Shown here: positions 1 through 64,000 of the stretch, one piece after another
How positions within the stretch are numbered: position 1 is the stretch's first letter
How the letters are laid out: each line of letters starts with the position of its first letter
IMG/VR virus record: IMGVR_UViG_3300030450_002944
Coordinates: 17,308 to 81,307 of that record
Direction: 5' to 3' (one strand)
DNA length: 64,000 nt
DNA from: a virus
Program-made: the position numbers and the translations under genes
Notes under the pieces: model-generated
Seen by the model: the letters and a program-made list of their open reading frames with translations, nothing else
The model's database searches: none
Told to the model about the DNA's origin: nothing

Positions 1-1
1 T

Positions 2-247
2 GATGAAGATGAACCTGATGATAGTGCATGGAACTTAGAAACTGTTGGTCATATCGGAATAATCTTTCCTATGCAAAGAACATTTCCAATCGAGGAATTT
101 AGTTGTTTAAGTGGTGGTGGAAAAGTATGTTATTTATGCTTAGATACAATTACTTACAAATGGGCAGTTGATGAGGGTTGTCCACATATTCAAATTAAAG
201 AAAATGGTAAATGGGTAACTCAATACGATAGCAGTTTTTTTGGTTAG
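2..247 (+). CDS. Hypothetical protein, 5' truncated
   Basis: Open frame of 81 codons running in from before the window and ending in TAG at 245-247. The visible part begins with acidic residues and contains a CYLC pair and later single cysteines, so a small metal-binding fold is possible but not shown. Its stop codon forms the first three bases of a promoter repeat (TAGGGTATTGACTTA) that starts the next operon. No family recognised. Confidence 0.7.
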   Translation, partial: DEDEPDDSAWNLETVGHIGIIFPMQRTFPIEEFSCLSGGGKVCYLCLDTITYKWAVDEGCPHIQIKENGKWVTQYDSSFFG

Positions 248-251
248 GGTA

Positions 252-281
252 TTGACTTAACTATATCAAATATGTTATATT
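252..281 (+). promoter_or_regulatory. Sigma70-type promoter P1
   Basis: TTGACT at 252-257, an 18-bp spacer, then TATATT at 276-281 preceded by ATATGT. It lies 31 bp before the start codon at 313 and begins the first complete operon. The 15-mer TAGGGTATTGACTTA at 245-259 recurs exactly at 2215-2229 and 3492-3506. Confidence 0.8.
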
Positions 282-312
282 GATTATAACAACGAAAACT
301 AAAGGAGAAAAT

Positions 313-747
313 ATGGCTCTAACTTGGGACATAACAAAAGTAGATTTACCGAAAGAGGTAATATATGTAAAGAATGATGAGGGAGAAGAAAACCTAAATC
401 CAATTACTTGGTCAATTATTTGGTCAACAATCTTTCTTGGTATGAATGAACTTACCGAGAAGAACCTAAATGATTGGCACAGACGAATGAAACAATTAGA
501 AATGTGTGGAATGGGATTGCTTGGAGAAAAAGATAGTGATGTAAAACGTATGCCTAATCTAAGAGAACTCAAATTACACATTGGTTTAAAGACAAATGGT
601 TCTTTGATTAAAAAAGGTTCAGCATGGAATAGAGAATTAGTAAGACAAATTAATATGACTACTGATGAGATTGTTAAAAAAGAAAGAACAGAATTAGCAG
701 AAGTCGAACAAGTTGTAATAACTGATGATGAGGAAAATGATGAATAA
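313..747 (+). CDS. Hypothetical protein (144 aa)
   Basis: First gene of the P1 operon. ATG 313 is chosen because AAAGGAG lies 6 bases upstream; the open frame extends back to a TTG at 280, but that lies inside the promoter. Mixed helical sequence with a Trp-rich patch near residues 33-37 and a very acidic C-terminus (TDDEENDE). No family recognised. It overlaps the next gene by 8 bases, which suggests translational coupling. Confidence 0.8.
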   Translation: MALTWDITKVDLPKEVIYVKNDEGEENLNPITWSIIWSTIFLGMNELTEKNLNDWHRRMKQLEMCGMGLLGEKDSDVKRMPNLRELKLHIGLKTNGSLIKKGSAWNRELVRQINMTTDEIVKKERTELAEVEQVVITDDEENDE

Positions 748-958
748 AGATTTATCAGAAATCAAAGTAGATGATGTAGAATTTACTAACTTAGATGATG
801 AGATTTACGATAATTTATCGTGGTATTGTGATATGAATTTAGTAGATGAAACACCAAGATTAAAAAATAAGTTCTACGAAGTTAGAAACAAGATGATTGA
901 TTTTATTGAAAGTGTAAGAGCAGAACAAGTAGAGGGCAAAGATGAAAGTAATTATTGA
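740..958 (+). CDS. Hypothetical acidic protein (72 aa)
   Basis: Starts inside the 3' end of the previous gene. Four in-frame ATGs lie at 725, 728, 737 and 740; 740 has the best spacing (6 nt) from GAGGA at 730-734. Strongly acidic and without a recognisable motif. Overlaps the next gene by 17 bases. Confidence 0.75.
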   Translation: MNKDLSEIKVDDVEFTNLDDEIYDNLSWYCDMNLVDETPRLKNKFYEVRNKMIDFIESVRAEQVEGKDESNY

Positions 959-1292
959 TTTAGAAGAGGATACTATCTACGCAGAAGATGATGAACAAGT
1001 AGAAGAAGAAATAATAATAGAAAATCCTACTGCTGAAAAGATTAAGAAATTAGTAGACTCTGGAATACCTGTTTATTGGTCTAATTGTAATTATGAAATT
1101 ATAAAAGACGAACATACTTACATGATTAAAGCAAAAACAAAAGAAGATGTTAGTCATCTTGAGGGTTATATCTTTACACTTATGGATAGTACAGGGTTCG
1201 ACAGAGGTATTCGTTACTTAGACTTAACTGACAGAGCAGACAAATTATTAAATACACATGAGAAATATTTTTATATGAGAGGGCAAAGATGA
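942..1292 (+). CDS. Hypothetical protein (116 aa)
   Basis: Acidic N-terminus followed by an alpha/beta-looking segment (SGIPVYWSNCNYEII and a long amphipathic stretch). The start is preceded by GAGGG, and the junction 16-mer AGAGGGCAAAGATGAA is repeated exactly at the next gene start. Fourth frame of the P1 operon; no family recognised. Overlaps its neighbours by a few bases on both sides. Confidence 0.8.
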   Translation: MKVIIDLEEDTIYAEDDEQVEEEIIIENPTAEKIKKLVDSGIPVYWSNCNYEIIKDEHTYMIKAKTKEDVSHLEGYIFTLMDSTGFDRGIRYLDLTDRADKLLNTHEKYFYMRGQR

Positions 1293-1489
1293 ATAAAGAA
1301 AACGAAATGGATTTACATCAAGCGATTGAGATTATTGAAATGGAAGAAAATCCAACAGAAGATGAATATAGATGTGCTTGGCAATTTTTAGTAGATAAAG
1401 GACACGCTTGGAATTTACAAGGTTGGTATGGTAGAACTGCTATGAGTTTAATTGAAAGTGGATTTATACAGGGGAGAATAACAGGATAA
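1289..1489 (+). CDS. Hypothetical protein (66 aa)
   Basis: Small helical protein. Its ATGA start overlaps the previous TGA stop, and its own stop overlaps the next start by one base, so it is part of a tightly coupled string. The mid-section looks like two helices with a tryptophan cluster (WNLQGWYGR). No family recognised. Confidence 0.75.
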   Translation: MNKENEMDLHQAIEIIEMEENPTEDEYRCAWQFLVDKGHAWNLQGWYGRTAMSLIESGFIQGRITG

Positions 1490-1776
1490 TGAGTGAAGAA
1501 GAACTAACCATACAGAAACTACATTGGGATAATATTAAAAAAGGTTATCCACATATTGCAGATGATGATGACAATAATGGATATGTCTATGGCATTGAAT
1601 ATAGTATAGGTTTGGGAGATACAGATCAACAATGGTTTAAGTCTGAAACAGAGCGAGATAGAATGGTAGAAGAAATGCTTATGGATATTTACCTAGAGAT
1701 AGAAGAACCATATCAAGTCAATCCATTCGTAACAAATTTAATACAAGAACAAATGGATAAAGGATTATTAAGATGA
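1489..1776 (+). CDS. Hypothetical acidic protein (95 aa)
   Basis: Acidic soluble protein with an Asp/Asn run near residues 24-30 (DDDDNN). The start overlaps the upstream stop (TAATGAG). No recognised domain. Expected to be co-expressed with the other small P1 operon proteins, which have the size and charge typical of early phage accessory proteins (inference). Confidence 0.75.
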   Translation: MSEEELTIQKLHWDNIKKGYPHIADDDDNNGYVYGIEYSIGLGDTDQQWFKSETERDRMVEEMLMDIYLEIEEPYQVNPFVTNLIQEQMDKGLLR

Positions 1777-1985
1777 TAGTAGATGTAAGAAGTGCTACAA
1801 GTGGATATATAGAAATTGGAGATTGGGTAGTTTATGTTGATGATAGTACAGGAGAAAGAATTATAAATTCTTGGGATAAGACTGACATAAGACTTAACAA
1901 TGAGGGGATAAAGTGTGGGGAAATAAAAGAACATACCTCAATGGGTACTAGATTAATAGACTACAAGAAAACAGGTCATGGATAA
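1773..1985 (+). CDS. Hypothetical protein (70 aa)
   Basis: Small beta-rich protein with a compact pattern, YIEIGDWVVYVDDSTGERI, resembling a small barrel. The start overlaps the preceding TGA by four bases (ATGA), so coupled translation is likely. No family recognised. Confidence 0.75.
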   Translation: MIVDVRSATSGYIEIGDWVVYVDDSTGERIINSWDKTDIRLNNEGIKCGEIKEHTSMGTRLIDYKKTGHG

Positions 1986-2217
1986 ACTATGTAGACAATT
2001 AAATAATGGTTTAACAATATTAGATGAAAACGAATTATCTGATAAGGATATAAACAACTGTGATAACTGTGGGGAATTAGACTATTATCCTAATCTTATA
2101 TGGGATAGTGATGAACTATGGTGGAGTAGTCAATATCTTTCAGATATGTCTGCTCAAAGTAAACTGAACGCTTTATGTGAAGAATGTTTTGTTCAATTAA
2201 AAGGTAGTAAAAAGTAG
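1978..2217 (+). CDS. Small protein with two CxxC pairs (79 aa)
   Basis: Contains CDNC near residue 28 and CEEC near residue 69, a spacing that could form a zinc ribbon with a long central loop (inference). Last gene of the P1 operon. Its TAG stop (2215-2217) is the first codon of the promoter repeat for the next operon, so coding and promoter sequence abut with no spacer. Confidence 0.75.
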   Translation: MDKLCRQLNNGLTILDENELSDKDINNCDNCGELDYYPNLIWDSDELWWSSQYLSDMSAQSKLNALCEECFVQLKGSKK

Positions 2218-2221
2218 GGTA

Positions 2222-2251
2222 TTGACTTATCTATTTTGATTATGCTATAAT
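2222..2251 (+). promoter_or_regulatory. Sigma70-type promoter P2
   Basis: TTGACT 2222-2227, 18-bp spacer ending in TATGC, then a perfect TATAAT at 2246-2251. The TG at 2243-2244 makes it an extended -10. Drives 2278-2718. Confidence 0.85.
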
Positions 2252-2277
2252 GATTATAGAAACTATAAAAGGAATAT

Positions 2278-2718
2278 ATGTTAAAAGATATAGAAATAAA
2301 TACTAAAAGTTTAATCACTTTAATACAGGATATCTATGATACATTTGATGCTCTTGAAAAAGATAATGAGAAAGAAAACCTCAAATGGACAATAGAGGGA
2401 AAATCAAAATCTCAACAAGCATTGATTATGACTTCTTTCTTTGAAGATATACAGAAGAAGAAAGGATTATCTGATCATTTAGTTAAGAGTTTACAGAATG
2501 ATAAATTCAAACTTACTAGAAAAATAGATAAATTGAAGAATGAAATCGCAGTATTGGAACAAGCCTACGATAATATTCAACATAAATATCTAAGCGTGGG
2601 GAGAGGAATAGATAGTACACATAGTGTATTAAAGAGATTAGCATTTGATAATAAACATCAAGTCTTTAAAGATGATATGTTAGTAAAGTTATGGAAGATT
2701 AAATCAGATTGGTATTGA
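2278..2718 (+). CDS. Hypothetical coiled-coil protein (146 aa)
   Basis: First gene after P2, with AAAGGA seven bases before the ATG. Mostly helical; residues about 75-110 (LTRKIDKLKNEIAVLEQAYD) read as a coiled coil. No catalytic motif. A small DNA- or protein-binding accessory factor is possible, but there is no positive evidence for a specific role. Confidence 0.8.
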   Translation: MLKDIEINTKSLITLIQDIYDTFDALEKDNEKENLKWTIEGKSKSQQALIMTSFFEDIQKKKGLSDHLVKSLQNDKFKLTRKIDKLKNEIAVLEQAYDNIQHKYLSVGRGIDSTHSVLKRLAFDNKHQVFKDDMLVKLWKIKSDWY

Positions 2719-2719
2719 A

Positions 2720-2860
2720 ATGCGTGGGGAAAGAGAAATAGCCAAAGACTATGACTATAACATAGTATACTGTCAATGTAATAAACCTTTATATATAGAT
2801 GATATAGATGAAGAAAACAACTTGATAGCAATATGTGAAGATACAGATTGTGAGTATTGA
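2720..2860 (+). CDS. Mini zinc-ribbon-like protein (46 aa)
   Basis: ATG is two bases after the previous stop. The translation has a CQC pair near residue 18 and Cys at 39 and 44, giving four cysteines in a 46-residue protein, which suggests metal binding (inference). Its TGA stop (2858-2860) lies inside the -35 box of promoter P3, the same stop/promoter fusion seen at the other operon ends. Confidence 0.65.
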   Translation: MRGEREIAKDYDYNIVYCQCNKPLYIDDIDEENNLIAICEDTDCEY

Positions 2861-2886
2861 CTTACCTTTTATCAATATGCTATAAT
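2857..2886 (+). promoter_or_regulatory. Sigma70-type promoter P3
   Basis: TTGACT 2857-2862, 18-bp spacer ending in ATATGC, TATAAT 2881-2886. The predicted start near 2893 is just before the closing stem of the structured RNA described next. Confidence 0.85.
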
Positions 2887-2892
2887 GATTAT

Positions 2893-3010
2893 AGATAAAA
2901 AAGTAATTGATTAGAAACAATAAAGATACGAATGATTGAGTGTTGAGCAATGTATAGTTCATTACTAATCAACTCAACTGATCGCTAGTCGCTAATCAAT
3001 TACACTAATA
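2893..3010 (+). ncRNA. Candidate structured RNA A or 5' leader (~110 nt)
   Basis: No gene lies between P3 and 3029. A perfect 12-bp closing stem pairs GTAATTGATTAG (2903-2914) with CTAATCAATTAC (2992-3003). Inside, TTGAGT/ACTCAA or GTTGAG/CTCAAC can pair. The 5' strand can also pair, over 8 bp, with an internal CTAATCAA at 2965-2972, so two mutually exclusive folds exist. It may be a stand-alone RNA or a regulatory leader of the gene at 3029. No known RNA family recognised. Confidence 0.55.
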
Positions 3011-3028
3011 AATAAGAGGTAAAAGACT

Positions 3029-3199
3029 ATGAAAATGAGTAGAGGTTTAATGGAAATTAGTATAGATGAATTTCTTGCAGATAGAAAACCATGCGAATTA
3101 CTATCAGAGTTTGGATTAGAACATAAACATACAACTGATTGTGATTTAATTGATGAAATAGTATATCAAGCGTATCTGTTAGGGGAGAGGAATAGATAG
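3029..3199 (+). CDS. Hypothetical protein (56 aa)
   Basis: Short gene directly downstream of structured RNA A. AAGAGGT (3014-3020) is a plausible ribosome site eight bases before the ATG. The protein is helical with single cysteines. It ends two bases before the next ATG, so the two genes probably form a pair. No family recognised. Confidence 0.65.
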   Translation: MKMSRGLMEISIDEFLADRKPCELLSEFGLEHKHTTDCDLIDEIVYQAYLLGERNR

Positions 3200-3200
3200 T

Positions 3201-3494
3201 ATGAAAAAATATAGAGTAATATGCAATGAGGGAACAACATTTCTTTCAAGAACATGGAAGAATGGGGAAACAGAAGAAGAAATATATGAAATTTTTGAAG
3301 ATTTCTATGAAACAGAGAATATGGGATTTGATGAAGAAATAGATGACTATATCCCAATGCCAAGAGAGTTAGATTATATTAGGGATCTATGGAATGTAAC
3401 CATAGAAGAAATAGAAGATCCTAATTACTCTGATGAAATAGGGGATTTATCTGAATGGGAATATAATAGTGGTAAAGTATCTTTATATAGATAG
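3201..3494 (+). CDS. Hypothetical acidic protein (97 aa)
   Basis: Starts two bases after the preceding stop; the ribosome site GGGGAGAGG lies in the end of that gene. Very acidic, with many Glu-Tyr and Glu-Ile pairs, suggesting a small acidic binding protein or DNA mimic (speculative). The TAG stop (3492-3494) begins the third exact copy of TAGGGTATTGACTTA. Confidence 0.75.
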   Translation: MKKYRVICNEGTTFLSRTWKNGETEEEIYEIFEDFYETENMGFDEEIDDYIPMPRELDYIRDLWNVTIEEIEDPNYSDEIGDLSEWEYNSGKVSLYR

Positions 3495-3498
3495 GGTA

Positions 3499-3528
3499 TT
3501 GACTTACCTATATACGATATGCTATAAT
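3499..3528 (+). promoter_or_regulatory. Sigma70-type promoter P4
   Basis: TTGACT 3499-3504, 18-bp spacer ending in ATATGC, TATAAT 3523-3528. A leader of about 75 nt, rich in A and T, separates it from the ATG at 3609. Confidence 0.85.
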
Positions 3529-3608
3529 AGATATATAAGGTAAATAAAGATCGATATACAGAAATAGAGTAATAAATATATAGTAAATAAAAGGTAGGTA
3601 TTGAATAT

Positions 3609-4097
3609 ATGGCTAAAACTAAGTTAAGAAAGCGAAAGCAATCTAATGGTACTTATAACCTAGAATATGACCCAATTCCAATGGATAGGGTACGAAAACA
3701 GGGAATTGAGTACATAAAAGCAACAGAATTGGTTAATGGAACTATCTTTGAGGGTAGGAAGATACCAAGTAGAATAGTATGCTTTTATAATATAAAAGAC
3801 CAAGAGATATCTTGGAAGTATAATGAGGGGAAAGCAGAGGAAGTATGTAATGGGAATACAGACTATTGTTATCTAGTTAGAGATGATATGTTCTGTCCTA
3901 ATGGATACTATCTATGTCTACCTCATAATCATATAGTGGATTGGAGAGTATCAGGATTGGATTATCACTTTCTCTCCCCACAGGAATTTGAAGAAGATGA
4001 GAAAATGACTATGGAAGAATATGGGAAAATACAGGAAAAAGACCATATTACTTCGTATGAGAATATGAAAGATAAATTTGATTATTTAAGTAAATAA
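3609..4097 (+). CDS. Hypothetical protein (162 aa)
   Basis: Basic N-terminus (KTKLRKRKQ) followed by a neutral-to-acidic domain with clustered Tyr, Cys and His (CYLVRDDMFCPNGYY, LCLPHNH). The cysteine/histidine pattern could bind metal, but the spacing matches no family known to me. Ends before a strong hairpin at 4110-4145; sole gene of the P4 unit. Confidence 0.8.
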   Translation: MAKTKLRKRKQSNGTYNLEYDPIPMDRVRKQGIEYIKATELVNGTIFEGRKIPSRIVCFYNIKDQEISWKYNEGKAEEVCNGNTDYCYLVRDDMFCPNGYYLCLPHNHIVDWRVSGLDYHFLSPQEFEEDEKMTMEEYGKIQEKDHITSYENMKDKFDYLSK

Positions 4098-4109
4098 CTT
4101 ACCTTTTAT

Positions 4110-4145
4110 AAGGGGATAGGTTTTATGGTTTTTCCCTATCCCCTT
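4110..4145 (+). terminator. Strong stem-loop after the plus-strand accessory genes
   Basis: Perfect 11-bp stem AAGGGGATAGG (4110-4120) / CCTATCCCCTT (4135-4145) with a T-rich 14-nt loop. There is no T-run after it on the plus strand. Its 3' end overlaps the -35 of the next promoter by two bases. Confidence 0.6.
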
Positions 4146-4173
4146 GACTTAGGTATAGCGAATATGTTATAAT
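4144..4173 (+). promoter_or_regulatory. Sigma70-type promoter P5
   Basis: TTGACT 4144-4149, 18-bp spacer ending in ATATGT, TATAAT 4168-4173. The only thing downstream before a T-run is structured RNA B. Confidence 0.8.
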
Positions 4174-4179
4174 AATATT

Positions 4180-4286
4180 ATAGGGTATTTAAGTATGCGA
4201 GGGTTGTCAGGGAAATTAGTAGTGAATGAACTGACCACAGAATGTGTTAATCCAACTACCCATACTTAACCACCCCCCCTTTTTTT
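4180..4286 (+). ncRNA. Candidate small structured RNA B (~105 nt)
   Basis: From the predicted start of P5 to a T7 run at 4280-4286. A closing stem pairs TTAAGTATG (4189-4197) with CATACTTAA (4261-4269). Inside, GTCAG/CTGAC and a CACA-GAA-TGTG hairpin are possible. The only open frames are trivial, so this looks like an independent small RNA with its own promoter and terminator-like end. The CCA after the stem invites a tRNA reading, but no D, anticodon or T arm fits. Confidence 0.55.
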
Positions 4287-4292
4287 CCTAAA

Positions 4293-4310
4293 GGAGTTAT
4301 ATGATATATC
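4293..4310 (+). repeat. 18-bp boundary element, copy 1
   Basis: GGAGTTATATGATATATC, the consensus form. It follows the T-run of RNA B by six bases. GATATATC is itself palindromic. First of 12 full copies spread to 10107. Confidence 0.85.
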
Positions 4311-4448
4311 AGCAGCCACCACCACAGGAGAGGAAATAGGTATATATAAGGAATGGAAAAGGAGAGGAAATGGAGAAGGAAAGGGGTGGGAAATGGAAAG
4401 GAAGGAAGGGGTCAAATGTCGCATAACTCCCCATGTGGTAGGGGGTAC
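4311..4448. other. Purine-rich spacer without a gene
   Basis: About 100 bases of almost uninterrupted G/A on the plus strand (GGAGAGGAAAT- and GGAAGGAAGGGG-like units). It ends at a 12-bp half element (4419-4430). No open frame with a ribosome site was found. The 350 bases between 4098 and 4448 hold only the hairpin, P5, RNA B, element copy 1 and this tract. Confidence 0.7.
4419..4430 (-). repeat. Left arm of 12-bp inverted repeat flanking a gene
   Basis: TCGCATAACTCC here is the exact reverse complement of GGAGTTATGCGA at 5104-5115. Both are variants of the first half of the 18-bp element (GGAGTTAT). The pair brackets the gene 4449-4928 together with its promoter and one full element. Confidence 0.7.
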
Positions 4449-4928
4449 TTAAAAGCACTCCCCTGATTGTTGCAATTCAAATATACTAGGTCCACGATCT
4501 CTATGACGTATTAAGCTCTTATAGGCTTCTTGCAATCCCCATTCATAATAGAACGATTGACCAAATGACCTTTTGCACCACACAGTTAAACCTAGCATAT
4601 CGTCAATTATAATTTCTCCCACTTCTCCGAGCCAATGTGCCAAATGATCAGAGATAAGAAAATATTGCATTACTTCTCCCTGTTTCCATTCAATAAGTGC
4701 TTCTTTAAACTCTGGCTCTTCCATGTCTGGTAGGTTTTCAGGGTCATATCCCTGTCTAAAATCTTCTATATCTTCTGATGTTATAGCGTTTTCGGTTGCT
4801 ATATATAAACTCTCGTAACTGTCGTCTTGCTCAAAGAACCTTTCGGCTACTTCGTTTACAAGATATAGTACGTTCTTATCACACCATTTCTTAAAGTCTT
4901 TATCTTCTGCTAATTTGTCGCTATTCAC
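4449..4928 (-). CDS. Hypothetical protein (159 aa)
   Basis: Soluble, acidic, mainly helical protein with a tryptophan/tyrosine-rich C-terminal third (WCKRSFGQSFYYEWGL). No recognised family. It has its own minus-strand promoter (4964-4993). The cassette is flanked by G/A tracts and a 12-bp inverted repeat, so it may have been inserted as a unit (inference). Confidence 0.8.
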   Translation of the reverse strand: MNSDKLAEDKDFKKWCDKNVLYLVNEVAERFFEQDDSYESLYIATENAITSEDIEDFRQGYDPENLPDMEEPEFKEALIEWKQGEVMQYFLISDHLAHWLGEVGEIIIDDMLGLTVWCKRSFGQSFYYEWGLQEAYKSLIRHRDRGPSIFELQQSGECF

Positions 4929-4963
4929 TTTTTACTCCTTTATTAGTTTTTACTTATATATCA

Positions 4964-4993
4964 ATAATAGCATATATAGGGGGGGTAGGTCAA
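4964..4993 (-). promoter_or_regulatory. Minus-strand promoter M1
   Basis: Read on the minus strand: TTGACC (4993-4988), 18-bp spacer, TATTAT (4969-4964), 36 bp before the start of 4449-4928. An 18-bp element sits directly upstream. Confidence 0.75.
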
Positions 4994-4998
4994 CCCCT

Positions 4999-5016
4999 GA
5001 TATATCCTATAACTCC
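4999..5016 (-). repeat. 18-bp boundary element, copy 2
   Basis: GGAGTTATAGGATATATC on the minus strand (one change from consensus), 5 bp upstream of the -35 of M1. Confidence 0.85.
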
Positions 5017-5056
5017 ACCTACTATTATTATATCATATAGGGAAGGGGTCTGTCAA

Positions 5057-5100
5057 GGGAAAAGGGAAGGAAGGGAAAAGGGAAGGAAGGGGATAGGGGG
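5057..5100 (+). repeat. Tandem 16-bp G-tract repeat with quadruplex potential
   Basis: Two exact copies of GGGAAAAGGGAAGGAA (5057-5072 and 5073-5088) followed by GGGGATAGGGGG. Four GGG runs with 2-5-nt loops could form a G-quadruplex on the plus strand (inference). Confidence 0.7.
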
Positions 5101-5103
5101 ACT

Positions 5104-5115
5104 GGAGTTATGCGA
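5104..5115 (+). repeat. Right arm of 12-bp inverted repeat
   Basis: GGAGTTATGCGA, partner of 4419-4430. It follows the G-tract repeat by a few bases, mirroring the G/A tract beside the left arm. Confidence 0.7.
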
Positions 5116-5124
5116 TTATGGGTA

Positions 5125-5145
5125 GTGGCTCAAAGAGAGAGCCAC
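5125..5145 (-). terminator. Stem-loop after 5192-5446
   Basis: Perfect 7-bp stem (GTGGCTC 5125-5131 with GAGCCAC 5139-5145) and a 7-nt loop, located 3' of the minus-strand gene 5192-5446. No clear T-run follows, so termination activity is uncertain. Confidence 0.45.
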
Positions 5146-5191
5146 CACACAATTACGCCAACCACTATTAAGATTTCCAATCAATCCCCTT

Positions 5192-5446
5192 TTACCACAT
5201 AGAGTCAAATGCTTTAACCATGTTAGCCTGTACTTCATACCTAGATGCGTCTACCTGAACGTCTTGACCATCAATTATTACATAATCAATATCATGAGCA
5301 TAGATACTACCAATTTCTGTAGCATAGCCATACACTTTAGCCATTCTGATATTACCTTTTTTGTTGTCCATCATCTCAAACTTCCAACCATTTTTTTGGT
5401 ATCCGACTGTCCCTTTTTTTATGTCATTAGGTTCAATAGTTTTCAT
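5192..5446 (-). CDS. Hypothetical small beta-rich protein (84 aa)
   Basis: Alternating hydrophobic pattern suggesting a small beta barrel (KKGTVGYQKNGWKFEMM, DIDYVIIDGQDV). AAAGGAAC precedes the ATG. Its promoter M2 lies in the 3' end of the gene upstream, so the two may be expressed both jointly and separately. No family recognised. Confidence 0.75.
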   Translation of the reverse strand: MKTIEPNDIKKGTVGYQKNGWKFEMMDNKKGNIRMAKVYGYATEIGSIYAHDIDYVIIDGQDVQVDASRYEVQANMVKAFDSMW

Positions 5447-5480
5447 AGTTCCTTTTTGCTAGTTTTTTCTTTATGTAATA

Positions 5481-5510
5481 AGTATATCATATTTGATCAC
5501 TCTATGTCAA
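5481..5510 (-). promoter_or_regulatory. Minus-strand promoter M2
   Basis: TTGACA (5510-5505), 18-bp spacer, TATACT (5486-5481). The -35 abuts the stop codon of 5502-5666, the same stop/promoter overlap as in the plus-strand operons. Confidence 0.8.
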
Positions 5511-5666
5511 CTCAATGTTTACAATTTCTTTGTCTGTTAATTTAATATTGTGTTGCTCATAAAAGTTATCTTTTACATTTTGGATAAATTCTTTTTTGGT
5601 TTCTCCATAATTATTTATCGCAAATGATAATTCTATTTCACAGAACCATTCTTTTTCTTCACTCAT
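5502..5666 (-). CDS. Hypothetical protein (54 aa)
   Basis: Small acidic protein starting 9 nt after AAAGGAGT. It begins MSEEKEWFCEIELSFAIN and ends with a Lys/Glu-rich helix. The TAG stop overlaps promoter M2. No family recognised; the clear ribosome site and own promoter (M3) support it as a gene. Confidence 0.65.
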   Translation of the reverse strand: MSEEKEWFCEIELSFAINNYGETKKEFIQNVKDNFYEQHNIKLTDKEIVNIELT

Positions 5667-5685
5667 TTTCGTACTCCTTTATTTA

Positions 5686-5715
5686 AGTATAGCATATTTG
5701 ATCATTCTATGTCAA
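5686..5715 (-). promoter_or_regulatory. Minus-strand promoter M3
   Basis: TTGACA (5715-5710), 18-bp spacer ending in ATATGC, TATACT (5691-5686), about 20 bp before the start of 5502-5666. Confidence 0.8.
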
Positions 5716-5719
5716 TAGG

Positions 5720-5737
5720 GATATATCATATAACTCC
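5720..5737 (-). repeat. 18-bp boundary element, copy 3
   Basis: Consensus GGAGTTATATGATATATC on the minus strand. It begins directly after the T-run that ends RNA D and lies 4 bp before the -35 of M3, so it sits exactly between two transcription units. Confidence 0.85.
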
Positions 5738-6180
5738 AAAAAAAATAAATTTAACTAAGCGTGGCGAAGGTGTCAGATTGAATGAAACTCACTTTCAAAC
5801 TTAGACTTACGATATCATGATATGATCGTGCTACATCAGGCTACAACTTCGGCTTTCTATCCTAGGCTAGTGGCGGAAGTGATACATCTGGCTCAACGTC
5901 AGGGAACAGAGGGATCTGCAAGATACTCTATTTCTATTCGTTTATCTGAACTTGTACTAAAAGTTCGTTAACAATTAAGTACAACTGATAGTTTGACAAT
6001 AACCTTCAAAAGTTTCTGTACAGGTTGCGAACCTATGAGCCTACTTAACCACGCTTATTAAATTGTTAAACAAGATTGATGATCGGTTGTTATAGACCGA
6101 ATTTAATCTGTCCACATTCCCTACTTCGTTGTATTGGTAAAATGTTATTCACATTCATCGTTACTTCCTCAACCTTGTAA
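5738..6180 (-). ncRNA. Candidate large structured RNA D (~300-nt core)
   Basis: A 440-base minus-strand transcript from promoter M4 with no substantial open frame. A perfect 9-bp stem closes the core: TAAGCGTGG (6057-6049) with CCACGCTTA (5764-5756), followed by a T-rich stretch with T8 at 5745-5738, like an intrinsic terminator. Internal helices include TTGTACT/AGTACAA, AGGTT-CGC-AACCT, CAGA/TCTG, ACTTC/GAAGT and ACGAT/ATCGT. Two imperfect copies of a TACATC-GGCT-AAC motif lie about 50 nt apart. It has no tmRNA tag frame and no T-arm at the 3' end. No known family recognised. Confidence 0.6.
6090..6158 (-). CDS. Possible leader peptide (22 aa) ahead of RNA D
   Basis: Short open frame with TTGAGGAAG seven bases before the ATG, encoding a peptide starting MNVNNILPIQRSRECG. 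It ends in a small hairpin (TCGGT/ACCGA), then the RNA D core begins 30 bases later. It could be a leader peptide or a chance frame; size and lack of homology keep confidence low. Confidence 0.3.
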   Translation of the reverse strand: MNVNNILPIQRSRECGQIKFGL

Positions 6181-6184
6181 TATA

Positions 6185-6214
6185 AGTATAGCATATTAAA
6201 GAGTGGTAATGCAA
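6185..6214 (-). promoter_or_regulatory. Minus-strand promoter M4 (drives RNA D)
   Basis: TTGCAT (6214-6209), 18-bp spacer ending in ATATGC, TATACT (6190-6185). The predicted start is near 6178. Confidence 0.75.
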
Positions 6215-6220
6215 TACCTT

Positions 6221-6238
6221 GATATATCATATAACTCC
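6221..6238 (-). repeat. 18-bp boundary element, copy 4
   Basis: Consensus sequence, 6 bp upstream of the -35 of M4 and about 10 bp downstream of the T-run of the terminator at 6249-6297. Confidence 0.85.
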
Positions 6239-6248
6239 TCTTAAAAAA

Positions 6249-6297
6249 AGAGGGCAGGTGGGGGAAGGGGAAAAATGAAAAAACCCCAAACCCCTCT
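6249..6297 (-). terminator. Terminator after 6310-6546
   Basis: On the minus strand AGAGGG (6297-6292) pairs with CCCTCT (6254-6249), with GGGG/CCCC pairing inside, and T7 follows. Typical intrinsic terminator layout. Confidence 0.65.
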
Positions 6298-6309
6298 TGT
6301 ACCTACCTA

Positions 6310-6546
6310 TTACATTTCCTCAGCCATTGCCCAAAGGATAGGCTCAACTTCACTAGATATCTGTAAATGGAAGTCGCAACACTTTAACCTGTCGTTCATT
6401 TGATCTTTGGAAAAGATTAGAATATCCTTTATGGAAAAGGCTTTCCTATCTTTACAATCAAACCATTGTCGCCAATACCCTTTATCAGAGTCCACTTCAT
6501 AGTGAACATTCTCGTTTCTATATTTAAAAGTTCCTTTAGCTTTCAT
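6310..6546 (-). CDS. Hypothetical protein (78 aa)
   Basis: Second gene of a two-gene minus-strand operon, one base after the upstream stop, with AGAGGTTA as ribosome site. Mixed alpha/beta with an FDCKD patch and an adjacent CC pair (KCCDFH). No family recognised. Confidence 0.75.
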   Translation of the reverse strand: MKAKGTFKYRNENVHYEVDSDKGYWRQWFDCKDRKAFSIKDILIFSKDQMNDRLKCCDFHLQISSEVEPILWAMAEEM

Positions 6547-6547
6547 C

Positions 6548-6739
6548 TTAACCTCTATTCATTTCTATATATTTTTCATTTAGTTCTGTTCTTATTACAT
6601 CGCAATCATCAGAACACACAACATTATTTCCATAACATTCTGTATGATCTTTTTGATAGTTTTTCCACTCTAAAATTTCATCATCTGTTAGAGTGAAAGA
6701 CTTAGGGTGTTTATGTGAGTTGCTAATCCAAGATATCAT
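6548..6739 (-). CDS. Hypothetical small protein with CSDDC pair (63 aa)
   Basis: First gene of the operon with 6310-6546, preceded by AAAGGAAT and promoter M5. Contains a single Cys near residue 35 and CSDDC near residue 42, with adjacent Asp residues; a metal site is possible. No family recognised. Confidence 0.7.
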   Translation of the reverse strand: MISWISNSHKHPKSFTLTDDEILEWKNYQKDHTECYGNNVVCSDDCDVIRTELNEKYIEMNRG

Positions 6740-6768
6740 TTTATTCCTTTACTTGTTTCTATACTTAT

Positions 6769-6798
6769 ATTATAGCATATTTAATGTAGGCTTGTCAA
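6769..6798 (-). promoter_or_regulatory. Minus-strand promoter M5
   Basis: TTGACA (6798-6793), 18-bp spacer ending in ATATGC, TATAAT (6774-6769): consensus at both boxes. Its -35 is also one strand of the closing stem of RNA C. Confidence 0.85.
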
Positions 6799-6885
6799 GT
6801 GTGTCTTGTTTAGATTTACATATAACGACTTGCAAGAGCTTTCAGGATCAGGGAATACTTACTCAACCCCACTTGACTACCTACT
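6785..6885 (-). ncRNA. Candidate small structured RNA C (~100 nt)
   Basis: Starts at the predicted initiation point of promoter M6. Closing stems GTAGG (6884-6880) / CCTAC (6790-6786) and GTCAAGTG (6877-6870) / CACTTGAC (6801-6794), separated by a small internal loop, enclose about 68 nt. No open frame. The 3' strand of the stem coincides with the -35 of promoter M5, so RNA C ends where the next unit begins. Confidence 0.55.
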
Positions 6886-6891
6886 AAGTAT

Positions 6892-6921
6892 ATAATAACA
6901 TATATGAAGTAGTGAAGTCAA
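6892..6921 (-). promoter_or_regulatory. Minus-strand promoter M6 (drives RNA C)
   Basis: TTGACT (6921-6916), 18-bp spacer ending in ATATGT, TATTAT (6897-6892). Only RNA C lies before the next promoter. Confidence 0.75.
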
Positions 6922-6926
6922 TACTG

Positions 6927-6944
6927 GATATATCATATAACTCC
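6927..6944 (-). repeat. 18-bp boundary element, copy 5
   Basis: Consensus sequence 5 bp upstream of M6; directly abuts a 16-bp tandem repeat on its other side. Confidence 0.85.
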
Positions 6945-7008
6945 CATAAAGAATGTGTCCCATAAAGAATGTGTCCAGTAAAGAATGTGTCCAGTAAAGA
7001 ATACGAGG
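6945..7008 (-). repeat. Four tandem 16-bp repeats
   Basis: Plus-strand units CATAAAGAATGTGTCC (twice), AGTAAAGAATGTGTCC and the degenerate AGTAAAGAATACGAGG, back to back. They lie between the 3' end of 7073-7210 and element copy 5. The stretch 7009-7072 beside them has no gene. Confidence 0.85.
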
Positions 7009-7072
7009 ATTTTTTTCACAAAAAACTTTTCTCCCAAGTCAATGGGCTAGGTGGGCTAGATTTTTAAATCCT

Positions 7073-7210
7073 CTATTGGATGTCGTCTGAAATCTTCAGA
7101 TCAGGAGAGAGGTCATTCCAGTTAAGGATTTCCTCTACTTCTTTATCGGCAGACTCATCATTCCTACCGACACTCATTAGGATTTCATCTATTAGTTCTC
7201 TTAGAGTCAT
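7073..7210 (-). CDS. Hypothetical protein (45 aa)
   Basis: Small acidic helical protein beginning MTLRELIDEILMSVGRND, with GGAGGTC seven bases before the ATG and its own promoter M7. No family recognised. Confidence 0.65.
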   Translation of the reverse strand: MTLRELIDEILMSVGRNDESADKEVEEILNWNDLSPDLKISDDIQ

Positions 7211-7255
7211 AATAGACCTCCACTTTTTTTGGTTTTGTTTTATCGACCTAATATA

Positions 7256-7283
7256 AGTATAACATATATTCTTTTTACGTCAA
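7256..7283 (-). promoter_or_regulatory. Minus-strand promoter M7
   Basis: TTGACG (7283-7278), 16-bp spacer, TATACT (7261-7256). One of the few in the set without an 18-bp spacer. Confidence 0.65.
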
Positions 7284-7299
7284 ACCCCTACCCCCCATT

Positions 7300-7317
7300 G
7301 ATATATCATATAACTCC
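7300..7317 (-). repeat. 18-bp boundary element, copy 6
   Basis: Consensus sequence directly joined to the T-run of the terminator at 7325-7365 and 16 bp before the -35 of M7. Confidence 0.85.
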
Positions 7318-7324
7318 AAAAAAT

Positions 7325-7365
7325 GAGAGTATAGAAAGAAAAAATGTAAAACTTCCTATACTCTC
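7325..7365 (-). terminator. Intrinsic terminator after 7373-7435
   Basis: Perfect 10-bp stem GAGAGTATAG / CTATACTCTC (7365-7356 with 7334-7325), followed on the minus strand by CATTTTTT. Confidence 0.8.
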
Positions 7366-7372
7366 TTAATTG

Positions 7373-7435
7373 TTAATGTTCTTCACATTTAGGGCAAATA
7401 ATAGTTGAGCCATTTCTTATACAATCGCAACTCAT
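7373..7435 (-). CDS. Micro-protein with four Cys (20 aa)
   Basis: ATG overlaps the TGA stop of 7432-7659 (ATGA), a standard coupling arrangement, and the frame ends just before a perfect terminator. The peptide has a CDC pair near its N-terminus and CPKCEEH at the end, a complete zinc-knuckle-like set in 20 residues. Small size leaves doubt. Confidence 0.5.
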   Translation of the reverse strand: MSCDCIRNGSTIICPKCEEH

Positions 7436-7659
7436 AAGGGTAATTTTCCAGACTCTTTTTTCTGTTCCCACGTTGCCGACTCTATAGCACCTCTGAAAAT
7501 CTGTTCATTAAAGTTTGGGTTATCATCTGCAAATATTTTGCATAATTCTTGGTATAGTATATCAGGGTCTATATATTGAAAACTGCTTGTCGCAGAGTCA
7601 ATAAATTTTATACTGTTTTTCCACACGTCCACAAATTTTATGTAATCTTTTTTAGTCAT
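7432..7659 (-). CDS. Hypothetical protein (75 aa)
   Basis: Helical protein beginning MTKKDYIKFVDVWKNS; a central acidic loop (FADDNPNFNE). Preceded by AAAGGAAA and promoter M8, and coupled to the 20-residue Cys peptide downstream. No family recognised. Confidence 0.75.
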   Translation of the reverse strand: MTKKDYIKFVDVWKNSIKFIDSATSSFQYIDPDILYQELCKIFADDNPNFNEQIFRGAIESATWEQKKESGKLPL

Positions 7660-7690
7660 CTTTTTTTCCTTTTTATTAGTTGATACATTA

Positions 7691-7720
7691 AGTATAGCAC
7701 ATTAAAGATTATTAATGCAA
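7691..7720 (-). promoter_or_regulatory. Minus-strand promoter M8
   Basis: TTGCAT (7720-7715), 18-bp spacer, TATACT (7696-7691). Nearly the same sequence as M4, including ATTAAAG inside the spacer. Confidence 0.75.
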
Positions 7721-7736
7721 TACCCCCACCCCTATT

Positions 7737-7754
7737 GATATATCCTATAACTCC
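7737..7754 (-). repeat. 18-bp boundary element, copy 7
   Basis: GGAGTTATAGGATATATC on the minus strand. It overlaps by 1 bp the end of a hairpin (CAGTTGA/TCAACTG) formed at the 3' end of the gene 7763-8068. Confidence 0.85.
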
Positions 7755-7762
7755 AGTTGAAA

Positions 7763-8068
7763 TTAAATGAAATCAACTGAATTAGGTTCTTGTCTAGTTA
7801 TTAGAACTGAATCTTGTTCAAATTTAGTTTTATATTTTAGGGCAACTTTATTAACCACGTTGATATAATTAATATTATTTTTTTCATGAAGGATAGATAC
7901 AACTTTAGTTTTCTCTTTAGTTCCCTTCCAATAACCTGTAATTTCTGATACTGAAAAACCTTCAACTTCATTAGCAAGTTCAGTATCTAGAAAACTATTA
8001 AATTGTTTATCTGATACAACTGACTTATTTTTTATATCAGTTCCAAAATATATTAATGTGTTTATCAT
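7763..8068 (-). CDS. DUF3574-like protein (101 aa)
   Basis: The sequence runs FGT near residue 8, FLDTELANEVEGFSV near 26, a TKVVSILHE strand near 54 and KYKTKFEQDSVLITRQEP near 78. This matches my recollection of the DUF3574 pattern (phenylalanine-rich strand, FLDE...FPDGLTV, SKVLLI, YKxRFxQESV). DUF3574 has no established function. Most known members are bacterial lipoproteins, but no signal peptide is visible here. Overlap with 8073-8252 is avoided by four bases; same operon. Confidence 0.55.
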   Translation of the reverse strand: MINTLIYFGTDIKNKSVVSDKQFNSFLDTELANEVEGFSVSEITGYWKGTKEKTKVVSILHEKNNINYINVVNKVALKYKTKFEQDSVLITRQEPNSVDFI

Positions 8069-8072
8069 TTTA

Positions 8073-8252
8073 TTACCATACCTTCCGTTCTAGAGTTTGC
8101 TTTATTCTTAGTTCATTAATCTTAGCTTTAGTTAATGGTTTAGGTTTAGATCCATTGCCCTTAACAACTGTTATACATTTTCCATTTTTTCCAATGGGTA
8201 CAATCAGTCTTGACTTACTTCTTTTAACTTGTCTTTTACTTGGTATATTCAT
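8073..8252 (-). CDS. Hypothetical highly basic protein (59 aa)
   Basis: Rich in Lys and Arg (RQVKRSKSRLIVPIGKNGK), so nucleic-acid binding is plausible (inference). Preceded by AGAAGGAT and promoter M9; first gene of a pair with 7763-8068. The plus-strand frame over it is an antisense shadow without a ribosome site. Confidence 0.6.
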   Translation of the reverse strand: MNIPSKRQVKRSKSRLIVPIGKNGKCITVVKGNGSKPKPLTKAKINELRIKQTLERKVW

Positions 8253-8284
8253 TTTTTTAATCCTTCTTTTTAGTTACTATAATT

Positions 8285-8314
8285 ATTCTATCATTTTATT
8301 TACTACCATGTCAA
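8285..8314 (-). promoter_or_regulatory. Minus-strand promoter M9
   Basis: TTGACA (8314-8309), 18-bp spacer, TAGAAT (8290-8285), 33 bp before the start of 8073-8252. Confidence 0.75.
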
Positions 8315-8319
8315 CCCCT

Positions 8320-8337
8320 GATATATCATATAACTCC
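8320..8337 (-). repeat. 18-bp boundary element, copy 8
   Basis: Consensus sequence; its first two bases are shared with the 3' arm of the stem at 8336-8362. Confidence 0.85.
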
Positions 8338-8362
8338 CCCGAAAAATAATAAAAATCGGGGG
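8336..8362 (-). terminator. Stem-loop after 8377-8604
   Basis: CCCCCGA/TCGGGGG 7-bp stem (8362-8356 with 8342-8336) with a T-rich loop, overlapping the boundary element. Confidence 0.5.
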
Positions 8363-8376
8363 GAGAGAGTAATTAA

Positions 8377-8604
8377 TTAATCGTCAATGTTTGGTTGTTC
8401 CATTCTTGCGATATGGTTATCCACAATGTACCCTGAATATATTTCATCAGAGAGAATGAAAATCTGTTTCCAGAATAACCCTGATTGAGTATCAAGAAAA
8501 TCTTCATCTTCTTTAACACCTGATTTAATAATCGCTAATGCTAAATCGTTGTATCCCTGTGCTATTGCTTGTTCTTTATCTAATCCATTATAATCTGTAG
8601 CCAT
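8377..8604 (-). CDS. Hypothetical protein (75 aa)
   Basis: Single-gene cassette with AAAGGAGA upstream of the ATG. Helical, acidic, with an aromatic patch (SGLFWKQIF). A TTGTAA box lies at 8682-8677, but the -10 is unclear. No family recognised. Confidence 0.75.
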   Translation of the reverse strand: MATDYNGLDKEQAIAQGYNDLALAIIKSGVKEDEDFLDTQSGLFWKQIFILSDEIYSGYIVDNHIARMEQPNIDD

Positions 8605-8689
8605 TTTTTAAATCTCCTTTGATTTAATTTATTTATTTATTTAACCTATAATTATTGTCTCATGGATTTGATTTTTTTACAACCCCCAT

Positions 8690-8707
8690 GATATATCCTA
8701 TAACTCC
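8690..8707 (-). repeat. 18-bp boundary element, copy 9
   Basis: GGAGTTATAGGATATATC, directly after the stop of 8713-8937 with no terminator between. Confidence 0.85.
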
Positions 8708-8712
8708 TCTGC

Positions 8713-8937
8713 TTATTCGTACACCTCCCCTAATAAGTCGCCGTCTGCTTCTTGAGGTGTATCAAAATCTACAACCTCATAATTTTCTATGGCGTGTTTC
8801 TGTACTGTAGGTATGCCCTGATCCTCGCAAGCCTGCAACCTTTTTAAAGGCGTTTTGTAGCCGTCATCATCTGCCTGATACGCAGACTCCCAGTCCCAGT
8901 TCTCAGCCCAAAATTTTAAGTTCTCTAAGTTATCCAT
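8713..8937 (-). CDS. Hypothetical acidic protein (74 aa)
   Basis: Tryptophan-rich N-terminus (LKFWAENWDWESAY) and acidic C-terminus. Base composition is slightly richer in G+C than neighbouring cassettes. Preceded by AAGGAGAA and promoter M11. No family recognised. Confidence 0.75.
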   Translation of the reverse strand: MDNLENLKFWAENWDWESAYQADDDGYKTPLKRLQACEDQGIPTVQKHAIENYEVVDFDTPQEADGDLLGEVYE

Positions 8938-8968
8938 TTTTTCTCCTTAACTAAATTTAACTATACCT

Positions 8969-8998
8969 ATAGTATATCACATATTCAAAACTTGTCAA
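8969..8998 (-). promoter_or_regulatory. Minus-strand promoter M11
   Basis: TTGACA (8998-8993) with TACTAT at 18-bp spacing (8974-8969) or TATACT at 16 bp (8976-8971). Confidence 0.7.
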
Positions 8999-9023
8999 CC
9001 CTGTGCCACTCGGCTCAACTAGG

Positions 9024-9041
9024 GATATATCACATAACTCC
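9024..9041 (-). repeat. 18-bp boundary element, copy 10
   Basis: GGAGTTATGTGATATATC, one change from consensus; shares its first base with the stem at 9041-9067. Confidence 0.85.
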
Positions 9042-9067
9042 ACTTCAGCCGAAAAAAAACTGAAGTG
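9041..9067 (-). terminator. Stem-loop after 9074-9217
   Basis: Perfect 8-bp stem CACTTCAG/CTGAAGTG with T8 in the loop, ending at the boundary element. Confidence 0.55.
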
Positions 9068-9073
9068 AGTATA

Positions 9074-9217
9074 TTAATCGTTCTGAAAATATTCAATCAT
9101 AAGTTTAAAGTGTTCCCTATCTAGTTTTTCAACTGGGACATGTTGCAATAATTCCATTAACATATTAACAATAGTATTTAATTTTATATCTATTCGTTCT
9201 AAGTCTAATTTATCCAT
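9074..9217 (-). CDS. Hypothetical helical protein (47 aa)
   Basis: Starts MDKLDLERIDIKLNTIV, all-helical and amphipathic, with AAAGGAGAAA upstream. No family recognised; could be a small protein-interaction peptide. Confidence 0.6.
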   Translation of the reverse strand: MDKLDLERIDIKLNTIVNMLMELLQHVPVEKLDREHFKLMIEYFQND

Positions 9218-9325
9218 TTTATTATTTCTCCTTTAGTTGTTTATTGTTTTAATTTAATTTTTTATTTATTTTTTATTTCTCCCTTCTACTTAATATTACG
9301 TGTAATAAAGGGTAAAAAACGTCAG

Positions 9326-9356
9326 AGAAACATCAGAAAAACGTCAGAGTTTTTTA
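9326..9356 (-). repeat. Triplicate TCTGA(C/T)GTTT motif
   Basis: On the minus strand three units, CTCTGACGTTTTT, CTGATGTTT and CTCTGACGTTTTTT, follow one another upstream of 9074-9217, whose promoter has no good TTGAC box. They may be an operator array or a weak -35 cluster. Confidence 0.5.
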
Positions 9357-9409
9357 TATTCAAAAAACAAACTGAAGTAAGTATATTAAGATTATGTATA
9401 ATAAAATTT

Positions 9410-9640
9410 TCATTTTAAATCTCCTATAATAATTTGAAAATCCATATTCCCAGAGTTCTCATCACCTCCCACAATAGTGATGAAATCCTTTTGAGAAGGA
9501 TCATCAATATCAAAATAGTGTGACTCCACCCAGTAGCAGTAACCACACATAACCACTTCATCACCATCTACATCAACCACCAATCCCCAAGATGCTATTT
9601 GGTTTATTATTAAGTTGCAGAAGTTACATTCTTTATTCAT
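9410..9640 (-). CDS. Small protein with two CxxC pairs (76 aa)
   Basis: CNFC near residue 5 and CGYC near residue 32, spacing typical of a zinc ribbon/beta-hairpin fold. The C-terminal half is acidic with Gly/Asp turns. Preceded by AAAGGAGA and promoter M13. Function unknown. Confidence 0.75.
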   Translation of the reverse strand: MNKECNFCNLIINQIASWGLVVDVDGDEVVMCGYCYWVESHYFDIDDPSQKDFITIVGGDENSGNMDFQIIIGDLK

Positions 9641-9683
9641 TTTTTTAAATCTCCTTTATTTGTTTTTTGGGCATAGTATCCCG

Positions 9684-9713
9684 TATTTATAATATTAGCA
9701 CATTTGGGGTCAA
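9684..9713 (-). promoter_or_regulatory. Minus-strand promoter M13
   Basis: TTGACC (9713-9708), 18-bp spacer, TAAATA (9689-9684). Confidence 0.6.
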
Positions 9714-9715
9714 AA

Positions 9716-9733
9716 GGAGTTATATGATATATC
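9716..9733 (+). repeat. 18-bp boundary element, copy 11 (opposite orientation)
   Basis: Consensus sequence on the plus strand, although the neighbouring genes are on the minus strand. It still lies 2 bp upstream of the -35 of M13. Confidence 0.85.
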
Positions 9734-9746
9734 CCGTACCACTCCC

Positions 9747-9787
9747 ATTTATTTACCTCAGCCGTAAACGAACTGGAGTAAATAAAT
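9747..9787 (-). terminator. Stem-loop after 9818-10018
   Basis: 10-bp stem ATTTATTTAC (9747-9756) / GTAAATAAAT (9778-9787). The sequence 9770-9815 is an imperfect copy of 9372-9415, so the gene ends in this cluster share sequence. Confidence 0.5.
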
Positions 9788-9817
9788 TAAAATGATATAT
9801 AATAAAATTTTCATCAG

Positions 9818-10018
9818 TTACGCCTTTCTATCTACAATTGTTGCTGAATATTTTCTACTCATTAAAAATAATTTAGAACCATTAGGGCTAGTTATTTCCA
9901 AATCTCCAAAATCATCATAATCATCTTTATCAACTGACTTTTCTATCGCTTCTTTTTTTGATTTAGCCACAACCGTTTTGTAAGCAATCTGGGTTTCTTT
10001 GATTAAGTATTCTTTCAT
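9818..10018 (-). CDS. Hypothetical protein (66 aa)
   Basis: Beta-alpha-beta-looking small protein beginning MKEYLIKETQIAYKTVVAKS, with a DKDDYDDFGDLEI acidic section. Preceded by AAGGAGAA. The N-terminal pattern resembles small phage proteins of unknown function that start with two strands and a Lys-rich helix; no named family assigned. Confidence 0.75.
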   Translation of the reverse strand: MKEYLIKETQIAYKTVVAKSKKEAIEKSVDKDDYDDFGDLEITSPNGSKLFLMSRKYSATIVDRKA

Positions 10019-10053
10019 TTTTTTCTCCTTTTGTTATTTAACCTTATATAGAT

Positions 10054-10082
10054 ATTTTACAATACCACCCCCCTTATTGCAA
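10054..10082 (-). promoter_or_regulatory. Minus-strand promoter M14
   Basis: TTGCAA (10082-10077), 17-bp spacer, TAAAAT (10059-10054). Confidence 0.6.
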
Positions 10083-10089
10083 CCCCTTT

Positions 10090-10107
10090 GGAGTTATATG
10101 ATATATC
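10090..10107 (+). repeat. 18-bp boundary element, copy 12
   Basis: Consensus sequence placed between divergent promoters M14 (minus) and the promoter of 10194-10622 (plus), so it could control both. Confidence 0.85.
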
Positions 10108-10123
10108 CTTTGTATTTTTATTA

Positions 10124-10152
10124 TTTACAATGTGGCTTACATGTAATAGAAT
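10124..10152 (+). promoter_or_regulatory. Promoter of 10194-10622
   Basis: TTTACA (10124-10129), 17-bp spacer, TAGAAT (10147-10152), 42 bp before the ATG. Confidence 0.6.
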
Positions 10153-10193
10153 AATATTAGATTAAATAAATAAGTAAACCGAAAGGCGAAAAA

Positions 10194-10622
10194 ATGACTA
10201 AACAAGAAATTAAAGCGTGGGTGAAATTACAAGATAATATCAACATGCAAAAAACATTTGATACTATCACTACTAACTTACGCCCACTAGATAAAGAAAT
10301 CCTTAGTAGATTTATTATAGAAAAGGACACTATAAAAAATATTACTGAATGGCTAAATTCAGAATTAGGTCTAAATTTAACTACTTTTAAAACTTCCAAA
10401 ATTATTAAGACAATTCAAAGATACTTAGTAGCTTTATATCATGACACACCACATCATATTAGAGATGCCCGAAAAATGGGAATGTCTGTTACAAGATTCG
10501 TACCTACAACCAATGCTCCCGCTACTCCACATATAATAGTGGAGCAGAAAAAATACATTGGGGACATCTGTATTTCTAGAACTATCAACATCAAAAGAAG
10601 CAAGAGCGGTTATTGGAAGTAA
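10194..10622 (+). CDS. Hypothetical, possible DNA-binding protein (142 aa)
   Basis: The only plus-strand gene inside the minus-strand cassette region. Residues about 25-85 form several amphipathic helices that could hold a helix-turn-helix (DKEILSRFIIEKDTIKNIT). The C-terminus is basic (RTINIKRSKSGYWK). Its own promoter, own terminator and a boundary element upstream would suit a regulator of the cassettes, but this is inference from position. No family recognised. Confidence 0.8.
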   Translation: MTKQEIKAWVKLQDNINMQKTFDTITTNLRPLDKEILSRFIIEKDTIKNITEWLNSELGLNLTTFKTSKIIKTIQRYLVALYHDTPHHIRDARKMGMSVTRFVPTTNAPATPHIIVEQKKYIGDICISRTINIKRSKSGYWK

Positions 10623-10633
10623 TTATTACTTAC

Positions 10634-10659
10634 TCCCCTTGTCAGAATAGATGAGGGGA
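10634..10659 (+). terminator. Terminator after 10194-10622
   Basis: TCCCCT (10634-10639) / AGGGGA (10654-10659) stem followed by ATTTTCTTT. Confidence 0.6.
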
Positions 10660-11051
10660 ATTTTCTTTCCCTTCTCCAATCCTCAGAGATACACGCCACT
10701 ATGACACGCTAAGAAATAGACGATATGATACATTCCCTATCATAAATGTTATTGTTTTGAACTAATAAAAGTTGAGTCGCTCCATATCAAGAAGCCTGAT
10801 ATAATAACCCCCTATTGTACTATATAACCCCCTTAAGGTTAACCAATAAAGGTAGGGTTAGCTACAGAGAGTACTTTTTTTAAAAATGAATGTTTCCAAA
10901 ATGTTACATAGATGAAGGGTGGGGGGTACTAGATTTTGGCGATAGGTATAGGGTCCCATACACTAGGCTAAATTTTTTCAGAAAAAAATCTGAGAAAAAC
11001 GGCGTTTCGCTTATGGCTAGGTTGGCGTTAACGCTATTCTTTGCTATTCTA
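10660..11051. other. Gene-free stretch
   Basis: No coding frame with a ribosome site on either strand. It holds a 10-bp direct repeat ATAACCCCCT (10804-10813, 10824-10833), a poly-G run (GGGTGGGGGG near 10920), a hairpin GTAT-GGG/CCC-ATAC near 10950-10965, a stem CAGA/TCTG with flanking T6/A5 at 10973-10999, and the palindrome GCGTTAACGC. Parts may terminate the gene at 11052-11195. An origin role is possible but nothing demonstrates it. Confidence 0.6.
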
Positions 11052-11195
11052 TTATACTTGAGCTAAATAGTAAACTACTAATTCCTGTGATGGCTGATAC
11101 TTAGGATAGTAGTAGTCGTCTTCTAGATGTAGAATTCTATTTAGACTATACGTTCTAGTATCCTTTGAAAATAGTGAACGAAAAAACTTGGTCAT
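11052..11195 (-). CDS. Hypothetical protein (47 aa)
   Basis: Clear AAAGGAGGA five bases before the ATG and a strong promoter M15. Sequence begins MTKFFRSLFSKDTRTYSL and has a DDYYYPKY aromatic-acidic patch. Last minus-strand gene of the cassette region; faces the plus-strand genes divergently. No family recognised. Confidence 0.7.
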   Translation of the reverse strand: MTKFFRSLFSKDTRTYSLNRILHLEDDYYYPKYQPSQELVVYYLAQV

Positions 11196-11225
11196 TTAAT
11201 CCTCCTTTACTAAGTCTTCCTTTAT

Positions 11226-11255
11226 ATTATATCATATTTGGGGTAGTAATTGCAA
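11226..11255 (-). promoter_or_regulatory. Minus-strand promoter M15
   Basis: TTGCAA (11255-11250), 18-bp spacer ending in ATATGA, TATAAT (11231-11226). Confidence 0.8.
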
Positions 11256-11290
11256 GTCTTTTATTAAATATGTGTTACAAAAAGAAGGGG

Positions 11291-11320
11291 TTGACTCGGC
11301 TTATTGAAATATGCTATAAT
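11291..11320 (+). promoter_or_regulatory. Sigma70-type promoter P7
   Basis: TTGACT (11291-11296), 18-bp spacer ending in ATATGC, TATAAT (11315-11320). Faces the plus-strand genes from 11380. Confidence 0.85.
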
Positions 11321-11344
11321 ATATAAATAGTATATATAATAATA

Positions 11345-11358
11345 TATAATAGTATAGA
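11345..11358 (+). promoter_or_regulatory. Candidate late -10 motif, copy 1
   Basis: ATATAATAGTATAG between P7 and the gene at 11380. Close to the AGTATAATAGTATAG form seen at 60870 and 63568, but embedded in a TATA-rich stretch, so the weakest of the set. Confidence 0.35.
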
Positions 11359-11379
11359 ATAGATAAGAAAGAGAATAAT

Positions 11380-11538
11380 ATGAATAATAATATAGAATTT
11401 AATGTTTTAGAGTATAGGATACAGAAAACTTTAGATAACAGATTACCAAATGATACTATGTTTGATTATCTTGGTGTAGTAGAAGATGCTAGATATGAAG
11501 ATTTTTATGATGGCTATAATTTAATAGAACGTGGATAA
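11380..11538 (+). CDS. Hypothetical protein (52 aa)
   Basis: Small acidic protein beginning MNNNIEFNVLEYRIQK, preceded by AAGAAAGAG as a weak ribosome site. First gene of the rightward block; no family recognised. Confidence 0.6.
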   Translation: MNNNIEFNVLEYRIQKTLDNRLPNDTMFDYLGVVEDARYEDFYDGYNLIERG

Positions 11539-11551
11539 TATGTATTTAGCT

Positions 11552-11563
11552 GTATAATAGTAT
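11552..11563 (+). promoter_or_regulatory. Candidate late -10 motif, copy 2
   Basis: GTATAATAGTAT immediately before the ATG at 11564, without a TTGAC box upstream. Confidence 0.45.
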
Positions 11564-11779
11564 ATGGTTAGGGGAACATTAATTCTGTTTTTAATAAGTG
11601 TCTGTGTATTATCATTACCAGACGTAATAAACTTGCAGCGACATTCAGATGATTTTATACAAATGGGATGGAGTCGTATAAAACGTGATATATTTCGTGA
11701 GTCGCCTGCGGCTCCTCAAAAATATGTGGGGTTGCCGCCGCCCATCGAAAGAACTATATCTGGTGATAGGAAATTCTGA
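11564..11779 (+). CDS. Small secreted or membrane-anchored protein (71 aa)
   Basis: Begins MVRGTLILFLISVCVLSLP, a short basic start plus hydrophobic stretch typical of a signal peptide or single membrane anchor. The rest is hydrophilic, ending in a proline-rich piece (GLPPPIERT). No ribosome site is obvious, and the late -10 motif abuts the ATG, so the start is uncertain. A role in lysis or host-surface change is possible, but nothing specific supports it. Confidence 0.5.
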   Translation: MVRGTLILFLISVCVLSLPDVINLQRHSDDFIQMGWSRIKRDIFRESPAAPQKYVGLPPPIERTISGDRKF

Positions 11780-11786
11780 AAAAGGG

Positions 11787-11798
11787 AGTATAATAGTA
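11787..11798 (+). promoter_or_regulatory. Candidate late -10 motif, copy 3
   Basis: AGTATAATAGTA two bases before the ATG of the thermonuclease gene. A transcript starting a few bases downstream would begin inside that gene, so it may serve the large gene at 12224. Confidence 0.4.
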
Positions 11799-11799
11799 C

Positions 11800-12222
11800 A
11801 TGTATACATATAAATGCACAGTTACAAAAGTAATAGATGGAGACACTATTGATGTTGATATCCAATTAGGGTTTAATGTTATTCTATATAAACAAAGAAT
11901 AAGATTACATGGGATAGACACGCCAGAATCTAGAACTAGGAATTTGGAAGAAAAGGCTAGAGGATTACTTTCAAAAGATTTTATGAAGAAATTGGCTCCT
12001 GTCGGATCTTCCATTACTTTAAAGTCCTTAGAAAAAGGAAAATTTGGTAGGATATTAGGTATTATTTGGCAAGAAGGGGATGAATGGGAAACTGATTCTC
12101 CAATAAACGACTTAATGATTGAAAACTATCATGCAGTTCCATATACTGGACAAAACAAGAACGATGTAGAATCTTTACATGAAGCTAATAAACTCAAGCT
12201 AATTGAAAAGGGAATCTTGTAA
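11800..12222 (+). CDS. Thermonuclease (SNase-like) family nuclease (140 aa)
   Basis: Matches the staphylococcal nuclease fold: VIDGDTIDVDI near residue 10 carries the first metal-binding Asp, RIRLHGIDTPE near residue 33 supplies the catalytic Arg, Asp and Glu, and KFGRILGII near residue 80 supplies the second catalytic Arg. The family is Ca2+-dependent and cuts DNA and RNA. No signal peptide, so probably cytoplasmic or packaged. It ends just before the large structural gene at 12224. Likely roles are host nucleic-acid degradation or processing of entering DNA (inference). Confidence 0.85.
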   Translation: MYTYKCTVTKVIDGDTIDVDIQLGFNVILYKQRIRLHGIDTPESRTRNLEEKARGLLSKDFMKKLAPVGSSITLKSLEKGKFGRILGIIWQEGDEWETDSPINDLMIENYHAVPYTGQNKNDVESLHEANKLKLIEKGIL

Positions 12223-12223
12223 A

Positions 12224-15200
12224 ATGCCAGACATTGATGCAATGACAGAAAAGTTAATGAAGGATCCTGATTTTCAGGCTAAGATAGGTAAAACTAAGCG
12301 TGAAACTGCTCAAGAAGAGGCTACTCAAAGAGCACATCAACATAGAAAAAATTCTATGGCATTAGCATTAGGTAATGAGAGTAAGACTGCTGTAGAACAT
12401 TTAAGTGAATATGCTAAATTAGAGGCTCAACGAAAAGAGATTGATGAAATGGTTTTCGGTGTTCCTACTGAAGAAATTCGAGATAAGATGGCACGTCCTC
12501 TCAATGTGGTTGATATAGACATAAATGATCTTACTTTGAGTCCACCACCAGCTAATACAAGTACTCAGGTTAAAGAAGAATTAGAGACCATCATTGATAA
12601 ACATCTTCAAACAAAAGAAGATACAGATAATTTTGAATTTGAGATTGCAAAGCCTGCTGAAATACAAGATTTAGATATTTTAAAATCTTTCATTAAATTA
12701 GCTGAAGAATTGGGACTTAGTGATGATATTACTAAAAAGAAATTAGAAGTAATAAAAGATGATTCTGCTACTATTGTTTTAAATCTAAAATATTATTTCA
12801 ATAGACCTAGACCTGAACAATTAATGGACTATCATGGAGTAGATTTTAAACCTGCAGATTTCAAAACTTCTGATACTCCTGCTTATCCATCTGGACATGC
12901 CTTTCAAGGTACATTAATTGCATTGATTTTATCTGAAGTGTTTCCACAACATGCAGATTCGTTTATGAAACTTGGTGAATCTATTGGTGAGAATAGAGTA
13001 ATTTTCGGTGTTCATTATCCTTCAGACCACGCCGCTGGTATAGAATTAGCAAAACAGGTTTTTCCTTATGTAAATTTTGAGAAATTAGATTTTAAACCCA
13101 TTCCACAGGAATCCCAACCTTTAGAAAAAGACTTACCTAATATAGAAAAAGCTACAGGTATAGAAATTGCAGCTACAGGAGCAGCTCTAGCATCTGGAGG
13201 AATAGCATTATGGGATTTATATCAAGCTTTTAAGAAAAATAAAAAATTAAAGCAGGAAGATAAAGTAGAATTAAACGAAGCTTTAGAGGAAAATGAAGAT
13301 AGTTTAAAAGAAACAAAAATTGATATAAAAGAAGATGAATTACCAGATTTAGAAAATGCTGATAATGTAGATGAATTAATAAGTGGTGTAAAAAATCCAG
13401 ACAAAGCTGAACCAATTATTGAGAAAGTTAGGAAAAAAAGATGGGATTCTGGACTAAGTAAAGAAGACGCAGCTAAAATTAGAGCTGAACGTGAGGCTAA
13501 AAGAAAGGATGCTGCTACTCCTTTACCTAAAATTGGAGAAGGTGTAGAAGAACCAAAAGGTGAAGAACCTAAAAAAGTAGACGCTGAAAAGAAAGAGTCT
13601 GAACAAGTAGAGGAGAAGAAAGAGCCTCGAAAAATTCCTTTAGATATCCATAGTAAAAAAACTCTTATTGATAACATTGGTAAATTAGTAAATCATATTC
13701 CTACTCATAGAGGAAAAAATGATAGTGATACTTCTAGAGGAAAATTTAATGCTTCTCAAATAAATCCAGATACATCATCTTTAGATCCTGTAGTACATCA
13801 ATCATTTGAAAATTGGAGTACCCGAAACCCAGAAGATTTACATGATCATTTAAATTCCCTATCTGAAGAGAAATTAAGAGCTATAGCTTCAGCGTTAGGA
13901 GAACAAGCTAACCAAGTCGCTCCGGGTAGTGAATTGAATCCAGTAGGTTCATCAACAAGATTAGGTATTTTAGGTAGAATGCTTAGAGACGATAAATCAG
14001 GTAAAAAAGAAATAGAAGGTGTATCTAATAAGGATTACCAAACAGCTTTAAGAGATTCTTTAAGTAGAGCTGTAAATTCTAATCACGATATAACAGTTCC
14101 GGGTGGTGAAGAAGAAATTGTAGAAGCTGCTAATGAGAATTTAGAAGAAGAAACAAGACCTTCACCTGAAGAAGAGGCTAGAAGAAAATATGAAGCGGAA
14201 CAAAAAGCAAAACGAGATGCTGAAGAGGCAGATAAAAAAGAAGAGGAATCTAAAGATAAAAAAACAGGGGGTCCTTCTCCTTTTGCAGTAGAAGAAGAGA
14301 GTAAACCAATTAATTTAGATGAAGCTGATTTAGGTAAGATTAAACTTGGTGACTCTAAAGAACTTACTAATTTAAATGGTTATCTATCAGATGCTAAATA
14401 TGGTGGAATAAAAGGTCAAGAATTTACTAATGAAGATGGTACAGTAAAATCAAGATACATGCATGGTTTACAAGAATATATTAAAAAGAATCCTACTTCA
14501 GCTAAAATTGGTACTGATGGTTCAGTAGAGTTTGATCCTGAATACATAGGTAATTTAACAAAACACTTCTCAGAAAACCATGATGATGCTGCTATGAGTA
14601 GATTATGGGAGAAAAACTATAGACATAAAGGAGCAAGTGATACATCTTCTATTGGATATGGTGATTATTCTCCATCAAAAGAAGCAAGAGGGGCTATACT
14701 TTCTAGAAAAGAAAAAATGGATAAAGTTATGGAACAACAATTTGGAGAAGATTGGGAAGATTCTAATGACTTTGATGTGAGAGCTGAAAGAGAACATCTT
14801 CAATCAATGGATTCAAAAACATTTAATAAACATTTTGATACTGCATATTTAAAACCATTGAGATCTCAGAGACAAAAAGATAGGACTGCAGGTATAAAAG
14901 CAGAGACCCCCAAAGATCCTAATAAAGAACGATGGAATTTAAAGGATTCTAGTCCTGATGAAGCCTATGAAAAAGCTAAAGAAATGATAGCTCATTCACT
15001 TGAACATAGTGAAGAACATGGTGGAAAAGGTTTAGACGAAAAGACTGTTTCTCATATGAATAAACAACTATCAGCTGCTCGTAAAGCAATGGGAGCTGAT
15101 AATATTAAAAAACTTAACCAAGAAATCAAAGATGGTAGTATCCAACCTACTAAAGCTGAAGAGCCTAAAGAGGATAAAGATTACGAAGGATCAGATATTC

Positions 15201-15898
15201 CAGATGAAGCAAGAGGATATGGAGATGCTCCTGAAGGTGTTAAGACATATAAAGGACCATCAGGTGGAGTATTTTATGATAAGAGGGAAGCAAAAAAGAA
15301 AGATAGTGAAGGTGGGGGTGACGGAACATCTGATTCTGGTGATACGGGAGACTCAGGTGAAAAAATGCCTCCACCATCTATACCAGAAGATTCTAAAATA
15401 TCTTCAGATGAACCTGTTGGAGATAAAGCATCTGCATGGGGAGATAAAATCGGATCTGCTGTAAGTGCTTTAGGTAGACTTACTGGAAAAGCAGGTAAAG
15501 AAGATAGAAAAAAATTAATAGCTGATGCGGCTAAGACATTTAAAGAAGCTGGTAAAGCAGTTGGAAAAGAAGGTAAAAGAGCTTTTAATGAAATTGGATC
15601 AGCAATGGCTGAAGAAATAGCTAGATCTAGAGGTTATGGTGAGGCTCAAGCCAAAAATGCTAAACTTAAATATCAATTACAAGCTGCTGCCAGAGGTATT
15701 CCAATAGCAGGTAAAATAATTCCTAAAACTGAAGGATATAAAGGAGAATCAAAGGCTGGAGTCAGAGGGGCAAAACAAGAAACAAGAGCTAAAGAACAAG
15801 CAGCTTATGAGAAATTAACCTATGGAGACAAAGTAGATTTTGAAGTTTCTAAGAGTAATTTAAAAAAACTACAGGATTTTACTAAAAATAGAGTATAA
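12224..15898 (+). CDS. Large virion-type protein with PAP2 phosphatase domain (1224 aa)
   Basis: ATG 12224 is preferred over 12203: it follows the upstream stop and has AAAAGGGA upstream. The N-terminal third carries all three PAP2/class A acid phosphatase motifs: K189-x6-R196-P197, PSGH at 222-225, and NR258-x5-H264-x3-D268 (usual Ser-Arg replaced by Asn-Arg). A hydrophobic helix follows near residue 310. The remainder is Lys/Glu-rich, low-complexity and helical. Near residue 1011 lies GPSGGVFYD, resembling the GPRGGxYY motif I associate with MuF-type phage head proteins. PAP2 enzymes remove phosphate from lipids or small phosphomonoesters. Position at the head of the structural block suggests a minor virion or ejected protein (inference). 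Confidence 0.75.
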   Translation: MPDIDAMTEKLMKDPDFQAKIGKTKRETAQEEATQRAHQHRKNSMALALGNESKTAVEHLSEYAKLEAQRKEIDEMVFGVPTEEIRDKMARPLNVVDIDINDLTLSPPPANTSTQVKEELETIIDKHLQTKEDTDNFEFEIAKPAEIQDLDILKSFIKLAEELGLSDDITKKKLEVIKDDSATIVLNLKYYFNRPRPEQLMDYHGVDFKPADFKTSDTPAYPSGHAFQGTLIALILSEVFPQHADSFMKLGESIGENRVIFGVHYPSDHAAGIELAKQVFPYVNFEKLDFKPIPQESQPLEKDLPNIEKATGIEIAATGAALASGGIALWDLYQAFKKNKKLKQEDKVELNEALEENEDSLKETKIDIKEDELPDLENADNVDELISGVKNPDKAEPIIEKVRKKRWDSGLSKEDAAKIRAEREAKRKDAATPLPKIGEGVEEPKGEEPKKVDAEKKESEQVEEKKEPRKIPLDIHSKKTLIDNIGKLVNHIPTHRGKNDSDTSRGKFNASQINPDTSSLDPVVHQSFENWSTRNPEDLHDHLNSLSEEKLRAIASALGEQANQVAPGSELNPVGSSTRLGILGRMLRDDKSGKKEIEGVSNKDYQTALRDSLSRAVNSNHDITVPGGEEEIVEAANENLEEETRPSPEEEARRKYEAEQKAKRDAEEADKKEEESKDKKTGGPSPFAVEEESKPINLDEADLGKIKLGDSKELTNLNGYLSDAKYGGIKGQEFTNEDGTVKSRYMHGLQEYIKKNPTSAKIGTDGSVEFDPEYIGNLTKHFSENHDDAAMSRLWEKNYRHKGASDTSSIGYGDYSPSKEARGAILSRKEKMDKVMEQQFGEDWEDSNDFDVRAEREHLQSMDSKTFNKHFDTAYLKPLRSQRQKDRTAGIKAETPKDPNKERWNLKDSSPDEAYEKAKEMIAHSLEHSEEHGGKGLDEKTVSHMNKQLSAARKAMGADNIKKLNQEIKDGSIQPTKAEEPKEDKDYEGSDIPDEARGYGDAPEGVKTYKGPSGGVFYDKREAKKKDSEGGGDGTSDSGDTGDSGEKMPPPSIPEDSKISSDEPVGDKASAWGDKIGSAVSALGRLTGKAGKEDRKKLIADAAKTFKEAGKAVGKEGKRAFNEIGSAMAEEIARSRGYGEAQAKNAKLKYQLQAAARGIPIAGKIIPKTEGYKGESKAGVRGAKQETRAKEQAAYEKLTYGDKVDFEVSKSNLKKLQDFTKNRV

Positions 15899-15904
15899 TA
15901 TATT
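15892..15904 (+). promoter_or_regulatory. Candidate late -10 motif, copy 4
   Basis: AGTATAATATATT overlapping the stop of the PAP2 gene and directly before the ATG at 15905. Confidence 0.4.
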
Positions 15905-17527
15905 ATGGACATACTAAAACGGTTAGCAAAACTTACATTAAAAAAGGCTCAGAGGGTTAGAGACCCTTGGGCTGTCGCTACGTCTATGACTGAAGGTAAC
16001 AATAAGAAGAATAATCCGGGTGGTACTCCAAAAGGAGCTATTGTTGAAGGTATAAAAAGAAATGAATGGAACTCACCAGAAGGTTTAGATGGAGCAATGG
16101 AGCGACATGGGGAACATCATGGAACAAGTTCAGAACGAAAAAAAGGACACTCTTACGATAGAGACTATAAAGAGGGTCAGAAGTATGATTCATCTAAAAG
16201 AAATACAGATGCTGTAACCCCAGAAGAAAAAAAGAAGACTAAAGAAGAATATGCAGCTAGAAAACCTGTAACTGAAACAGAGATGAGTCAAGAAACTGCT
16301 TTAAGAGAGGCAGTAGATTCAATAAAAGACGAATTAAAGACCAGTCAAAAAGATAGAACCTTCGTATATTCTCAAATTAGAGATGCTTTAGCTAAAATTA
16401 CTGGTGATAGTAAAGCAGAAACTGATAAAGATATTAAAGATAAACTTACTCCTGAAGAACAGGAGAAAATTAAAGATGAACCTCCTATAAAAGATGTAGT
16501 CGAAAAGGTCCCAGAACCGAAAGAAGGAGACACTATATCAAAAATAAATTCAAAGGTTAATGAAGGTAATATTAACCAAATACGACAACAGGTTGAATCG
16601 GAAGTAAAAAGTGTTTTATCAGTTAAAAGAGAAGGTAAAAAACCTGATATTGCAGATGCTAAAAATAAAGTACAAAATGCTCTTGATGCATACAGTAGTA
16701 AAGCAACTGATTTATCAGTTGGATATGGGGGTGAATCCGAGGTTAAAGATGCTGCCAAGAAAATAGATTCTGCTTTAAAAGACTTAAATAATTTCAAAGT
16801 TGAAAAATCTACATCATCTTCTAGAAGATTACTTAATATATTAAAAGAAACAACTACTGTAAATAATGACCAACTTGAAAAAGATCTTATATCAGCTCTA
16901 AGTCAAGCAATGAAAAAACATTCAGATGGATTTAAAGTACCTACTGGTAACAATGAAATTTTAAAAAATATTAGAAAACAATATGTTAAAAAAGGTATAG
17001 GAAGTGCTTTACTAGCTATGCTAGCAGGGTATGCTCTAACACCTAAAGTAAGTTCGGGTGAGATGACACCAGCTCAACAAAGACAATGGGAGAGAACTCT
17101 CGCAAATCAAATGAGAAAAAAGAATATAGACATCGACTCGGACACATTTAAAGCCCTACAAAATTTCTATAAAGATCAATCAGATACTTATACTAGAAAA
17201 AAACCAGCTAAAAATGGTGTAAATATTGAAAAGATATTAACTTCTCCACCATTTCAAGGAGCAGAATTTGATCCAACTTCTCACAGATGGAAGAAAGCTG
17301 GACAAGTTTCAGCTCAAACTGGACAAGTAAATGTTGGAACTGGTGGTAAAAGAAGAATTAGAGGAGCTGGAACAGGAGCTGCTCAAAGATCTGTAGGTGG
17401 ACATAAACGAGGAATAGTAAGAGAAGCAAGAAGAGGAATTGGAGCAAGAGCTGCTAGAAGAAAATCTGATATTAAAAGTAGGTCTTCTAGAATTAAAGCG
17501 TATAAAAAATTAACACGAAAGAAATAG
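15905..17527 (+). CDS. Probable minor structural protein (540 aa)
   Basis: Starts MDILKRLAKLTLKKAQRVRD, followed by DPWAVATSM, a PWAVxxS-type motif I have seen in phage head-associated proteins. Long charged helical regions follow, a short hydrophobic segment lies near residue 365 (SALLAMLAGYALTP), and the C-terminus is extremely basic (RRIRGAGTG, ARRGIGARAARRKS), suggesting DNA contact. Likely packaged with the genome or part of the head interior. No enzymatic motif. Codon use and Lys/Glu linkers match the preceding gene. Confidence 0.7.
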   Translation: MDILKRLAKLTLKKAQRVRDPWAVATSMTEGNNKKNNPGGTPKGAIVEGIKRNEWNSPEGLDGAMERHGEHHGTSSERKKGHSYDRDYKEGQKYDSSKRNTDAVTPEEKKKTKEEYAARKPVTETEMSQETALREAVDSIKDELKTSQKDRTFVYSQIRDALAKITGDSKAETDKDIKDKLTPEEQEKIKDEPPIKDVVEKVPEPKEGDTISKINSKVNEGNINQIRQQVESEVKSVLSVKREGKKPDIADAKNKVQNALDAYSSKATDLSVGYGGESEVKDAAKKIDSALKDLNNFKVEKSTSSSRRLLNILKETTTVNNDQLEKDLISALSQAMKKHSDGFKVPTGNNEILKNIRKQYVKKGIGSALLAMLAGYALTPKVSSGEMTPAQQRQWERTLANQMRKKNIDIDSDTFKALQNFYKDQSDTYTRKKPAKNGVNIEKILTSPPFQGAEFDPTSHRWKKAGQVSAQTGQVNVGTGGKRRIRGAGTGAAQRSVGGHKRGIVREARRGIGARAARRKSDIKSRSSRIKAYKKLTRKK

Positions 17528-17539
17528 GAGATTATTATT

Positions 17540-18115
17540 ATGGCAGATAAAAAGAATGCTAAAACTAAATCGACTACTAAGAAAGTAGCAGAAAAGAAAC
17601 CAAGATATGCAACATTAGAACCTCAAGTAGAGGAAGAAGAAGTTGTAGAAGAAAAGGTAGTAGAGGAAAAAATTGTAAATTCTTTTTCAACAGAAAAGGT
17701 AACTAAAAAAGCACCTAAAAAAACTGTGGAAGATGAGGAAGTTTTAAAAGAAAAAGCTAGAGCTGCAACAGTCGCTGCAGCAGAAAAAGCTAATCAACCT
17801 AAAGAAGTTAAACGATACGAAACTAAAATACTCATTAAAAAAGAGCCTATTGCTAAGAATATTTATGCAGCAACTTATGGGTATCATGAAACTACTGGTG
17901 AATTATCTATACTTCAAGGGGAAAATGGAGCATATGGTGCTGACATAGAAAATTTATTTAACAATGACATTATAATAATCGATAAAGAGACTGGGGCTAA
18001 ATCAGTAGTAAGTAGAACTGAAAATCCAAAATTATGGATCCAAAGTTTATATAAAGCTGAGTTAGGTAAACCATATATAGCTGAAGAGGCAAGGTCTTTT
18101 TATGAAACTGAATAA
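17540..18115 (+). CDS. Hypothetical structural-block protein (191 aa)
   Basis: Lys/Ala-rich N-terminus and a Glu/Val repeat (VEEEEVVEEKVVEEKIV) near residues 30-46, then a globular C-terminal half with Tyr-rich strands (YAATYGYHETTGELSIL). The start has AGGAG seven bases upstream. It overlaps the next gene by 14 bases. No family recognised. Confidence 0.75.
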   Translation: MADKKNAKTKSTTKKVAEKKPRYATLEPQVEEEEVVEEKVVEEKIVNSFSTEKVTKKAPKKTVEDEEVLKEKARAATVAAAEKANQPKEVKRYETKILIKKEPIAKNIYAATYGYHETTGELSILQGENGAYGADIENLFNNDIIIIDKETGAKSVVSRTENPKLWIQSLYKAELGKPYIAEEARSFYETE

Positions 18116-19037
18116 TTTTTTTGAGAAAAGAACAGCAAGGAAGGTAACAAAGAAAATAATTTCTTTTAATAATGAAAAAAAGGAAAACGAGTTACATCAA
18201 AAAATAAATGAATTAGAAACAGAATTGAATAGATTAAAGGATATTGAAACACGAAGTGATCAGTTAGTAAACTCTAATAATGTTTTTATGAATGAGAAAT
18301 CAGGTTATTTAAAAGAAATTGATAACCAACATTCTGAACTTGAAGACTTAAAACTTTATATTTCTAATTTAGAGCCTAAAGCAACTGCAATGGAAGATGC
18401 TGTTAAAAGCTCTAAAGAACATCAAGATGCTTTAAATCAAGCAAAAGCGGATTTACAACAAAGTAAAAATAGTAGATTACAACAAGATAAGAACATTCAT
18501 ATGTTGTCTAAAGAGAGATCTGAGTTTCAACTTGAACTAAAAGATGTAGTAAAGAAGTATGAAGTGGAGAAAATGACCCATAAAAAGGTACATGATTTGT
18601 ATCAACATTTGAAAAAAGAATATGAAAATGTGTTGGGTTTTTCAAAAGAAAATAGTAAAATAAATATAGAGGCAAAGAATAAGATTAGGGATTTAGAACG
18701 AGAACTTAATTTTCTCGAACCTATGGTAATTGGACTTAGAAAACAATTAGCTAAAGCTGATAGTAATGAAGTCGAATTAAAAGAATGGCTTACTTCTTTA
18801 AAAGAAGAAATCCAAGAAAATGGAACTGGGGATTATGATTTCACGTTCCGTAAACTAAATGATTTAATATTAGATCATTATAGAAGATATAAGAAAGAAT
18901 TAGAAAAGCCTAGATACATGTCGATGGAGTCGATAGCTAGAAAGGAAGGGTTTAGAATGCCCGGAATTGCATCAGCTAAAAACTATACTAAGTTACATCT
19001 AGGTAATGCTAAACCAACATTATTAAAGTTTAAATAA
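18102..19037 (+). CDS. Coiled-coil protein, possible scaffold or tail-fibre partner (311 aa)
   Basis: Almost entirely heptad-patterned helix from residue 20 to 230 (ENELHQKINELETELNRL), then a short basic tail. No enzymatic motif. Placed between structural genes and a short virion protein; a rod-like structural or assembly role is the simplest reading. It begins inside the previous gene. Confidence 0.7.
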   Translation: MKLNNFFEKRTARKVTKKIISFNNEKKENELHQKINELETELNRLKDIETRSDQLVNSNNVFMNEKSGYLKEIDNQHSELEDLKLYISNLEPKATAMEDAVKSSKEHQDALNQAKADLQQSKNSRLQQDKNIHMLSKERSEFQLELKDVVKKYEVEKMTHKKVHDLYQHLKKEYENVLGFSKENSKINIEAKNKIRDLERELNFLEPMVIGLRKQLAKADSNEVELKEWLTSLKEEIQENGTGDYDFTFRKLNDLILDHYRRYKKELEKPRYMSMESIARKEGFRMPGIASAKNYTKLHLGNAKPTLLKFK

Positions 19038-19047
19038 GGAGTAAAAT

Positions 19048-19368
19048 ATGGCAAAACCTTGGAGACAAGAAATTGAACTGCTTCAGAGCTATTCTAAGCA
19101 TAAGACGTTTACTTTTACAACGTCTAGTGGTTCTGCTGAAACAGCAGTAGATCTTGCAGCTAACTTTGAAGAAGTGAATAAAATTTCATTTGTTGTAGAA
19201 CTAGCAGACGCGTATGTAGCCTTCGATGAAGACGCAACTTCATCATCTATGCTTATCCCTGAAAATGAGGGGTATTTTGATGAAGGAGTATTTATGTCAA
19301 ATAAAATCAGTATTATACGTTCTAGCTCTACAAATGCAAGAGTTAGAGGTATAGTCTGGGGTAGATAG
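19048..19368 (+). CDS. Small beta-rich virion protein (106 aa)
   Basis: Short strands alternating with Thr/Ser-rich turns; the NKISIIRSSSTNARVRGIVWGR-like ending (second half VRGIVWGR) resembles small jelly-roll decoration or fibre-base proteins that end in a xVRGxxW strand. AAGGAG is placed correctly before the ATG. Lies directly before the long fibre gene, so a fibre attachment or decoration role is plausible. Confidence 0.65.
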   Translation: MAKPWRQEIELLQSYSKHKTFTFTTSSGSAETAVDLAANFEEVNKISFVVELADAYVAFDEDATSSSMLIPENEGYFDEGVFMSNKISIIRSSSTNARVRGIVWGR

Positions 19369-19391
19369 ATTATACATAGGAGCAACAACAA

Positions 19392-22300
19392 ATGCCAAAA
19401 AGTAGAGGAATACAAGGTGGACTTACCAGAGGTCGACTATTTGATACTAATATAAAAGCTACATCTATTGATGAGGATATTTTTACTGATCAAGAGGTAT
19501 TATCTTCTATTGCAGGAGATGATTTAGTATTAGTTCTTGATGTTTCAGAAACACCTGATAAAATTAAATATATTACTAGAACCAACTTTACAGCTGGTAT
19601 TACTACAGTAACAGTTACTGATAACGAATCTACTGCAGAAAATAATTTAATTACATTCGTAGCCGATGCAGCTACTGCAACAGGTGCTCATGGGTTAGAA
19701 ATGGATGGAGATTTCCATTATAATCCAAATACTGGCACTTTAACAGCTACTAATCTTACAGGAACTTTAGGTACAGCATCACAACCTAATGTAACCACTC
19801 TTGCTGGTGTAACAACGATGGGGACTGTATCAAATGCATTAACTCTTACTTTTAGTGATGCAACTTTATATCATGACGCAAATAATGCAGATACCTCATT
19901 TGCAATGGGTACTAGTGCAACTGAAGCATTAAAAATTGAAGTATTAAATGGTGGCTCTAATAAAACAGCAGAATCAATTGCTTTTACTACCTATACAGCA
20001 TCTAGTACAGGAGACCATGGAAAAATTACATTTAGTGTTGACGAAGCAGATGTTATGCTTACGATTGATGATGGTGGAATTTCAATTGCAGAAAGTGGGG
20101 CGTATGAAATAGATGGTACTGCAATATTATCAGATTCATCAGGCACTTTAACATTACAAAATGTAGATGCATTAGATGCTACTACAGAATCTACTATTGA
20201 ATCTGCACTAGATACATTATCTAATCTAACATCAATAGGTTCAACTGGTTCTACAACCAACTTTGTTGCAGGAGATGTAACAGTATATAATGCTGTAAAC
20301 GGTGGAAACCCTAGCGTTAGTTTGGGATCAGGAGCTAATGAGAGATTAGCAATAACTACAACTTATGATACAAGTGCTCAGACTTTAGATAAGGTAGAAT
20401 TTGCTACCCACGCAGCTTCAGGAACTGCAAATAAAGGTAAATTTGTATTTGATGTAGATGGCACAGATATTTTTGATATTGATGATTCAGGTATTAATTT
20501 AGCTTCTGGAAAAACTTTTAGAGTTAATGGAGCTACTACTATTGGAAGTGTTTATGATTTTTCAGATGCAGCAATAGCAGATGGGGATTCAATACTCTTT
20601 TCTGATTCAGATGATAGTAATGCTACTAAAAGAGATGCACTAGCAGACGTTGCAACATTGTTTGCAGGTGCTGGTATGACAGCTACAAGTTCTGTATTAA
20701 ACGTAATCGCAGGTACAGGTATAGATGTAACTTCTGATGCAGTTGCAGTAGATGTTTCCGACTTTATGTCTAATGGTGCTAATAATTATGTTGTAACTGC
20801 AACAGGCACAGATGCTATGAACGCAGAGGCTCAATTAACTTTTGATGGAGATGTGCTTGCAATTACAGGTACAGGTTCAGCAACAGGTAATAAAGATATT
20901 TTAACAATTACAAATGATGCAAATGCTTCTAGTATGACTGCTACTGAAACATCCATCTTATTTAATCAATGGTATTACGATGGTTCTAGTCCAGCAGTAG
21001 CAGATGCTGGTAGAATTTCTATAGGTACTGAAGGAAACTGGACTTCTACTGGTAGTACTCAAGATGCTTACATGGCATTAGAAACTGCACTTAATGGAAC
21101 TGTAACTGAAAATGTTAGAATTACAAGTGCGGGTCTTGTAGGAATTAATAATACAGACCCCGGTAGTTTATTAGATGTTCGTGGAGATGCTGGAGCACCG
21201 GGAATTTTAACTTTATCTACTGCTGAAACAACAGTTGTTGATGGAGATAAATTAGGTAGGATTGATTTCCAAGCTCCTAAAGAAACTGGAGCAGATGCAC
21301 TTCTTGTATCTGCAGCTATTTGGGCAGAATCAGATGTTACTTTTGATGCCACTAACAATGCAACAGATTTAGTTATAGCATTAGGACATTCTGAAGCAGC
21401 AGCAGAAAAATTTAGATTTACAAGTCAAAATGAACTAGGTATAGCAGGAGCTAACTATGGTACTGATGGGCAAGTACTAACTTCAGGTGGTGCTGGAGCT
21501 GCAGTGGCTTGGGAAGATGCTGCAACTGGAGATATTACAGGTGTAACAGCAGGTGTAGGACTTAGTGGAGGTGGAACTTCAGGTGGTGTAACATTAACAC
21601 TAGACTTATCAGAATTAAGTGCAGTAACACCAGCGGCTAGTGATAGCTTTTCAACATTAGATTCAGATGGTGCAAATGAACAACTTACAACAACTGATGC
21701 TCTTGCGACATTATTTGCTGGAACTGGTTTAACAGCATCAAGTGCTGTTATAGGTGTAGATGCTTCACAAGCAATTAATGCATTAACTGGAGGAGATTTA
21801 ACAATATATGATGACCAAAATAATGCTGATGTGTCCTTCAAAATGGGAACAAGTGCGACTGAAGCATTAAGTATAGAGGTTCTTAATGGTGGTAGTGATA
21901 AGATAAACGTAGAAACTAAATTTCAAACGACTACAGGTGATGGCACAGCAAACTATGGTAAGTTTTCATTTTATGTTGATGAAGCAGAGATATTAGACAT
22001 TGATGACGGTGGTATTGATTTAGCTTCTGGTATGACTTTTGCAGTAAATGGCACAGATGTTGTTTCTGCAACTGGTGCTAATACAGCACTTACATCTGTA
22101 TATAACTCAAGTCTTGCAGTTGGATATGGAGCTTCCCACGCTAATATAGATTTTGGAACTGATAACAGTATTATTTTTGATATTGATGGAACATCACAGA
22201 TACAACTAGATGATGGAATATTAAAACCAACTACAGATGTTGATGTTGATTTGGGTACTGCTACTTTAAGATACAAGAGTTTATATGCTCAAAAATTTGC

Positions 22301-22718
22301 AATGGATGCTTCTGCTGATGGAATAGCAGAACATGATTATTCAGGTATAACTGCTTTGCTTAGAGTAGGTGATGGAGCTGATGTAGGAGCTTTTGACTTA
22401 GTATGTATAAGTGATGTGACTAATGAGGTTCAAATAGCAGATGCAGATGCAGTTGCAACATCTAAGGTTATAGGAATAAACCCAAGCAATAGTGCTATTT
22501 CAGACAATTCAGAGGGAATCATATTATTACATGGAATTGTTAGAGATGATTCTTGGAGCTGGACTACTGGGCAAACATTATACCTATCTACAACGGCAGG
22601 AGATATAACGGCTACAGCTCCAACAGGTTCAGGTGATTGTGTTGTTCCTATTGGTGTAGCACTAGAACCAGACATGATATATTTTAATCCAACTCAAAGT
22701 ATTGTTGAATTAGCATAA
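19392..22718 (+). CDS. Long tail fibre protein (1108 aa)
   Basis: Thr/Ala/Gly/Asp-rich beta-repeat protein typical of phage fibres. Three diverged modules of about 87 residues begin near residues 155, 295 and 802; each ends in an IDDxGIxxASG-type strand followed by an xVNGT turn (FDIDDSGINLASGKTF, LDIDDGGIDLASGMTF). The N-terminal 60 residues probably attach to the virion, and the C-terminal 130 (LRYKSLYAQKF onward) form a distinct tip domain. No S74 chaperone here. Likely contacts the host surface. Confidence 0.8.
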   Translation: MPKSRGIQGGLTRGRLFDTNIKATSIDEDIFTDQEVLSSIAGDDLVLVLDVSETPDKIKYITRTNFTAGITTVTVTDNESTAENNLITFVADAATATGAHGLEMDGDFHYNPNTGTLTATNLTGTLGTASQPNVTTLAGVTTMGTVSNALTLTFSDATLYHDANNADTSFAMGTSATEALKIEVLNGGSNKTAESIAFTTYTASSTGDHGKITFSVDEADVMLTIDDGGISIAESGAYEIDGTAILSDSSGTLTLQNVDALDATTESTIESALDTLSNLTSIGSTGSTTNFVAGDVTVYNAVNGGNPSVSLGSGANERLAITTTYDTSAQTLDKVEFATHAASGTANKGKFVFDVDGTDIFDIDDSGINLASGKTFRVNGATTIGSVYDFSDAAIADGDSILFSDSDDSNATKRDALADVATLFAGAGMTATSSVLNVIAGTGIDVTSDAVAVDVSDFMSNGANNYVVTATGTDAMNAEAQLTFDGDVLAITGTGSATGNKDILTITNDANASSMTATETSILFNQWYYDGSSPAVADAGRISIGTEGNWTSTGSTQDAYMALETALNGTVTENVRITSAGLVGINNTDPGSLLDVRGDAGAPGILTLSTAETTVVDGDKLGRIDFQAPKETGADALLVSAAIWAESDVTFDATNNATDLVIALGHSEAAAEKFRFTSQNELGIAGANYGTDGQVLTSGGAGAAVAWEDAATGDITGVTAGVGLSGGGTSGGVTLTLDLSELSAVTPAASDSFSTLDSDGANEQLTTTDALATLFAGTGLTASSAVIGVDASQAINALTGGDLTIYDDQNNADVSFKMGTSATEALSIEVLNGGSDKINVETKFQTTTGDGTANYGKFSFYVDEAEILDIDDGGIDLASGMTFAVNGTDVVSATGANTALTSVYNSSLAVGYGASHANIDFGTDNSIIFDIDGTSQIQLDDGILKPTTDVDVDLGTATLRYKSLYAQKFAMDASADGIAEHDYSGITALLRVGDGADVGAFDLVCISDVTNEVQIADADAVATSKVIGINPSNSAISDNSEGIILLHGIVRDDSWSWTTGQTLYLSTTAGDITATAPTGSGDCVVPIGVALEPDMIYFNPTQSIVELA

Positions 22719-22735
22719 TAGCATAAGGAGAACTT

Positions 22736-25024
22736 ATGGCAGATATAAGTAAAATTAATGGAGTCGATATAGGCGACATTGAAAAAATTAATGGTGCAGA
22801 TAAAGGTGACCTAGAGAAATTCAATACTGGAGAAGTACCTGCATCACAAACAGATCCAAGTGTTTCAGCATTAACAAACTACCAATTTGATTCTGGAGAT
22901 GCTAAAAATGGGGCAATGGCATATAGCCCAGATGATTCTACACTAGGTGTTGCATACTGTGATGGTGGGAACAGTAGTTATCCTACAGTAAGATTAGGAA
23001 CTTTATCAGGTACAACAATTACATGGGGAAATGAGACAGTTTGTGAGTCTGCGTCATGTGGACCAATGGGGCTTGCATATGATACAAATGTTGATAGATA
23101 TGTGGTAGCTTGGCAGGTAAGTGGTTCAGGTAACGCCCCTAAAGTAGCAGGAGCAAGTGTGGAAAGTGGACCAGTTATAGGTAGCCTACAAACAGATTCA
23201 CTCTCACAAGTAAGTGGTAAAGGTGATGGAAAAACACCTGAAGGTAATATGCTTATTTACGACCCAGCAGGTTCAAGAACGCTTTTATATTTTGGTAGGT
23301 CAGGTAGTCATAACATGGACCAAGATGATATTTTTCCAATTACATTTGATGATGTAGGTAGTGATAATAGTGTAACAATTAATTCAGCTACAACAGTATC
23401 AAATAGTGGTGCAGATTATACACAAGCAATGTCTTTGGCTTATGATGCATCAGCAAATAAAGTAGTAGGTATATATCAAGGTAGGGGTTCTCCATATAAA
23501 GTAACTGCTTTTGTAGTGTCAGGCACAGGTACAACTGTAACTGCGAATACAGGAGTAGAATATGCAAATACAAGCATAATGTGCCATAATGGAGACTCTG
23601 GTGGAAGTAGTTTAAATAGGCACAGAGCAGATAATTCACAATTGTTAGTTCATGTAAACGGAGTAAATCATTGCCTGCTTTTTGATGATAGTGATGATAC
23701 ATATGTTTTAACTGGATTTACAGTATCTGGAACCACACCAACTTGGCTAGTTGATTCACACCAAAGTAAACCAATAAGGTCAAATGATATACTCAACCAA
23801 TTTGACGCTGAACTTAGTTATGGTGATGATGATGACCGGGATGGTGGAGGCGAAGATGAATATGCTACCTATGGTTTATTTGCTAACTCTGGTAGAAACA
23901 GATTTGCACTTGCAGGTCCAGAAGATAAAAGCGACACAGGTGATATGAATGTAGTTGGCGTAGAATATGCTGCTGCTACTGGGTATCATTTTATTGGTGG
24001 GTATTTAGAATTGCATAGTGAACAGGTGCATTTTAATTATGGAGATGTAGATATAAACAACGATTCATGGTATTCAAAACATGCTTTAATAACAGGGCAA
24101 CCTATTGATGATAGTGGGGGTTATGTATTAGCCTTTGACCCCGGTGTAGGGCAAAGAGCTACTAGTGGTGCTATATGGAGTTTATCAAGTGCAACACTAA
24201 GTACTGCACGAAGTAGAAACGGTATAGGAATAGGAACTTCAAGAATTGCAAGTATGACGGGTGGTGGAACTAATACAAGTGCTACTAAATTAGTCAGTAC
24301 AGAGGAATATAATGGTAGTACCATTACTGCTGGTGGTAATATGGCAACTGCGAGAATGGCACCATCAGGAACAGGAACATTAACAGCAGGTTTAGTATTA
24401 GGTGGTACAACTGCATCTGGAGAAGTATTAACTACAGAAGAATATGATGGCTCATCTTTTAGTAGTGGGGGAACTGCTAATGTAGTTGGTGGCGAACAAG
24501 CTGGCATGTGTGGCACTCAAACTTCTGCGATAGCAGCAGGTGGTTATGTGGGTAGCTACGCTACTCAAATAGAAACATACAATGGTAGTTCTTGGTCAGA
24601 TACGGGTGCAGATTTGGATGATGGTAAGGGATATCTGGGAGCTGCTGGAACTTCAAGTGATTGCATATTTTTTGGAGGTACAGGTAGTGGTGGTGGTGCA
24701 AATAGACAAAGAACAGAAGGCTGGGATGGAAGTTCATTAACAACATTAAACAGTATGTCCAATGGTAGAAATGTATTCCAATCTGCTGGAACTAGAAATG
24801 ATGTTGTCTTAACTGGGGGTAGTAGATATTCAAATAATGATGGAGAGGTTTGGAATGGTACGTCTTGGGCAGCATCCTCTACAAATGGTCTTTCAGGTGC
24901 AGATTTATATTCATCATCAGACAATGTAGATTGTAGTGGTACATCTGCTGCCGTATTTTTTGGTGGTGGTACAGCTACTGGTTATGGCGATGCAACTAAT
25001 AGAATAGCACATTACGATAGGTAA
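22736..25024 (+). CDS. Fibre with kelch-like beta-propeller repeats (762 aa)
   Basis: Starts with paired KINGVDIGDIEKINGADKG repeats, a common N-terminal fibre-attachment signature. Residues about 30-490 are beta-rich with GDDDDRDGGGEDE near 365, a possible Ca2+ loop. From about residue 495 onward, kelch-like units recur (STEEYNGSTITAGGNMATAR, TTEEYDGSSF, IETYNGSSW, GGTGSGGG), forming a propeller as seen in many environmental phage fibres. Probable receptor-binding or second fibre; ATG has AAGGAG upstream. Confidence 0.8.
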   Translation: MADISKINGVDIGDIEKINGADKGDLEKFNTGEVPASQTDPSVSALTNYQFDSGDAKNGAMAYSPDDSTLGVAYCDGGNSSYPTVRLGTLSGTTITWGNETVCESASCGPMGLAYDTNVDRYVVAWQVSGSGNAPKVAGASVESGPVIGSLQTDSLSQVSGKGDGKTPEGNMLIYDPAGSRTLLYFGRSGSHNMDQDDIFPITFDDVGSDNSVTINSATTVSNSGADYTQAMSLAYDASANKVVGIYQGRGSPYKVTAFVVSGTGTTVTANTGVEYANTSIMCHNGDSGGSSLNRHRADNSQLLVHVNGVNHCLLFDDSDDTYVLTGFTVSGTTPTWLVDSHQSKPIRSNDILNQFDAELSYGDDDDRDGGGEDEYATYGLFANSGRNRFALAGPEDKSDTGDMNVVGVEYAAATGYHFIGGYLELHSEQVHFNYGDVDINNDSWYSKHALITGQPIDDSGGYVLAFDPGVGQRATSGAIWSLSSATLSTARSRNGIGIGTSRIASMTGGGTNTSATKLVSTEEYNGSTITAGGNMATARMAPSGTGTLTAGLVLGGTTASGEVLTTEEYDGSSFSSGGTANVVGGEQAGMCGTQTSAIAAGGYVGSYATQIETYNGSSWSDTGADLDDGKGYLGAAGTSSDCIFFGGTGSGGGANRQRTEGWDGSSLTTLNSMSNGRNVFQSAGTRNDVVLTGGSRYSNNDGEVWNGTSWAASSTNGLSGADLYSSSDNVDCSGTSAAVFFGGGTATGYGDATNRIAHYDR

Positions 25025-25028
25025 AATT

Positions 25029-25319
25029 ATGATTTATTTTTATGGACAACAAATAACTGAATATACACACAGTGATGCAAAAAGATTTAAACTTACAGGG
25101 TATCCGGGTGACATCTATAAAGCAGTAGATAATGCTGATTATGGTGGTGGCGTAGAACATTGTACAGAGTGGGTAAATAAATATAGTTATACAATTAAAA
25201 CAAAAGCAGAAGCACAAGAACTAGTAAATGCTGGTATAATAGAAGAGAATAATAAATATAGCAATGATGCCTTAATAGGTGGAGAGAAACCAGTACAAGG
25301 AGAGATAACACTTGAATAA
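25029..25319 (+). CDS. Hypothetical fibre-operon protein (96 aa)
   Basis: Follows the kelch fibre by four bases. Aromatic-rich N-terminus (MIYFYGQQITEYTHSDAKR), then a helix (TKAEAQELVNAGIIEE). Could be a fibre assembly factor by position; no family recognised. Confidence 0.65.
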   Translation: MIYFYGQQITEYTHSDAKRFKLTGYPGDIYKAVDNADYGGGVEHCTEWVNKYSYTIKTKAEAQELVNAGIIEENNKYSNDALIGGEKPVQGEITLE

Positions 25320-25956
25320 TTTTCCAATGTTAAAAAAAGAAGATAATAACTTCTTAAAAGAATTAAAAAAAGAATTAGAAGCAACACATAATAAAGTACA
25401 GATATACAGAACTGAAACAGAAATGCGATATTCTGTTTTAAATGATGCTAGCTTTCCTACAAAAGCCAGTAAATATTGGCAATGTGTTAGAGAACAAGAT
25501 GTTTTTTATACTAATTTAAGAGAAGAATCTTATGCATATAGAAAACTTTTAGTTGAAATACAAAAAATAGAAAGAGCAATAAAAAACGAACAGGATGATT
25601 TAGAGATAGAATTACTGGAAATAGGACTTGAACAAAAATTATGGGAAAAAGAAGAAAGAGAAAGAATGGGTAAAGATAGAGTAAGAGAAATAGAACATTG
25701 GTCTAGGCTTAAAAAAGAACTAGATGATGGTTCATTCGATACAAAAAATGTTAATGTACATCAAAAAGAATCATTAAAGCTACAGTTACAAGAGAGAGCA
25801 AAAAACTTAACACCGGGCAGTTCTCAAGGGGAAGCATTAAATGTAATAGGTCCTCTTAAAACAATAGACCCAGAGTTTAGAAACCAACTTGAAGCACAAG
25901 AGAGGATAGCTCTTGAGGCAAACAAAAGGCAGGCATTAAATGGCAAAAATAATTAG
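25312..25956 (+). CDS. Hypothetical coiled-coil protein (214 aa)
   Basis: TTG start at 25312 has AGGAGAG eight to nine bases upstream and overlaps the previous stop; an ATG at 25327 is the alternative. Nearly all helix with Lys/Glu heptads (QKLWEKEERERMGKDRVRE). Likely a structural or chaperone component for the fibres (position only). Confidence 0.65.
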   Translation: MNNFPMLKKEDNNFLKELKKELEATHNKVQIYRTETEMRYSVLNDASFPTKASKYWQCVREQDVFYTNLREESYAYRKLLVEIQKIERAIKNEQDDLEIELLEIGLEQKLWEKEERERMGKDRVREIEHWSRLKKELDDGSFDTKNVNVHQKESLKLQLQERAKNLTPGSSQGEALNVIGPLKTIDPEFRNQLEAQERIALEANKRQALNGKNN

Positions 25957-26248
25957 AAGAAAGTCTGATAATAAGGTATTTTACTGTTTAGATAATGCAG
26001 AAACTGCTGACCTTACATCTACAGTATTTAATTTTACACTAGATAATGGTGGAAGAACATTAACAGCATTAGACATAAACTCATCTACACACGAACTACT
26101 AACTGGTATTACACCACCCACAACATTTACTGGAAGTGGCGTTTTTACTTATGATGGAAGTTCATGGACAATAGATACTGACTTGTTAAATAAGATTAAT
26201 GCAGGTAGAACAATACACGATAGCCCTAATATAGTAGCAGAAGTTTAA
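25940..26248 (+). CDS. Small beta-rich fibre-associated protein (102 aa)
   Basis: Begins MAKIIRRKSDNKVFYCLD and continues with beta strands and Thr/Gly turns (FTGSGVFTYDGSSWTID), resembling fibre tips or small carbohydrate-contacting domains. Overlaps the end of the coiled-coil gene by 17 bases. Last gene of the fibre group. Confidence 0.65.
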   Translation: MAKIIRRKSDNKVFYCLDNAETADLTSTVFNFTLDNGGRTLTALDINSSTHELLTGITPPTTFTGSGVFTYDGSSWTIDTDLLNKINAGRTIHDSPNIVAEV

Positions 26249-26286
26249 ATATTTAGTGGAAAAAAGTCGTAAATCTATAGAAAATT

Positions 26287-26298
26287 AGTATAATAGTA
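26287..26298 (+). promoter_or_regulatory. Candidate late -10 motif, copy 5
   Basis: AGTATAATAGTA in the gap after the fibre group, 9 bp ahead of the host-type promoter P8; the two classes are stacked. Confidence 0.5.
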
Positions 26299-26306
26299 AG
26301 AGAGGG

Positions 26307-26336
26307 TTGACTTAGGTATAAGGATTATGATATAAT
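26307..26336 (+). promoter_or_regulatory. Sigma70-type promoter P8
   Basis: TTGACT (26307-26312), 18-bp spacer ending in TATGA, TATAAT (26331-26336), 21 bp before the ATG at 26358. Confidence 0.8.
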
Positions 26337-26357
26337 TACTTATAGGGAGGTCTACTA

Positions 26358-26714
26358 ATGAAGACATTATATAGTAAATGGACTAAAGAAGAGTATAAGG
26401 TTGCAGAAGTAACTTATAAAACACACTTCAAAAGAACTAAGACAGTTGAAGCGAAAATACGGAGATATGAAAAAAGTCATATCCCTTATTTTTTAACTAC
26501 AAATGCTTTAGAAAATGAGAAGGTGCAATGGACAACTAAAAATTTTACCTATGAAGGTATGGATGAAAGAGTTTTTGATAAAGAAGAAGAACTTTTTATA
26601 GATAGTGCAGGTTGGGTAATACAAAAAGGTAAACTTTTAAGATATAATAATGGGAAATCAATCCATATAAAGAATTTACTGCCTGAATTATGGGCAACAA
26701 AGAATAGAAAATAG
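26358..26714 (+). CDS. Hypothetical protein (118 aa)
   Basis: Basic N-terminal half (YKTHFKRTKTVEAKIRRYEKS) and mixed C-terminal half. GGGAGGT precedes the ATG. Its own early-type promoter within the late block is unusual and suggests expression at a different time from the tail genes. No family recognised. Confidence 0.75.
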   Translation: MKTLYSKWTKEEYKVAEVTYKTHFKRTKTVEAKIRRYEKSHIPYFLTTNALENEKVQWTTKNFTYEGMDERVFDKEEELFIDSAGWVIQKGKLLRYNNGKSIHIKNLLPELWATKNRK

Positions 26715-26725
26715 GAGGACATAAT

Positions 26726-26980
26726 ATGTCAGAGACTAATGAAGTTAAAGAGATAGATATAACTAATGATCTAGGTTTACTAGAAAAAGAAATAGGGAAT
26801 ATTTCTGAACAACTTAGACAAGTAGATGAGAATAGAATGCAACTAATAACTAAGTTACAACAAATACAGGGAGCGGCTGCTTATTTAAGAGGCAAACAAG
26901 ACCCAACACCTGAAGAAAATGTAGCAGCAGTATTGGATGAAGAAGAAAAGTCTGAGGAGGAATCAACAGATAATAAATAA
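26726..26980 (+). CDS. Hypothetical small coiled-coil protein (84 aa)
   Basis: Heptad-patterned helix (LLEKEIGNISEQLRQVDENR) in residues 17-60 and a very acidic tail. Preceded by AGGAGG. The size and pattern fit a small phage head or connector accessory, but no family is recognised. Confidence 0.7.
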   Translation: MSETNEVKEIDITNDLGLLEKEIGNISEQLRQVDENRMQLITKLQQIQGAAAYLRGKQDPTPEENVAAVLDEEEKSEEESTDNK

Positions 26981-26992
26981 TAGGAGGGTTAA

Positions 26993-28111
26993 ATGCCATC
27001 TACTGTAGAACAATATTTTGACATCGTAGAAGTTTATGATGGTAGTTCATTTACAGATAGGACATTAGAAGCACAGTCACCAGCTGGTACTGCATTTTCC
27101 GTATTAGCAGGCACTGATGACTTTTTATATTTAGGAGATGCGTCTAAATTTGATATGGCTTTGTTTGATATAGACACAGCTGGTAGTCTAGGCACGCTTA
27201 AATATGAATACTATAATGGTTCTGCATGGAAGGAATTTATACCTTTGTCTGGAACATATCAACATGATCCTGATGATAACGAATATACTGCTTATGGATT
27301 TGATGAAGATGGAGCTGAAACATTTCCAGTAAATAGGTTAGGTAATTGGGCTGAAGTAGCTATTGATGGTGAATCAGCTTTTTGGATTAGGATTAGTAGC
27401 CCAACTTCTGTATCAACTGCACCCACTATAAAGAGTATTAGAAAACGTGGAGTACAAGCATATTGTACAACAGCAGATGTATTTCAATTATTACAACTAG
27501 GAAATGTAATAGGGGGAGATAACTTTACCTCATCTACAACACCTAGTCTAGCTACAGTAGAAAATTTTATTCATGAAGCTCAATCTAAAATAGATTATTA
27601 CACAAGAAAATCTTGGAGACCTAATATAGTTTATAATGAATATCATGAATTTAATCTTAATGGATTTAAATTAGACAGATTAGATCCATACAAAGTAATA
27701 AAAGTTCAAATATGGAATGGTGGAAACTGGGATAGTAAAAGTCCCGGAAGAAAAAGTGATTTCTTCCTAATTCCAAATACAGGAATGGTACAATTTTCTA
27801 GATATTTCTTACTTCCTGCAAGATTCACATCTTACAATGCTCCAGTTTGGAGATGGGGAGGTGGAGAATTCACAATGCCTGTTAAGGTAACTTATTTATA
27901 TGGTCGAGATTTAACAACAGACGGTAGAGATGGACCTCTAATTACAGATGTATGTAAAAAATTAGCAGCTATTGATGTACTTAGAGACGCTGATTTTGGT
28001 GGTGTAACAGTGAGTGGTATGGATAGAGTACAATTATCTCAAAAAATTGATGGTTGGACTGCTGAAACACTAGAAATTATGGATTCTCTCCGATCATTTG
28101 AGGTATTTTAA
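26993..28111 (+). CDS. Head-tail connector/adaptor fused to a beta domain (372 aa)
   Basis: Residues 1-150 are beta-rich (YDGSSFTDRTL, LKYEYYNGSAWKEF). Residues about 155-372 begin YCTTADVFQLLQLG and continue with ATVENFIHEAQSKIDYYTRK, the helical pattern of adaptor proteins of the SPP1 gp15/HK97 gp6 type that bind the portal ring. The following gene overlaps by one base and looks like the next connector component. Assignment rests on pattern and gene order. Confidence 0.65.
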   Translation: MPSTVEQYFDIVEVYDGSSFTDRTLEAQSPAGTAFSVLAGTDDFLYLGDASKFDMALFDIDTAGSLGTLKYEYYNGSAWKEFIPLSGTYQHDPDDNEYTAYGFDEDGAETFPVNRLGNWAEVAIDGESAFWIRISSPTSVSTAPTIKSIRKRGVQAYCTTADVFQLLQLGNVIGGDNFTSSTTPSLATVENFIHEAQSKIDYYTRKSWRPNIVYNEYHEFNLNGFKLDRLDPYKVIKVQIWNGGNWDSKSPGRKSDFFLIPNTGMVQFSRYFLLPARFTSYNAPVWRWGGGEFTMPVKVTYLYGRDLTTDGRDGPLITDVCKKLAAIDVLRDADFGGVTVSGMDRVQLSQKIDGWTAETLEIMDSLRSFEVF

Positions 28112-28548
28112 TGGCTAATGAACCAATGCCAGCTAAAGAATTTACTGATGAATTAAATTCACAATGGAATGCAAGTAATGTTACTGAACCTAATTATATT
28201 GTGGTTACAGGGGCAAGCGAACAACTAAGATATGATCTTAATAAAGGAGATTATATTATTGCTGGTCCCGGAAGTCCTGAAATTCAAGAAATTCCTATTG
28301 GAAACCATAAATATGGGGATAGAATTTATGCTGTAGATTTAGAATTATATACTAATGATAGTCGTCAAAGACTATATAATTTAATGCAAGAGGTAAGACG
28401 AATATGTCATGCTAGACGACATAGTTTAACTAATTTTCAGAGGGTAACCTTTGAGAGTTTTTCTGAAGATATGGACGAAAACGTCAATGTTTGGAGCGGT
28501 ACTATTGGAATTGAGTTAGAAAATAGCTCTGTTTTGTTGGAAACTTAA
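28111..28548 (+). CDS. Tail completion / neck protein (145 aa)
   Basis: Position (after the adaptor, before the tail tube), length and a pattern of an IPIGNHKYGDRIYAVDLELY strand pair plus a helix RQRLYNLMQEVRRICHARR fit gp17/SPP1-type tail terminator or neck proteins. The start overlaps the previous stop (TAATGG). Function inferred from order and fold pattern. Confidence 0.65.
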   Translation: MANEPMPAKEFTDELNSQWNASNVTEPNYIVVTGASEQLRYDLNKGDYIIAGPGSPEIQEIPIGNHKYGDRIYAVDLELYTNDSRQRLYNLMQEVRRICHARRHSLTNFQRVTFESFSEDMDENVNVWSGTIGIELENSSVLLET

Positions 28549-28556
28549 GTAATTCT

Positions 28557-28569
28557 AGTATAATATATA
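28557..28569 (+). promoter_or_regulatory. Candidate late -10 motif, copy 6
   Basis: AGTATAATATATA in the 36-bp gap before the tail tube gene, matching the need for very high expression of that protein. Confidence 0.5.
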
Positions 28570-28584
28570 TGAGGAGAAAATAAT

Positions 28585-30462
28585 ATGGCTATATATAGAA
28601 GTGATCAATCACAATTAACATTTGCAGCTGAGGCTGCCCAAGGTGGTGACCCAGAAATGAACTCTGGAACTAGAGTTAGTAGTGGATGGTACGGAGATAT
28701 TAATGAAACAGACGGTGTTCCTGCAGGAAGTATTAGTTTCGCATTTAATAATGGTAACAATACTTTAAAAGTAGGGGATTTTATTCGTATTGGGGATGTA
28801 AATCCTAGTGGAACTGAACAAACTTCTGATGCGGCTGATGGAACAACTAACAGTGAATATGAATTACGAAGAGTAGAACATTTTGGAACAAGTAGTTCAT
28901 CAGGAACTATTTATTTAGATAGACCAACCGCATTTTTCCATGCTAATGATGATAAACTTGTAGAAGTAGAAGCAACTAGGACTACATGGGAACATACTTA
29001 TATAAATCGAATTCCGGGAGTATATGAATCAGTATCAGTACCTGATATAGCCCCTACAATTGAGCCTAGATATTATTTAGGTACAGCATCTAAAAGACAA
29101 GCAACAGAATTTTATGCTGGACAACAGGCTTATGCAGGATCTATTAGTGGAATGGTTGTATTAGATCCATCTGCTTTGAGATTCCCTATAGGAAAAATGG
29201 TATCAACAGCTAGTACAGCTGTGTCAAGTAGTCCTTTTGATTCTACTATTCAAACTGCAGCTAAGAAGGGGGATACGTTTATTAATTTTGCAACCCATAG
29301 TAATTTAGCAGACGATGAATATCTTCAAATTTCAGGTGGAACTGGTGATGTAGTAAGCAGTACAACTATTGGTAATGTAACAGGAAATTATGAAATTGTT
29401 AGAGTTAGAGATATAATTGGTTCAAGTTCAAGTACTATTGCCCATTTATATACTCCATTAAAGTTTGATCATGCAGCTGGAGAAACAGTAGGTGAAATTG
29501 ATGAAGCATCTACTGATAATGTATATACTCATATAATTACACCTGAAAATGATTTAGATACAATGACTTGGCATCTTCATATGAAAGATAGTGCAGAGTC
29601 AGAGGAAGCCCTAGCTAGTAGTCACCATTTTAATAGACGATATTATGGTGGTATGGTTGACTCAGCATCAATTACAGCCGAAGAAGGTGGATTATTAACA
29701 ATGGGTTGGGATACTGTAAACTTTATGGGTATGCTACATAACCAAAAGAATCAAGGAACTGTAAGTACTAATGAATATAATGGGGACTCATCTACAGCTG
29801 GTATGCCAAAATATGCCATAATGAATGATGTTGAATCAACAGATATAACCTTCCCTTCAAATAATCCATATTATTTCTCACAAGGATCAATTACTTTATT
29901 TGGACAAGAAGTTGCAAGAGTTAGAAACTTTAGTATAAGTATATCAAATGCAACAGAACCTAGATATTATATTTCAACTAGATATGGTAGGAATAGAGGA
30001 CCAAGTGAAATAAGAGAAGGTAGAAAATCTTATACAATGAGTTGCACATTAGCATTACCAGATACAGTTTTATCAAATGCTACTACATATACAGGGACAA
30101 CAGGAGCTTTAGAAATATTTAAGCAATTGATATTAGAAGGAAACTATGGAGCTGCGGCTGGAATGAATGGATTTGACTTAGAATTAACCTTTACTAGAGG
30201 TACTAATGATTATATTAAAATCACTACAAAGAAAACATCTACTCCACTGACCCCAGCCGATTTTGGAGATACTGCAGCAACGACTGGAATAAATAATCAG
30301 GGAGCTTTTATAACAAGTGCTCCACATAATGTTACTGGAGATGGTTCTGCAATGCAAGTAGATGTGGATATGGTATTAAGATCTATACAAATAGAAATTA
30401 AAGAGCCGTATACTGCCGCAACTACTACAGCAGATTCTATAACCGGAGCAATATATCCATAA
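28585..30462 (+). CDS. Major tail tube protein (625 aa)
   Basis: Beta-rich protein placed immediately before the gpG/gpGT chaperone pair, the standard position of the siphovirus tail tube subunit. Long for the family (usually 150-450 residues), probably because of inserted Ig-like or decoration domains. Segments such as TRTTWEHTYINRIPGVYES and the C-terminal VDMVLRSIQIEIKEPY fit tube-forming strands. A major capsid identity was considered and is less likely from gene order. Confidence 0.65.
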   Translation: MAIYRSDQSQLTFAAEAAQGGDPEMNSGTRVSSGWYGDINETDGVPAGSISFAFNNGNNTLKVGDFIRIGDVNPSGTEQTSDAADGTTNSEYELRRVEHFGTSSSSGTIYLDRPTAFFHANDDKLVEVEATRTTWEHTYINRIPGVYESVSVPDIAPTIEPRYYLGTASKRQATEFYAGQQAYAGSISGMVVLDPSALRFPIGKMVSTASTAVSSSPFDSTIQTAAKKGDTFINFATHSNLADDEYLQISGGTGDVVSSTTIGNVTGNYEIVRVRDIIGSSSSTIAHLYTPLKFDHAAGETVGEIDEASTDNVYTHIITPENDLDTMTWHLHMKDSAESEEALASSHHFNRRYYGGMVDSASITAEEGGLLTMGWDTVNFMGMLHNQKNQGTVSTNEYNGDSSTAGMPKYAIMNDVESTDITFPSNNPYYFSQGSITLFGQEVARVRNFSISISNATEPRYYISTRYGRNRGPSEIREGRKSYTMSCTLALPDTVLSNATTYTGTTGALEIFKQLILEGNYGAAAGMNGFDLELTFTRGTNDYIKITTKKTSTPLTPADFGDTAATTGINNQGAFITSAPHNVTGDGSAMQVDVDMVLRSIQIEIKEPYTAATTTADSITGAIYP

Positions 30463-30497
30463 AAATTAAATAGCAAAAGTAAAGTAAGGAGAGAATT

Positions 30498-30851
30498 ATG
30501 AGTTTCGATTTAGCGAAATATCAGATAGGTAATGAGCCTACTAAAATAACAGTAGAGATACCAGAAACTGGAGACTCATTTGAATTAACAGTAAAGAATT
30601 TAAGTTGGAGTAAACAAAATAGACTCCTCTCTAATTCAGTTATTATTTCAAAAGGGGGAGGAACATCTTTTGATGGTGATGCCTATGTAAAGAGTTATCT
30701 AAAAGAATATATTATAGAGGCTCCATGGGGTAAAACTACTGAAGCCTTCTTAGTATCGATTGATGAAAGATTAGGTAGAGCATTAGAAACTCTAGTGCCA
30801 AAACTTGATGATGAAGAAACAGTAGATACTGCAGAAGTAAAAAAAGAGTAG
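30498..30851 (+). CDS. Tail assembly chaperone, gpG-type (117 aa)
   Basis: Located between tail tube and tape-measure genes, like lambda G. Short beta N-terminus (PTKITVEIPETGDSFELTVK) and helical C-terminus. The last codons are GTA AAA AAA GAG TAG, containing the slippery heptamer A-AAA-AAA (30839-30845). Family role: coats the tape measure protein and recruits tube subunits during tail assembly. Confidence 0.75.
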   Translation: MSFDLAKYQIGNEPTKITVEIPETGDSFELTVKNLSWSKQNRLLSNSVIISKGGGTSFDGDAYVKSYLKEYIIEAPWGKTTEAFLVSIDERLGRALETLVPKLDDEETVDTAEVKKE

Positions 30852-31099
30852 ACGCTTATTTGAAAGGACAAAAGTCTAAGTTAGATGAAAAGTCCATGTT
30901 AGATATAGCATATTGGGTGACTATGATTAGACTTGTTCAAATGGGTATACCTTGGGAGGTAGCTATAGATTTAAGTAAACCAGATTTAAATCTAGTAATA
31001 GCAACTCTCACTTCTATGTCCGAAGTAAATGGGAATCAACAAACAGAATTAGACTTAGCAACAAATTATAGTGCTATGGCTAAACAATTTGGAGGATAA
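30498..31099 (+). CDS. Tail assembly chaperone frameshift product, gpGT-type (~200 aa)
   Basis: A -1 slip on A-AAA-AAA at 30839-30845 changes reading to AGA GTA GAC GCT TAT TTG and stays open to 31099. This fuses 116 residues of the gpG-type protein to an 84-residue T domain (LKGQKSKLDEKSMLDIAYW onward). The T-domain frame has only a TTG at 30860 and no good ribosome site, as expected if made by frameshifting. In lambda, gpGT bridges tape measure and tube protein. Confidence 0.75.
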
Positions 31100-31104
31100 T
31101 AATC

Positions 31105-32013
31105 GTGGTGTTTAAACGAATGGCAAAAGCTTTACCTAGTAGGGCTGGATTAAGTGCAATAGGATCTGCTTATAGAAAAGGCGGAGCTGCATCTGCATCT
31201 TATTCAGGCATTGGTACTGCTATGGCTTCTCCGTTTAAAGCCTTAGCTGAAACTGCAAAAGAGATGAAAAGTCCTGCAGGTAAGTTTTGGGGAGCTTTAA
31301 CTAAAAATAAAAGTATATTAGGAATTAATCTTGGTATTGGTTCACTCTTAAAACAATCTCAGGTATTTACTGGGGCAGTAAGTACAATTATGCAAATCAT
31401 TGGAGCTATGGTGGATGTTTTAATTGCACCTTGGATTGTTCCTTTATTTATACCATTAGCTAAAAAAATGGTTTCATTTATACCTAAAATTCGAGAATGG
31501 TCAGCGGATTTAGCTGAAAAATATGTTCCAAAAATTAAAGCTATATTTGATAATTTAGTTACTGGTGAAGGAACTCTTTGGGAAAGAATAGGAGAATTTA
31601 TTGGCGAGAGTTGGAATCTAATTTGGGAAGATACCGGACTATCAAAATGGTGGAATGAGCAAACAGGAATTTTAGGAGTATTTACAAAAACATTATCAGC
31701 TGCTGGTACAGGATTAGCAAAAGTGTATAATTTCTTTGCGAATATTGGAGAAGGTCCATTTAATAATTATTGGGCTAATATGGCTTGGAACGCAATTTCA
31801 GTATCTGCCTCATTTGCTGCTGGTCCAATGTCTAGCAGAGCTGTCAGTCGACTTTTTAACCTTTTAGAAAGTTTAATTGAAGGGGGAGATCCAGCACCTG
31901 ACTTTCCTCAAATACCAACATCACCTCCAGCCCCAGCTGCATTTCAAGATATATATGAAAAATCTGGTGTAGGACTAGGAGTAAGCTATGATCCATATGG
32001 GGGTAATGTATAA
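31105..32013 (+). CDS. Tape-measure-like protein A (302 aa)
   Basis: GTG start with GGAGG upstream. It sits where the tape measure gene follows G/GT. A central hydrophobic segment (residues about 88-118, MQIIGAMVDVLIAPWIVPLF) is typical of tape measure proteins. Paralogous to the next gene: shared MVFK start, KFWGALTKNKSILGIN/KFWSILSKNKTILGIN and LLKQSQVFTGA/FLKQSQVFTGA. At 302 residues it is very short for a tape measure, implying a short tail or shared duty with its twin. Confidence 0.65.
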   Translation: MVFKRMAKALPSRAGLSAIGSAYRKGGAASASYSGIGTAMASPFKALAETAKEMKSPAGKFWGALTKNKSILGINLGIGSLLKQSQVFTGAVSTIMQIIGAMVDVLIAPWIVPLFIPLAKKMVSFIPKIREWSADLAEKYVPKIKAIFDNLVTGEGTLWERIGEFIGESWNLIWEDTGLSKWWNEQTGILGVFTKTLSAAGTGLAKVYNFFANIGEGPFNNYWANMAWNAISVSASFAAGPMSSRAVSRLFNLLESLIEGGDPAPDFPQIPTSPPAPAAFQDIYEKSGVGLGVSYDPYGGNV

Positions 32014-33053
32014 TGGTATTTAAAGCAGCAGGAGCAGGAATTAGAGGTGTTAAGGGCACATATCAATTTGGAAAAAGAATGCATAAAGAGGTAGGTCGTG
32101 CTCATAGAACAGGTGGGAGAGCATCAGCAGCTTATAAAGCAGCCGGAATGCTTGCAAGTGGTCCCGGAAAACTTGTAGCCGAATCTGCTAAAGATGTACT
32201 AAAACCGAGTGGTAAATTTTGGTCAATATTATCTAAAAATAAAACTATATTAGGAATAAATGTAGGTGTTGGGGCATTTTTAAAACAATCTCAGGTATTT
32301 ACTGGAGCTATCAGCTCTATTTTACAAATTGTTGGAGCTATGGTTGACGTATTGATAGCTCCTTGGTTAATACCATTAATTATTCCATTAGCTAAAAAAA
32401 TGGCATCAGCCATTCCAAAAATTCAAGAATGGTCACAAGCATTAGCAGATAAATATGTTCCAATTATTAAGGATAAACTTAGTGCAATTTGGAATGGTGA
32501 AGGAAGCTTTATGGGTAAAATCTGGGATTCTATAAAAGGTGTAATTAATATAGTATGGACAGAAAGTGGTTTACAAAAATGGTGGCAAGAGGCAGAAGGT
32601 ATAATGGGATTTTTTAGAACCACTGTTGAGGCTACAGTTGGTATATTACGATTTATGGGATTAATTGAAAAACCAGCAGTTCAAATGACTCAGGGAGATA
32701 TGGATAGAGAGGCATTTGGAGCTAAATATAAAGATGCAGCTTATGAAAGATCTCATCAAGAAGGATTAGCCTTTGAGGGTCGCTGGGCATATTATACTGG
32801 GCATATGGAAAGATATGGAAATATGTACGACTCAGGTAAAAATGAATGGTCAGGTACTGATTATGGTGGTTTTGGGACAGGACCCGGATTTGCTAACGTA
32901 CCCGGAGGAGCTGGTGGAGTAATGGCTCCTGCAAATAGTTTAGCCCAAACGATTCAAAAATCACATACACAAAATTCAGCTGAAGGTATAGAAAAAGTCT
33001 TAGAGTGGTTAACAGATCCAGCAGGGATTTTCAGTAATTGGAAACCATGGTAA
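32013..33053 (+). CDS. Tape-measure-like protein B (346 aa)
   Basis: Second copy of the preceding gene, overlapping it by one base (TAATGG). The two align through residues about 45-200, sharing SQVFTGAxSxxxQIxGAMVD, IAPW, IPLAKKM and the EWS-LA-KYVP helix; the C-termini differ (here Gly/Tyr-rich). The pair is a tandem duplication that has diverged. It may form a mixed tail core, or one copy may have taken a baseplate or membrane-insertion role. Confidence 0.65.
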   Translation: MVFKAAGAGIRGVKGTYQFGKRMHKEVGRAHRTGGRASAAYKAAGMLASGPGKLVAESAKDVLKPSGKFWSILSKNKTILGINVGVGAFLKQSQVFTGAISSILQIVGAMVDVLIAPWLIPLIIPLAKKMASAIPKIQEWSQALADKYVPIIKDKLSAIWNGEGSFMGKIWDSIKGVINIVWTESGLQKWWQEAEGIMGFFRTTVEATVGILRFMGLIEKPAVQMTQGDMDREAFGAKYKDAAYERSHQEGLAFEGRWAYYTGHMERYGNMYDSGKNEWSGTDYGGFGTGPGFANVPGGAGGVMAPANSLAQTIQKSHTQNSAEGIEKVLEWLTDPAGIFSNWKPW

Positions 33054-33075
33054 AATTTAAATAAGGAGATAAATT

Positions 33076-33618
33076 ATGGCAGAAGGAACATTATCAATAT
33101 TATTAAGAGACGGAACACATGCATCAGCAGCTAAAAGATTAGCTTTAAAATGTGAAAATATAACTGTAAATATTGGACGTACTCCAATCCAAGTACCTAT
33201 ACCTACAAATAGTCCATATCTTATTGATTTAGGTATAGTAAGACCCACTATTTCAGTTAGTGGACTAGTAGATAATATTGGAGGAGATACAAGTAATACC
33301 ACATCAGTTGTTGGTGGAATGTCAAGTTTTTCATATAATGATGGCTCAAGTAGTCAAACTTATTATATTCCATATAAAAATTTCTTAGAAGAATTTTGCT
33401 GTGAAGAAATGTATTCTGATGATAATTTAATTCAAATACAAATAGGTGATACTACAAGACCACTGTATACATCAAGTACAAATTTTTCAACGGGTGGTGC
33501 AACTTATCATGTTGCAATACAAAGTGCTAACTTTACTCAGACACCGGGATTAGAAGATAGATGGCAATTTGCAATTCAATTTGTGTCTAAAACTGCAAGT
33601 CACATTGACTTTGCGTAG
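33076..33618 (+). CDS. Distal tail / baseplate-type protein (180 aa)
   Basis: Beta-rich soluble protein directly after the tape-measure-like genes and before the hub, the slot of distal tail (Dit-like) proteins. Starts MAEGTLSILLRDGTHASAAK; a CC pair near residue 109 could be structural. AAGGAG precedes the ATG. Assigned by order; no motif proves the fold. Confidence 0.6.
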   Translation: MAEGTLSILLRDGTHASAAKRLALKCENITVNIGRTPIQVPIPTNSPYLIDLGIVRPTISVSGLVDNIGGDTSNTTSVVGGMSSFSYNDGSSSQTYYIPYKNFLEEFCCEEMYSDDNLIQIQIGDTTRPLYTSSTNFSTGGATYHVAIQSANFTQTPGLEDRWQFAIQFVSKTASHIDFA

Positions 33619-33626
33619 GAGAATTT

Positions 33627-36600
33627 ATGGCTATATCAAATGCAAATAAGAAAATAGAGCTTTATTATTGGATTGGAGATAATTCTAATTACGATCCTGA
33701 TGATTCAGGTACAACTAGTAGATGGTTAAGAGCCAATACTTCAGAGGGTAAAAATGCTGTTCTATCAGTTGATTATGAACATGCATTAGGTAAACCAGCA
33801 ACTGCAAAAGTAACATTACAAAATGGTGTACCTAATTTTAAAGCTGGAGATGCAGATAGTTATTCATCTGTTTTTGCAAGTCTACCTGCTGCGGATGATG
33901 GAGGTTCAGCAAGTCCTGTATTTACAGATTTTATGCGAGTAAAACTGGTAGATATAAATACTAAACTTGTTATTTTATATGGACGTATATATGATATTAA
34001 GAATGAATATAATAACTTTGAAGGAAATACTTGTAAATTAGTAATTAAAGATGAATTAGAAGTATTACGAGGAATTTATTCATCAGAATTACCAGATCAA
34101 TCATATACTGGTGGATCAACAAAACGATCAACCATGATAAAAACTAATATTTTAGCCAATTCAGCGTGGAATACTCCAGCTGCTGACGCTCTTAAAGTAG
34201 ATACTTCTGATGGAGATAGATTTGAAGACTCAATATCGGAATATGGAACAACTGGAGTCTTAAAGCTTAAAAAATCTGGTAATAATATATTAAATGAAAT
34301 TGCAATTATAGCTAGAGCAGATCCAAATGATATTACAAGCGGAGACGATAGAAGAGCGAAATCTTTTGGATATGATTATTATTTAGATGCTAACCAAACT
34401 CAAATGGATGTGTCTAGTATTAATAGTGTTATATATGATGTTACAGCTCCAGCAAGTGCTCATTTAAATTATTTTAAACGAGGTAGTCGAACAGCGACTC
34501 CAGCAACATATGGATTAACTGTTGAGTTACCAAATGCAGCATTTACCCCTACAGGACAAAAACTTCCAATGCTACAAGATTTTAGTTTTGATAGACCAAA
34601 ACATGAGGTTTATACAGAAGCTCAAGTTACTGGAATATTTAAAGGTAATATAAAATCAACAAAAACTTTTGAATCGATCATCGTTTCTGGTATGAGCTCT
34701 GGACATGAATTTGATTATGAAGGTAAACCATTTTCTACAGGATTTGAAGGTGGTACTCCATCAGCTACTGCAGACTCATTAACATCTGAATACTTAGATG
34801 AGTATACTGCAGATGGAAGTAGTAAAGTTCATGATGATATATGTAAAGTACAATGGCAATCAGATACAGGAACTGGAACTAAATATTTATTAATCTCTGA
34901 TTTAACTAGTGACTTTCCAGAGGGTACAACGCAAGTAATGTTAAAGGGAGCATCATCTGGTAGATCATGTTTATTTACTCCAAGTACAGGAAGATTAAGA
35001 AATAAAACAGGAGTCAAAAGAACTTTTAAAACTCAATGGGGTTTAGATGGAGAACCTGCAAGTGCAGCTGGAAGTGGAGCCACTTATGATCGAGCTAGAG
35101 AACGATTAGCAACTATTTTATCAAGAGCAGGAGGAACTGGAACTGAAATAATTAGAGGTAGTTTTAGTATACCTCAATATCCTTCTTATTATAAAGATGT
35201 TACCCCAACTTCTACATCCTCGACTGTTTGTAATACATCGGTTAATTTAGAAACTTATGGTGTTAAAAAAGGTATGCCAATAGGAATTTTAGATTCTAAT
35301 AGTAACTTTATGGAATATCATAGCTATGCTTCTGCAACAGCGTCTGGTGCAATAACTGTTGGGGATGCTCCTACGAAAAGTGATCCTACAGCAACACATG
35401 GATGGACAGCAAGTACAGCTCAATTTTCAGGTGCTATAACTGCAAGAGCACAGGTTCCAGTACGAGCTGGGGATTTAATAAAAGTCATAAATAAAATAGA
35501 GAATATTAATACTGATATGTTAGTAACTAAGGTTAGTTACATGGAAGGACCGGGAGTACAAAATGCAAGAATAGAAGTTGTAGGGGAACAAGCAGCTCTT
35601 GCAGGTAGAGTACCAAAAACTACTTCAAATAATATGCCAGAAGAGTTTGGAGCTAGTGGTGAAGTTAATCTAACAGGAAATTATTCTACCACGTTCTCAA
35701 AAGATGGTGATAATAGTGTAATTGAATTTACTGCAGCTACCAGAAATACAGTAACTTGGACTGCAGGATTACTAAATTTGGAAGATGGGCAACCTTTAGA
35801 AACTAATGTTAATAGCTTTGCTATTGGATCAGGTACTACTGGAACTATGAGTGAATTTAATACTAGCAGTGCTTCTACTAGAGCTGATACAACTTATGTT
35901 GTGTATCTAGATCTAGATGTATCTAAAACAGCTTTACAAGTAACTACTCAAACTTTATATGCACAAGTAGATGATTCTAATACAACAATAATAGCATTAT
36001 GTAAAGCAACAGAAAGTGATTCAGGTGCAGCTTCATTAGGTTTGTCAGAATTTGTAGCTACAAATACTTCATCAACACCATTAGCATTGGGTAGAAGTAA
36101 CGTAATTACTGGAAGTCAATTCCAAACTGCAATCGCAACAGATGGTACTAATTCAGCTACAGCCAGTTCTTCAGAGGGTAGAATTGTAATTCTAGATGAT
36201 AAAATAATTATTCATGACGGAGCCAGTACCACCAAACATCTTCAATGGTATAAAGCTGGAACTGAAATTGCTTTTATAGGACATTCAGTAGATTCTGGTA
36301 CACCCAAGTTTGAGGGTATGTATGTAATAAATTATGATAATACCTCTAGTCCTGAAAGTAGAAATCTAACTTTATGGTCTCAAAATGGTAAAACAGTTCT
36401 AAGAGGTGGTTTAGGTGTTGATGTAGTTACTGGAAATCTAAATATTCAACATGCTGCCTCATCTGGTGATGTTCCAAACCTTTCGTTTTCTAACCAAGCT
36501 ACAGGCACTCTAAGATGGCGTATAGGAGTAGATGGTGATGATTCAGATAAAATGAAATGGGATTGGCAAGACCTTGTAGGTGATGCAACCAAGATGACAT

Positions 36601-37655
36601 TAGATTCATCAGGTAATCTCTATGTTGGACCTTCAGGAAGCTTCGCTGGATTTTATTCATGGCTAAATGATCAAAATACATACATGGATAATCCAGCAGC
36701 TGACCAGCTGAGAATTGTAACTGGTGGAACACAAAATACTCTATTTGAAGCTGGTAATATATATGTTGGACCGGGTGGAGGTTTTAGTGGTGTTTATACA
36801 TGGCTAAATGACACTAATACATACATAGATAATCCACAAGCCGATACTATAAGATTAATGACTGGTGGAACACAAAATACTCACTTTGAAGCTGGTAATA
36901 TATATGTTGGAGCTGGTGGAGATTTTGGAGGTGCTTATACATGGATTTATGATCCAAATACATATATATCAAACCCATCAGCAGATAGAATAGCTCTTTA
37001 TACTGGTGGAACATTAAATGCCACTTTTGAAGCCAATAATATATATATAGGACCGAGTGGAGATTTTGGAGGTGCTTATACATGGTTTTATGATCCAGAT
37101 ACTTCTATACAAAACCCATCAGCTGATCTTATGAGAATTAATGTTGGGGGTGATACACTTGCAGAGTTTAGAGAGTCCGGGGGGTCATATTTTACAGGTA
37201 TAAATCAAGCTTATAATGGTTCATATAATTTCATAGTTGCCGGAAGTGTTGCTAAAACAACTGCAGGTACAGTATGGACATCAACTTCAGATGATAGATT
37301 AAAACAAGATATAGCCTCAATTACTAATGCAACTGATGTCTTAAAAACATTAAATCCTGTTGAATATAACTGGAAAGATGAGTGGAAAGATGCAGAAGCA
37401 TCTATACCCAATCATAAAGTACATGGATTTTTAGCTAGTGAATACGAAGATACTTTTTCTGATTTCGTAGACACTACAGATATGAAACTAATTAAAAGAA
37501 CAGATGATAGTTATAGACAATCAAATGAAGTAGAAGAAAATGAAACAATTATCTATGACAATATTAAATTTATAAATACTGACTCATTAGTACCGCATTT
37601 AGTTGCGGCAATAAAAGAACTAGATGCTAGAATAGCTAGCTTAGAAGGAGGATAA
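33627..37655 (+). CDS. Tail hub fused to fibre with S74 self-cleaving chaperone (1342 aa)
   Basis: The N-terminal 650 residues look like a tail hub/Tal protein (YDIKNEYNNFEGNTCKLVIK, later RAQVPVRAGDLIKVINKIEN). The middle carries four 47-residue repeats starting near residues 996-1137 (141-nt period from 36612: GNLYVGPSG, GNIYVGPGG, GNIYVGAGG, NNIYIGPSG). The C-terminal 125 residues are a peptidase S74 intramolecular chaperone domain: TSDDRLKQDI carries the Ser1221/Lys1226 dyad, then LNPVEYNWKDE, and the end LVPHLVAAIKELDARI forms its coiled coil. The domain trimerises the fibre, then cuts itself off. Confidence 0.85.
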   Translation: MAISNANKKIELYYWIGDNSNYDPDDSGTTSRWLRANTSEGKNAVLSVDYEHALGKPATAKVTLQNGVPNFKAGDADSYSSVFASLPAADDGGSASPVFTDFMRVKLVDINTKLVILYGRIYDIKNEYNNFEGNTCKLVIKDELEVLRGIYSSELPDQSYTGGSTKRSTMIKTNILANSAWNTPAADALKVDTSDGDRFEDSISEYGTTGVLKLKKSGNNILNEIAIIARADPNDITSGDDRRAKSFGYDYYLDANQTQMDVSSINSVIYDVTAPASAHLNYFKRGSRTATPATYGLTVELPNAAFTPTGQKLPMLQDFSFDRPKHEVYTEAQVTGIFKGNIKSTKTFESIIVSGMSSGHEFDYEGKPFSTGFEGGTPSATADSLTSEYLDEYTADGSSKVHDDICKVQWQSDTGTGTKYLLISDLTSDFPEGTTQVMLKGASSGRSCLFTPSTGRLRNKTGVKRTFKTQWGLDGEPASAAGSGATYDRARERLATILSRAGGTGTEIIRGSFSIPQYPSYYKDVTPTSTSSTVCNTSVNLETYGVKKGMPIGILDSNSNFMEYHSYASATASGAITVGDAPTKSDPTATHGWTASTAQFSGAITARAQVPVRAGDLIKVINKIENINTDMLVTKVSYMEGPGVQNARIEVVGEQAALAGRVPKTTSNNMPEEFGASGEVNLTGNYSTTFSKDGDNSVIEFTAATRNTVTWTAGLLNLEDGQPLETNVNSFAIGSGTTGTMSEFNTSSASTRADTTYVVYLDLDVSKTALQVTTQTLYAQVDDSNTTIIALCKATESDSGAASLGLSEFVATNTSSTPLALGRSNVITGSQFQTAIATDGTNSATASSSEGRIVILDDKIIIHDGASTTKHLQWYKAGTEIAFIGHSVDSGTPKFEGMYVINYDNTSSPESRNLTLWSQNGKTVLRGGLGVDVVTGNLNIQHAASSGDVPNLSFSNQATGTLRWRIGVDGDDSDKMKWDWQDLVGDATKMTLDSSGNLYVGPSGSFAGFYSWLNDQNTYMDNPAADQLRIVTGGTQNTLFEAGNIYVGPGGGFSGVYTWLNDTNTYIDNPQADTIRLMTGGTQNTHFEAGNIYVGAGGDFGGAYTWIYDPNTYISNPSADRIALYTGGTLNATFEANNIYIGPSGDFGGAYTWFYDPDTSIQNPSADLMRINVGGDTLAEFRESGGSYFTGINQAYNGSYNFIVAGSVAKTTAGTVWTSTSDDRLKQDIASITNATDVLKTLNPVEYNWKDEWKDAEASIPNHKVHGFLASEYEDTFSDFVDTTDMKLIKRTDDSYRQSNEVEENETIIYDNIKFINTDSLVPHLVAAIKELDARIASLEGG

Positions 37656-37656
37656 A

Positions 37657-37848
37657 ATGCCAGACGTAACAGTGTCATTTACAGATGCACAATGGACAAG
37701 AGTAGTTGCAGCATCATCTCAAATTAAAGGAATGTTAAATGATGGAACAGATGTGGATGCAGATTATTTAGCCGCTGATTTCAAGAAGAAAATAGAGGCT
37801 ATCGTTAAAGAATATGAAAGACAACAAGCATCCGTTGATGACTTCTAA
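37657..37848 (+). CDS. Hypothetical tail-operon protein (63 aa)
   Basis: Small helical protein one base after the hub-fibre gene, with GGAGG as ribosome site. Begins MPDVTVSFTDAQWTRVVAAS; such small proteins often follow fibre genes in environmental phages, with no known role. Confidence 0.7.
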   Translation: MPDVTVSFTDAQWTRVVAASSQIKGMLNDGTDVDADYLAADFKKKIEAIVKEYERQQASVDDF

Positions 37849-38223
37849 ATGAAGCTTACTACTAAAGTAATTAAATATAGGACTAGAAATCCTTTGATGT
37901 CAACACATCAAATTTCAAGAGAAACTGGAGTTTCATATTCTTGGGTACATGCTATATTAAAGAAAGCAAATCTATCAACAAACCCACCCAAAAGAAATAA
38001 GAGTTCTCGTATATGTCCTGAATGTAATGAACTCTTTACATCAAGACGTAAATTTTGTAGTTCTGAGTGTAAATATAATTATCAGCGTCCTGTGTTTGAA
38101 TGCCATTACTGCCATTCTAAATTTCGTAGATTACGAAAAGATGTGGTTAGATCTATTAAAAAAGGCTCAAAACACATATTTTGTGATATAAAATGTTGGA
38201 ATAGATATAGGAGAGTAGAGTAA
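37849..38223 (+). CDS. Helix-turn-helix plus two zinc-finger protein (124 aa)
   Basis: Residues 10-45 read as a homeodomain-like helix-turn-helix (STHQISRETGVSYSWVHAIL). Two Cys4-type fingers follow: CPECNELF...FCSSEC and CHYCHSKF...FCDIKC. Probable DNA-binding protein, perhaps a regulator or a relic of a homing-type endonuclease without its catalytic part. ATG begins right after the previous stop. Confidence 0.7.
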   Translation: MKLTTKVIKYRTRNPLMSTHQISRETGVSYSWVHAILKKANLSTNPPKRNKSSRICPECNELFTSRRKFCSSECKYNYQRPVFECHYCHSKFRRLRKDVVRSIKKGSKHIFCDIKCWNRYRRVE

Positions 38224-38429
38224 TGCCAACTTATGAATATAAATGCAATAATGAAAAATGTTCTGAATACTTCGAGAAAATTCAGAAGTTCACCTCTAAG
38301 GCTGTAGCCAAATGCCCTAGCTGTAGTACAAAAGCAACCAGATTAATCAGTGGGGTTGCTGTCCAATTCAAAGGTTCTGGGTGGTATTCAACAGCAAATA
38401 GAAGTTCAAAAGAGTCAGATTCCGATTAA
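38223..38429 (+). CDS. FmdB-family zinc ribbon protein (68 aa)
   Basis: Starts MPTYEYKCNN, then CSEYFEKIQ and CPSCSTKATRLISG, the standard pattern of the FmdB/CxxC_CxxC_SSSS zinc ribbon family, ending in a Ser-rich tail. Family members are small regulatory proteins of unclear action, common in bacteria and phages. Coupled to the preceding DNA-binding gene by a TAATG overlap. Confidence 0.8.
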   Translation: MPTYEYKCNNEKCSEYFEKIQKFTSKAVAKCPSCSTKATRLISGVAVQFKGSGWYSTANRSSKESDSD

Positions 38430-38434
38430 AAAGC

Positions 38435-38464
38435 TTGACTTGGCTACCCCCAATATGATATAAT
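38435..38464 (+). promoter_or_regulatory. Sigma70-type promoter P9
   Basis: TTGACT (38435-38440), 18-bp spacer ending in ATATGA, TATAAT (38459-38464). Begins the Hsp20-sigma-replication operon. Confidence 0.85.
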
Positions 38465-38520
38465 TACTATAGAGGGTATAATTATGTGCCCTTTTGTTAA
38501 TTTAAAATATAGGAGGAAAT

Positions 38521-38943
38521 ATGACATTAGCATATACTAATCGTACAGATCCATTTAATATTTTTGGAGATTTTCTAAATAGAGAATGGTCAGCTTCAAG
38601 AGCTACCGTAAAATATCCATTAGATATTGTGGAATCTAAAGATGCATATAAAGTTAAGATTTCGTTACCCGGTGTGGAAAAAGGGAATCTTTCAGTTACT
38701 ATAGATAAGGACATTCTAGTTATAGAGGCAAAGGATGTAGCAGCTGAAAAAGAAGCAGAGAAAGGTACATATATTTATAAAGGTATTAGAACAGGTTCTT
38801 ACAAGAGAGAAATCTCTGTAAAAGATTACGGTGTAGACAGTAAGAAAGTTACTTCTGTTTACAAGAATGGTATCCTAACTATAAACATGCCTAAAACTAA
38901 GGAGGCAAAACCACAGATTATTTCTGTGGCTATGGATGGATAA
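38521..38943 (+). CDS. Small heat shock protein, Hsp20 family (140 aa)
   Basis: Alpha-crystallin domain at residues about 30-125: YPLDIVESKDAYKVKISLPG, then LSVTIDKDILVIEAK and KNGILTINMPK. The NGILxIxxPK signature is characteristic. Hsp20 proteins hold unfolding proteins without ATP. Marine phages often carry one, proposed to protect assembly proteins. AGGAGG lies before the ATG; first gene of the P9 unit. Confidence 0.9.
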   Translation: MTLAYTNRTDPFNIFGDFLNREWSASRATVKYPLDIVESKDAYKVKISLPGVEKGNLSVTIDKDILVIEAKDVAAEKEAEKGTYIYKGIRTGSYKREISVKDYGVDSKKVTSVYKNGILTINMPKTKEAKPQIISVAMDG

Positions 38944-39467
38944 TGGAGATAAACGATGAATTAATTAGGCAATGGGAACCTAAAATTCATAAAATGCTCC
39001 AAACATCGTATGTAATTGGGTATGATCGTGATGATCTTGCTCAAGAACTTAGAATTGCTATTATGAAAGCAGCTAAATCCTTTAACCCAGAGCGAGGTGT
39101 AATCTTTCATACCTATTTACATACTACAATGGTTAATACTATTAGAACTTTAATATCAAAAGCACAGAAGAAACCTGTGACTGTTAGTTATGATGAACGC
39201 TTTTATGGTGATGATTCCGATATTTTACCTAAGAAACTTGGCGAAGCCTTAACATATGCCGAGGATTGGGAAATATTAGAATTATATGATGAACTAGAGA
39301 AGTTTAATCTAACTGATAGAGAGAAAAGATTTATAGAATTAAGATTAGAAGGTTGGACCATGGATGAAATTTCCACTGATTTAGAGAAATCTGCCTATAG
39401 AATTAGACAAAATTTAAGAATAAAAGTAGAGAATATTTTTTATGGTAAAGAAACAGAAAAGGATTGA
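38943..39467 (+). CDS. RNA polymerase sigma factor, sigma70 family (174 aa)
   Basis: Region 2 at residues about 25-66 (DRDDLAQELRIAIMKAAKSF, FHTYLHTTMVNTIR) and region 4 at about 120-165 (LTDREKRFIELRLEGWTMDE then a recognition helix SAYRIRQNLRIK). No region 1 or 3, as in compact alternative sigma factors. It binds host core polymerase and recruits it to phage promoters. The -10-only motif AGTATAATAGTAT found before late genes is its likely target (inference). Overlaps Hsp20 stop by one base. Confidence 0.8.
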   Translation: MEINDELIRQWEPKIHKMLQTSYVIGYDRDDLAQELRIAIMKAAKSFNPERGVIFHTYLHTTMVNTIRTLISKAQKKPVTVSYDERFYGDDSDILPKKLGEALTYAEDWEILELYDELEKFNLTDREKRFIELRLEGWTMDEISTDLEKSAYRIRQNLRIKVENIFYGKETEKD

Positions 39468-39867
39468 TCAATATAATTCTAAAGATTTATTTGAAGATTT
39501 TAAGACCCTATATGCTCGTAAACATAAGAAAGAATATGAGCCCAAGAACTTTATTGGGAATGAGCTAAAGTCTTTAAAAATTTTATTAGATAAATACTCA
39601 GCCTATGAAATATTATCGGCTATTTATAACTGTATTTCAAAGAATACGGACAATATCTCTGTGAATTATTTCGCAGGGGGTGTTAAATACTACTTAACTG
39701 ACCATGATCCTAAGTTGTATTGGTCAGTTATGTCCTCTCCAGATCCTATGATTAAAAAGAAATGGAGACTTTTTACTATTCTAAACTCAAAATGGTTACC
39801 TACTGCCACAGATAAGAAGAGGCTTGAAGCTCTTGAACAAGAATTGCAGGAGGTTTTATCTAAATGA
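39442..39867 (+). CDS. Hypothetical replication-operon protein, possible helicase loader (141 aa)
   Basis: Helical, basic protein (KDLFEDFKTLYARKHKKEYE; KSLKILLDKYSAYEIL) with a Lys/Glu C-terminus, shortly before the DnaB-type helicase gene. Composition and position resemble phage helicase loaders or replisome organisers, but no signature is visible, so this is a suggestion only. Overlaps the sigma gene by 26 bases. Confidence 0.6.
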   Translation: MVKKQKRIDQYNSKDLFEDFKTLYARKHKKEYEPKNFIGNELKSLKILLDKYSAYEILSAIYNCISKNTDNISVNYFAGGVKYYLTDHDPKLYWSVMSSPDPMIKKKWRLFTILNSKWLPTATDKKRLEALEQELQEVLSK

Positions 39868-40115
39868 GATCTAAAAGAAAAGGGGGGTTGACACAGACTA
39901 CCCAAAAAGTGTATAATAGTAATATAGATAATAAATATAATAGTAAATATAGAGTTATTAGTATACATAATATAACAAAACATATAATGATTATTGGAGT
40001 ATATGATTGTTTAGAAGCAGCTAAGTTAATAGCAGAAGATATGTCTAAACAAGACGATTTAAAATGTTATGTACATAGTGACGACAACAGAGTTTTACAT
40101 ATAGCAGGGGAGTAA
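39864..40115 (+). CDS. Hypothetical protein (83 aa)
   Basis: ATG overlaps the previous stop (ATGA). Promoter P10 lies inside its first 20 codons, so a shorter form starting at MIIGVYDCLEAAKL (near 39988) could be made from that promoter. Small alpha/beta protein; no family recognised. Confidence 0.6.
   Translation: MRSKRKGGLTQTTQKVYNSNIDNKYNSKYRVISIHNITKHIMIIGVYDCLEAAKLIAEDMSKQDDLKCYVHSDDNRVLHIAGE
39888..39917 (+). promoter_or_regulatory. Sigma70-type promoter P10
   Basis: TTGACA (39888-39893), 18-bp spacer, TATAAT (39912-39917). The -10 continues as TATAATAGTA, so it also resembles the late motif; a dual-use promoter ahead of the helicase gene. Confidence 0.75.
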
Positions 40116-40116
40116 T

Positions 40117-41370
40117 ATGGAAAGTTATGAATATATAGAGTCTGGGATTGTACTAAATCTAGACAGTAAGGAATCTTTACGAAAGTTTAAACATTCTTCT
40201 AAGGATTTTGCTAAACATGGAGACGCATTAAAATTCATCAATAAACATTTTGATGATTATGGAAGCTTTCCATCAACTGATACCTTAGTTGAGAATTTTC
40301 CTACAATTGACACTACTGCAAATAGTTTAAATTTAGATTATGCAATTGACTCTTTTAAAAGTCAAGTCTTATTTAGAAATATTGTTTCTTCATTTCAGTC
40401 AAATAAAGATTTATTAAAAGAAGATCCTAAGAAAGCTCTCTCATATATTCAATCTAACTTAAATGATATAGAAGTTGTTTACGATGAAGATGTAATTTCA
40501 TATGATTCAGCAGCAGATGGAAGATTTGATGCATGGCAGGCTAGAAGTAAGAAACGAAAGATGGGGGAAGGTATGATGGGTATACCAACACCTTTCAAGT
40601 CTTTGAATAAAACAGGTGTAGGATGGATGCCGGGAGAATTAATTGCAATGTTTGCTAGACCAACTGTTGGTAAAACATGGATGTGTATTCAAGTAGCAGC
40701 AACTGCAATGATGAATGGACATAAAACACTTATGATTTCTACAGAAATGCCTGTAGATGCTATTAGCTTAAGAGCAGATGTTGTCTTAGCTAATATGATG
40801 GGATACAAATTCTCTCATTCAGCTCTTAGAACAGGTAAACCCATAGATGAAGATAAGTATAAAGAATTTTTACAGAAATTAAATGGACGACCATTATTAA
40901 TATGTGATCATATTCAAGGAGAAAGCAGTATATCATTAGAAAGTATTGCTGCATTAATAAGAAAACACAATCCAGACTTAGTTGTTTTGGATGGAATTTA
41001 TTTAGTATCATCGGGAGATGGTAGAAAAGCAATGTGGGAACAGTCCCATTCATTGTTTTATGGTATGAAGACTCTTGCTCTTAGTACTAATACTCCTGTA
41101 TTCGTTTCTACACAAGCTACTAGGGAAGCTGCAAATATGTTTGAGCCACCTAGAGCAGATCAAGTTGCATTTGGGGATGCTTTAATTCGTTCTTCAGATG
41201 TTGCAATGGCAATGTGTAGAGTTGAGAATGAGGAAGATAAGAGATTAGTTCAATACCAAAAATACAGAGATGGAGTCCTTGCATCTGATGTTTCTATTAT
41301 GGATTGGGATGTGGATAGAGGGCGTATAGAAGAAACAGATGAGGATATCTGGAGCAACGATAGCTTTTAA
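40117..41370 (+). CDS. Replicative DNA helicase, DnaB-type (417 aa)
   Basis: RecA-like ATPase with Walker A near residue 185 (ARPTVGKTWMCIQ), TEMPVDAISLR as motif 1a, Walker B LVVLDGIYLVS near 290, and FVSTQATREAAN as motif 3. The N-terminal domain is helical and shorter than bacterial DnaB. Forms a hexamer that unwinds DNA 5' to 3' and recruits primase; primase and polymerase genes follow. Confidence 0.9.
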   Translation: MESYEYIESGIVLNLDSKESLRKFKHSSKDFAKHGDALKFINKHFDDYGSFPSTDTLVENFPTIDTTANSLNLDYAIDSFKSQVLFRNIVSSFQSNKDLLKEDPKKALSYIQSNLNDIEVVYDEDVISYDSAADGRFDAWQARSKKRKMGEGMMGIPTPFKSLNKTGVGWMPGELIAMFARPTVGKTWMCIQVAATAMMNGHKTLMISTEMPVDAISLRADVVLANMMGYKFSHSALRTGKPIDEDKYKEFLQKLNGRPLLICDHIQGESSISLESIAALIRKHNPDLVVLDGIYLVSSGDGRKAMWEQSHSLFYGMKTLALSTNTPVFVSTQATREAANMFEPPRADQVAFGDALIRSSDVAMAMCRVENEEDKRLVQYQKYRDGVLASDVSIMDWDVDRGRIEETDEDIWSNDSF

Positions 41371-41379
41371 GGAGGCGAT

Positions 41380-41571
41380 ATGAAAGTTCTAGGAATGATT
41401 ATGAAATATTACTCTCTCTTTAATAAGTACTCAGACGTAATACCTGAATTGGTTAAGCTTGTAGATACTGCAGTAAAAGCAGTTGAAGACAAAAAGATCA
41501 GTAAGGCAGAACAGAGTGCTTTGATGAAAGAGTATTGGAACGTAATTAACAAAATAAAAGAGGCAAAATAA
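41380..41571 (+). CDS. Hypothetical small helical protein (63 aa)
   Basis: Two-helix protein between helicase and primase genes, with AAGGAGG upstream and a one-base overlap with the primase start. Lys-rich C-terminus. May be an accessory of the helicase-primase pair (position only). Confidence 0.65.
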   Translation: MKVLGMIMKYYSLFNKYSDVIPELVKLVDTAVKAVEDKKISKAEQSALMKEYWNVINKIKEAK

Positions 41572-42434
41572 TGATAGATTGGGCACAAGTGCTATTAGAT
41601 ACAGGAATTGATGTACCTGAAGACTATGATGAGTTTTCAATAAGATGTCCATTCCATGATGATGGTGTCGCTTCATGCTCAATCAATATCGAAAAAGGGT
41701 TGTGGATATGCTTCGCAGGGTGTGGTCAAGGAAGTCTAAAGAATTTTCTTAGAAAATATCTAGATTGTAATGGAGTAGAGCTAGAAAAATTATTAGTTGA
41801 TAGTCAAATGGATTTTTCCATTAACTTCTTTGATGATTTAGTAGCTACTATTGAAGAACGAGAAGAGTTTTTTATGAAAGCAGATACATCAAAACATCCA
41901 AGTTGGATATTTGATAGAGGTTTCTCTGAAGAAACCCTGAAAGAGTGGGGTTGTGGAACAACAGAATACAATGATTTAGTAATTCCAATTCATGACTTGG
42001 AGTCAAATCTAGTTGGATCAGTAACAAGAAGGGTAAATGCTACCCCAAAGTACATGTATTCAAAAGGATTAAAGAAATCACAGGTCATATTTGGAGCACA
42101 TAAGTTAACTGAACCTAAAAAATACGTCTGTATTACAGAGGGGTCACTTGATACAATGTGGTTAAATCAAAAGGGTTATCCAAGTGTAGCTATTCTAGGA
42201 GCAACTATGTCTAGAGCACAATTGGATATTCTGCGATCATTAAGAACAGAAGAATATATCTTATGTTTCGATAATGATGAGGCAGGACAAAGGGCGATAT
42301 CGAAAGCAATGCTTGACATATCAACCAGCTTTATGGTATCATATATAAAGATGCCGAAAAAATATAAGGACGTACAAGATGTACGTTCCGAGGCATTACT
42401 CAAAGAAGTAATAGCAAAACGACATTATTGGTAA
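41571..42434 (+). CDS. DNA primase, DnaG-type (287 aa)
   Basis: CHC2-type zinc finger near residues 25-53 (CPFHDDG and CFAGCGQG). A TOPRIM domain begins CITEGSLDTMWL near residue 183 (catalytic Glu) and continues with YILCFDNDEAGQRA near 227 (metal-binding DxD-type Asp pair). Compact compared with bacterial DnaG: the C-terminal helicase-binding domain is absent, as in many phage primases. Synthesises RNA primers for replication. Confidence 0.88.
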   Translation: MIDWAQVLLDTGIDVPEDYDEFSIRCPFHDDGVASCSINIEKGLWICFAGCGQGSLKNFLRKYLDCNGVELEKLLVDSQMDFSINFFDDLVATIEEREEFFMKADTSKHPSWIFDRGFSEETLKEWGCGTTEYNDLVIPIHDLESNLVGSVTRRVNATPKYMYSKGLKKSQVIFGAHKLTEPKKYVCITEGSLDTMWLNQKGYPSVAILGATMSRAQLDILRSLRTEEYILCFDNDEAGQRAISKAMLDISTSFMVSYIKMPKKYKDVQDVRSEALLKEVIAKRHYW

Positions 42435-42447
42435 AGGAGGATTTACT

Positions 42448-43134
42448 ATGTCAGGAATAGCAAAAATTTTGCAAAAGAGAGAAGCCATATTAAATCCATC
42501 AGATAATCAATCTTTTGGTAAAGAGATTTGGTTTAAAGATGGAGATCAAGCATTTCTTACTCCAGTGGCTTCAGGAGAAGAAGGGGATGCTTTATTAGAT
42601 GAAATCTATCTGTATACATACAGATCAGGTAATAGGTGGATTAACCTATTATCAGACGATTCAGTCGACTCAAGTGCTGTACCATCTGATTCTAGACCAT
42701 CACATAAGTTTGCCTTTTGGGCATACGTTCACGAAATTATCCACACTGAAAAGAAAATGGATGATTGGGAAGAAGTTGAAGGTCCAGCTGGCAAGAAGAT
42801 GTACAAACAAGTCGTAGATGACTTTAAAGTTGTACCTCTAGGGTTTGGAAGAAGTGATTACGTTTGGAACCAGATTGTAGACATCTACAATGATTGGGGA
42901 AATCTAAATAAAGGTGTAATTAGGATCAAGAGAACAGGTGCAGGAATGTATGATACTTCATATACTATTGCAGCAACTACTAGATCATCAGACATACCTG
43001 AAGACAAACAGCCTGAAATCAGTGACTTACCATCTATCAAAGACTATTACATGGATAGATATGGTAACACACCTGAAACTGAAGACACAAATAACTCATT
43101 TAGTACTGATGATACAGAGGATGATTTATTTTAA
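42448..43134 (+). CDS. Putative single-stranded DNA-binding protein (228 aa)
   Basis: Mixed beta core (GDQAFLTPVASGEEGD, LYTYRSGNRWINLL) and an acidic, Ser/Thr-rich C-terminal tail ending DDTEDDLF, the aromatic-terminated acidic tail by which SSB proteins recruit partners. Location between primase and polymerase genes supports it. No perfect family signature seen; T7 gp2.5- or gp32-like analogue is the best guess. Confidence 0.65.
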   Translation: MSGIAKILQKREAILNPSDNQSFGKEIWFKDGDQAFLTPVASGEEGDALLDEIYLYTYRSGNRWINLLSDDSVDSSAVPSDSRPSHKFAFWAYVHEIIHTEKKMDDWEEVEGPAGKKMYKQVVDDFKVVPLGFGRSDYVWNQIVDIYNDWGNLNKGVIRIKRTGAGMYDTSYTIAATTRSSDIPEDKQPEISDLPSIKDYYMDRYGNTPETEDTNNSFSTDDTEDDLF

Positions 43135-45135
43135 ATGCTAGTAAGAGATCAAAATACATTTAACAAGGTTCTACCTACACTTAACAATCATACTGTGGTA
43201 GTGGATGTAGAGACAAATGGTTTTGATTCTTATGGTATAAATCAAATTTGTGGAATCGGAGTCGGATTTGTAGACAACTTAGACTCGTACTACTTCCCTT
43301 TCCGACATCAACAAGTAGGAAATAACCTTCCTAGCGAGTGTTTAGATACCCTCATCGAGTGGTTAAATCAATCCAAGCACCTTGTTGGTTACAACATCAA
43401 GTTCGATCTTCGATTCCTTGAAAAAGAAGGACTATTAGTTGAAGACAAGACTTTAATTGATGTACTCACGATGGTTCGTTTGACTGAACCATCCACAGTT
43501 AAAGACTTGGATCTCACTAATACGATAAAAAGAAGCTATGGGGAAAGTCATGCAAGCTATGATTTAGAGACAAAAAAAGTTTTACGCTCTAATAAATGGA
43601 ATAAGGATTTTTCCCTAGCTCCTATAGAAGTTTTAGGACCATATTGTGAAAAAGATGTGCTCTATACTGCAAAACTTTTTAATGATAGATTAGAAGTCAT
43701 TAAAAAATCTAAACAGTTAGACGTATTTAAATCTCAAATGGAATTGACTAAAGTTCTGTATGTTATGGAAGGGCATGGAATTAAAATAGATAACAACTAT
43801 GTGCATGAAACTATGCTCAAACTAGAGAAACGTAAGGATGAGATTAAAAAAAGAGTTTTAGATCTTGCAGGGAAGGAATTTAATCTTAATAGTACACAAC
43901 AACTAGGGGAAGTACTTAATGAAAGAGGTATAAAATCTCCTGAGAAGACTGCAAAAGGACAACAGTCATGGAATGAAGCTGCGTTAGTACAAATAAATGA
44001 TCCGATTGCTGGATATGTACGTCAATATAGAGCTTTAGAGAAATTGAGGTCTACATATTTAGAGCCTTTCTCGGTAAAGAACGAATTACATACAACTTTT
44101 TGTAATTGGGGTACTTTAACAGGAAGACTATCATCTAGGAATCCAAATTTGCAGAACATTCCTCGAAACCATTTCAATCTAATGGATAAAAAGTTAACTG
44201 AGGAAGATAAGAAAGAATTGAAAAGTAGAATTAATGCTACATTAGCTGCCAAAGGGCAAACAAGTAGAGTTGAAGGATTAAGTGATGAGGTTTTAAATAC
44301 TTGGACGTTTGTTGGAGACGAATCTTTTGATAAATCACAAGAAGGGCAGATAGCAATTAGGAATTTATTTGTACCAAGAGATGATTATAAGTTAGTTTCG
44401 TTTGATTATTCTCAAATGGAAGTAAGAGTATTCTTAAGCTATCTTCAAAATGAAGAAGTTAATCAAATGTTGACTAAATCAAATGTAGATTTTCATGGGG
44501 AAGCAGCAAAATTAGCATTTAATGTAACTGAAGATGATGAAACATTTAAAATGTTTAGGCAAACTGCTAAGAGTATTACATTTGGAACTATATATGGTAT
44601 AGGAAATCAAAAGTTAGGTATTCAATTAGGTGTTCCAGCTCAAGAAGCTGCCGCTTATAAGAAAAGATACTTTGATGGTATTAAGGGTTCAAGAGAATTT
44701 TTTAATGCAGTAGTGAGGAAAGTAGAATTATTAGGACAAATAAAGAATAAATATGGTAGGGTTTATCAAATTCCTAAGAATTTAGGATACAAAGGGATAA
44801 ACTATCTTGTACAAGGCACAAGTGCCGACATTCTTAATGAAAGAATGATACAAGTACATAAATTATTAGAAAACTTTAAGAGTAATTTACTTTTACAAGT
44901 GCATGATGAAATAATATGTGAGATACATAAGGATGAAATGGAGACATTGCCAAACTTAATTAGGGATGTTTTAGTAGAGAATACTTTACGCATACCTTTA
45001 GAAGTTGATATAGAAATATGCGAACCATCATGGGCAGTAAAAAAAGATTATTTTAAAAAAGAAGAGTCTATACAGGAAGAACCTGTAGTAGAAGTAAAAG
45101 AAAAAGAATTAGCATATAGTATAGATTGGAGCTAA
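43135..45135 (+). CDS. polA: DNA polymerase I, family A, with 3'-5' exonuclease (666 aa)
   Basis: Exonuclease domain starts VVDVETNGFD near residue 22 (DxE) with VGYNIKFDLRFLE and a YCEKDVLYT motif. Polymerase motif A is FDYSQMEVRV near residue 424, motif B RQTAKSITFGTIYGIG near 482, and motif C LLQVHDEIICEIH near 586. No 5' nuclease domain. In motif B the phenylalanine/tyrosine position that sets dideoxynucleotide sensitivity reads Phe (ITFG). Replicative enzyme of the phage. Confidence 0.93.
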   Translation: MLVRDQNTFNKVLPTLNNHTVVVDVETNGFDSYGINQICGIGVGFVDNLDSYYFPFRHQQVGNNLPSECLDTLIEWLNQSKHLVGYNIKFDLRFLEKEGLLVEDKTLIDVLTMVRLTEPSTVKDLDLTNTIKRSYGESHASYDLETKKVLRSNKWNKDFSLAPIEVLGPYCEKDVLYTAKLFNDRLEVIKKSKQLDVFKSQMELTKVLYVMEGHGIKIDNNYVHETMLKLEKRKDEIKKRVLDLAGKEFNLNSTQQLGEVLNERGIKSPEKTAKGQQSWNEAALVQINDPIAGYVRQYRALEKLRSTYLEPFSVKNELHTTFCNWGTLTGRLSSRNPNLQNIPRNHFNLMDKKLTEEDKKELKSRINATLAAKGQTSRVEGLSDEVLNTWTFVGDESFDKSQEGQIAIRNLFVPRDDYKLVSFDYSQMEVRVFLSYLQNEEVNQMLTKSNVDFHGEAAKLAFNVTEDDETFKMFRQTAKSITFGTIYGIGNQKLGIQLGVPAQEAAAYKKRYFDGIKGSREFFNAVVRKVELLGQIKNKYGRVYQIPKNLGYKGINYLVQGTSADILNERMIQVHKLLENFKSNLLLQVHDEIICEIHKDEMETLPNLIRDVLVENTLRIPLEVDIEICEPSWAVKKDYFKKEESIQEEPVVEVKEKELAYSIDWS

Positions 45136-45136
45136 C

Positions 45137-45319
45137 ATGGAAGTTACAGCAAAGAATAATGAACCCTTTGAAAAGCTTATGAAGCGTTTTACAAAGAAAG
45201 TTCAAAAAGAAGGTTTATTAGAGACTTATAGGGATCATTTAGTATTTGAGCCTAAGAGTGTTAAAAGACAACAACAAAAAGCGAATAAGCTAAGAAAGAG
45301 TAGACAAAATGAATCTTAA
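45137..45319 (+). CDS. rpsU: Ribosomal protein bS21 homologue (60 aa)
   Basis: Aligns with bacterial S21 by pattern: the ENEPFxxxxRRFKR-type start is seen as NNEPFEKLMKRFTKK, then a GLLETYRDHLVFEPKS segment and a Lys/Arg/Gln-rich helix (KRQQQKANKLRKS). bS21 sits on the 30S platform near the anti-Shine-Dalgarno helix and helps initiation. Phage copies are proposed to bias host ribosomes to phage messages. Placed one base after the polymerase gene, so co-expressed with replication. Confidence 0.85.
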   Translation: MEVTAKNNEPFEKLMKRFTKKVQKEGLLETYRDHLVFEPKSVKRQQQKANKLRKSRQNES

Positions 45320-45629
45320 TGAAAAATTAGAGAAATTTTTAGAGTCAACCGAAGAAGAAGTAATGTTATATGATGATTACGAAGATGCATTTATAGGGTT
45401 AGGATATCAACAATATAATGGTCCTATTGCTATATATGATGCATCAAAGTGTATTGAAATCTTAACTAATAATTTTATGGATGATCCTGATTGTGACGAT
45501 TGGGATGATGCAAATGAAATGGCTGTAGAATATTTTGATTATAATAGTGTTGGAGCATGGTATGGGGACAAAACACCCATATTCATAATGACAACAAATG
45601 AAGATATAAACGAACACATAGGAGAATAA
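45309..45629 (+). CDS. Hypothetical acidic protein (106 aa)
   Basis: Very acidic (EEEVMLYDDYEDAF, DDPDCDDWDDANE), with overlapping start in the bS21 gene. Similar small proteins with a YDASKCIEIL-type helix occur in phage replication operons as unknowns. No catalytic motif. Confidence 0.7.
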   Translation: MNLNEKLEKFLESTEEEVMLYDDYEDAFIGLGYQQYNGPIAIYDASKCIEILTNNFMDDPDCDDWDDANEMAVEYFDYNSVGAWYGDKTPIFIMTTNEDINEHIGE

Positions 45630-45630
45630 T

Positions 45631-46050
45631 ATGGTAGGATCATGGAAAAACCCTGACTTTAAAGGAGACTTTACACAAGGAGAATGGGATGATAAAAAAG
45701 CAAATTATCCGGATCTAAGTTGGGATGAGTATCGAAAAATAAAAAAGACTGAAGAAGAATTAATTGCTGAAGTCGATATAAAAATGCCGGAAGAAGAACT
45801 TGTAGAAGTACAAACAAAAAAATATAGTTTTAAAGAAGCTTATGAAAGAGATAATGCAGTAGATCCAGAACATTATCATTTCGCTATAGAACCATGGAAA
45901 TTTATAGCTGAGAATAACCTTGACTTTGCTCAAGGCAATGTGGTAAAATATATATGTAGATATAAATATAAGAATGGTATTGAAGACCTTAAGAAGGCAA
46001 AACAATACATAGATATGCTAATTGATAAGGAGGAAAATGCCGATAACTAA
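45631..46050 (+). CDS. DUF3310 domain protein (139 aa)
   Basis: The C-terminal 65 residues match DUF3310 (SaV-like): VDPEHYHFAIEPWKFIAEN, LDFAQGNVVKYICRY, and the helix LKKAKQYIDMLI. Some family members were suggested to act in nucleotide metabolism, but the role is not settled. The N-terminal 70 residues are charged and unassigned. Located among nucleotide and replication genes. Confidence 0.85.
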   Translation: MVGSWKNPDFKGDFTQGEWDDKKANYPDLSWDEYRKIKKTEEELIAEVDIKMPEEELVEVQTKKYSFKEAYERDNAVDPEHYHFAIEPWKFIAENNLDFAQGNVVKYICRYKYKNGIEDLKKAKQYIDMLIDKEENADN

Positions 46051-46426
46051 CCCTGTACAAAGAGGTGATGGTATTATCATAGGAAAATATTATTCAGATA
46101 AAAATATTTTTGTTAGAAAACTTAACTATAAAAGCCATATTTTCAGAAAAACTAATTCATCAACTTTTGATGAAAATGTAATAAAACACTTAGAAGCATA
46201 TGTAGATTATTATGACAATGCTTTAGAAGAATTAGTTATGGTAAATGAGTATAAAGACAAACCTTATAATCATTCAATAACTTATAAAGAATTTTTAAAA
46301 TGTACAGATAATAAAGAAAATTTAATATTCCATCATGGGAAGAATATAGGTAAATATAAACCTAGATATAAACAATATGAAATCCCTATAGAGAATATGG
46401 TAAAGGAAACAAATGGCAAGACGTAA
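46037..46426 (+). CDS. Hypothetical protein (129 aa)
   Basis: ATG 46037 is preferred (AAGGAGG five bases upstream); an upstream ATG at 46022 lacks a ribosome site. Tyr/Lys/Asn-rich, overlapping neighbours by 14 bases on each side. No family recognised. Confidence 0.65.
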   Translation: MPITNPVQRGDGIIIGKYYSDKNIFVRKLNYKSHIFRKTNSSTFDENVIKHLEAYVDYYDNALEELVMVNEYKDKPYNHSITYKEFLKCTDNKENLIFHHGKNIGKYKPRYKQYEIPIENMVKETNGKT

Positions 46427-46571
46427 TTGGAGTAAATGTTATGACTGTGGTAAAAAAATAAATACTAAACGCAATGCCATCTCAAGACATGGGCATGGTT
46501 GTGAGGCGTGTTGGTTAAAGAAAAGAAGAAAAGAACGTAGAGAAGAAAGGAGGGCTATAACAAATGGCTAA
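46413..46571 (+). CDS. Small basic zinc-finger-like protein (52 aa)
   Basis: CYDC near residue 9 and HGHGCEAC near residue 26 make a possible zinc site, flanked by a strongly basic C-terminus (KKRRKERREERR). Starts with AAAGGAAAC upstream and overlaps both neighbours. Probably binds nucleic acid (inference). Confidence 0.6.
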   Translation: MARRNWSKCYDCGKKINTKRNAISRHGHGCEACWLKKRRKERREERRAITNG

Positions 46572-46788
46572 AGTAGGAGTGAAATTAGGCTTTACTTATA
46601 GAGTAGGAGATCTAAATAATAATCAATATGGAAGGATAGATGTAGATATACATGATATAGATACAGAACTACCATTAGATGAGCAATTAGATAAATCCAA
46701 AGAGTATGCTGATAAAATATTTGAATCAGTAAAAAGCAAAATAGACAACAGTTTAGATGAAATATTGGGGGAATCAAATAATGAATGA
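46564..46788 (+). CDS. Hypothetical protein (74 aa)
   Basis: Beta-rich first half (VGVKLGFTYRVGDLNNNQYG) and an acidic helical second half. AAAGGAGG is upstream. No family recognised; small size and overlap with the next gene suggest co-translation. Confidence 0.7.
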   Translation: MAKVGVKLGFTYRVGDLNNNQYGRIDVDIHDIDTELPLDEQLDKSKEYADKIFESVKSKIDNSLDEILGESNNE

Positions 46789-47029
46789 GATTATTAGAGC
46801 TAAAGTATTAGAGGATGTACTTGCAGAACGAGAACGTCAAGATGGGATGTATGGAGATCAAACTAAACATTCAGATCAGTATTGGAATGTAATTGCAACT
46901 GAAGAAAATGGAGAAGTAGCTAGAGCTATATGGGAAGAAGATGATGGACATATGTACGAAGAAATAATTCAATGTGCAGCTGTTTATTTCGCATGGGCAG
47001 AAGCAATTAGAAAACGAGGTGATAGATGA
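46781..47029 (+). CDS. MazG-like nucleotide pyrophosphohydrolase (82 aa)
   Basis: ATG 46781 is preferred (GGGGGAA upstream). The pattern AERERQDGMYGDQ, then TEENGEVARAIWEEDD and a closing helix EEIIQCAAVYFAW, corresponds to the all-alpha NTP pyrophosphatase fold, with the ExxE-type metal site in TEENGEVA. Family members hydrolyse non-canonical or excess nucleoside triphosphates. Small compared with MazG but typical of phage versions. Confidence 0.7.
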   Translation: MNEIIRAKVLEDVLAERERQDGMYGDQTKHSDQYWNVIATEENGEVARAIWEEDDGHMYEEIIQCAAVYFAWAEAIRKRGDR

Positions 47030-47967
47030 AAGATAATGCAGAAAAAGCAATACAAGAATTACTAAAAGATAAAAATCTTAATCTAACAATGGGAGATAGT
47101 AATGTATTTGATTATGGTAGGATACCTTTTGGCATACCTGCTCTTGATACATTGACTGGTGGTGGTATACCAAAGAAGAGAATGACTTTAATTTATGGTC
47201 CAACCAATGTTGGAAAGTCCTATTTATCGTCACAGATAGTTGCTCAAGTCCAGAAACAAGGTGGTAGAGCCGCATGGATTGACACAGAATTATCTTGGGA
47301 TGCAGACTGGATGACTAAGTGTGGTATAGATGCAAGTTCAGTGGTAGTTGGACAACCATCAAGTGGTGAACAAGCTATGGATTCCATTAAAGCATTAGCG
47401 ACATCAGGAGAATTTGATGCTATTATATTAGATAGTATTGCAGGTTTAGTACCTGCTCAAAATATGGACGAAGATTTTTCATTTAGTCCTATGGCTTGGC
47501 AAGCAAGATTTGTCAATTCATCTTTACCTAGGTTGTTACCTAGCTTACATAATGGAACTGCTTTGATTTGTATAAATCAAGTTAGAGCTAGTATGGGACC
47601 TGTTGCATTACAAAATATGCCGGGTGGTAAAGCTCAATCTTTCTTCGCTCATTTCTTACTAGAAGTTAGAAGAAACGGGTGGATTGAAGAATCTGGTGAG
47701 AAAGTTGGATTTGATATGCAAGTAAGACTGCGAAAGACTAAAGTTGGTGGTCAGAACTGGAAAGCTGCCTCTGTTCCATTTAGAGTAGATGGTGGAATTG
47801 ATATACTAGAAAGTTTCATTAGAGAAGGCATTGAAAAAGGATTTGTTAAAAAAGCAGGAGCATGGTATACTTATAATGATGTAAAAGCACAGGGTATGAA
47901 TGGTCTTAAACAGATCTTTATTGATAGTCCAGAACTAGAGGAGCAGTTAATCAATGACGTTTCCTAG
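47026..47967 (+). CDS. RecA/UvsX-type recombinase (313 aa)
   Basis: RecA core: Walker A YGPTNVGKSYLSSQ near residue 57, AAWIDTELSWD near 84 (catalytic Glu of the EN-type motif), Walker B FDAIILDSIAG near 130, and LICINQVRAS near 182 corresponding to the L2/NQxR region. ATP-driven strand exchange for recombination-dependent replication and repair. Sits with resolvase and nucleases. Confidence 0.88.
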   Translation: MKDNAEKAIQELLKDKNLNLTMGDSNVFDYGRIPFGIPALDTLTGGGIPKKRMTLIYGPTNVGKSYLSSQIVAQVQKQGGRAAWIDTELSWDADWMTKCGIDASSVVVGQPSSGEQAMDSIKALATSGEFDAIILDSIAGLVPAQNMDEDFSFSPMAWQARFVNSSLPRLLPSLHNGTALICINQVRASMGPVALQNMPGGKAQSFFAHFLLEVRRNGWIEESGEKVGFDMQVRLRKTKVGGQNWKAASVPFRVDGGIDILESFIREGIEKGFVKKAGAWYTYNDVKAQGMNGLKQIFIDSPELEEQLINDVS

Positions 47968-48259
47968 AGATTATACTGACCAAGAATTGAAATTAGCTGA
48001 AGTTCTAGATCAAACTGGACTCAGGTACGAAACTCAAGCTCCATTTGGTAAATATACTGTAGATTTTTTTATTGATGAAATTAATACAGTTGTTGAAGCA
48101 GATGGGGTAATGGGACATTTAAGAAAAAAAGATAGGCAAAGAGATATTGAATTACACGAAATGGGTGTTACCAATATTATTCATATCAGATCTAAAACTA
48201 AAGAAGGTATTAAGGAGGAATTATGGCAGGCATTAAACAGCTTGGAAAAGCAAGCTTAG
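47954..48259 (+). CDS. Vsr/DUF559-like PD-(D/E)XK endonuclease (101 aa)
   Basis: LAEVLDQTGLRYETQAPFGK leads into YTVDFFIDEINTVVEADG, the D-x(n)-E-x-D core of the very-short-patch/DUF559 nuclease fold, followed by a basic segment RKKDRQRDIELHEMG. Likely a DNA nicking or structure-specific nuclease working with the recombinase. Overlaps both neighbours. Confidence 0.75.
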   Translation: MTFPRDYTDQELKLAEVLDQTGLRYETQAPFGKYTVDFFIDEINTVVEADGVMGHLRKKDRQRDIELHEMGVTNIIHIRSKTKEGIKEELWQALNSLEKQA

Positions 48260-48903
48260 ATCCTAGAGGAAAACAAGATAGATGGCTATTAAAAGCTATT
48301 GATACATATTTAACGAAAAAACAATCTCCACCAAGACAGGGAGTATTTTTTCCATCTCTAGTCTCTAATCCTTGTGATAGATATGTCTTTATGGCATACA
48401 ATGGATTATTAGAATCTTCTACTATAGATGGTAATTTAAGTAGAATATTTGACAATGGTAGCTCTCTCGAAGATAGAGTTAATAAATACTTTTCAAATAT
48501 GGGTATTTTAGAAGGCAGAGAAGTATCTTTGAAGAGTACTCTACCACCTATTTCAGGACGTATGGACTTTCTTATTAAACATGAGAAGTATGGAAAAGTG
48601 CCTGTTGAATTAAAATCCATAAATACTAGAGGTTTTGAAAACTTAAGACAAGCTAAACCAGAGCATATATTACAATTACATACTTACATGAATTTATGGA
48701 ACGATAATCGTCAATTAACACCTGTAACACATGGAATAGTATTGTATGAAAACAAAAATGATCAGAAACTAAAAGCATTTTTACAAGAGCTTGACGATAA
48801 AATTTGGAATAATATAGTAACTAGACTACTTAAAATTATGGATATGCAAACCATACCTGAAAAATGTACAGGTGATAAGTGGTGTAAATGTAAGGAGGTA
48901 TAA
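48223..48903 (+). CDS. Cas4/RecB-type exonuclease with possible Fe-S cluster (226 aa)
   Basis: PD-(D/E)XK core: SGRMDFLI near residue 110 (Asp), VPVELKSINTRG near 127 (E-x-K), and the downstream QLHTYM (QxxxY) motif near 149. One N-terminal Cys (NPCDRYVF) plus three C-terminal Cys (CTGDKWCKC) match the 4Fe-4S arrangement of Cas4/AddB enzymes. Not linked to any CRISPR array here. Probable end-processing nuclease in phage recombination. Confidence 0.82.
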   Translation: MAGIKQLGKASLDPRGKQDRWLLKAIDTYLTKKQSPPRQGVFFPSLVSNPCDRYVFMAYNGLLESSTIDGNLSRIFDNGSSLEDRVNKYFSNMGILEGREVSLKSTLPPISGRMDFLIKHEKYGKVPVELKSINTRGFENLRQAKPEHILQLHTYMNLWNDNRQLTPVTHGIVLYENKNDQKLKAFLQELDDKIWNNIVTRLLKIMDMQTIPEKCTGDKWCKCKEV

Positions 48904-49400
48904 TGGAAGACGAGAAATGGACCCCAATAAAAGCATTGGGGAGAGCTAGGAAATCAATTAATGAATTAATGATTCCAGAGTTATCAATTGATAGATCAGA
49001 AAAACCTGAGTTAATTTTTTCTGATGTTTATAATGTAGATAATTCTAGATTAGAGGAATACTTAGTAATGTACAGTAGCTATAAAGCATATCTAGAGACT
49101 GAGATCTCTAGAAGAGAATCTGAAAGAAACGCATTAGAAGCTGCATTTGAAGAAGGGTACTCTAAAGCTATGTATACTCTATACCAAGAGAGAGAAAATG
49201 AAGGTAAAAAGAAGCCTGTAAAGGAAGAAATTAGAGGAGAAATATTCAGTAAATATCCGGGACTTGAAAGTCGAAGGAAAGAGATTATTGAAAAAGAAAT
49301 AGCTGTGAGAGAACTCTCAGGATTATTAAATACTTATACTACTGCTTATAATACAATAAGTAGGATAGTAGCTCTACGAACATATGGGGGTGAGAAATGA
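48903..49400 (+). CDS. Hypothetical helical protein (165 aa)
   Basis: Long amphipathic helices (EEYLVMYSSYKAYLETEISR; SRRKEIIEKEIAVREL). Lies between Cas4-like nuclease and resolvase genes with one- to four-base overlaps, so probably belongs to the recombination set. No motif identified. Confidence 0.7.
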   Translation: MEDEKWTPIKALGRARKSINELMIPELSIDRSEKPELIFSDVYNVDNSRLEEYLVMYSSYKAYLETEISRRESERNALEAAFEEGYSKAMYTLYQERENEGKKKPVKEEIRGEIFSKYPGLESRRKEIIEKEIAVRELSGLLNTYTTAYNTISRIVALRTYGGEK

Positions 49401-49858
49401 TATTAGGGGTAGACTGTTCTTCTAAAGCTATACATGGAGTAATCTTAAATGATAAAGAAGAAATCGTAACACAATTTAAGACAGATAAACAGAAAGAGGA
49501 TTTTGACATAAGATTTGTTAAAATAGTTGATAATTTTTCCAATATATTAAGTAAAATAAATATAGAGAAAGCTTTTGTAGAGGCTGCAATCTACATACAA
49601 AATCCAAAGTCCACAATTGAAATAGCTAGAGTTGTCGGTGGAGTACAACTTACTTGCAACAAATATAGAATACCATGTCAATTGGTGGATAATACAAAAT
49701 GGAAAAAAGAAATCGTTGGTAAAGGCAATTGTTCTAAGGCTAATATAATGACTTTTGCAGTTGAAAAATGGGGAGACGTTTTTGAAGAACAAGATTTTGC
49801 TGATGCTGCATGTATCGCATTATATGGGATAAAGGAGAGTAAAGATGGGAATTCCTAG
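49397..49858 (+). CDS. RuvC-like Holliday junction resolvase (153 aa)
   Basis: RNase H-fold pattern with acidic catalytic residues: ILGVDCSSKAIHGVIL (first Asp), KAFVEAAIYIQNPKS (Glu) and EEQDFADAACIALYG (final Asp). GKGNCSKANIM corresponds to the DNA-contacting loop. Resolves branched DNA before packaging. The terminase genes are close downstream, consistent with this. Confidence 0.8.
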   Translation: MILGVDCSSKAIHGVILNDKEEIVTQFKTDKQKEDFDIRFVKIVDNFSNILSKINIEKAFVEAAIYIQNPKSTIEIARVVGGVQLTCNKYRIPCQLVDNTKWKKEIVGKGNCSKANIMTFAVEKWGDVFEEQDFADAACIALYGIKESKDGNS

Positions 49859-50360
49859 TAATTACAGAAAATCAAATGATAAACCTACTTTTTATTATCA
49901 TGAAAAACCTAAAAAAGGTAGGAAAAGGAAGCCAAAGGATAGTCTACCAAAAGGTATGACTGTTGAAGAATTTAAAGCAAAGTACGCAAAAGTTGTATGG
50001 TGTGATTATTACGCCTGTATACATAATGAATCTCCTGAAGGAGCTAGTAGAAAAATAGCAACTATACTGGAAAATCCTCATTATGAACCACTTGGAACAA
50101 AAGATGAATCTTGGAAGGGTGTTTGTGGAACCGATAAAACCGAGATTGCTATAAGATTTAAAACCGTTCAAGGTACAAGTGGATCAAAAGATAAAGTTCC
50201 TGAGTGTTTTAATGCAGCGTCTAATAAAACAGGGCGTATAGATATGAGTAAATTATTGCAAGGTAATGGAACACCTTATGGTGGTAGTATTGAATCACAA
50301 AGTGCTGACCAAGGATTTACAGGTACTGCAGCTTATGGTACTAAATGGAAGGGTAAATAA
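49845..50360 (+). CDS. Hypothetical basic protein (171 aa)
   Basis: Basic N-terminus (KPKKGRKRKPKDSLPKG), a cysteine/tryptophan segment (VVWCDYYACIHNESPEG), then a Gly/Ser-rich tail. It overlaps the resolvase gene and directly precedes the small terminase. Unrecognised; might bind nucleic acid. Confidence 0.65.
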   Translation: MGIPSNYRKSNDKPTFYYHEKPKKGRKRKPKDSLPKGMTVEEFKAKYAKVVWCDYYACIHNESPEGASRKIATILENPHYEPLGTKDESWKGVCGTDKTEIAIRFKTVQGTSGSKDKVPECFNAASNKTGRIDMSKLLQGNGTPYGGSIESQSADQGFTGTAAYGTKWKGK

Positions 50361-50863
50361 TGCCTAAGAATTATCCAGAGGAAGTAAAATTAGCCGCTTT
50401 AGAATTGTATTTAGAAAACAAGACTGGAGCTGAAATTGCAGATTCTATTAATAAGCAATTTGAACTAGAGGTAAAAGCTCCAACTATATATGCTTGGGCA
50501 AGACAATATAATTGGAAAGGCGAAAATGCAGCTATGTCAACAAAAGCAAAAGAGATAGTTAAAGAGAAACAGAGTCAACGACTTGCTAGAATTCAAACTG
50601 AACATCTAGATGTGTATCAAGGGGTTAGAGAAAAAGCAAGTTCTGAATTAGAAGGTTTAGAATTTGAGAGAGCCTTTGAGGCAGTTAAAGCTTTAGACAT
50701 AGGAATACAAGGAGAACGGAAAACTATTGAGGGTCTGGTAAACTTACAATTCGTTCAAGACGTTCTTAATGTATTAGTTGAAGAAATATCAGATCAAGAC
50801 GTATTAACCAAAGTAGCCAGTAAATTAAGAACTCTGGTACAGGAGAGAGATGACATCCAATAA
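50360..50863 (+). CDS. Small terminase subunit-like protein (167 aa)
   Basis: N-terminal helix-turn-helix (EEVKLAALELYLENKTGAEI then APTIYAWARQYNWKGE) of the kind that recognises the packaging site, followed by helical oligomerisation segments. Overlaps the large terminase gene by 14 bases, the standard pairing. Confidence 0.75.
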   Translation: MPKNYPEEVKLAALELYLENKTGAEIADSINKQFELEVKAPTIYAWARQYNWKGENAAMSTKAKEIVKEKQSQRLARIQTEHLDVYQGVREKASSELEGLEFERAFEAVKALDIGIQGERKTIEGLVNLQFVQDVLNVLVEEISDQDVLTKVASKLRTLVQERDDIQ

Positions 50864-52511
50864 AAAACAACAAGAAGCATTAACATTTCAAGATGCCTTC
50901 AGTAAATTAGCAGAAGGATTAACTACTGGTAATGTTAGTTATAAAGTCGGTAGCTTTTATGAATTTCTTAGAGACATTTGGTCACAAAGTTTTGATAATC
51001 CTGAATATTTTGGAGCTTGGCATGTGGGGGTTTTAGCAGATGATATCGAAGAATGTTTAGAAACAGGTAAAAATTATGTTGCAATACTACCACGTTTCCA
51101 TTTTAAGTCTACAATTTTAGGACATGCTTTCAGTGTTTGGAGACTTTTGAAGGCTAAAAGAGATTGTTCAGTATTATATTTATCATATAGTGATGGAATG
51201 GCTAGATATCATTTATCTGAAATAAATAAAACTGTTTCAAGGAATCCTGTATTAATGGATTTAATGGATAACAGGTCACCAAAAGCTGATTATTCTTTTA
51301 GATATTATATTAATAAGAAACCAATGGAGATTATGCATGGTGGATTATTCTCTTTCAAAAGAGGTATGCATGTTAATGGAGCATTAATTGCTGATGACGT
51401 ATTGCGTGATCCGGAAAATCCTTTAAATACTGGACAAATAACAAAAGTTGAAGATCATTTTATGACAGAAAGTTTGTTTATTCCTTTGAAAGGTGTACCA
51501 GTAATTGTATTGGGTACTCCAATGATGCCCGGAGACTTATTAACCAACTTGCAGAAAGATGATAGATTTAAATCAAGAGTATTACCAGCTCTTGACCCAA
51601 CACCTACTAGAAGAGTGTTGATGCCTGAGTTATACAATGAGGAATGGTTATTACAACAACAAGAAGCAAGACCAAAATCATTTGCTTCAGAGTTTTTGTT
51701 GCAACCTCATTTTGCAACTGAAGCATATTTTAATGAAGAGGATGTAGTTAAGTGTGAGTCAGAAGACTTAAGAAGTGCTTCTGCACATCAAACATTTAAA
51801 ATGGAAGCTGGAGATCAACTATTTGCTGGGTTTGACGTAGGTAAAAAACGACACCCATCTCATTTAGTTATATTCAGAAGAAGAGGCGATAAGATAGAAC
51901 AAGTACATCAATCATGGTTAGATGGATGGAATTATTCAGATCAAATTCAATATTTGAATGAAGTCGCTGAAAATTATAGTTTAGAGAAGGGATATATAGA
52001 TAATACAAGAGGAGAGCTAGAAGACAGAGGATTAGATACTGTATGGCATTCGATGACTTTTTCACAAAAGAGTAAGAGAACTATGGCACAAATCTTTGAA
52101 GAGTATGTTCATTCGGGTAACTTAAAGTTAATAAAAGATGAAAGACAGAAAGGACAAATTCTGTCGGTGAGTAATGACTTAAAAGCTCCTGAAACCCCAA
52201 TGGGACATGGAGATGCATTCTTTTCGATTGCAATGGCATTACAAGCATGTTATGAAACAACTATCTATAGATACGAAAGTTTGGGAAGCGTTACTGATTG
52301 GCTTGATGCAGTGTCCCCTGAAGAGAAGAATTCAATCAAAGAAGAAGCAAAAGTTCCAGATCTGTCAAAATGGACAGGAAATGAGTATAATAAAGATAAG
52401 GAACAAAATCAAAAAGCACCCAACCCATCATGTGATGAAATGGTATGTATGCCTAATTTTTGGGTAAAAGAAAAAAATCTATGTCTGTATTGTGGATACA
52501 GAGGAGGATAA
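50850..52511 (+). CDS. terL: Terminase large subunit (553 aa)
   Basis: ATPase domain with a variant Walker A (LPRFHFKSTILG near residue 82) and Walker B-type GALIADDVLRD near 172, then a coupling Thr (LGTPMMPGD). The RNase H-fold nuclease begins FAGFDVGKKRHPSHLVIF near residue 325, with later acidic residues in GDAFFSI. Unusual is a C-terminal four-cysteine finger (CDEMVC, CLYC) after about residue 525. Cleaves and translocates DNA into the procapsid. Confidence 0.88.
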   Translation: MTSNKKQQEALTFQDAFSKLAEGLTTGNVSYKVGSFYEFLRDIWSQSFDNPEYFGAWHVGVLADDIEECLETGKNYVAILPRFHFKSTILGHAFSVWRLLKAKRDCSVLYLSYSDGMARYHLSEINKTVSRNPVLMDLMDNRSPKADYSFRYYINKKPMEIMHGGLFSFKRGMHVNGALIADDVLRDPENPLNTGQITKVEDHFMTESLFIPLKGVPVIVLGTPMMPGDLLTNLQKDDRFKSRVLPALDPTPTRRVLMPELYNEEWLLQQQEARPKSFASEFLLQPHFATEAYFNEEDVVKCESEDLRSASAHQTFKMEAGDQLFAGFDVGKKRHPSHLVIFRRRGDKIEQVHQSWLDGWNYSDQIQYLNEVAENYSLEKGYIDNTRGELEDRGLDTVWHSMTFSQKSKRTMAQIFEEYVHSGNLKLIKDERQKGQILSVSNDLKAPETPMGHGDAFFSIAMALQACYETTIYRYESLGSVTDWLDAVSPEEKNSIKEEAKVPDLSKWTGNEYNKDKEQNQKAPNPSCDEMVCMPNFWVKEKNLCLYCGYRGG

Positions 52512-52526
52512 TAAGGAAGGAACAAA

Positions 52527-54407
52527 ATGGTGACACAATTAACCCCGCAAGCCGAAACAGTCGCAACGAGTCGATATTATTTAAAAAATGAAGATAATGA
52601 AGTTATTGAAACTGCCGAAGAAATGTTTAAAAGAGTCGGACAGGCTATAGCTAAGATTGATATGCAGTATGGACAAATGGATGCTAATGCAGCATTAACA
52701 GCTATCGATTTTACAAGTATGATGAGTGAATTAAAGTTTATCCCTAATTCACCAACATTAATGAATGCAGGTACTGATCAAGGAACTTTATCAGCTTGCT
52801 TCGTGTTACCTTTAGAAGACAGCATGGAAGATATAATGAAAGCTGCTCATGACATAGCAATGGTACAAAAGTTTGGAGGAGGTACAGGATTTGCTCTTAG
52901 TAAGCTAAGACCAAGAGGAGATCGGATAAAAACTACTCATGGAATTGCTTGTGGACCTATTCAAGTGTTGAAGACACTTTCAAGAGTTTCTTCTATGATA
53001 ACTCAAGGTGGAAAGAGAGATGGAGCAAATATGGCAGTAATGTCTGTATACCATCCTGATATTCTTGAGTTTATTGAATGTAAAAAAGTCGAAGGTGAGA
53101 TACATAACTTTAATATTTCTGTTGGGGTAGACTCTAACTTTATGAAAGCAGTAGAATCTAATGCTGACTACAATTTAATAAATCCAAAAAGTAATGAAAT
53201 AACTGGACAATTAAATGCTAGAGAAGTATTTAACAAGATTATTTATGGGGCTTGGAGAAATGGTGAGCCGGGAATGATATTCTTAGACAATGTTAACAAA
53301 GATAATAATGTAATAGAAGAATATGGTGAAATGATTGCAACTAATCCTTGTGGCGAACAACCATTATTAGGAAATGAATCATGTAATTTAGGTTCAATCA
53401 ACCTAGCTAAGTTCTATCACGAAGATCATCATGATGTAGATTGGAAGAATCTAGAAAAGGTTGTAAAAACATCAGTCCATTTCTTAGATAATGTAATTGA
53501 TGCGAATAAGTATGCGACACCAGAAATAGAGAAAATGACTAAAGCTACTAGAAAGATAGGTTTAGGTGTTATGGGATTCGCAGATTTGCTAATTCAGCTG
53601 AAAATTAAGTATAATAGTATAGAGGGACGTAAATTAGGTAAAGATATTATGTCCTTTATTAGAAAAATAGCTGATGCACAGTCAATAAAATTAGCAAAAG
53701 AACGTGGTACTTTTCCTGCATGGGATAAAAGTAACTATGGAGAAGATGAAAAATATAGAAATTCTTGTAGGTTGACTGTTGCTCCTACAGGAACAATATC
53801 TATGATAGCTGATACTTCTAGTGGAATTGAGCCAACATTTGCTTTGGCTTGGAAGAAGTCGAATATACTAGAAGGACAGACTTTATATTATGTAAACAAA
53901 TATTTTGAGAGAGATGCTAAAGCACATGACTTCTATTCAGAAGATTTAATGGAACATTTATCTCAGGGAGGTTCTTTAGAATCAAGAGAAGATGTACCAC
54001 CATGGGCTAAAGAAATATACATTACAGCTCCAGAAATTTCTGCAGAGGATCACGTTGCGATGCAGTCAGCTTTTCAGGAAGATTGTGATTCAGGTATCTC
54101 AAAGACAATTAATTTTCCTAATGAAGCGACCCTCGCTGATGTTGAGTCGGCTTACCTATCTGCTTGGAATCTTGGTTGTAAAGGTATTACTGTTTATAGG
54201 GCAGGAAGTAGAGAAAAAGAAGTTCTGGTTAAAGGGACTAAAGACAAAAAAGAGGAAGAATTAGACGATCAATTAAGTTTTTTTGACTCAATGGAAGCAC
54301 CAGTTAAAGCTATGGAGTCAGATTGTTGTGATTCTCCTCAAGTAATAATGGAATCAGGTTGTAAAACCTGTAAAAGTTGTGGTTGGAGTGCTTGCCACAT
54401 AGCTTAA
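52527..54407 (+). CDS. nrdJ: Class II (adenosylcobalamin-dependent) ribonucleotide reductase (626 aa)
   Basis: Monomeric RNR core: FIPNSPTLMNAG near residue 72, TGFALSKLRPRG, active-site NPCGEQPLLGNESCNLGS near residue 272 (Cys, Glu, Cys), VAPTGTISMIAD, and GLGVMGFADLL. No NrdB partner is adjacent and the sequence is the compact B12-dependent type. C-terminal CKTCKSCGWSACHI supplies redox/zinc cysteines. Makes deoxyribonucleotides for phage replication with or without oxygen; the host must supply cobalamin. Confidence 0.9.
   Translation: MVTQLTPQAETVATSRYYLKNEDNEVIETAEEMFKRVGQAIAKIDMQYGQMDANAALTAIDFTSMMSELKFIPNSPTLMNAGTDQGTLSACFVLPLEDSMEDIMKAAHDIAMVQKFGGGTGFALSKLRPRGDRIKTTHGIACGPIQVLKTLSRVSSMITQGGKRDGANMAVMSVYHPDILEFIECKKVEGEIHNFNISVGVDSNFMKAVESNADYNLINPKSNEITGQLNAREVFNKIIYGAWRNGEPGMIFLDNVNKDNNVIEEYGEMIATNPCGEQPLLGNESCNLGSINLAKFYHEDHHDVDWKNLEKVVKTSVHFLDNVIDANKYATPEIEKMTKATRKIGLGVMGFADLLIQLKIKYNSIEGRKLGKDIMSFIRKIADAQSIKLAKERGTFPAWDKSNYGEDEKYRNSCRLTVAPTGTISMIADTSSGIEPTFALAWKKSNILEGQTLYYVNKYFERDAKAHDFYSEDLMEHLSQGGSLESREDVPPWAKEIYITAPEISAEDHVAMQSAFQEDCDSGISKTINFPNEATLADVESAYLSAWNLGCKGITVYRAGSREKEVLVKGTKDKKEEELDDQLSFFDSMEAPVKAMESDCCDSPQVIMESGCKTCKSCGWSACHIA
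53608..53623 (+). promoter_or_regulatory. Late -10 motif inside the reductase gene
   Basis: AGTATAATAGTATAGA, identical over 15 bases to the motif before the BMP and terminal membrane genes, here within coding sequence. It could start an internal transcript towards the portal genes about 0.8 kb downstream, or be chance. Confidence 0.35.
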
Positions 54408-54436
54408 AAGAATTAGAATAGACAAAGGAGGTCAGA

Positions 54437-54889
54437 ATGGCTATAGGAAGTTTATTAAGAGATAGAGATGTTCAGTATGTTGCTTTAAAAGATGATGCAA
54501 CTAATACTTGGAGAATCTTAGATACATGGAATGCAGCATTAAAAGAATTTGATGTAGAAGATGATATTCCAGATGATAACGAGGCAGTACAGATTATTAC
54601 AGAAGCAGCCTTCATTGCTTTAATTAAAGAGGCAACTAGGCTTGGAGTATTAGAAAATGCTTCATTAGGTAATAATGATGTAAATGACGAGGATTTACTT
54701 GCATTAGAGCGAGAAAATCAAGAATTACAAGAAAAACTGTCGAAAATAGAGGAAAATGTAGTAAAATATAAAGAGGGACCAAAAAAACCTCAATACTCAG
54801 AAAATTATGCAATAAAAGACAGAGCTATTCAGGCAATTATTAATCTAGCAGGCATGGCAGATGTTGAAAAAATCAGTGAGGATAAGTAA
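54437..54889 (+). CDS. Hypothetical protein (150 aa)
   Basis: Helical, acidic protein with a coiled-coil stretch (ERENQELQEKLSKIEENVVK) in the second half. AAAGGAGG upstream and two bases before the portal gene. Position suggests a packaging or connector accessory; no family recognised. Confidence 0.7.
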   Translation: MAIGSLLRDRDVQYVALKDDATNTWRILDTWNAALKEFDVEDDIPDDNEAVQIITEAAFIALIKEATRLGVLENASLGNNDVNDEDLLALERENQELQEKLSKIEENVVKYKEGPKKPQYSENYAIKDRAIQAIINLAGMADVEKISEDK

Positions 54890-54891
54890 AT

Positions 54892-56586
54892 ATGGCTAAA
54901 TTATCAGAATTTCTTCCAGATGTACCTCAAGTAGCTCAGACTATTTCAAGTTTGAACGAGCAGATAAACATGCTGCAGATTATGAAATCGACTGGAGATA
55001 GTGGACAAGCTCCTACTATTGGGTTGGATCATGTAGTTAATACATGGGTTCGACATCAAATGGCATATCGCCAACAACTTGTAATGGATTTACAGACTAT
55101 TACTTTTTCTGTACAAGAAATAAGAGGTCCATTAACACATATTACAGGTGAAGTATTTAGACGAGGACTAAAGCTTGTCCCATCTGTAAAAAATCCAGAT
55201 AAAAGTCAGTTAACTAGATTTAATAAATTTTTTGCTGATGCTAACGTATTTGATCAAAGTTTAGAAGAAGTTCTACGACAATTCCATTATGATGTTAACT
55301 CTATTGATGATGGATTTTTATACATGGCTAAAGAGTATGAAGAATTATCAGATGGAAAACTAGGGTCTAAAGTAAAAGAAATACGAAGATTAAATCCTGC
55401 TCTAGTTGAATTTGACTTAGACGCTGCAGGATTACCAAAAAATGCTCATTTTGTCTGTCCATTAGATAGAACAGATGTAGCTGAAGAACCGGGTAAATCT
55501 AAAAAAGGATATGACAGAATCCCTGCGATGTATAAATATTATCACAGGAATCAACATATGTACTTAACTGATTCAGAAATTATACATTTATCTAAATTCT
55601 CACCTTCTGAAACTTATGGTTGGTCACCTATATTAACAGTATTTGAAAAAGCTCTTACCTTAATTGGTATGGATAAAAACTTATATAGGTATTTCTTTGA
55701 AAGAAAAATGCCAGCTTCTATGATCATGGTAACTACTGATGATCCTGAAAGCTTAAGAAGAGAACGAGCTCATATAGCAGCTCAAACTAGACTTGATCCA
55801 AACTTTATTCCTATGGTAGCAGTATCATCTAGGAACAATAGAGGTAGAGTTGATATGGTAAGATTATTCCACACTCTTCAAGAGATGGATTATATGCCAG
55901 TTAAACAAGAAATTAGAGAGAGAATTGCTTCTATGTGGGGAGTATCACCAACGTGGCAAGGTACGCCTGAAGCTTTTGGTGGATTATCAGCTACTACGCA
56001 ACAATTAACTGTAATGAGTAGAGTAGTTGAATCAGATCAACGATTATTTCATGACAAAGTATTCCCACAATTATTAAAAGCATTCGGTGTTACGGATTGG
56101 AAACTTGAACTTCCTACTCCTGAAGAAAAAGCTGAAGCAACTATAATTGCTCAGACTCAACAGAAAGTTGCAATTGCTAGTCAATTAGCACAAATGGGCT
56201 TTAGTGTTGAACTTAAGGATAAAGAAGAAGTAGATATGAAAGAACTTGAGTTTGTAGTTAGTGGAGATATGGTTCCACAAGCACGAATGCAAGGTGAACA
56301 ACAAGCAATGCAATTAGAACAACAGCAACAACAAATTGAACAGGCTAAACAGCAAGCTGAGATGGCTCAGATGCAAGCTGCTATTCAAGAAGGTGGTGGA
56401 GAAGAAGATGAAGAAGAAGAAGAAGGTATGGAGAAAAGTTTAGAGAAGAGTAAATATGTTGCTCATAGAAATATAGGAGAGTTATTGGGAACTGATCATG
56501 ATACTAAAAAAGCAGAAGATGAAGATGAGTGGGAAGAAGAAGAAAGAGACCCCATTCCAGAAGATTGGGAACATGAAGACGATTAG
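54892..56586 (+). CDS. Portal protein (564 aa)
   Basis: Matches phage portal proteins by pattern: INMLQIMKSTGDSG, RHQMAYRQQL..., the conserved wing segment VEFDLDAAGLP, the GWSPI loop (YGWSPILTVFEKAL), the ERIASMWGVSPTWQG segment and a Gln-rich C-terminal tail (QQAMQLEQQQQQIEQAKQ) before an acidic end. Twelve copies form the DNA entry ring; lies between terminase and the large fusion enzyme gene. Confidence 0.88.
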   Translation: MAKLSEFLPDVPQVAQTISSLNEQINMLQIMKSTGDSGQAPTIGLDHVVNTWVRHQMAYRQQLVMDLQTITFSVQEIRGPLTHITGEVFRRGLKLVPSVKNPDKSQLTRFNKFFADANVFDQSLEEVLRQFHYDVNSIDDGFLYMAKEYEELSDGKLGSKVKEIRRLNPALVEFDLDAAGLPKNAHFVCPLDRTDVAEEPGKSKKGYDRIPAMYKYYHRNQHMYLTDSEIIHLSKFSPSETYGWSPILTVFEKALTLIGMDKNLYRYFFERKMPASMIMVTTDDPESLRRERAHIAAQTRLDPNFIPMVAVSSRNNRGRVDMVRLFHTLQEMDYMPVKQEIRERIASMWGVSPTWQGTPEAFGGLSATTQQLTVMSRVVESDQRLFHDKVFPQLLKAFGVTDWKLELPTPEEKAEATIIAQTQQKVAIASQLAQMGFSVELKDKEEVDMKELEFVVSGDMVPQARMQGEQQAMQLEQQQQQIEQAKQQAEMAQMQAAIQEGGGEEDEEEEEGMEKSLEKSKYVAHRNIGELLGTDHDTKKAEDEDEWEEEERDPIPEDWEHEDD

Positions 56587-56594
56587 GAGATAAG

Positions 56595-59500
56595 ATGACT
56601 TGGTTTGAAAAACAAGGAAGAGAAGGTTTAATTCCTAAAAAAGTTTCTGAAACTGTCCATCCAAAAGAAGGGCTTCCATTTGAAAGACTTAGTACAGTAT
56701 ATGTCAAGCCTGAAGTCCCAGACTTTGTAAATGATTGGTTAGAAGATTTTGATTCAAAAACACCAGTCTATTTAGTTGGAGGTTCAGTTAGAGATTCATT
56801 ATTAGGAGAAACCCCAAAAGATATAGATGTAATTACTTTCCAACCAAAAGAAGATATAGAAGCGAGTCTAAAAAATTCTAAAACGAAATTCTATCAAGGT
56901 GGAAAAAATTTACCTAACTTACTTACTGCCAATCTAGGCAAGGATCAATTAATTGATATTGTAAGTATGGATACAGATATAGGATCTGAGCTAGTAAGAA
57001 GAGATTTCACAATAAATGCTATGGCTCAAAGACCAGACGGTGAGATTATAGATCCATTTGGGGGACGAAAAGATTTAAAAGAAGGTGTTTTAAGATCTCC
57101 AAAAGATGATAGTGATAAGGTATTTGAAGATGATCCTTTAAGAATGCTTAGAGCAGCTAGATTTATTGGTGATTTAAACTTAAAACCTCATAGTTCTGTA
57201 ACTCAAGCTATCCAAAAACATAAAGATTTATTATCAAATCTTCCAAAAGAACGTATAGGTATGGAATTTGGAAGAATATTATATTCTAAAGATCCAATAT
57301 CTGGATTAAAATTCTTAAAAGATAATGACATGTTAAAATATATTGACCCAGCTTTACAAAGAATGGTTGGATTTGTTCAAAATATAGAAGGGCATGACTA
57401 TGATGTTTGGAATCACACACTTAAATCCTTAGAACATCATATAACTAAAGATAAAAAAAGTCCAGACTTAGCTACTAGACTAGGAATTTTATATCACAAT
57501 GTAGGTAAGCCTGCAACAGCTAATTCTAATAATAGCAATTTTGATAATTATGAATCTATTGGAGCACAAATTGTAGAAGAAAGCCTTAATTCTTTACGAC
57601 TACCTTCTGATATGATAGATACTGTTAGAAAGTTAGTACAACACCATACTTCTGCAAAGACTGCAAAAACTGAAGGTGATCATAGAAGAGTACAACTGAA
57701 GTTAAGACATGACTTAAACAAACTTAATTATGTAGCAACTGCTCATGAAGTAGGAAAAGAAGGTAATGTAAATGCCGACACTTCTCATATAGTTGAATTT
57801 CAAGACACTATTGATAAATTAGATCCTGTATCAGCTGAAGGTGAGGGTTCTTCAAAACTTTCCCCATTATCTGGAAAAGAGATTATGGACGCATTAAATA
57901 TTGTTCCTAATAAAAAAGGTGGGGGTGAAAGAATTGGCAAGATAAAAGACTTCTTAGACAATCTAGTTGTTGAAGGTGAACTAAAACAATCTGATAAAGA
58001 AGGAGCTTTAGAAAGAGCTAAACAGTATCATTCTACATTCACTATGAAGTCTACTGATATTTTAAAAGGTTGGCTAAATATATTGAAAGACGAGGATATT
58101 ACAGGTGAGGCATTTGCAGGTCATACAGAAGATGCAGATGGTAATTTAGTATTTGATGCAAGTAAAAAGAAGCAAAAACAAGAAGTAGCTGATTGGCATG
58201 CTAATTTTGAAAAGCAGAAAAGACTTGATGCGGGATTAATTCCAAAAAAACTTACTGATAAAAATGGTATTGAGGTTACACGTTGGATAAACCCAAAAAA
58301 AGATGATGTGGAAATGGATAAAAATTCCCCAAATTTTGCAATGAGAGATTTAAAACATACTTATGGCACTAGTAATGCGAAAGAATTATGGGAAAAATAT
58401 AAAAAACCTGTTCTAGATAAAAAAACCGGAGAGCATTTAAAAGATGAAAAAACTGGTGAATTAAAGTATACACATAGTATTACACTTCCTCATCCAGAGG
58501 ATTCAAAAAGTTCACATTATCATGGAGAAGGTAGAAAAGGTAAAAAACTTGGCAGTTCTGAGAAATGGATGAACGCTGATAATATACATTTCGATGATGA
58601 TCCTTTTTCATTATATCCAATAAAAGCAACAAATGAAAAGGGGAAGATAATAAAAGATAAAGGTCCAACATATGATCATCCAGAACATACAGCTATGAGA
58701 TGGAAAACAAAAGCAGCTGGAGTCACAGCCATATATATGAGAAAAGATCCGTTAAATGATGCTTTAGAAGCAGAATATAAAAAAGATAATCCAGCCTTAG
58801 AGGCAATAATGACAGGTTTAATGTTTAAAAGTGGGATTAGAGTAGGTAATCCTGCCGATGCTAAAGAATTATTAGCAGCTCTAGATAAACCTGCTTCATT
58901 TGGAGCCTCTTCTTTACAAAAACAACATCTTAGGATTGATGGGGATAAGATTTACCATAAATTTCCGGGTAAGAAAAAGACGATGCAAGAAGCTCCCGAA
59001 CCTATAGTTGATGCAAATTTAGCAAAAGCATTGACTAAGATAATGAAAAACAAAAAAGATGATGATTTTATATTTCAAAAAGATAATGGGGTGATTGTTA
59101 ATGAAGGAAGCACTCAAAAATGGCATAATAAAGCAATGAAAATTCATCCGGATAATCCAGTTACTAATCATAATTTTAGAACTTTCGTTGGAACAAGTAT
59201 GGCAGTAAATAATGTAGCTGACTTTCTTAATAATCCAGAGGTTATAAAAGAGCTTGATAAAACAAATAAACTTCCAATTAAAACTAAAGGCGAGTTTAAG
59301 GATTTTACACATAGAATGGCAATTGATTCAGCTAAACAATTAAGTCATGTTAGTGGAGATGGTAACAAAATCAATCCACAGATAACTTTAGATCATTATA
59401 TAAAGCCAGATACTTTTACATATAAACAATCAGATGGTAAGAATGTATTAATAGAATCCGCAATTGATGATGATAGCACGAAAATATCTAAAGAATATCA

Positions 59501-59984
59501 AGACTTTATGGAAAAAGCTACAGGTAAGAGAAGACTAACTAAAGAAGATATGATTTTAAAAGATCCTGAAAATATGACAAAATCTTTAGATGGTAAAGAA
59601 TTCGACCCTACTAGAAAAAAGGAAAAAGATATAGATACATATTTTGAAAACAGGAAAGAAAAAGAAGAAGATAGGAACTATGGGCTAGATAAAATCCCAG
59701 CTCATATGAGACCTAGACCTAAATATTTCGCAAAAACATGGATTGAAGATTTAGCAGAGAAGGGCTTCCAAGCTCCCATAGTTAAATCTATTAGTCCAGA
59801 TGGATCCAAAATGTGGTTCATTGAAGGAGGTACAGACTTTGTAGCATCATTAGGAGCAAGTGGTGTTGGACATGTTGAGAAAGCAACTTTCCCACCATTA
59901 CCATCCAATGCAACAAATAAAATAAGTTATGCACCTTCAGCTTCCAATAAAAGACGGGAGGAAGATACCGATGAAGAAGAATAA
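56595..59984 (+). CDS. CCA-adding-type nucleotidyltransferase + HD-like + topoisomerase IB fusion (1129 aa)
   Basis: Residues about 58-240 form a class II poly(A)/CCA nucleotidyltransferase head: YLVGGSVRDSLLGETPKDID with the DxD at 76-78, RRDFTINAMA near 135, and FEDDPLRMLRAARF. An HD-like domain follows (HTLKSLEHH near 275, but the HD pair reads His301-Asn302). From about 700 to 945 lies a topoisomerase IB catalytic domain: R749 (SGIRVGN), FGASSLQKQHLRI, K793 (FPGKKK), R862 (NHNFRTFVGTS) and the nucleophile Y935 (LDHYIKP). A charged tail ends the protein. The gene starts eight bases after the portal gene. No named family covers this order. Confidence 0.82.
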   Translation: MTWFEKQGREGLIPKKVSETVHPKEGLPFERLSTVYVKPEVPDFVNDWLEDFDSKTPVYLVGGSVRDSLLGETPKDIDVITFQPKEDIEASLKNSKTKFYQGGKNLPNLLTANLGKDQLIDIVSMDTDIGSELVRRDFTINAMAQRPDGEIIDPFGGRKDLKEGVLRSPKDDSDKVFEDDPLRMLRAARFIGDLNLKPHSSVTQAIQKHKDLLSNLPKERIGMEFGRILYSKDPISGLKFLKDNDMLKYIDPALQRMVGFVQNIEGHDYDVWNHTLKSLEHHITKDKKSPDLATRLGILYHNVGKPATANSNNSNFDNYESIGAQIVEESLNSLRLPSDMIDTVRKLVQHHTSAKTAKTEGDHRRVQLKLRHDLNKLNYVATAHEVGKEGNVNADTSHIVEFQDTIDKLDPVSAEGEGSSKLSPLSGKEIMDALNIVPNKKGGGERIGKIKDFLDNLVVEGELKQSDKEGALERAKQYHSTFTMKSTDILKGWLNILKDEDITGEAFAGHTEDADGNLVFDASKKKQKQEVADWHANFEKQKRLDAGLIPKKLTDKNGIEVTRWINPKKDDVEMDKNSPNFAMRDLKHTYGTSNAKELWEKYKKPVLDKKTGEHLKDEKTGELKYTHSITLPHPEDSKSSHYHGEGRKGKKLGSSEKWMNADNIHFDDDPFSLYPIKATNEKGKIIKDKGPTYDHPEHTAMRWKTKAAGVTAIYMRKDPLNDALEAEYKKDNPALEAIMTGLMFKSGIRVGNPADAKELLAALDKPASFGASSLQKQHLRIDGDKIYHKFPGKKKTMQEAPEPIVDANLAKALTKIMKNKKDDDFIFQKDNGVIVNEGSTQKWHNKAMKIHPDNPVTNHNFRTFVGTSMAVNNVADFLNNPEVIKELDKTNKLPIKTKGEFKDFTHRMAIDSAKQLSHVSGDGNKINPQITLDHYIKPDTFTYKQSDGKNVLIESAIDDDSTKISKEYQDFMEKATGKRRLTKEDMILKDPENMTKSLDGKEFDPTRKKEKDIDTYFENRKEKEEDRNYGLDKIPAHMRPRPKYFAKTWIEDLAEKGFQAPIVKSISPDGSKMWFIEGGTDFVASLGASGVGHVEKATFPPLPSNATNKISYAPSASNKRREEDTDEEE

Positions 59985-60837
59985 AACACTTAATAGATTA
60001 TTAAAGTTATTGAAAGAAGGTGGAGCCGCTACGTCAGGTAGTTTTGGAGATGGTGGTGGAACTGTATTTACATCTACAGATTCTGGAATTTTCAATCCAA
60101 CTCATGGTGGAGGGGGTTATAAAAGAAAAGAGCCTCATATAAAGAAGCCTAAAAAGAAAAAGAGTGGGATTGAGAGATTAGATGCCTTCCTTAGAGAATA
60201 TAGTCCTGTACCAAAATCCATGGAAAAATCTTACAATGCTTCAGAAGAACTAATTGAATTAATTAATTGGGTAAGGAAAGCAGAATATCCTACAAGAGGT
60301 TATGGAGGCAACTTAGGTAGAAAACAATTAGACTGGAAGAAACCTAATAGTAATGAAGAACCTCCTAAAGCCTCTGAATTTAAAGGAGAGATTAATCATG
60401 AAGAAGATGAATCGGCAGTGATTGAGCAAAAAGATATGGAACAAAAAATTAGAAATCTAGATGATAATTCTAGAAAAGAAGGACGAGATCATTCAACCGA
60501 AGATGAAACTATGTCTGCAGATACACCTGAATTAGTTACTCAAAAAGGTTTATCTCCATCAGCTGATAGTTCTAACCCTTATAAAAGAGGGGGTAGAATG
60601 GATAACCTTGATGACAATCCTGAAATAAACAAAGACGAGCTAGATAAATTTATAGATAAATATCTAACTATAGATAAAGAAGTGGGTGGTGCAGTTACTC
60701 AAACTACCTTTCAAGAAAGAGAAGTACTTGATGAGGATGAAGATGTAAAAGACGAAGACATGATTGAAGAAGAAAACCATGTAAAAGAAGTAGTGCATCC
60801 TAAAGGACAAAAAGGAACTTACTCTACAGACGACTAA
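59971..60837 (+). CDS. Hypothetical structural-block protein (288 aa)
   Basis: ATG 59971 is chosen because GGGAGGAAG lies upstream; it overlaps the fusion gene by 14 bases. Basic N-terminus (MKKNKTLNRLLKLLKE), Gly-rich linker, lysine cluster, a helix near residue 95, then a long acidic, disordered tail. Composition resembles phage scaffold or internal head proteins, but no motif supports a specific role. Confidence 0.7.
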   Translation: MKKNKTLNRLLKLLKEGGAATSGSFGDGGGTVFTSTDSGIFNPTHGGGGYKRKEPHIKKPKKKKSGIERLDAFLREYSPVPKSMEKSYNASEELIELINWVRKAEYPTRGYGGNLGRKQLDWKKPNSNEEPPKASEFKGEINHEEDESAVIEQKDMEQKIRNLDDNSRKEGRDHSTEDETMSADTPELVTQKGLSPSADSSNPYKRGGRMDNLDDNPEINKDELDKFIDKYLTIDKEVGGAVTQTTFQEREVLDEDEDVKDEDMIEEENHVKEVVHPKGQKGTYSTDD

Positions 60838-60869
60838 AAAGAATTAGTGGGAAATATATCCCCTAATAC

Positions 60870-60884
60870 AGTATAATAGTATAG
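60870..60884 (+). promoter_or_regulatory. Candidate late -10 motif, copy 7
   Basis: AGTATAATAGTATAG, 27 bp before the BMP gene start, with no TTGAC box upstream. Identical 15-mer at 63568-63582. Confidence 0.6.
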
Positions 60885-60911
60885 AACCATTAATTAGAAA
60901 AGGGGGACGAA

Positions 60912-62060
60912 ATGTCAAAGTTTTTCCAATTTATTTTATTATTAGCAATGTTTCCACTCTTATTGCTAGGGTGTGAAAGTATAGAAGAACCAAAGGACAC
61001 GAAGATCGGAATGATATTAGTCGGTCCTAAAAACGATAAGGGTTGGTCTCAAGCTCATTACGAAGGTGGTGAGTATGTAGTTTCTCAACTAGGTGGAGAA
61101 ATGATAACAGTTGATCTTGTAAACCCCGCAGATTCCCCAGACTTAACTATCCCTTCAATTGCCGAAGATATGATCTCTCAAGGAGCATCTATAATTTTTG
61201 CTACTTCAGATGATATGAAAGATGGTATATTAGAAGCTGCAGAGAAATATCCAGACACCGATTTCGTCTGGTCTACAGGAGATAGTGCATTAGTAGTCGG
61301 ACAAGGCTATAAACCTGAATTAAAAAACCTATCTAATGTAATGGGTAAGATGGAATATGGTCAAATGATTGCAGGTTGTGCAGCAGCTATTAAATCTAAA
61401 GAAGGAAAGATTGGTTTTCTTGGTCCATTAGTTAATGATGAGACAAGAAGATTAGCAAATGCTACCTACCTTGGAGCTTTACATTGTGCTGGAGATAAAG
61501 AAATTGATTTCGATGTAACTTGGATTGGATTCTGGTTTCATATTCCGGGCATGACTTTAGATCCAACACAAGTAGTTAATGAATTTTATGACTCTGGTAG
61601 GGATGTTGTAATCTCTCATATAGATACTACTGAAGCCGTAGTTGTTGCAGGACAAAGAGCCGCTGGAGGAGAGGATATATGGGTAGTACCTTACGATTAT
61701 AAAGGAGCTTGTGAACAATCCCCAGAAATTTGTCTAGGAGTAAATTACTTTAATTGGGGCTATGACTATTTAGAACTGGTTGAACTAAGTAACTCAGGTA
61801 AATTTGAAAACAATTGGATTTGGACTGATCCTAACTGGGCTAATTTAGAAGAATCTATTGTAGGTTTTAAATATGGAGATGGTTTAGATCCAAAGGAAAA
61901 AGCTAAAGTAAGTAGCTTTATAACTGAATTAAAAGACGGGCTCAATCTATTTAAAGGACCATTATATTTTGAAGATGACTCAGTATACCTAGAAGAAGGT
62001 AAGGAAGCATCTGATATAGATATATGGTACACCCCAAAACTACTAAAAGGCATCAAATAG
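60912..62060 (+). CDS. BMP-family substrate-binding lipoprotein (382 aa)
   Basis: Signal peptide with lipobox at residues about 17-21 (LLLLGC; Cys lipidated). Mature protein follows the basic membrane protein/PnrA-Med pattern: IGMILVGPKNDKGWSQAHYE, IPSIAEDMISQGASIIFATS, VWSTG, NVMGKMEYGQMIAGCAAAIK, GKIGFLGPL, and VISHIDTTEAV. Bacterial relatives deliver purine nucleosides to an ABC transporter; no permease or ATPase gene is adjacent. It would be exported and anchored by host machinery, capturing nucleosides or coating the cell surface (inference). Confidence 0.88.
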   Translation: MSKFFQFILLLAMFPLLLLGCESIEEPKDTKIGMILVGPKNDKGWSQAHYEGGEYVVSQLGGEMITVDLVNPADSPDLTIPSIAEDMISQGASIIFATSDDMKDGILEAAEKYPDTDFVWSTGDSALVVGQGYKPELKNLSNVMGKMEYGQMIAGCAAAIKSKEGKIGFLGPLVNDETRRLANATYLGALHCAGDKEIDFDVTWIGFWFHIPGMTLDPTQVVNEFYDSGRDVVISHIDTTEAVVVAGQRAAGGEDIWVVPYDYKGACEQSPEICLGVNYFNWGYDYLELVELSNSGKFENNWIWTDPNWANLEESIVGFKYGDGLDPKEKAKVSSFITELKDGLNLFKGPLYFEDDSVYLEEGKEASDIDIWYTPKLLKGIK

Positions 62061-62062
62061 AC

Positions 62063-62092
62063 TTGACACAGCTAGGTCAAATATGATAAAAT
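62063..62092 (+). promoter_or_regulatory. Sigma70-type promoter P11
   Basis: TTGACA (62063-62068), 18-bp spacer ending in ATATGA, TAAAAT (62087-62092). It overlaps the ATG at 62083, so it more likely serves the gene at 62216. Confidence 0.75.
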
Positions 62093-62397
62093 ATAATAAG
62101 AGCACTGGAAATATATGCGATAAATGTGGTGGTTTTATGAGATTAGATGAGGATGATGATTTAAAATGCATGCAGTGTGGAAGAGCAATAATATTAAAGT
62201 TAGCAAGGAGCAAACATGTGGAACAAAGGCGAGACAAAGATACCAGCCAAGGCACAAACAGAACTAATAAGAAGAAGACAAGCGGGAGCAACGTGGACAG
62301 GTCTATCGGAATGGCTGAAGTCAGTATTCGGGATAGAAATACATCGAACCAATATTCAAAGATGGTACGACAAGGAGGTCTATTTAGGCGAAGATGA
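62083..62397 (+). CDS. Possible zinc-ribbon protein overlapping the phosphoesterase gene (104 aa)
   Basis: CDKCGG and CMQCG near residues 12 and 29 form a convincing zinc ribbon (about 40 residues). The frame then runs 182 bases into the next gene in another frame, where the sequence is low-complexity. No good ribosome site, and the ATG lies within promoter P11. Either a real overlapping gene read from an upstream transcript or the remains of a small gene. Confidence 0.45.
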   Translation: MIKYNKSTGNICDKCGGFMRLDEDDDLKCMQCGRAIILKLARSKHVEQRRDKDTSQGTNRTNKKKTSGSNVDRSIGMAEVSIRDRNTSNQYSKMVRQGGLFRRR

Positions 62398-63574
62398 AGC
62401 TATAATAGATCCTGAATTAGATCCAACTCATCATATTAAGATGGGAAAGAAAGCTGAAACTTATAAAGCGGAAGCTAAATATTTCAAAAAACTTTATGAA
62501 ACTACAATCAAAGATCAAGCTAAACAAGAAATCTTTGAAGAGTCAATTATTAAATTAGCACCTGCATTCGATAAAGCTAAAAAAGTTAAAGTCCGAAAGC
62601 CTTCAGGAAAGATAAAGGGTAGCAGTGCTCAAAGTATGATTGCTCCGCTTACTGATACCCACGTTGGAGATAGAGTAGAAAGTGATCAGATGGCAGGTTT
62701 GAATCATTACAATATTGACATATTCAACCGAAGGCTTTATGGATGGGCAAATCAAGTATTAACACTAGCAGAACTTAGAAGAAACTCTGTAGAAATAGAT
62801 GAACTTGTAGTTCCTATGTTAGGCGATATGATTAGTGGAGACATACATGAAGAGTTAGCAAGAACGAATGTGGACAACTGTATGGGACAAATGATACGAG
62901 GAGCTAACTTAATTGCTCAAGCATTAATATTTCTAGCCCCACACTTTAATAAAGTTAGAGTAGCTTGTGTAGTAGGTAATCATGGTAGAATGACTAGGAA
63001 ACCACCTATGAAAGATAAGCATCAAGATTGGGATTATATGTTGTATCAATGGATTTCCGCATTTTGCAAGAATCAAACTAACATTGAATTCCATATTCCA
63101 AAAACATTTTCTACTACAATTGAAGTAGCTAATAGACAAATACTTTTGACACATGGAGACTTCATTAATGGAGCTGGTAGTGGTACTGCAATCACTAAGG
63201 GTGTGTTAAATATGAGAAATGTACTTCAATTCAGAAGAGGCTTAGAAGATGAAATCCGAAATCTTGAAGTTAAAGATTTAGAAGAAGCAGGAATGTCTAC
63301 ATACTTCGATTCTGTTTTGATGGGACACTTCCACAGAATAGATGAGATTGATATTGGAACAGGTAACATACATATCTGTGGTTGTATGAAGGGTGGAGAC
63401 GAATTTGCAATGCAGAGAGTTCAGGCAATTAATAAGCCAAGACAGCTAGTATTGTACTACCATCCAAAATATGGGGAAATAGGTAAAGAAATCATCTATT
63501 TAAACCGATATGATGCCACTGAAAGTCAATTTAATGACATTTTACCGGAAGTTTGGAGCCAAAATCTAGTATAA
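62216..63574 (+). CDS. HTH-metallophosphoesterase (452 aa)
   Basis: N-terminal helix-turn-helix (AKAQTELIRRRQAGATWTGL, HRTNIQRWYD) followed by a calcineurin-like phosphoesterase: PLTDTHVGD near residue 143, MLGDMISGD near 202, VVGNHGR near 250, LTHGDF near 309 and MGHFHR near 379, giving the full set of metal-binding Asp, Asn and His. AAGGAG upstream. DNA-bound phosphoesterase/nuclease, SbcD-like in catalytic core, or a phosphatase with regulatory domain; no SbcC partner is seen. Confidence 0.85.
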   Translation: MWNKGETKIPAKAQTELIRRRQAGATWTGLSEWLKSVFGIEIHRTNIQRWYDKEVYLGEDEAIIDPELDPTHHIKMGKKAETYKAEAKYFKKLYETTIKDQAKQEIFEESIIKLAPAFDKAKKVKVRKPSGKIKGSSAQSMIAPLTDTHVGDRVESDQMAGLNHYNIDIFNRRLYGWANQVLTLAELRRNSVEIDELVVPMLGDMISGDIHEELARTNVDNCMGQMIRGANLIAQALIFLAPHFNKVRVACVVGNHGRMTRKPPMKDKHQDWDYMLYQWISAFCKNQTNIEFHIPKTFSTTIEVANRQILLTHGDFINGAGSGTAITKGVLNMRNVLQFRRGLEDEIRNLEVKDLEEAGMSTYFDSVLMGHFHRIDEIDIGTGNIHICGCMKGGDEFAMQRVQAINKPRQLVLYYHPKYGEIGKEIIYLNRYDATESQFNDILPEVWSQNLV

Positions 63575-63582
63575 TAGTATAG
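63568..63582 (+). promoter_or_regulatory. Candidate late -10 motif, copy 8
   Basis: AGTATAATAGTATAG overlapping the end of the phosphoesterase gene; precedes two small membrane protein genes. Confidence 0.6.
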
Positions 63583-63636
63583 ATATTATAATAGGACAAT
63601 TAGTATCTACATTTTTATGGGGAGATAAATGAAGAT

Positions 63637-63723
63637 ATGTCAACTAAAGATTTAATAAAAATAGCCTTCTTTATTGCAGGGTGTTTTGTTATGATGCTAA
63701 TTGTCGGCGAATATACTAGCTAG
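63637..63723 (+). CDS. Single-span membrane peptide (28 aa)
   Basis: One transmembrane helix (IAFFIAGCFVMMLIV) with short polar ends. GGGGAG lies 12 bases upstream, rather far; an ATG at 63629 reads into an immediate stop. Could be a small holin-type or antiholin peptide, but nothing proves it. Confidence 0.5.
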   Translation: MSTKDLIKIAFFIAGCFVMMLIVGEYTS

Positions 63724-63732
63724 AGGAGCCAA

Positions 63733-64000
63733 ATGAAAATAAAATTACCTAACTTCAAAAAAGTTGGAAACTTAGCATTAGGGATGTTTACATTCTTTAC
63801 AATAATTGCAGGAACACTAGGTTTCGCAATTACTGCTATTAATCCAGTTAATCTATGGTGGAAAGTTGCCCCGATAGAAACCCCATTCGGTATAATTACA
63901 TACTCAATGGTAATGTCATATCTTGACTTTCTACAACAATACTACTATTATTCATTAGGCACATCTGCATTTACTATTTTACTAGGACTTGCAGTACACC
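63733..64000 (+). CDS. Multi-span membrane protein, 3' truncated
   Basis: 89 codons to the window end, preceded by AGAGGAG. Hydrophobic segments near residues 15-36 (LGMFTFFTIIAGTLGFAITA), 52-66 and 75-88. Unrecognised; a holin or other lysis-associated membrane protein is one possibility. Confidence 0.6.
   Translation, partial: MKIKLPNFKKVGNLALGMFTFFTIIAGTLGFAITAINPVNLWWKVAPIETPFGIITYSMVMSYLDFLQQYYYYSLGTSAFTILLGLAVH

Follow-up and report, generated by a model that had tools for sequence, protein, structure and literature searches.

A tRNA nucleotidyltransferase–topoisomerase IB fusion on a portal-derived tail: candidate virion cargo in an uncultured tailed phage group

The DNA analysed here, which we call the window, makes up the final 64 kb of an 81.3-kb virus contig. 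Directly 3′ of its portal gene lies an ATG-initiated frame, 8 nt beyond the portal stop codon, whose product joins a class II nucleotidyltransferase (NTase), a degenerate HD domain, a topoisomerase IB (TopoIB) and a portal-derived tail in one chain (Table 1). The single 1129-residue frame noted in an earlier sequence-only reading is intact and recurs in many related contigs: a 100% identical protein is encoded on two IMG/VR contigs from other samples (L001 and L002), and homologues of the whole fusion at 57–61% identity are found on L003–L006, L022, L023, L033 and L038. Because the frame is kept whole across related contigs, a frameshift or an assembly fusion of two genes is excluded. The position directly after the portal is likewise retained in every relative whose contig covers that side. 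Self-comparison of the fusion found no internal duplication.

Table 1. Coordinates of the portal-linked fusion gene, its domains and catalytic residues, and the adjoining genes
Feature	Position in window	Strand	Details and basis
Portal protein, here without tail domain	54892..56586	+	PHROG 18178 portal, 4.2e-36; alignment with L067 portal
Shine-Dalgarno GGAG	56586..56589	+	Directly after portal stop; from sequence
NTase-HD-TopoIB-portal-tail fusion gene	56595..59984	+	1129 aa; ORF list; full-length identical or homologous frames on other contigs
Class II NTase head	56763..57095	+	aa 57-167; Pfam PolyA_pol 3.3e-20; alignment
DxD (D76/D78) of NTase	56820-56828	+	Alignment
Site of absent flexible loop and B/A motif	56955..56999	+	aa D121 to R135; alignments with E. 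coli Cca/PcnB and phage enzymes
RNA-binding/neck region	57183..57356	+	aa 197-254; Pfam PolyA_pol_RNAbd 1.2e-9
Degenerate HD domain and C-terminal NTase part	57375..58004	+	aa 261-470, H301-N302; Pfam, NCBIfam, motif reading
Exchangeable cassette (linker and TopoIB)	58038..59588	+	~aa 482-998; identity 97% to ~50% at aa ~482, back near aa ~1000
TopoIB catalytic core	58746..59429	+	aa 718-945; Pfam Topoisom_I; PDB profile search; Foldseek
Catalytic R749	58839..58841	+	Invariant in alignment
Catalytic K793, FPGK hairpin	58971..58973	+	Invariant in alignment
Catalytic R862, NHNFR box	59178..59180	+	Invariant in alignment
Catalytic H918	59346..59348	+	Invariant in alignment
Nucleophile Y935	59397..59399	+	Invariant in alignment
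Portal-derived tail domain	59700..59891	+	aa 1036-1099 (conserved ~aa 1000-1115); match to L067 portal C-terminus
Next gene (G59929), Gly-rich acidic protein	59929..60837	+	Enzyme carrier in relatives; comparison of relatives

The source of the window is an uncultured phage group. Its relatives are common among the IMG/VR metagenome contigs searched, and tblastn of the terminase (50850–52508) gave no match at E≤1e-10 in 50,697 phage records; the same type of search with the portal matched only haloarchaeal tailed viruses. In bacterial and archaeal genomes the portal search returned one contig (L136, 110 kb, 57% portal identity), which belongs to a Candidatus Daviesbacteria MAG and offers a possible but weak hint of the host; the fusion architecture was not found in the bacterial or archaeal genomes searched. 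No tRNA gene is present within the 64-kb window. A ribonucleotide reductase-like gene, recognized by eye (52527–54407), is located between the terminase and portal genes and keeps this location in every relative that covers it. In the head-gene block, the product of positions 60912–62060 resembles PnrA/BMP substrate-binding proteins (Pfam Bmp, 4.8e-20) and apparently carries a lipoprotein signal; its gene is absent from L022 and L023. Elsewhere in the window, two adjacent genes (31105–32013 and 32013–33053) are 56% identical over 181 aa, a tandem duplication of which the first copy has a tape-measure match. Another large multidomain candidate is a 1231-aa protein (12203–15898) with a PAP2 domain at residues 191–280 (Pfam, 3.1e-13), a domain also seen in the next-gene cargo of the relative L079.

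The N-terminal enzyme carries every core motif of the class II tRNA nucleotidyltransferases (GGxVRD, DxD plus a third carboxylate, RRDFTxNA, E/DDxxR and the neck), here as GGSVRDSLLG, D76-I-D78, RRDFTINAMA, DDPLR or EDPIR and a neck motif; its carboxylates are likely D76, D78 and D121. The region of the head motifs noted in the sequence-only reading is matched by Pfam PolyA_pol and by the CCA nucleotidyltransferase model TIGR02692 (2.8e-55 over residues 56–467, under that equivalog's own cut-off). The spacing from D121 to RRD is 14 residues, compared with ~31 in E. coli Cca, and the Pfam head model splits on the fusion into model positions 1–48 and 84–126. In the alignment, 17–18 residues are absent from all NTases of the window family, with the result that the stretch from motif A to motif B has neither the flexible loop nor the B/A motif. 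The AlphaFold model of the NTase half has a pLDDT of 46, and so the loop deletion rests on the alignment. Other phage NTases that we compared retain the flexible loop. The L119 NTase keeps the RTE motif and has a shortened loop; that of L173 keeps both. A frame on the 735-kb phage LR756501 (L048, 3775–7485; 1237 aa) ends in a class II tRNA nucleotidyltransferase, and its upstream part looks deaminase-like by eye.

Deletion of the loop is the hallmark of bacterial CC-adding enzymes (PMC7014341), and we predict from the absence of the loop and the B/A motif that the window NTase has CC-adding rather than CCA-adding activity. The earlier assignment to a tRNA CCA-adding head is narrowed accordingly, as the loop and the B/A motif are required for the A step. 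The enzyme might instead be a poly(A)/poly(C) polymerase or add the complete CCA, with some other element serving the A step; the nearest profile, TIGR02692, is after all a CCA nucleotidyltransferase model that matches over the full length, and E. coli PcnB has the same head. We regard this as unlikely, since the loop and B/A motif are missing in every window-family member and their loss is what marks the bacterial CC-adding enzymes.

The HD-like domain that follows has, as first read, a His-Asn pair in place of the metal-binding His-Asp. The motif is Y300-H301-N302; all close relatives have HN for HD and a Tyr replacing a later His, such that the H...HD...D metal ligands of HD phosphohydrolases are incomplete throughout the window family; Pfam HD reaches E=0.0011 on the fusion, under its cut-off. 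The HD domains of L119 and L173 carry an intact HD. The NTase-HD region is under purifying selection (dN/dS 0.07–0.18).

From sequence profiles and the predicted fold, we conclude that the C-terminal enzyme module is a topoisomerase IB. The four catalytic residues first proposed (R749, K793, R862 and Y935) were confirmed and are joined by H918, which completes an R-K-R-H-Y pentad that is in order and invariant in the 7 aligned sequences, with three alleles at 36–43% identity. Pfam Topoisom_I matches the fusion at 1e-7, above its cut-off, Phage_integrase stays under its own, and same-site relatives score more strongly for Topoisom_I (L094 2.6e-11, L173 1.5e-13, L157 2.3e-14). A PDB search with the seven-member profile retrieved only TopoIBs (Deinococcus 2f4q, archaeal-type 6z01, variola 2h7f and vaccinia 1a41). 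With an AlphaFold model of residues 495–1129 (pLDDT 71.6), Foldseek gave 21 PDB matches at E≤1e-3, all of them TopoIB, with the first recombinase at 1e-2; in the viral structure library BFVD the strong matches were again topoisomerases, led by that of Achromobacter phage Motura and including that of PaBG. In sequence as well as in fold, the module thus lies nearer to TopoIBs than to the tyrosine recombinases. We reject the highly improbable alternative of a site-specific tyrosine recombinase for integration or resolution, because the strong PDB profile matches and 21/21 fold matches are to TopoIBs, BFVD agrees and the same-site relatives reach 1e-11 to 2e-14 for Topoisom_I, whereas the features that recall recombinases are low-scoring matches to Phage_integrase (best 2.7e-5) and to the phrog_216 integrase family, and an HxxR (NHxFR) box that the TopoIB of a Rhizobium phage has too. 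In tblastn of phage records, the window TopoIB found no match and the L038 allele matched only in Rhizobium phages.

The last ~100 residues of the fusion are a portal domain, which in most syntenic relatives surveyed forms the portal's own C-terminus. When the C-terminal 139 residues of the fusion served as the query, residues 1036–1099 matched the C-terminus of the L067 portal at 50% identity (E=1e-17). L067 is a syntenic relative (TerL 67%, ribonucleotide reductase 71% and portal 69% identity) with no enzyme gene at the site, and among portal relatives (best 80 of ~375 per scan) the portal commonly keeps its tail and has no insert after it. On this alignment, the tail domain of the window is the portal C-terminal domain, detached and moved onto the enzyme, which makes the gene an enzyme cargo on a portal-derived tail. 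The sequence-only reading had pointed to MuF-like internal proteins as common in this kind of gene block; neither Pfam nor PHROG gave a MuF match, and at the sequence level the fusion is not MuF-like.

Comparison of close relatives revealed sharp breakpoints within the fusion. In L007, the genes upstream and the first ~480 residues are 91–99% identical to the window, and nucleotide identity then drops from 97% to ~50% within 20 codons at aa ~482. The matching 3′ side is found in L025, from the same metagenome as L007, in which identity returns to 97–100% near residue 1010. Genes flanking the L007 and L025 fusions are 91–99% identical to those of the window, and the pairs L004/L006 and L006/L033 have the same breakpoint pattern. 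As judged from these identity profiles, the TopoIB cassette is swapped within the window family at sharp breakpoints. A frame in L027 (4020–6086), in which a DNA polymerase A-like region leads directly into the TopoIB cassette, is probably an assembly chimera.

We surveyed the loci of portal relatives, taking the best 80 of ~375 per scan. Grouping 145 loci at 95% portal identity gave 67 clusters, 53 of them with a readable site. Within this sample (best 80 of ~375 per scan; a cluster showing two architectures would be entered under both), ~40 of the 53 clusters have a portal with its tail and then the next gene, with no TopoIB or NTase; TopoIB is present in 11 and NTase-HD in 5, and all five NTase clusters carry TopoIB in the same chain. 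By architecture, the same sample (best 80 of ~375) holds three NTase-HD-TopoIB-tail clusters, which are the window family, four in which TopoIB is fused to the next gene, and one each with TopoIB beside the next gene, TopoIB-tail and the tail alone. The carrier of the enzymes is either the portal C-terminal domain or, in relatives, the next-encoded protein. The order NTase-HD-TopoIB, for which the sequence-only reading named no described enzyme, is not confined to the window family: L119 has it on the next gene product, and in L173 TopoIB comes first (TopoIB-NTase-HD-next gene). Other cargo at the site comprises HNH (L117), PAP2 with DUF6321 (L079), a metallopeptidase of the zincin type (HELSH; L102) and, in L190, a weak match to methyltransferases. 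Taken together, these comparisons indicate that the locus is a cargo site at which relatives exchange enzymes.

A single clade of the window-family, L119 and L173 NTases was rejected (AU p 0.008, with few references and long branches). Because the NTases of these pairings do not form one clade, it seems that NTase and TopoIB were joined on more than one occasion; the TopoIB tree has long branches that leave its deeper order unsure. Three further proteins were noted at these loci. L107 (2424–4067) encodes a TopoIB-tail protein without the TopoIB arginine box, a degenerate cargo copy. L138 (3444–6110) encodes an 889-aa next-gene fusion with, by eye, a very divergent TopoIB-like core missed by the models used. 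L106 (6285–9380) encodes a 1032-aa cargo with repeated linker motifs after the portal-tail; a likeness of its C-terminus to ADP-ribosyltransferases, seen by eye, gained no support in Pfam and PDB searches.

We favour, at a probability of about 0.58, the reading that a tailed marine phage makes the fusion as a polyvalent-type virion cargo and delivers it with the genome. Several catalytic domains share one chain in a virion and packaging gene context, as in polyvalent proteins, and portal- and MuF-fused enzymes have been proposed to be injected (PMC5512222). The tail would dock the fusion at the portal inside the head, from which it would be packaged and leave with the DNA; joined to a tail borrowed from the portal, both enzymes would probably ride in the virus particle. 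In the infected cell, TopoIB could relax the incoming genome, or the DNA threading the portal, and such relaxation would aid early transcription or replication. Repair of tRNAs that host RNases have attacked is already a proposed role of phage CCA enzymes (PMC7824862), and the NTase may rebuild the CC of tRNA 3′ ends damaged in this way, with the host enzyme adding the A. Exchange of the TopoIB cassette between phages is as would be expected of an early-acting effector under host pressure. The portal-derived tail and the cargo locus thus lend weight to the early suggestion that the protein may be packaged and ejected; overall, the domain calls, active-site residues and portal linkage of the sequence-only reading were borne out, and its CCA-adding call narrows to a predicted CC-adding activity.

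The operon also encodes non-virion proteins, among them ribonucleotide reductase and a metallophosphoesterase, and position alone is therefore no proof of packaging. The fusion could accordingly be an unpackaged cytoplasmic bundle, made with late or metabolic genes and acting on replicating DNA and tRNA, for which the tail provides only a regulatory or assembly contact. The PnrA-like lipoprotein gene in the same operon and the existence of standalone phage CCA enzymes and TopoIBs fit this account. It is nevertheless improbable, as two structural-region proteins carry TopoIB, NTase-HD and other effector-type enzymes in the manner of polyvalent proteins. Less probable still is a swivel at the portal vertex, in which a TopoIB held by the tail relieves DNA torsion during packaging or ejection and the NTase is a passenger. 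Such a role would suit a tail that is a portal domain and the presence of TopoIB without NTase at the site in L133, L094, L146, L157 and L167; however, most relatives surveyed package DNA without a TopoIB there, those that have one often bear it on the next gene instead of the portal tail, and purifying selection on the NTase is strong.

Returning to the virion cargo reading, we tentatively suggest, while thinking it somewhat doubtful, that the C-terminal domain of the portal and the product of the next gene serve interchangeably as docking tags at a site of phage cargo delivery, and that TopoIB and a CC-adding enzyme were paired there more than once because their joint delivery is advantageous, for example against a host defence that harms both DNA and tRNA. 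On the favoured reading, the locus shows how part of a portal can be converted by a phage into a tag that docks enzyme cargo, with a predicted link between DNA topology and tRNA 3′-end repair at the start of infection. Its relatives provide a natural series for the study of virion-enzyme function, from an empty site through TopoIB alone and both enzymes to other enzymes.

Several known systems resemble parts of this one. TopoIBs of phages and jumbo phages (Motura, PaBG and RHph_I42) share the core and fold, and that of Rhizobium phage RHph_I42 also has the HxxR box and a long His-Tyr spacing; however, at 606 aa it lacks both the NTase-HD and the tail domain, and no portal adjoins it in the stretch read. 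The poxvirus TopoIB, which is carried in the virion core, has the same fold (variola 2h7f) but is a single-domain enzyme from unrelated eukaryotic viruses. Class II CCA- and CC-adding enzymes such as E. coli Cca and phage PVP-SE1 gp159 have the head, neck and body motifs A–E and an HD-type C-terminal part, whereas the window protein has lost the loop and B/A motif, has a degenerate HD and is fused to TopoIB and the portal tail. In the haloarchaeal tailed virus HCTV-5, genes for HNH, an ADP-ribosyltransferase and gpF come after a portal homologue (28%), but these effectors are separate genes and include no TopoIB or NTase. A further parallel is with the polyvalent proteins (Iyer et al. 2017, PMC5512222), large multidomain proteins encoded beside the portal, with enzymes on portal or MuF carriers, mosaic domain exchange and predicted packaging and injection. 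A word search of the main text of that study found no topoisomerase outside the reference list and no CCA enzyme, and neither a TopoIB with a loop-less NTase as cargo nor a detached portal domain as carrier was found in the open-licence papers searched, which is no proof of absence. Polyvalent proteins are already known, and what appears new in these sequences is the pairing of TopoIB with a loop-less tRNA NTase as cargo, together with its carrier, which here is the C-terminal domain of the portal in detached form and in some relatives is the next gene product.
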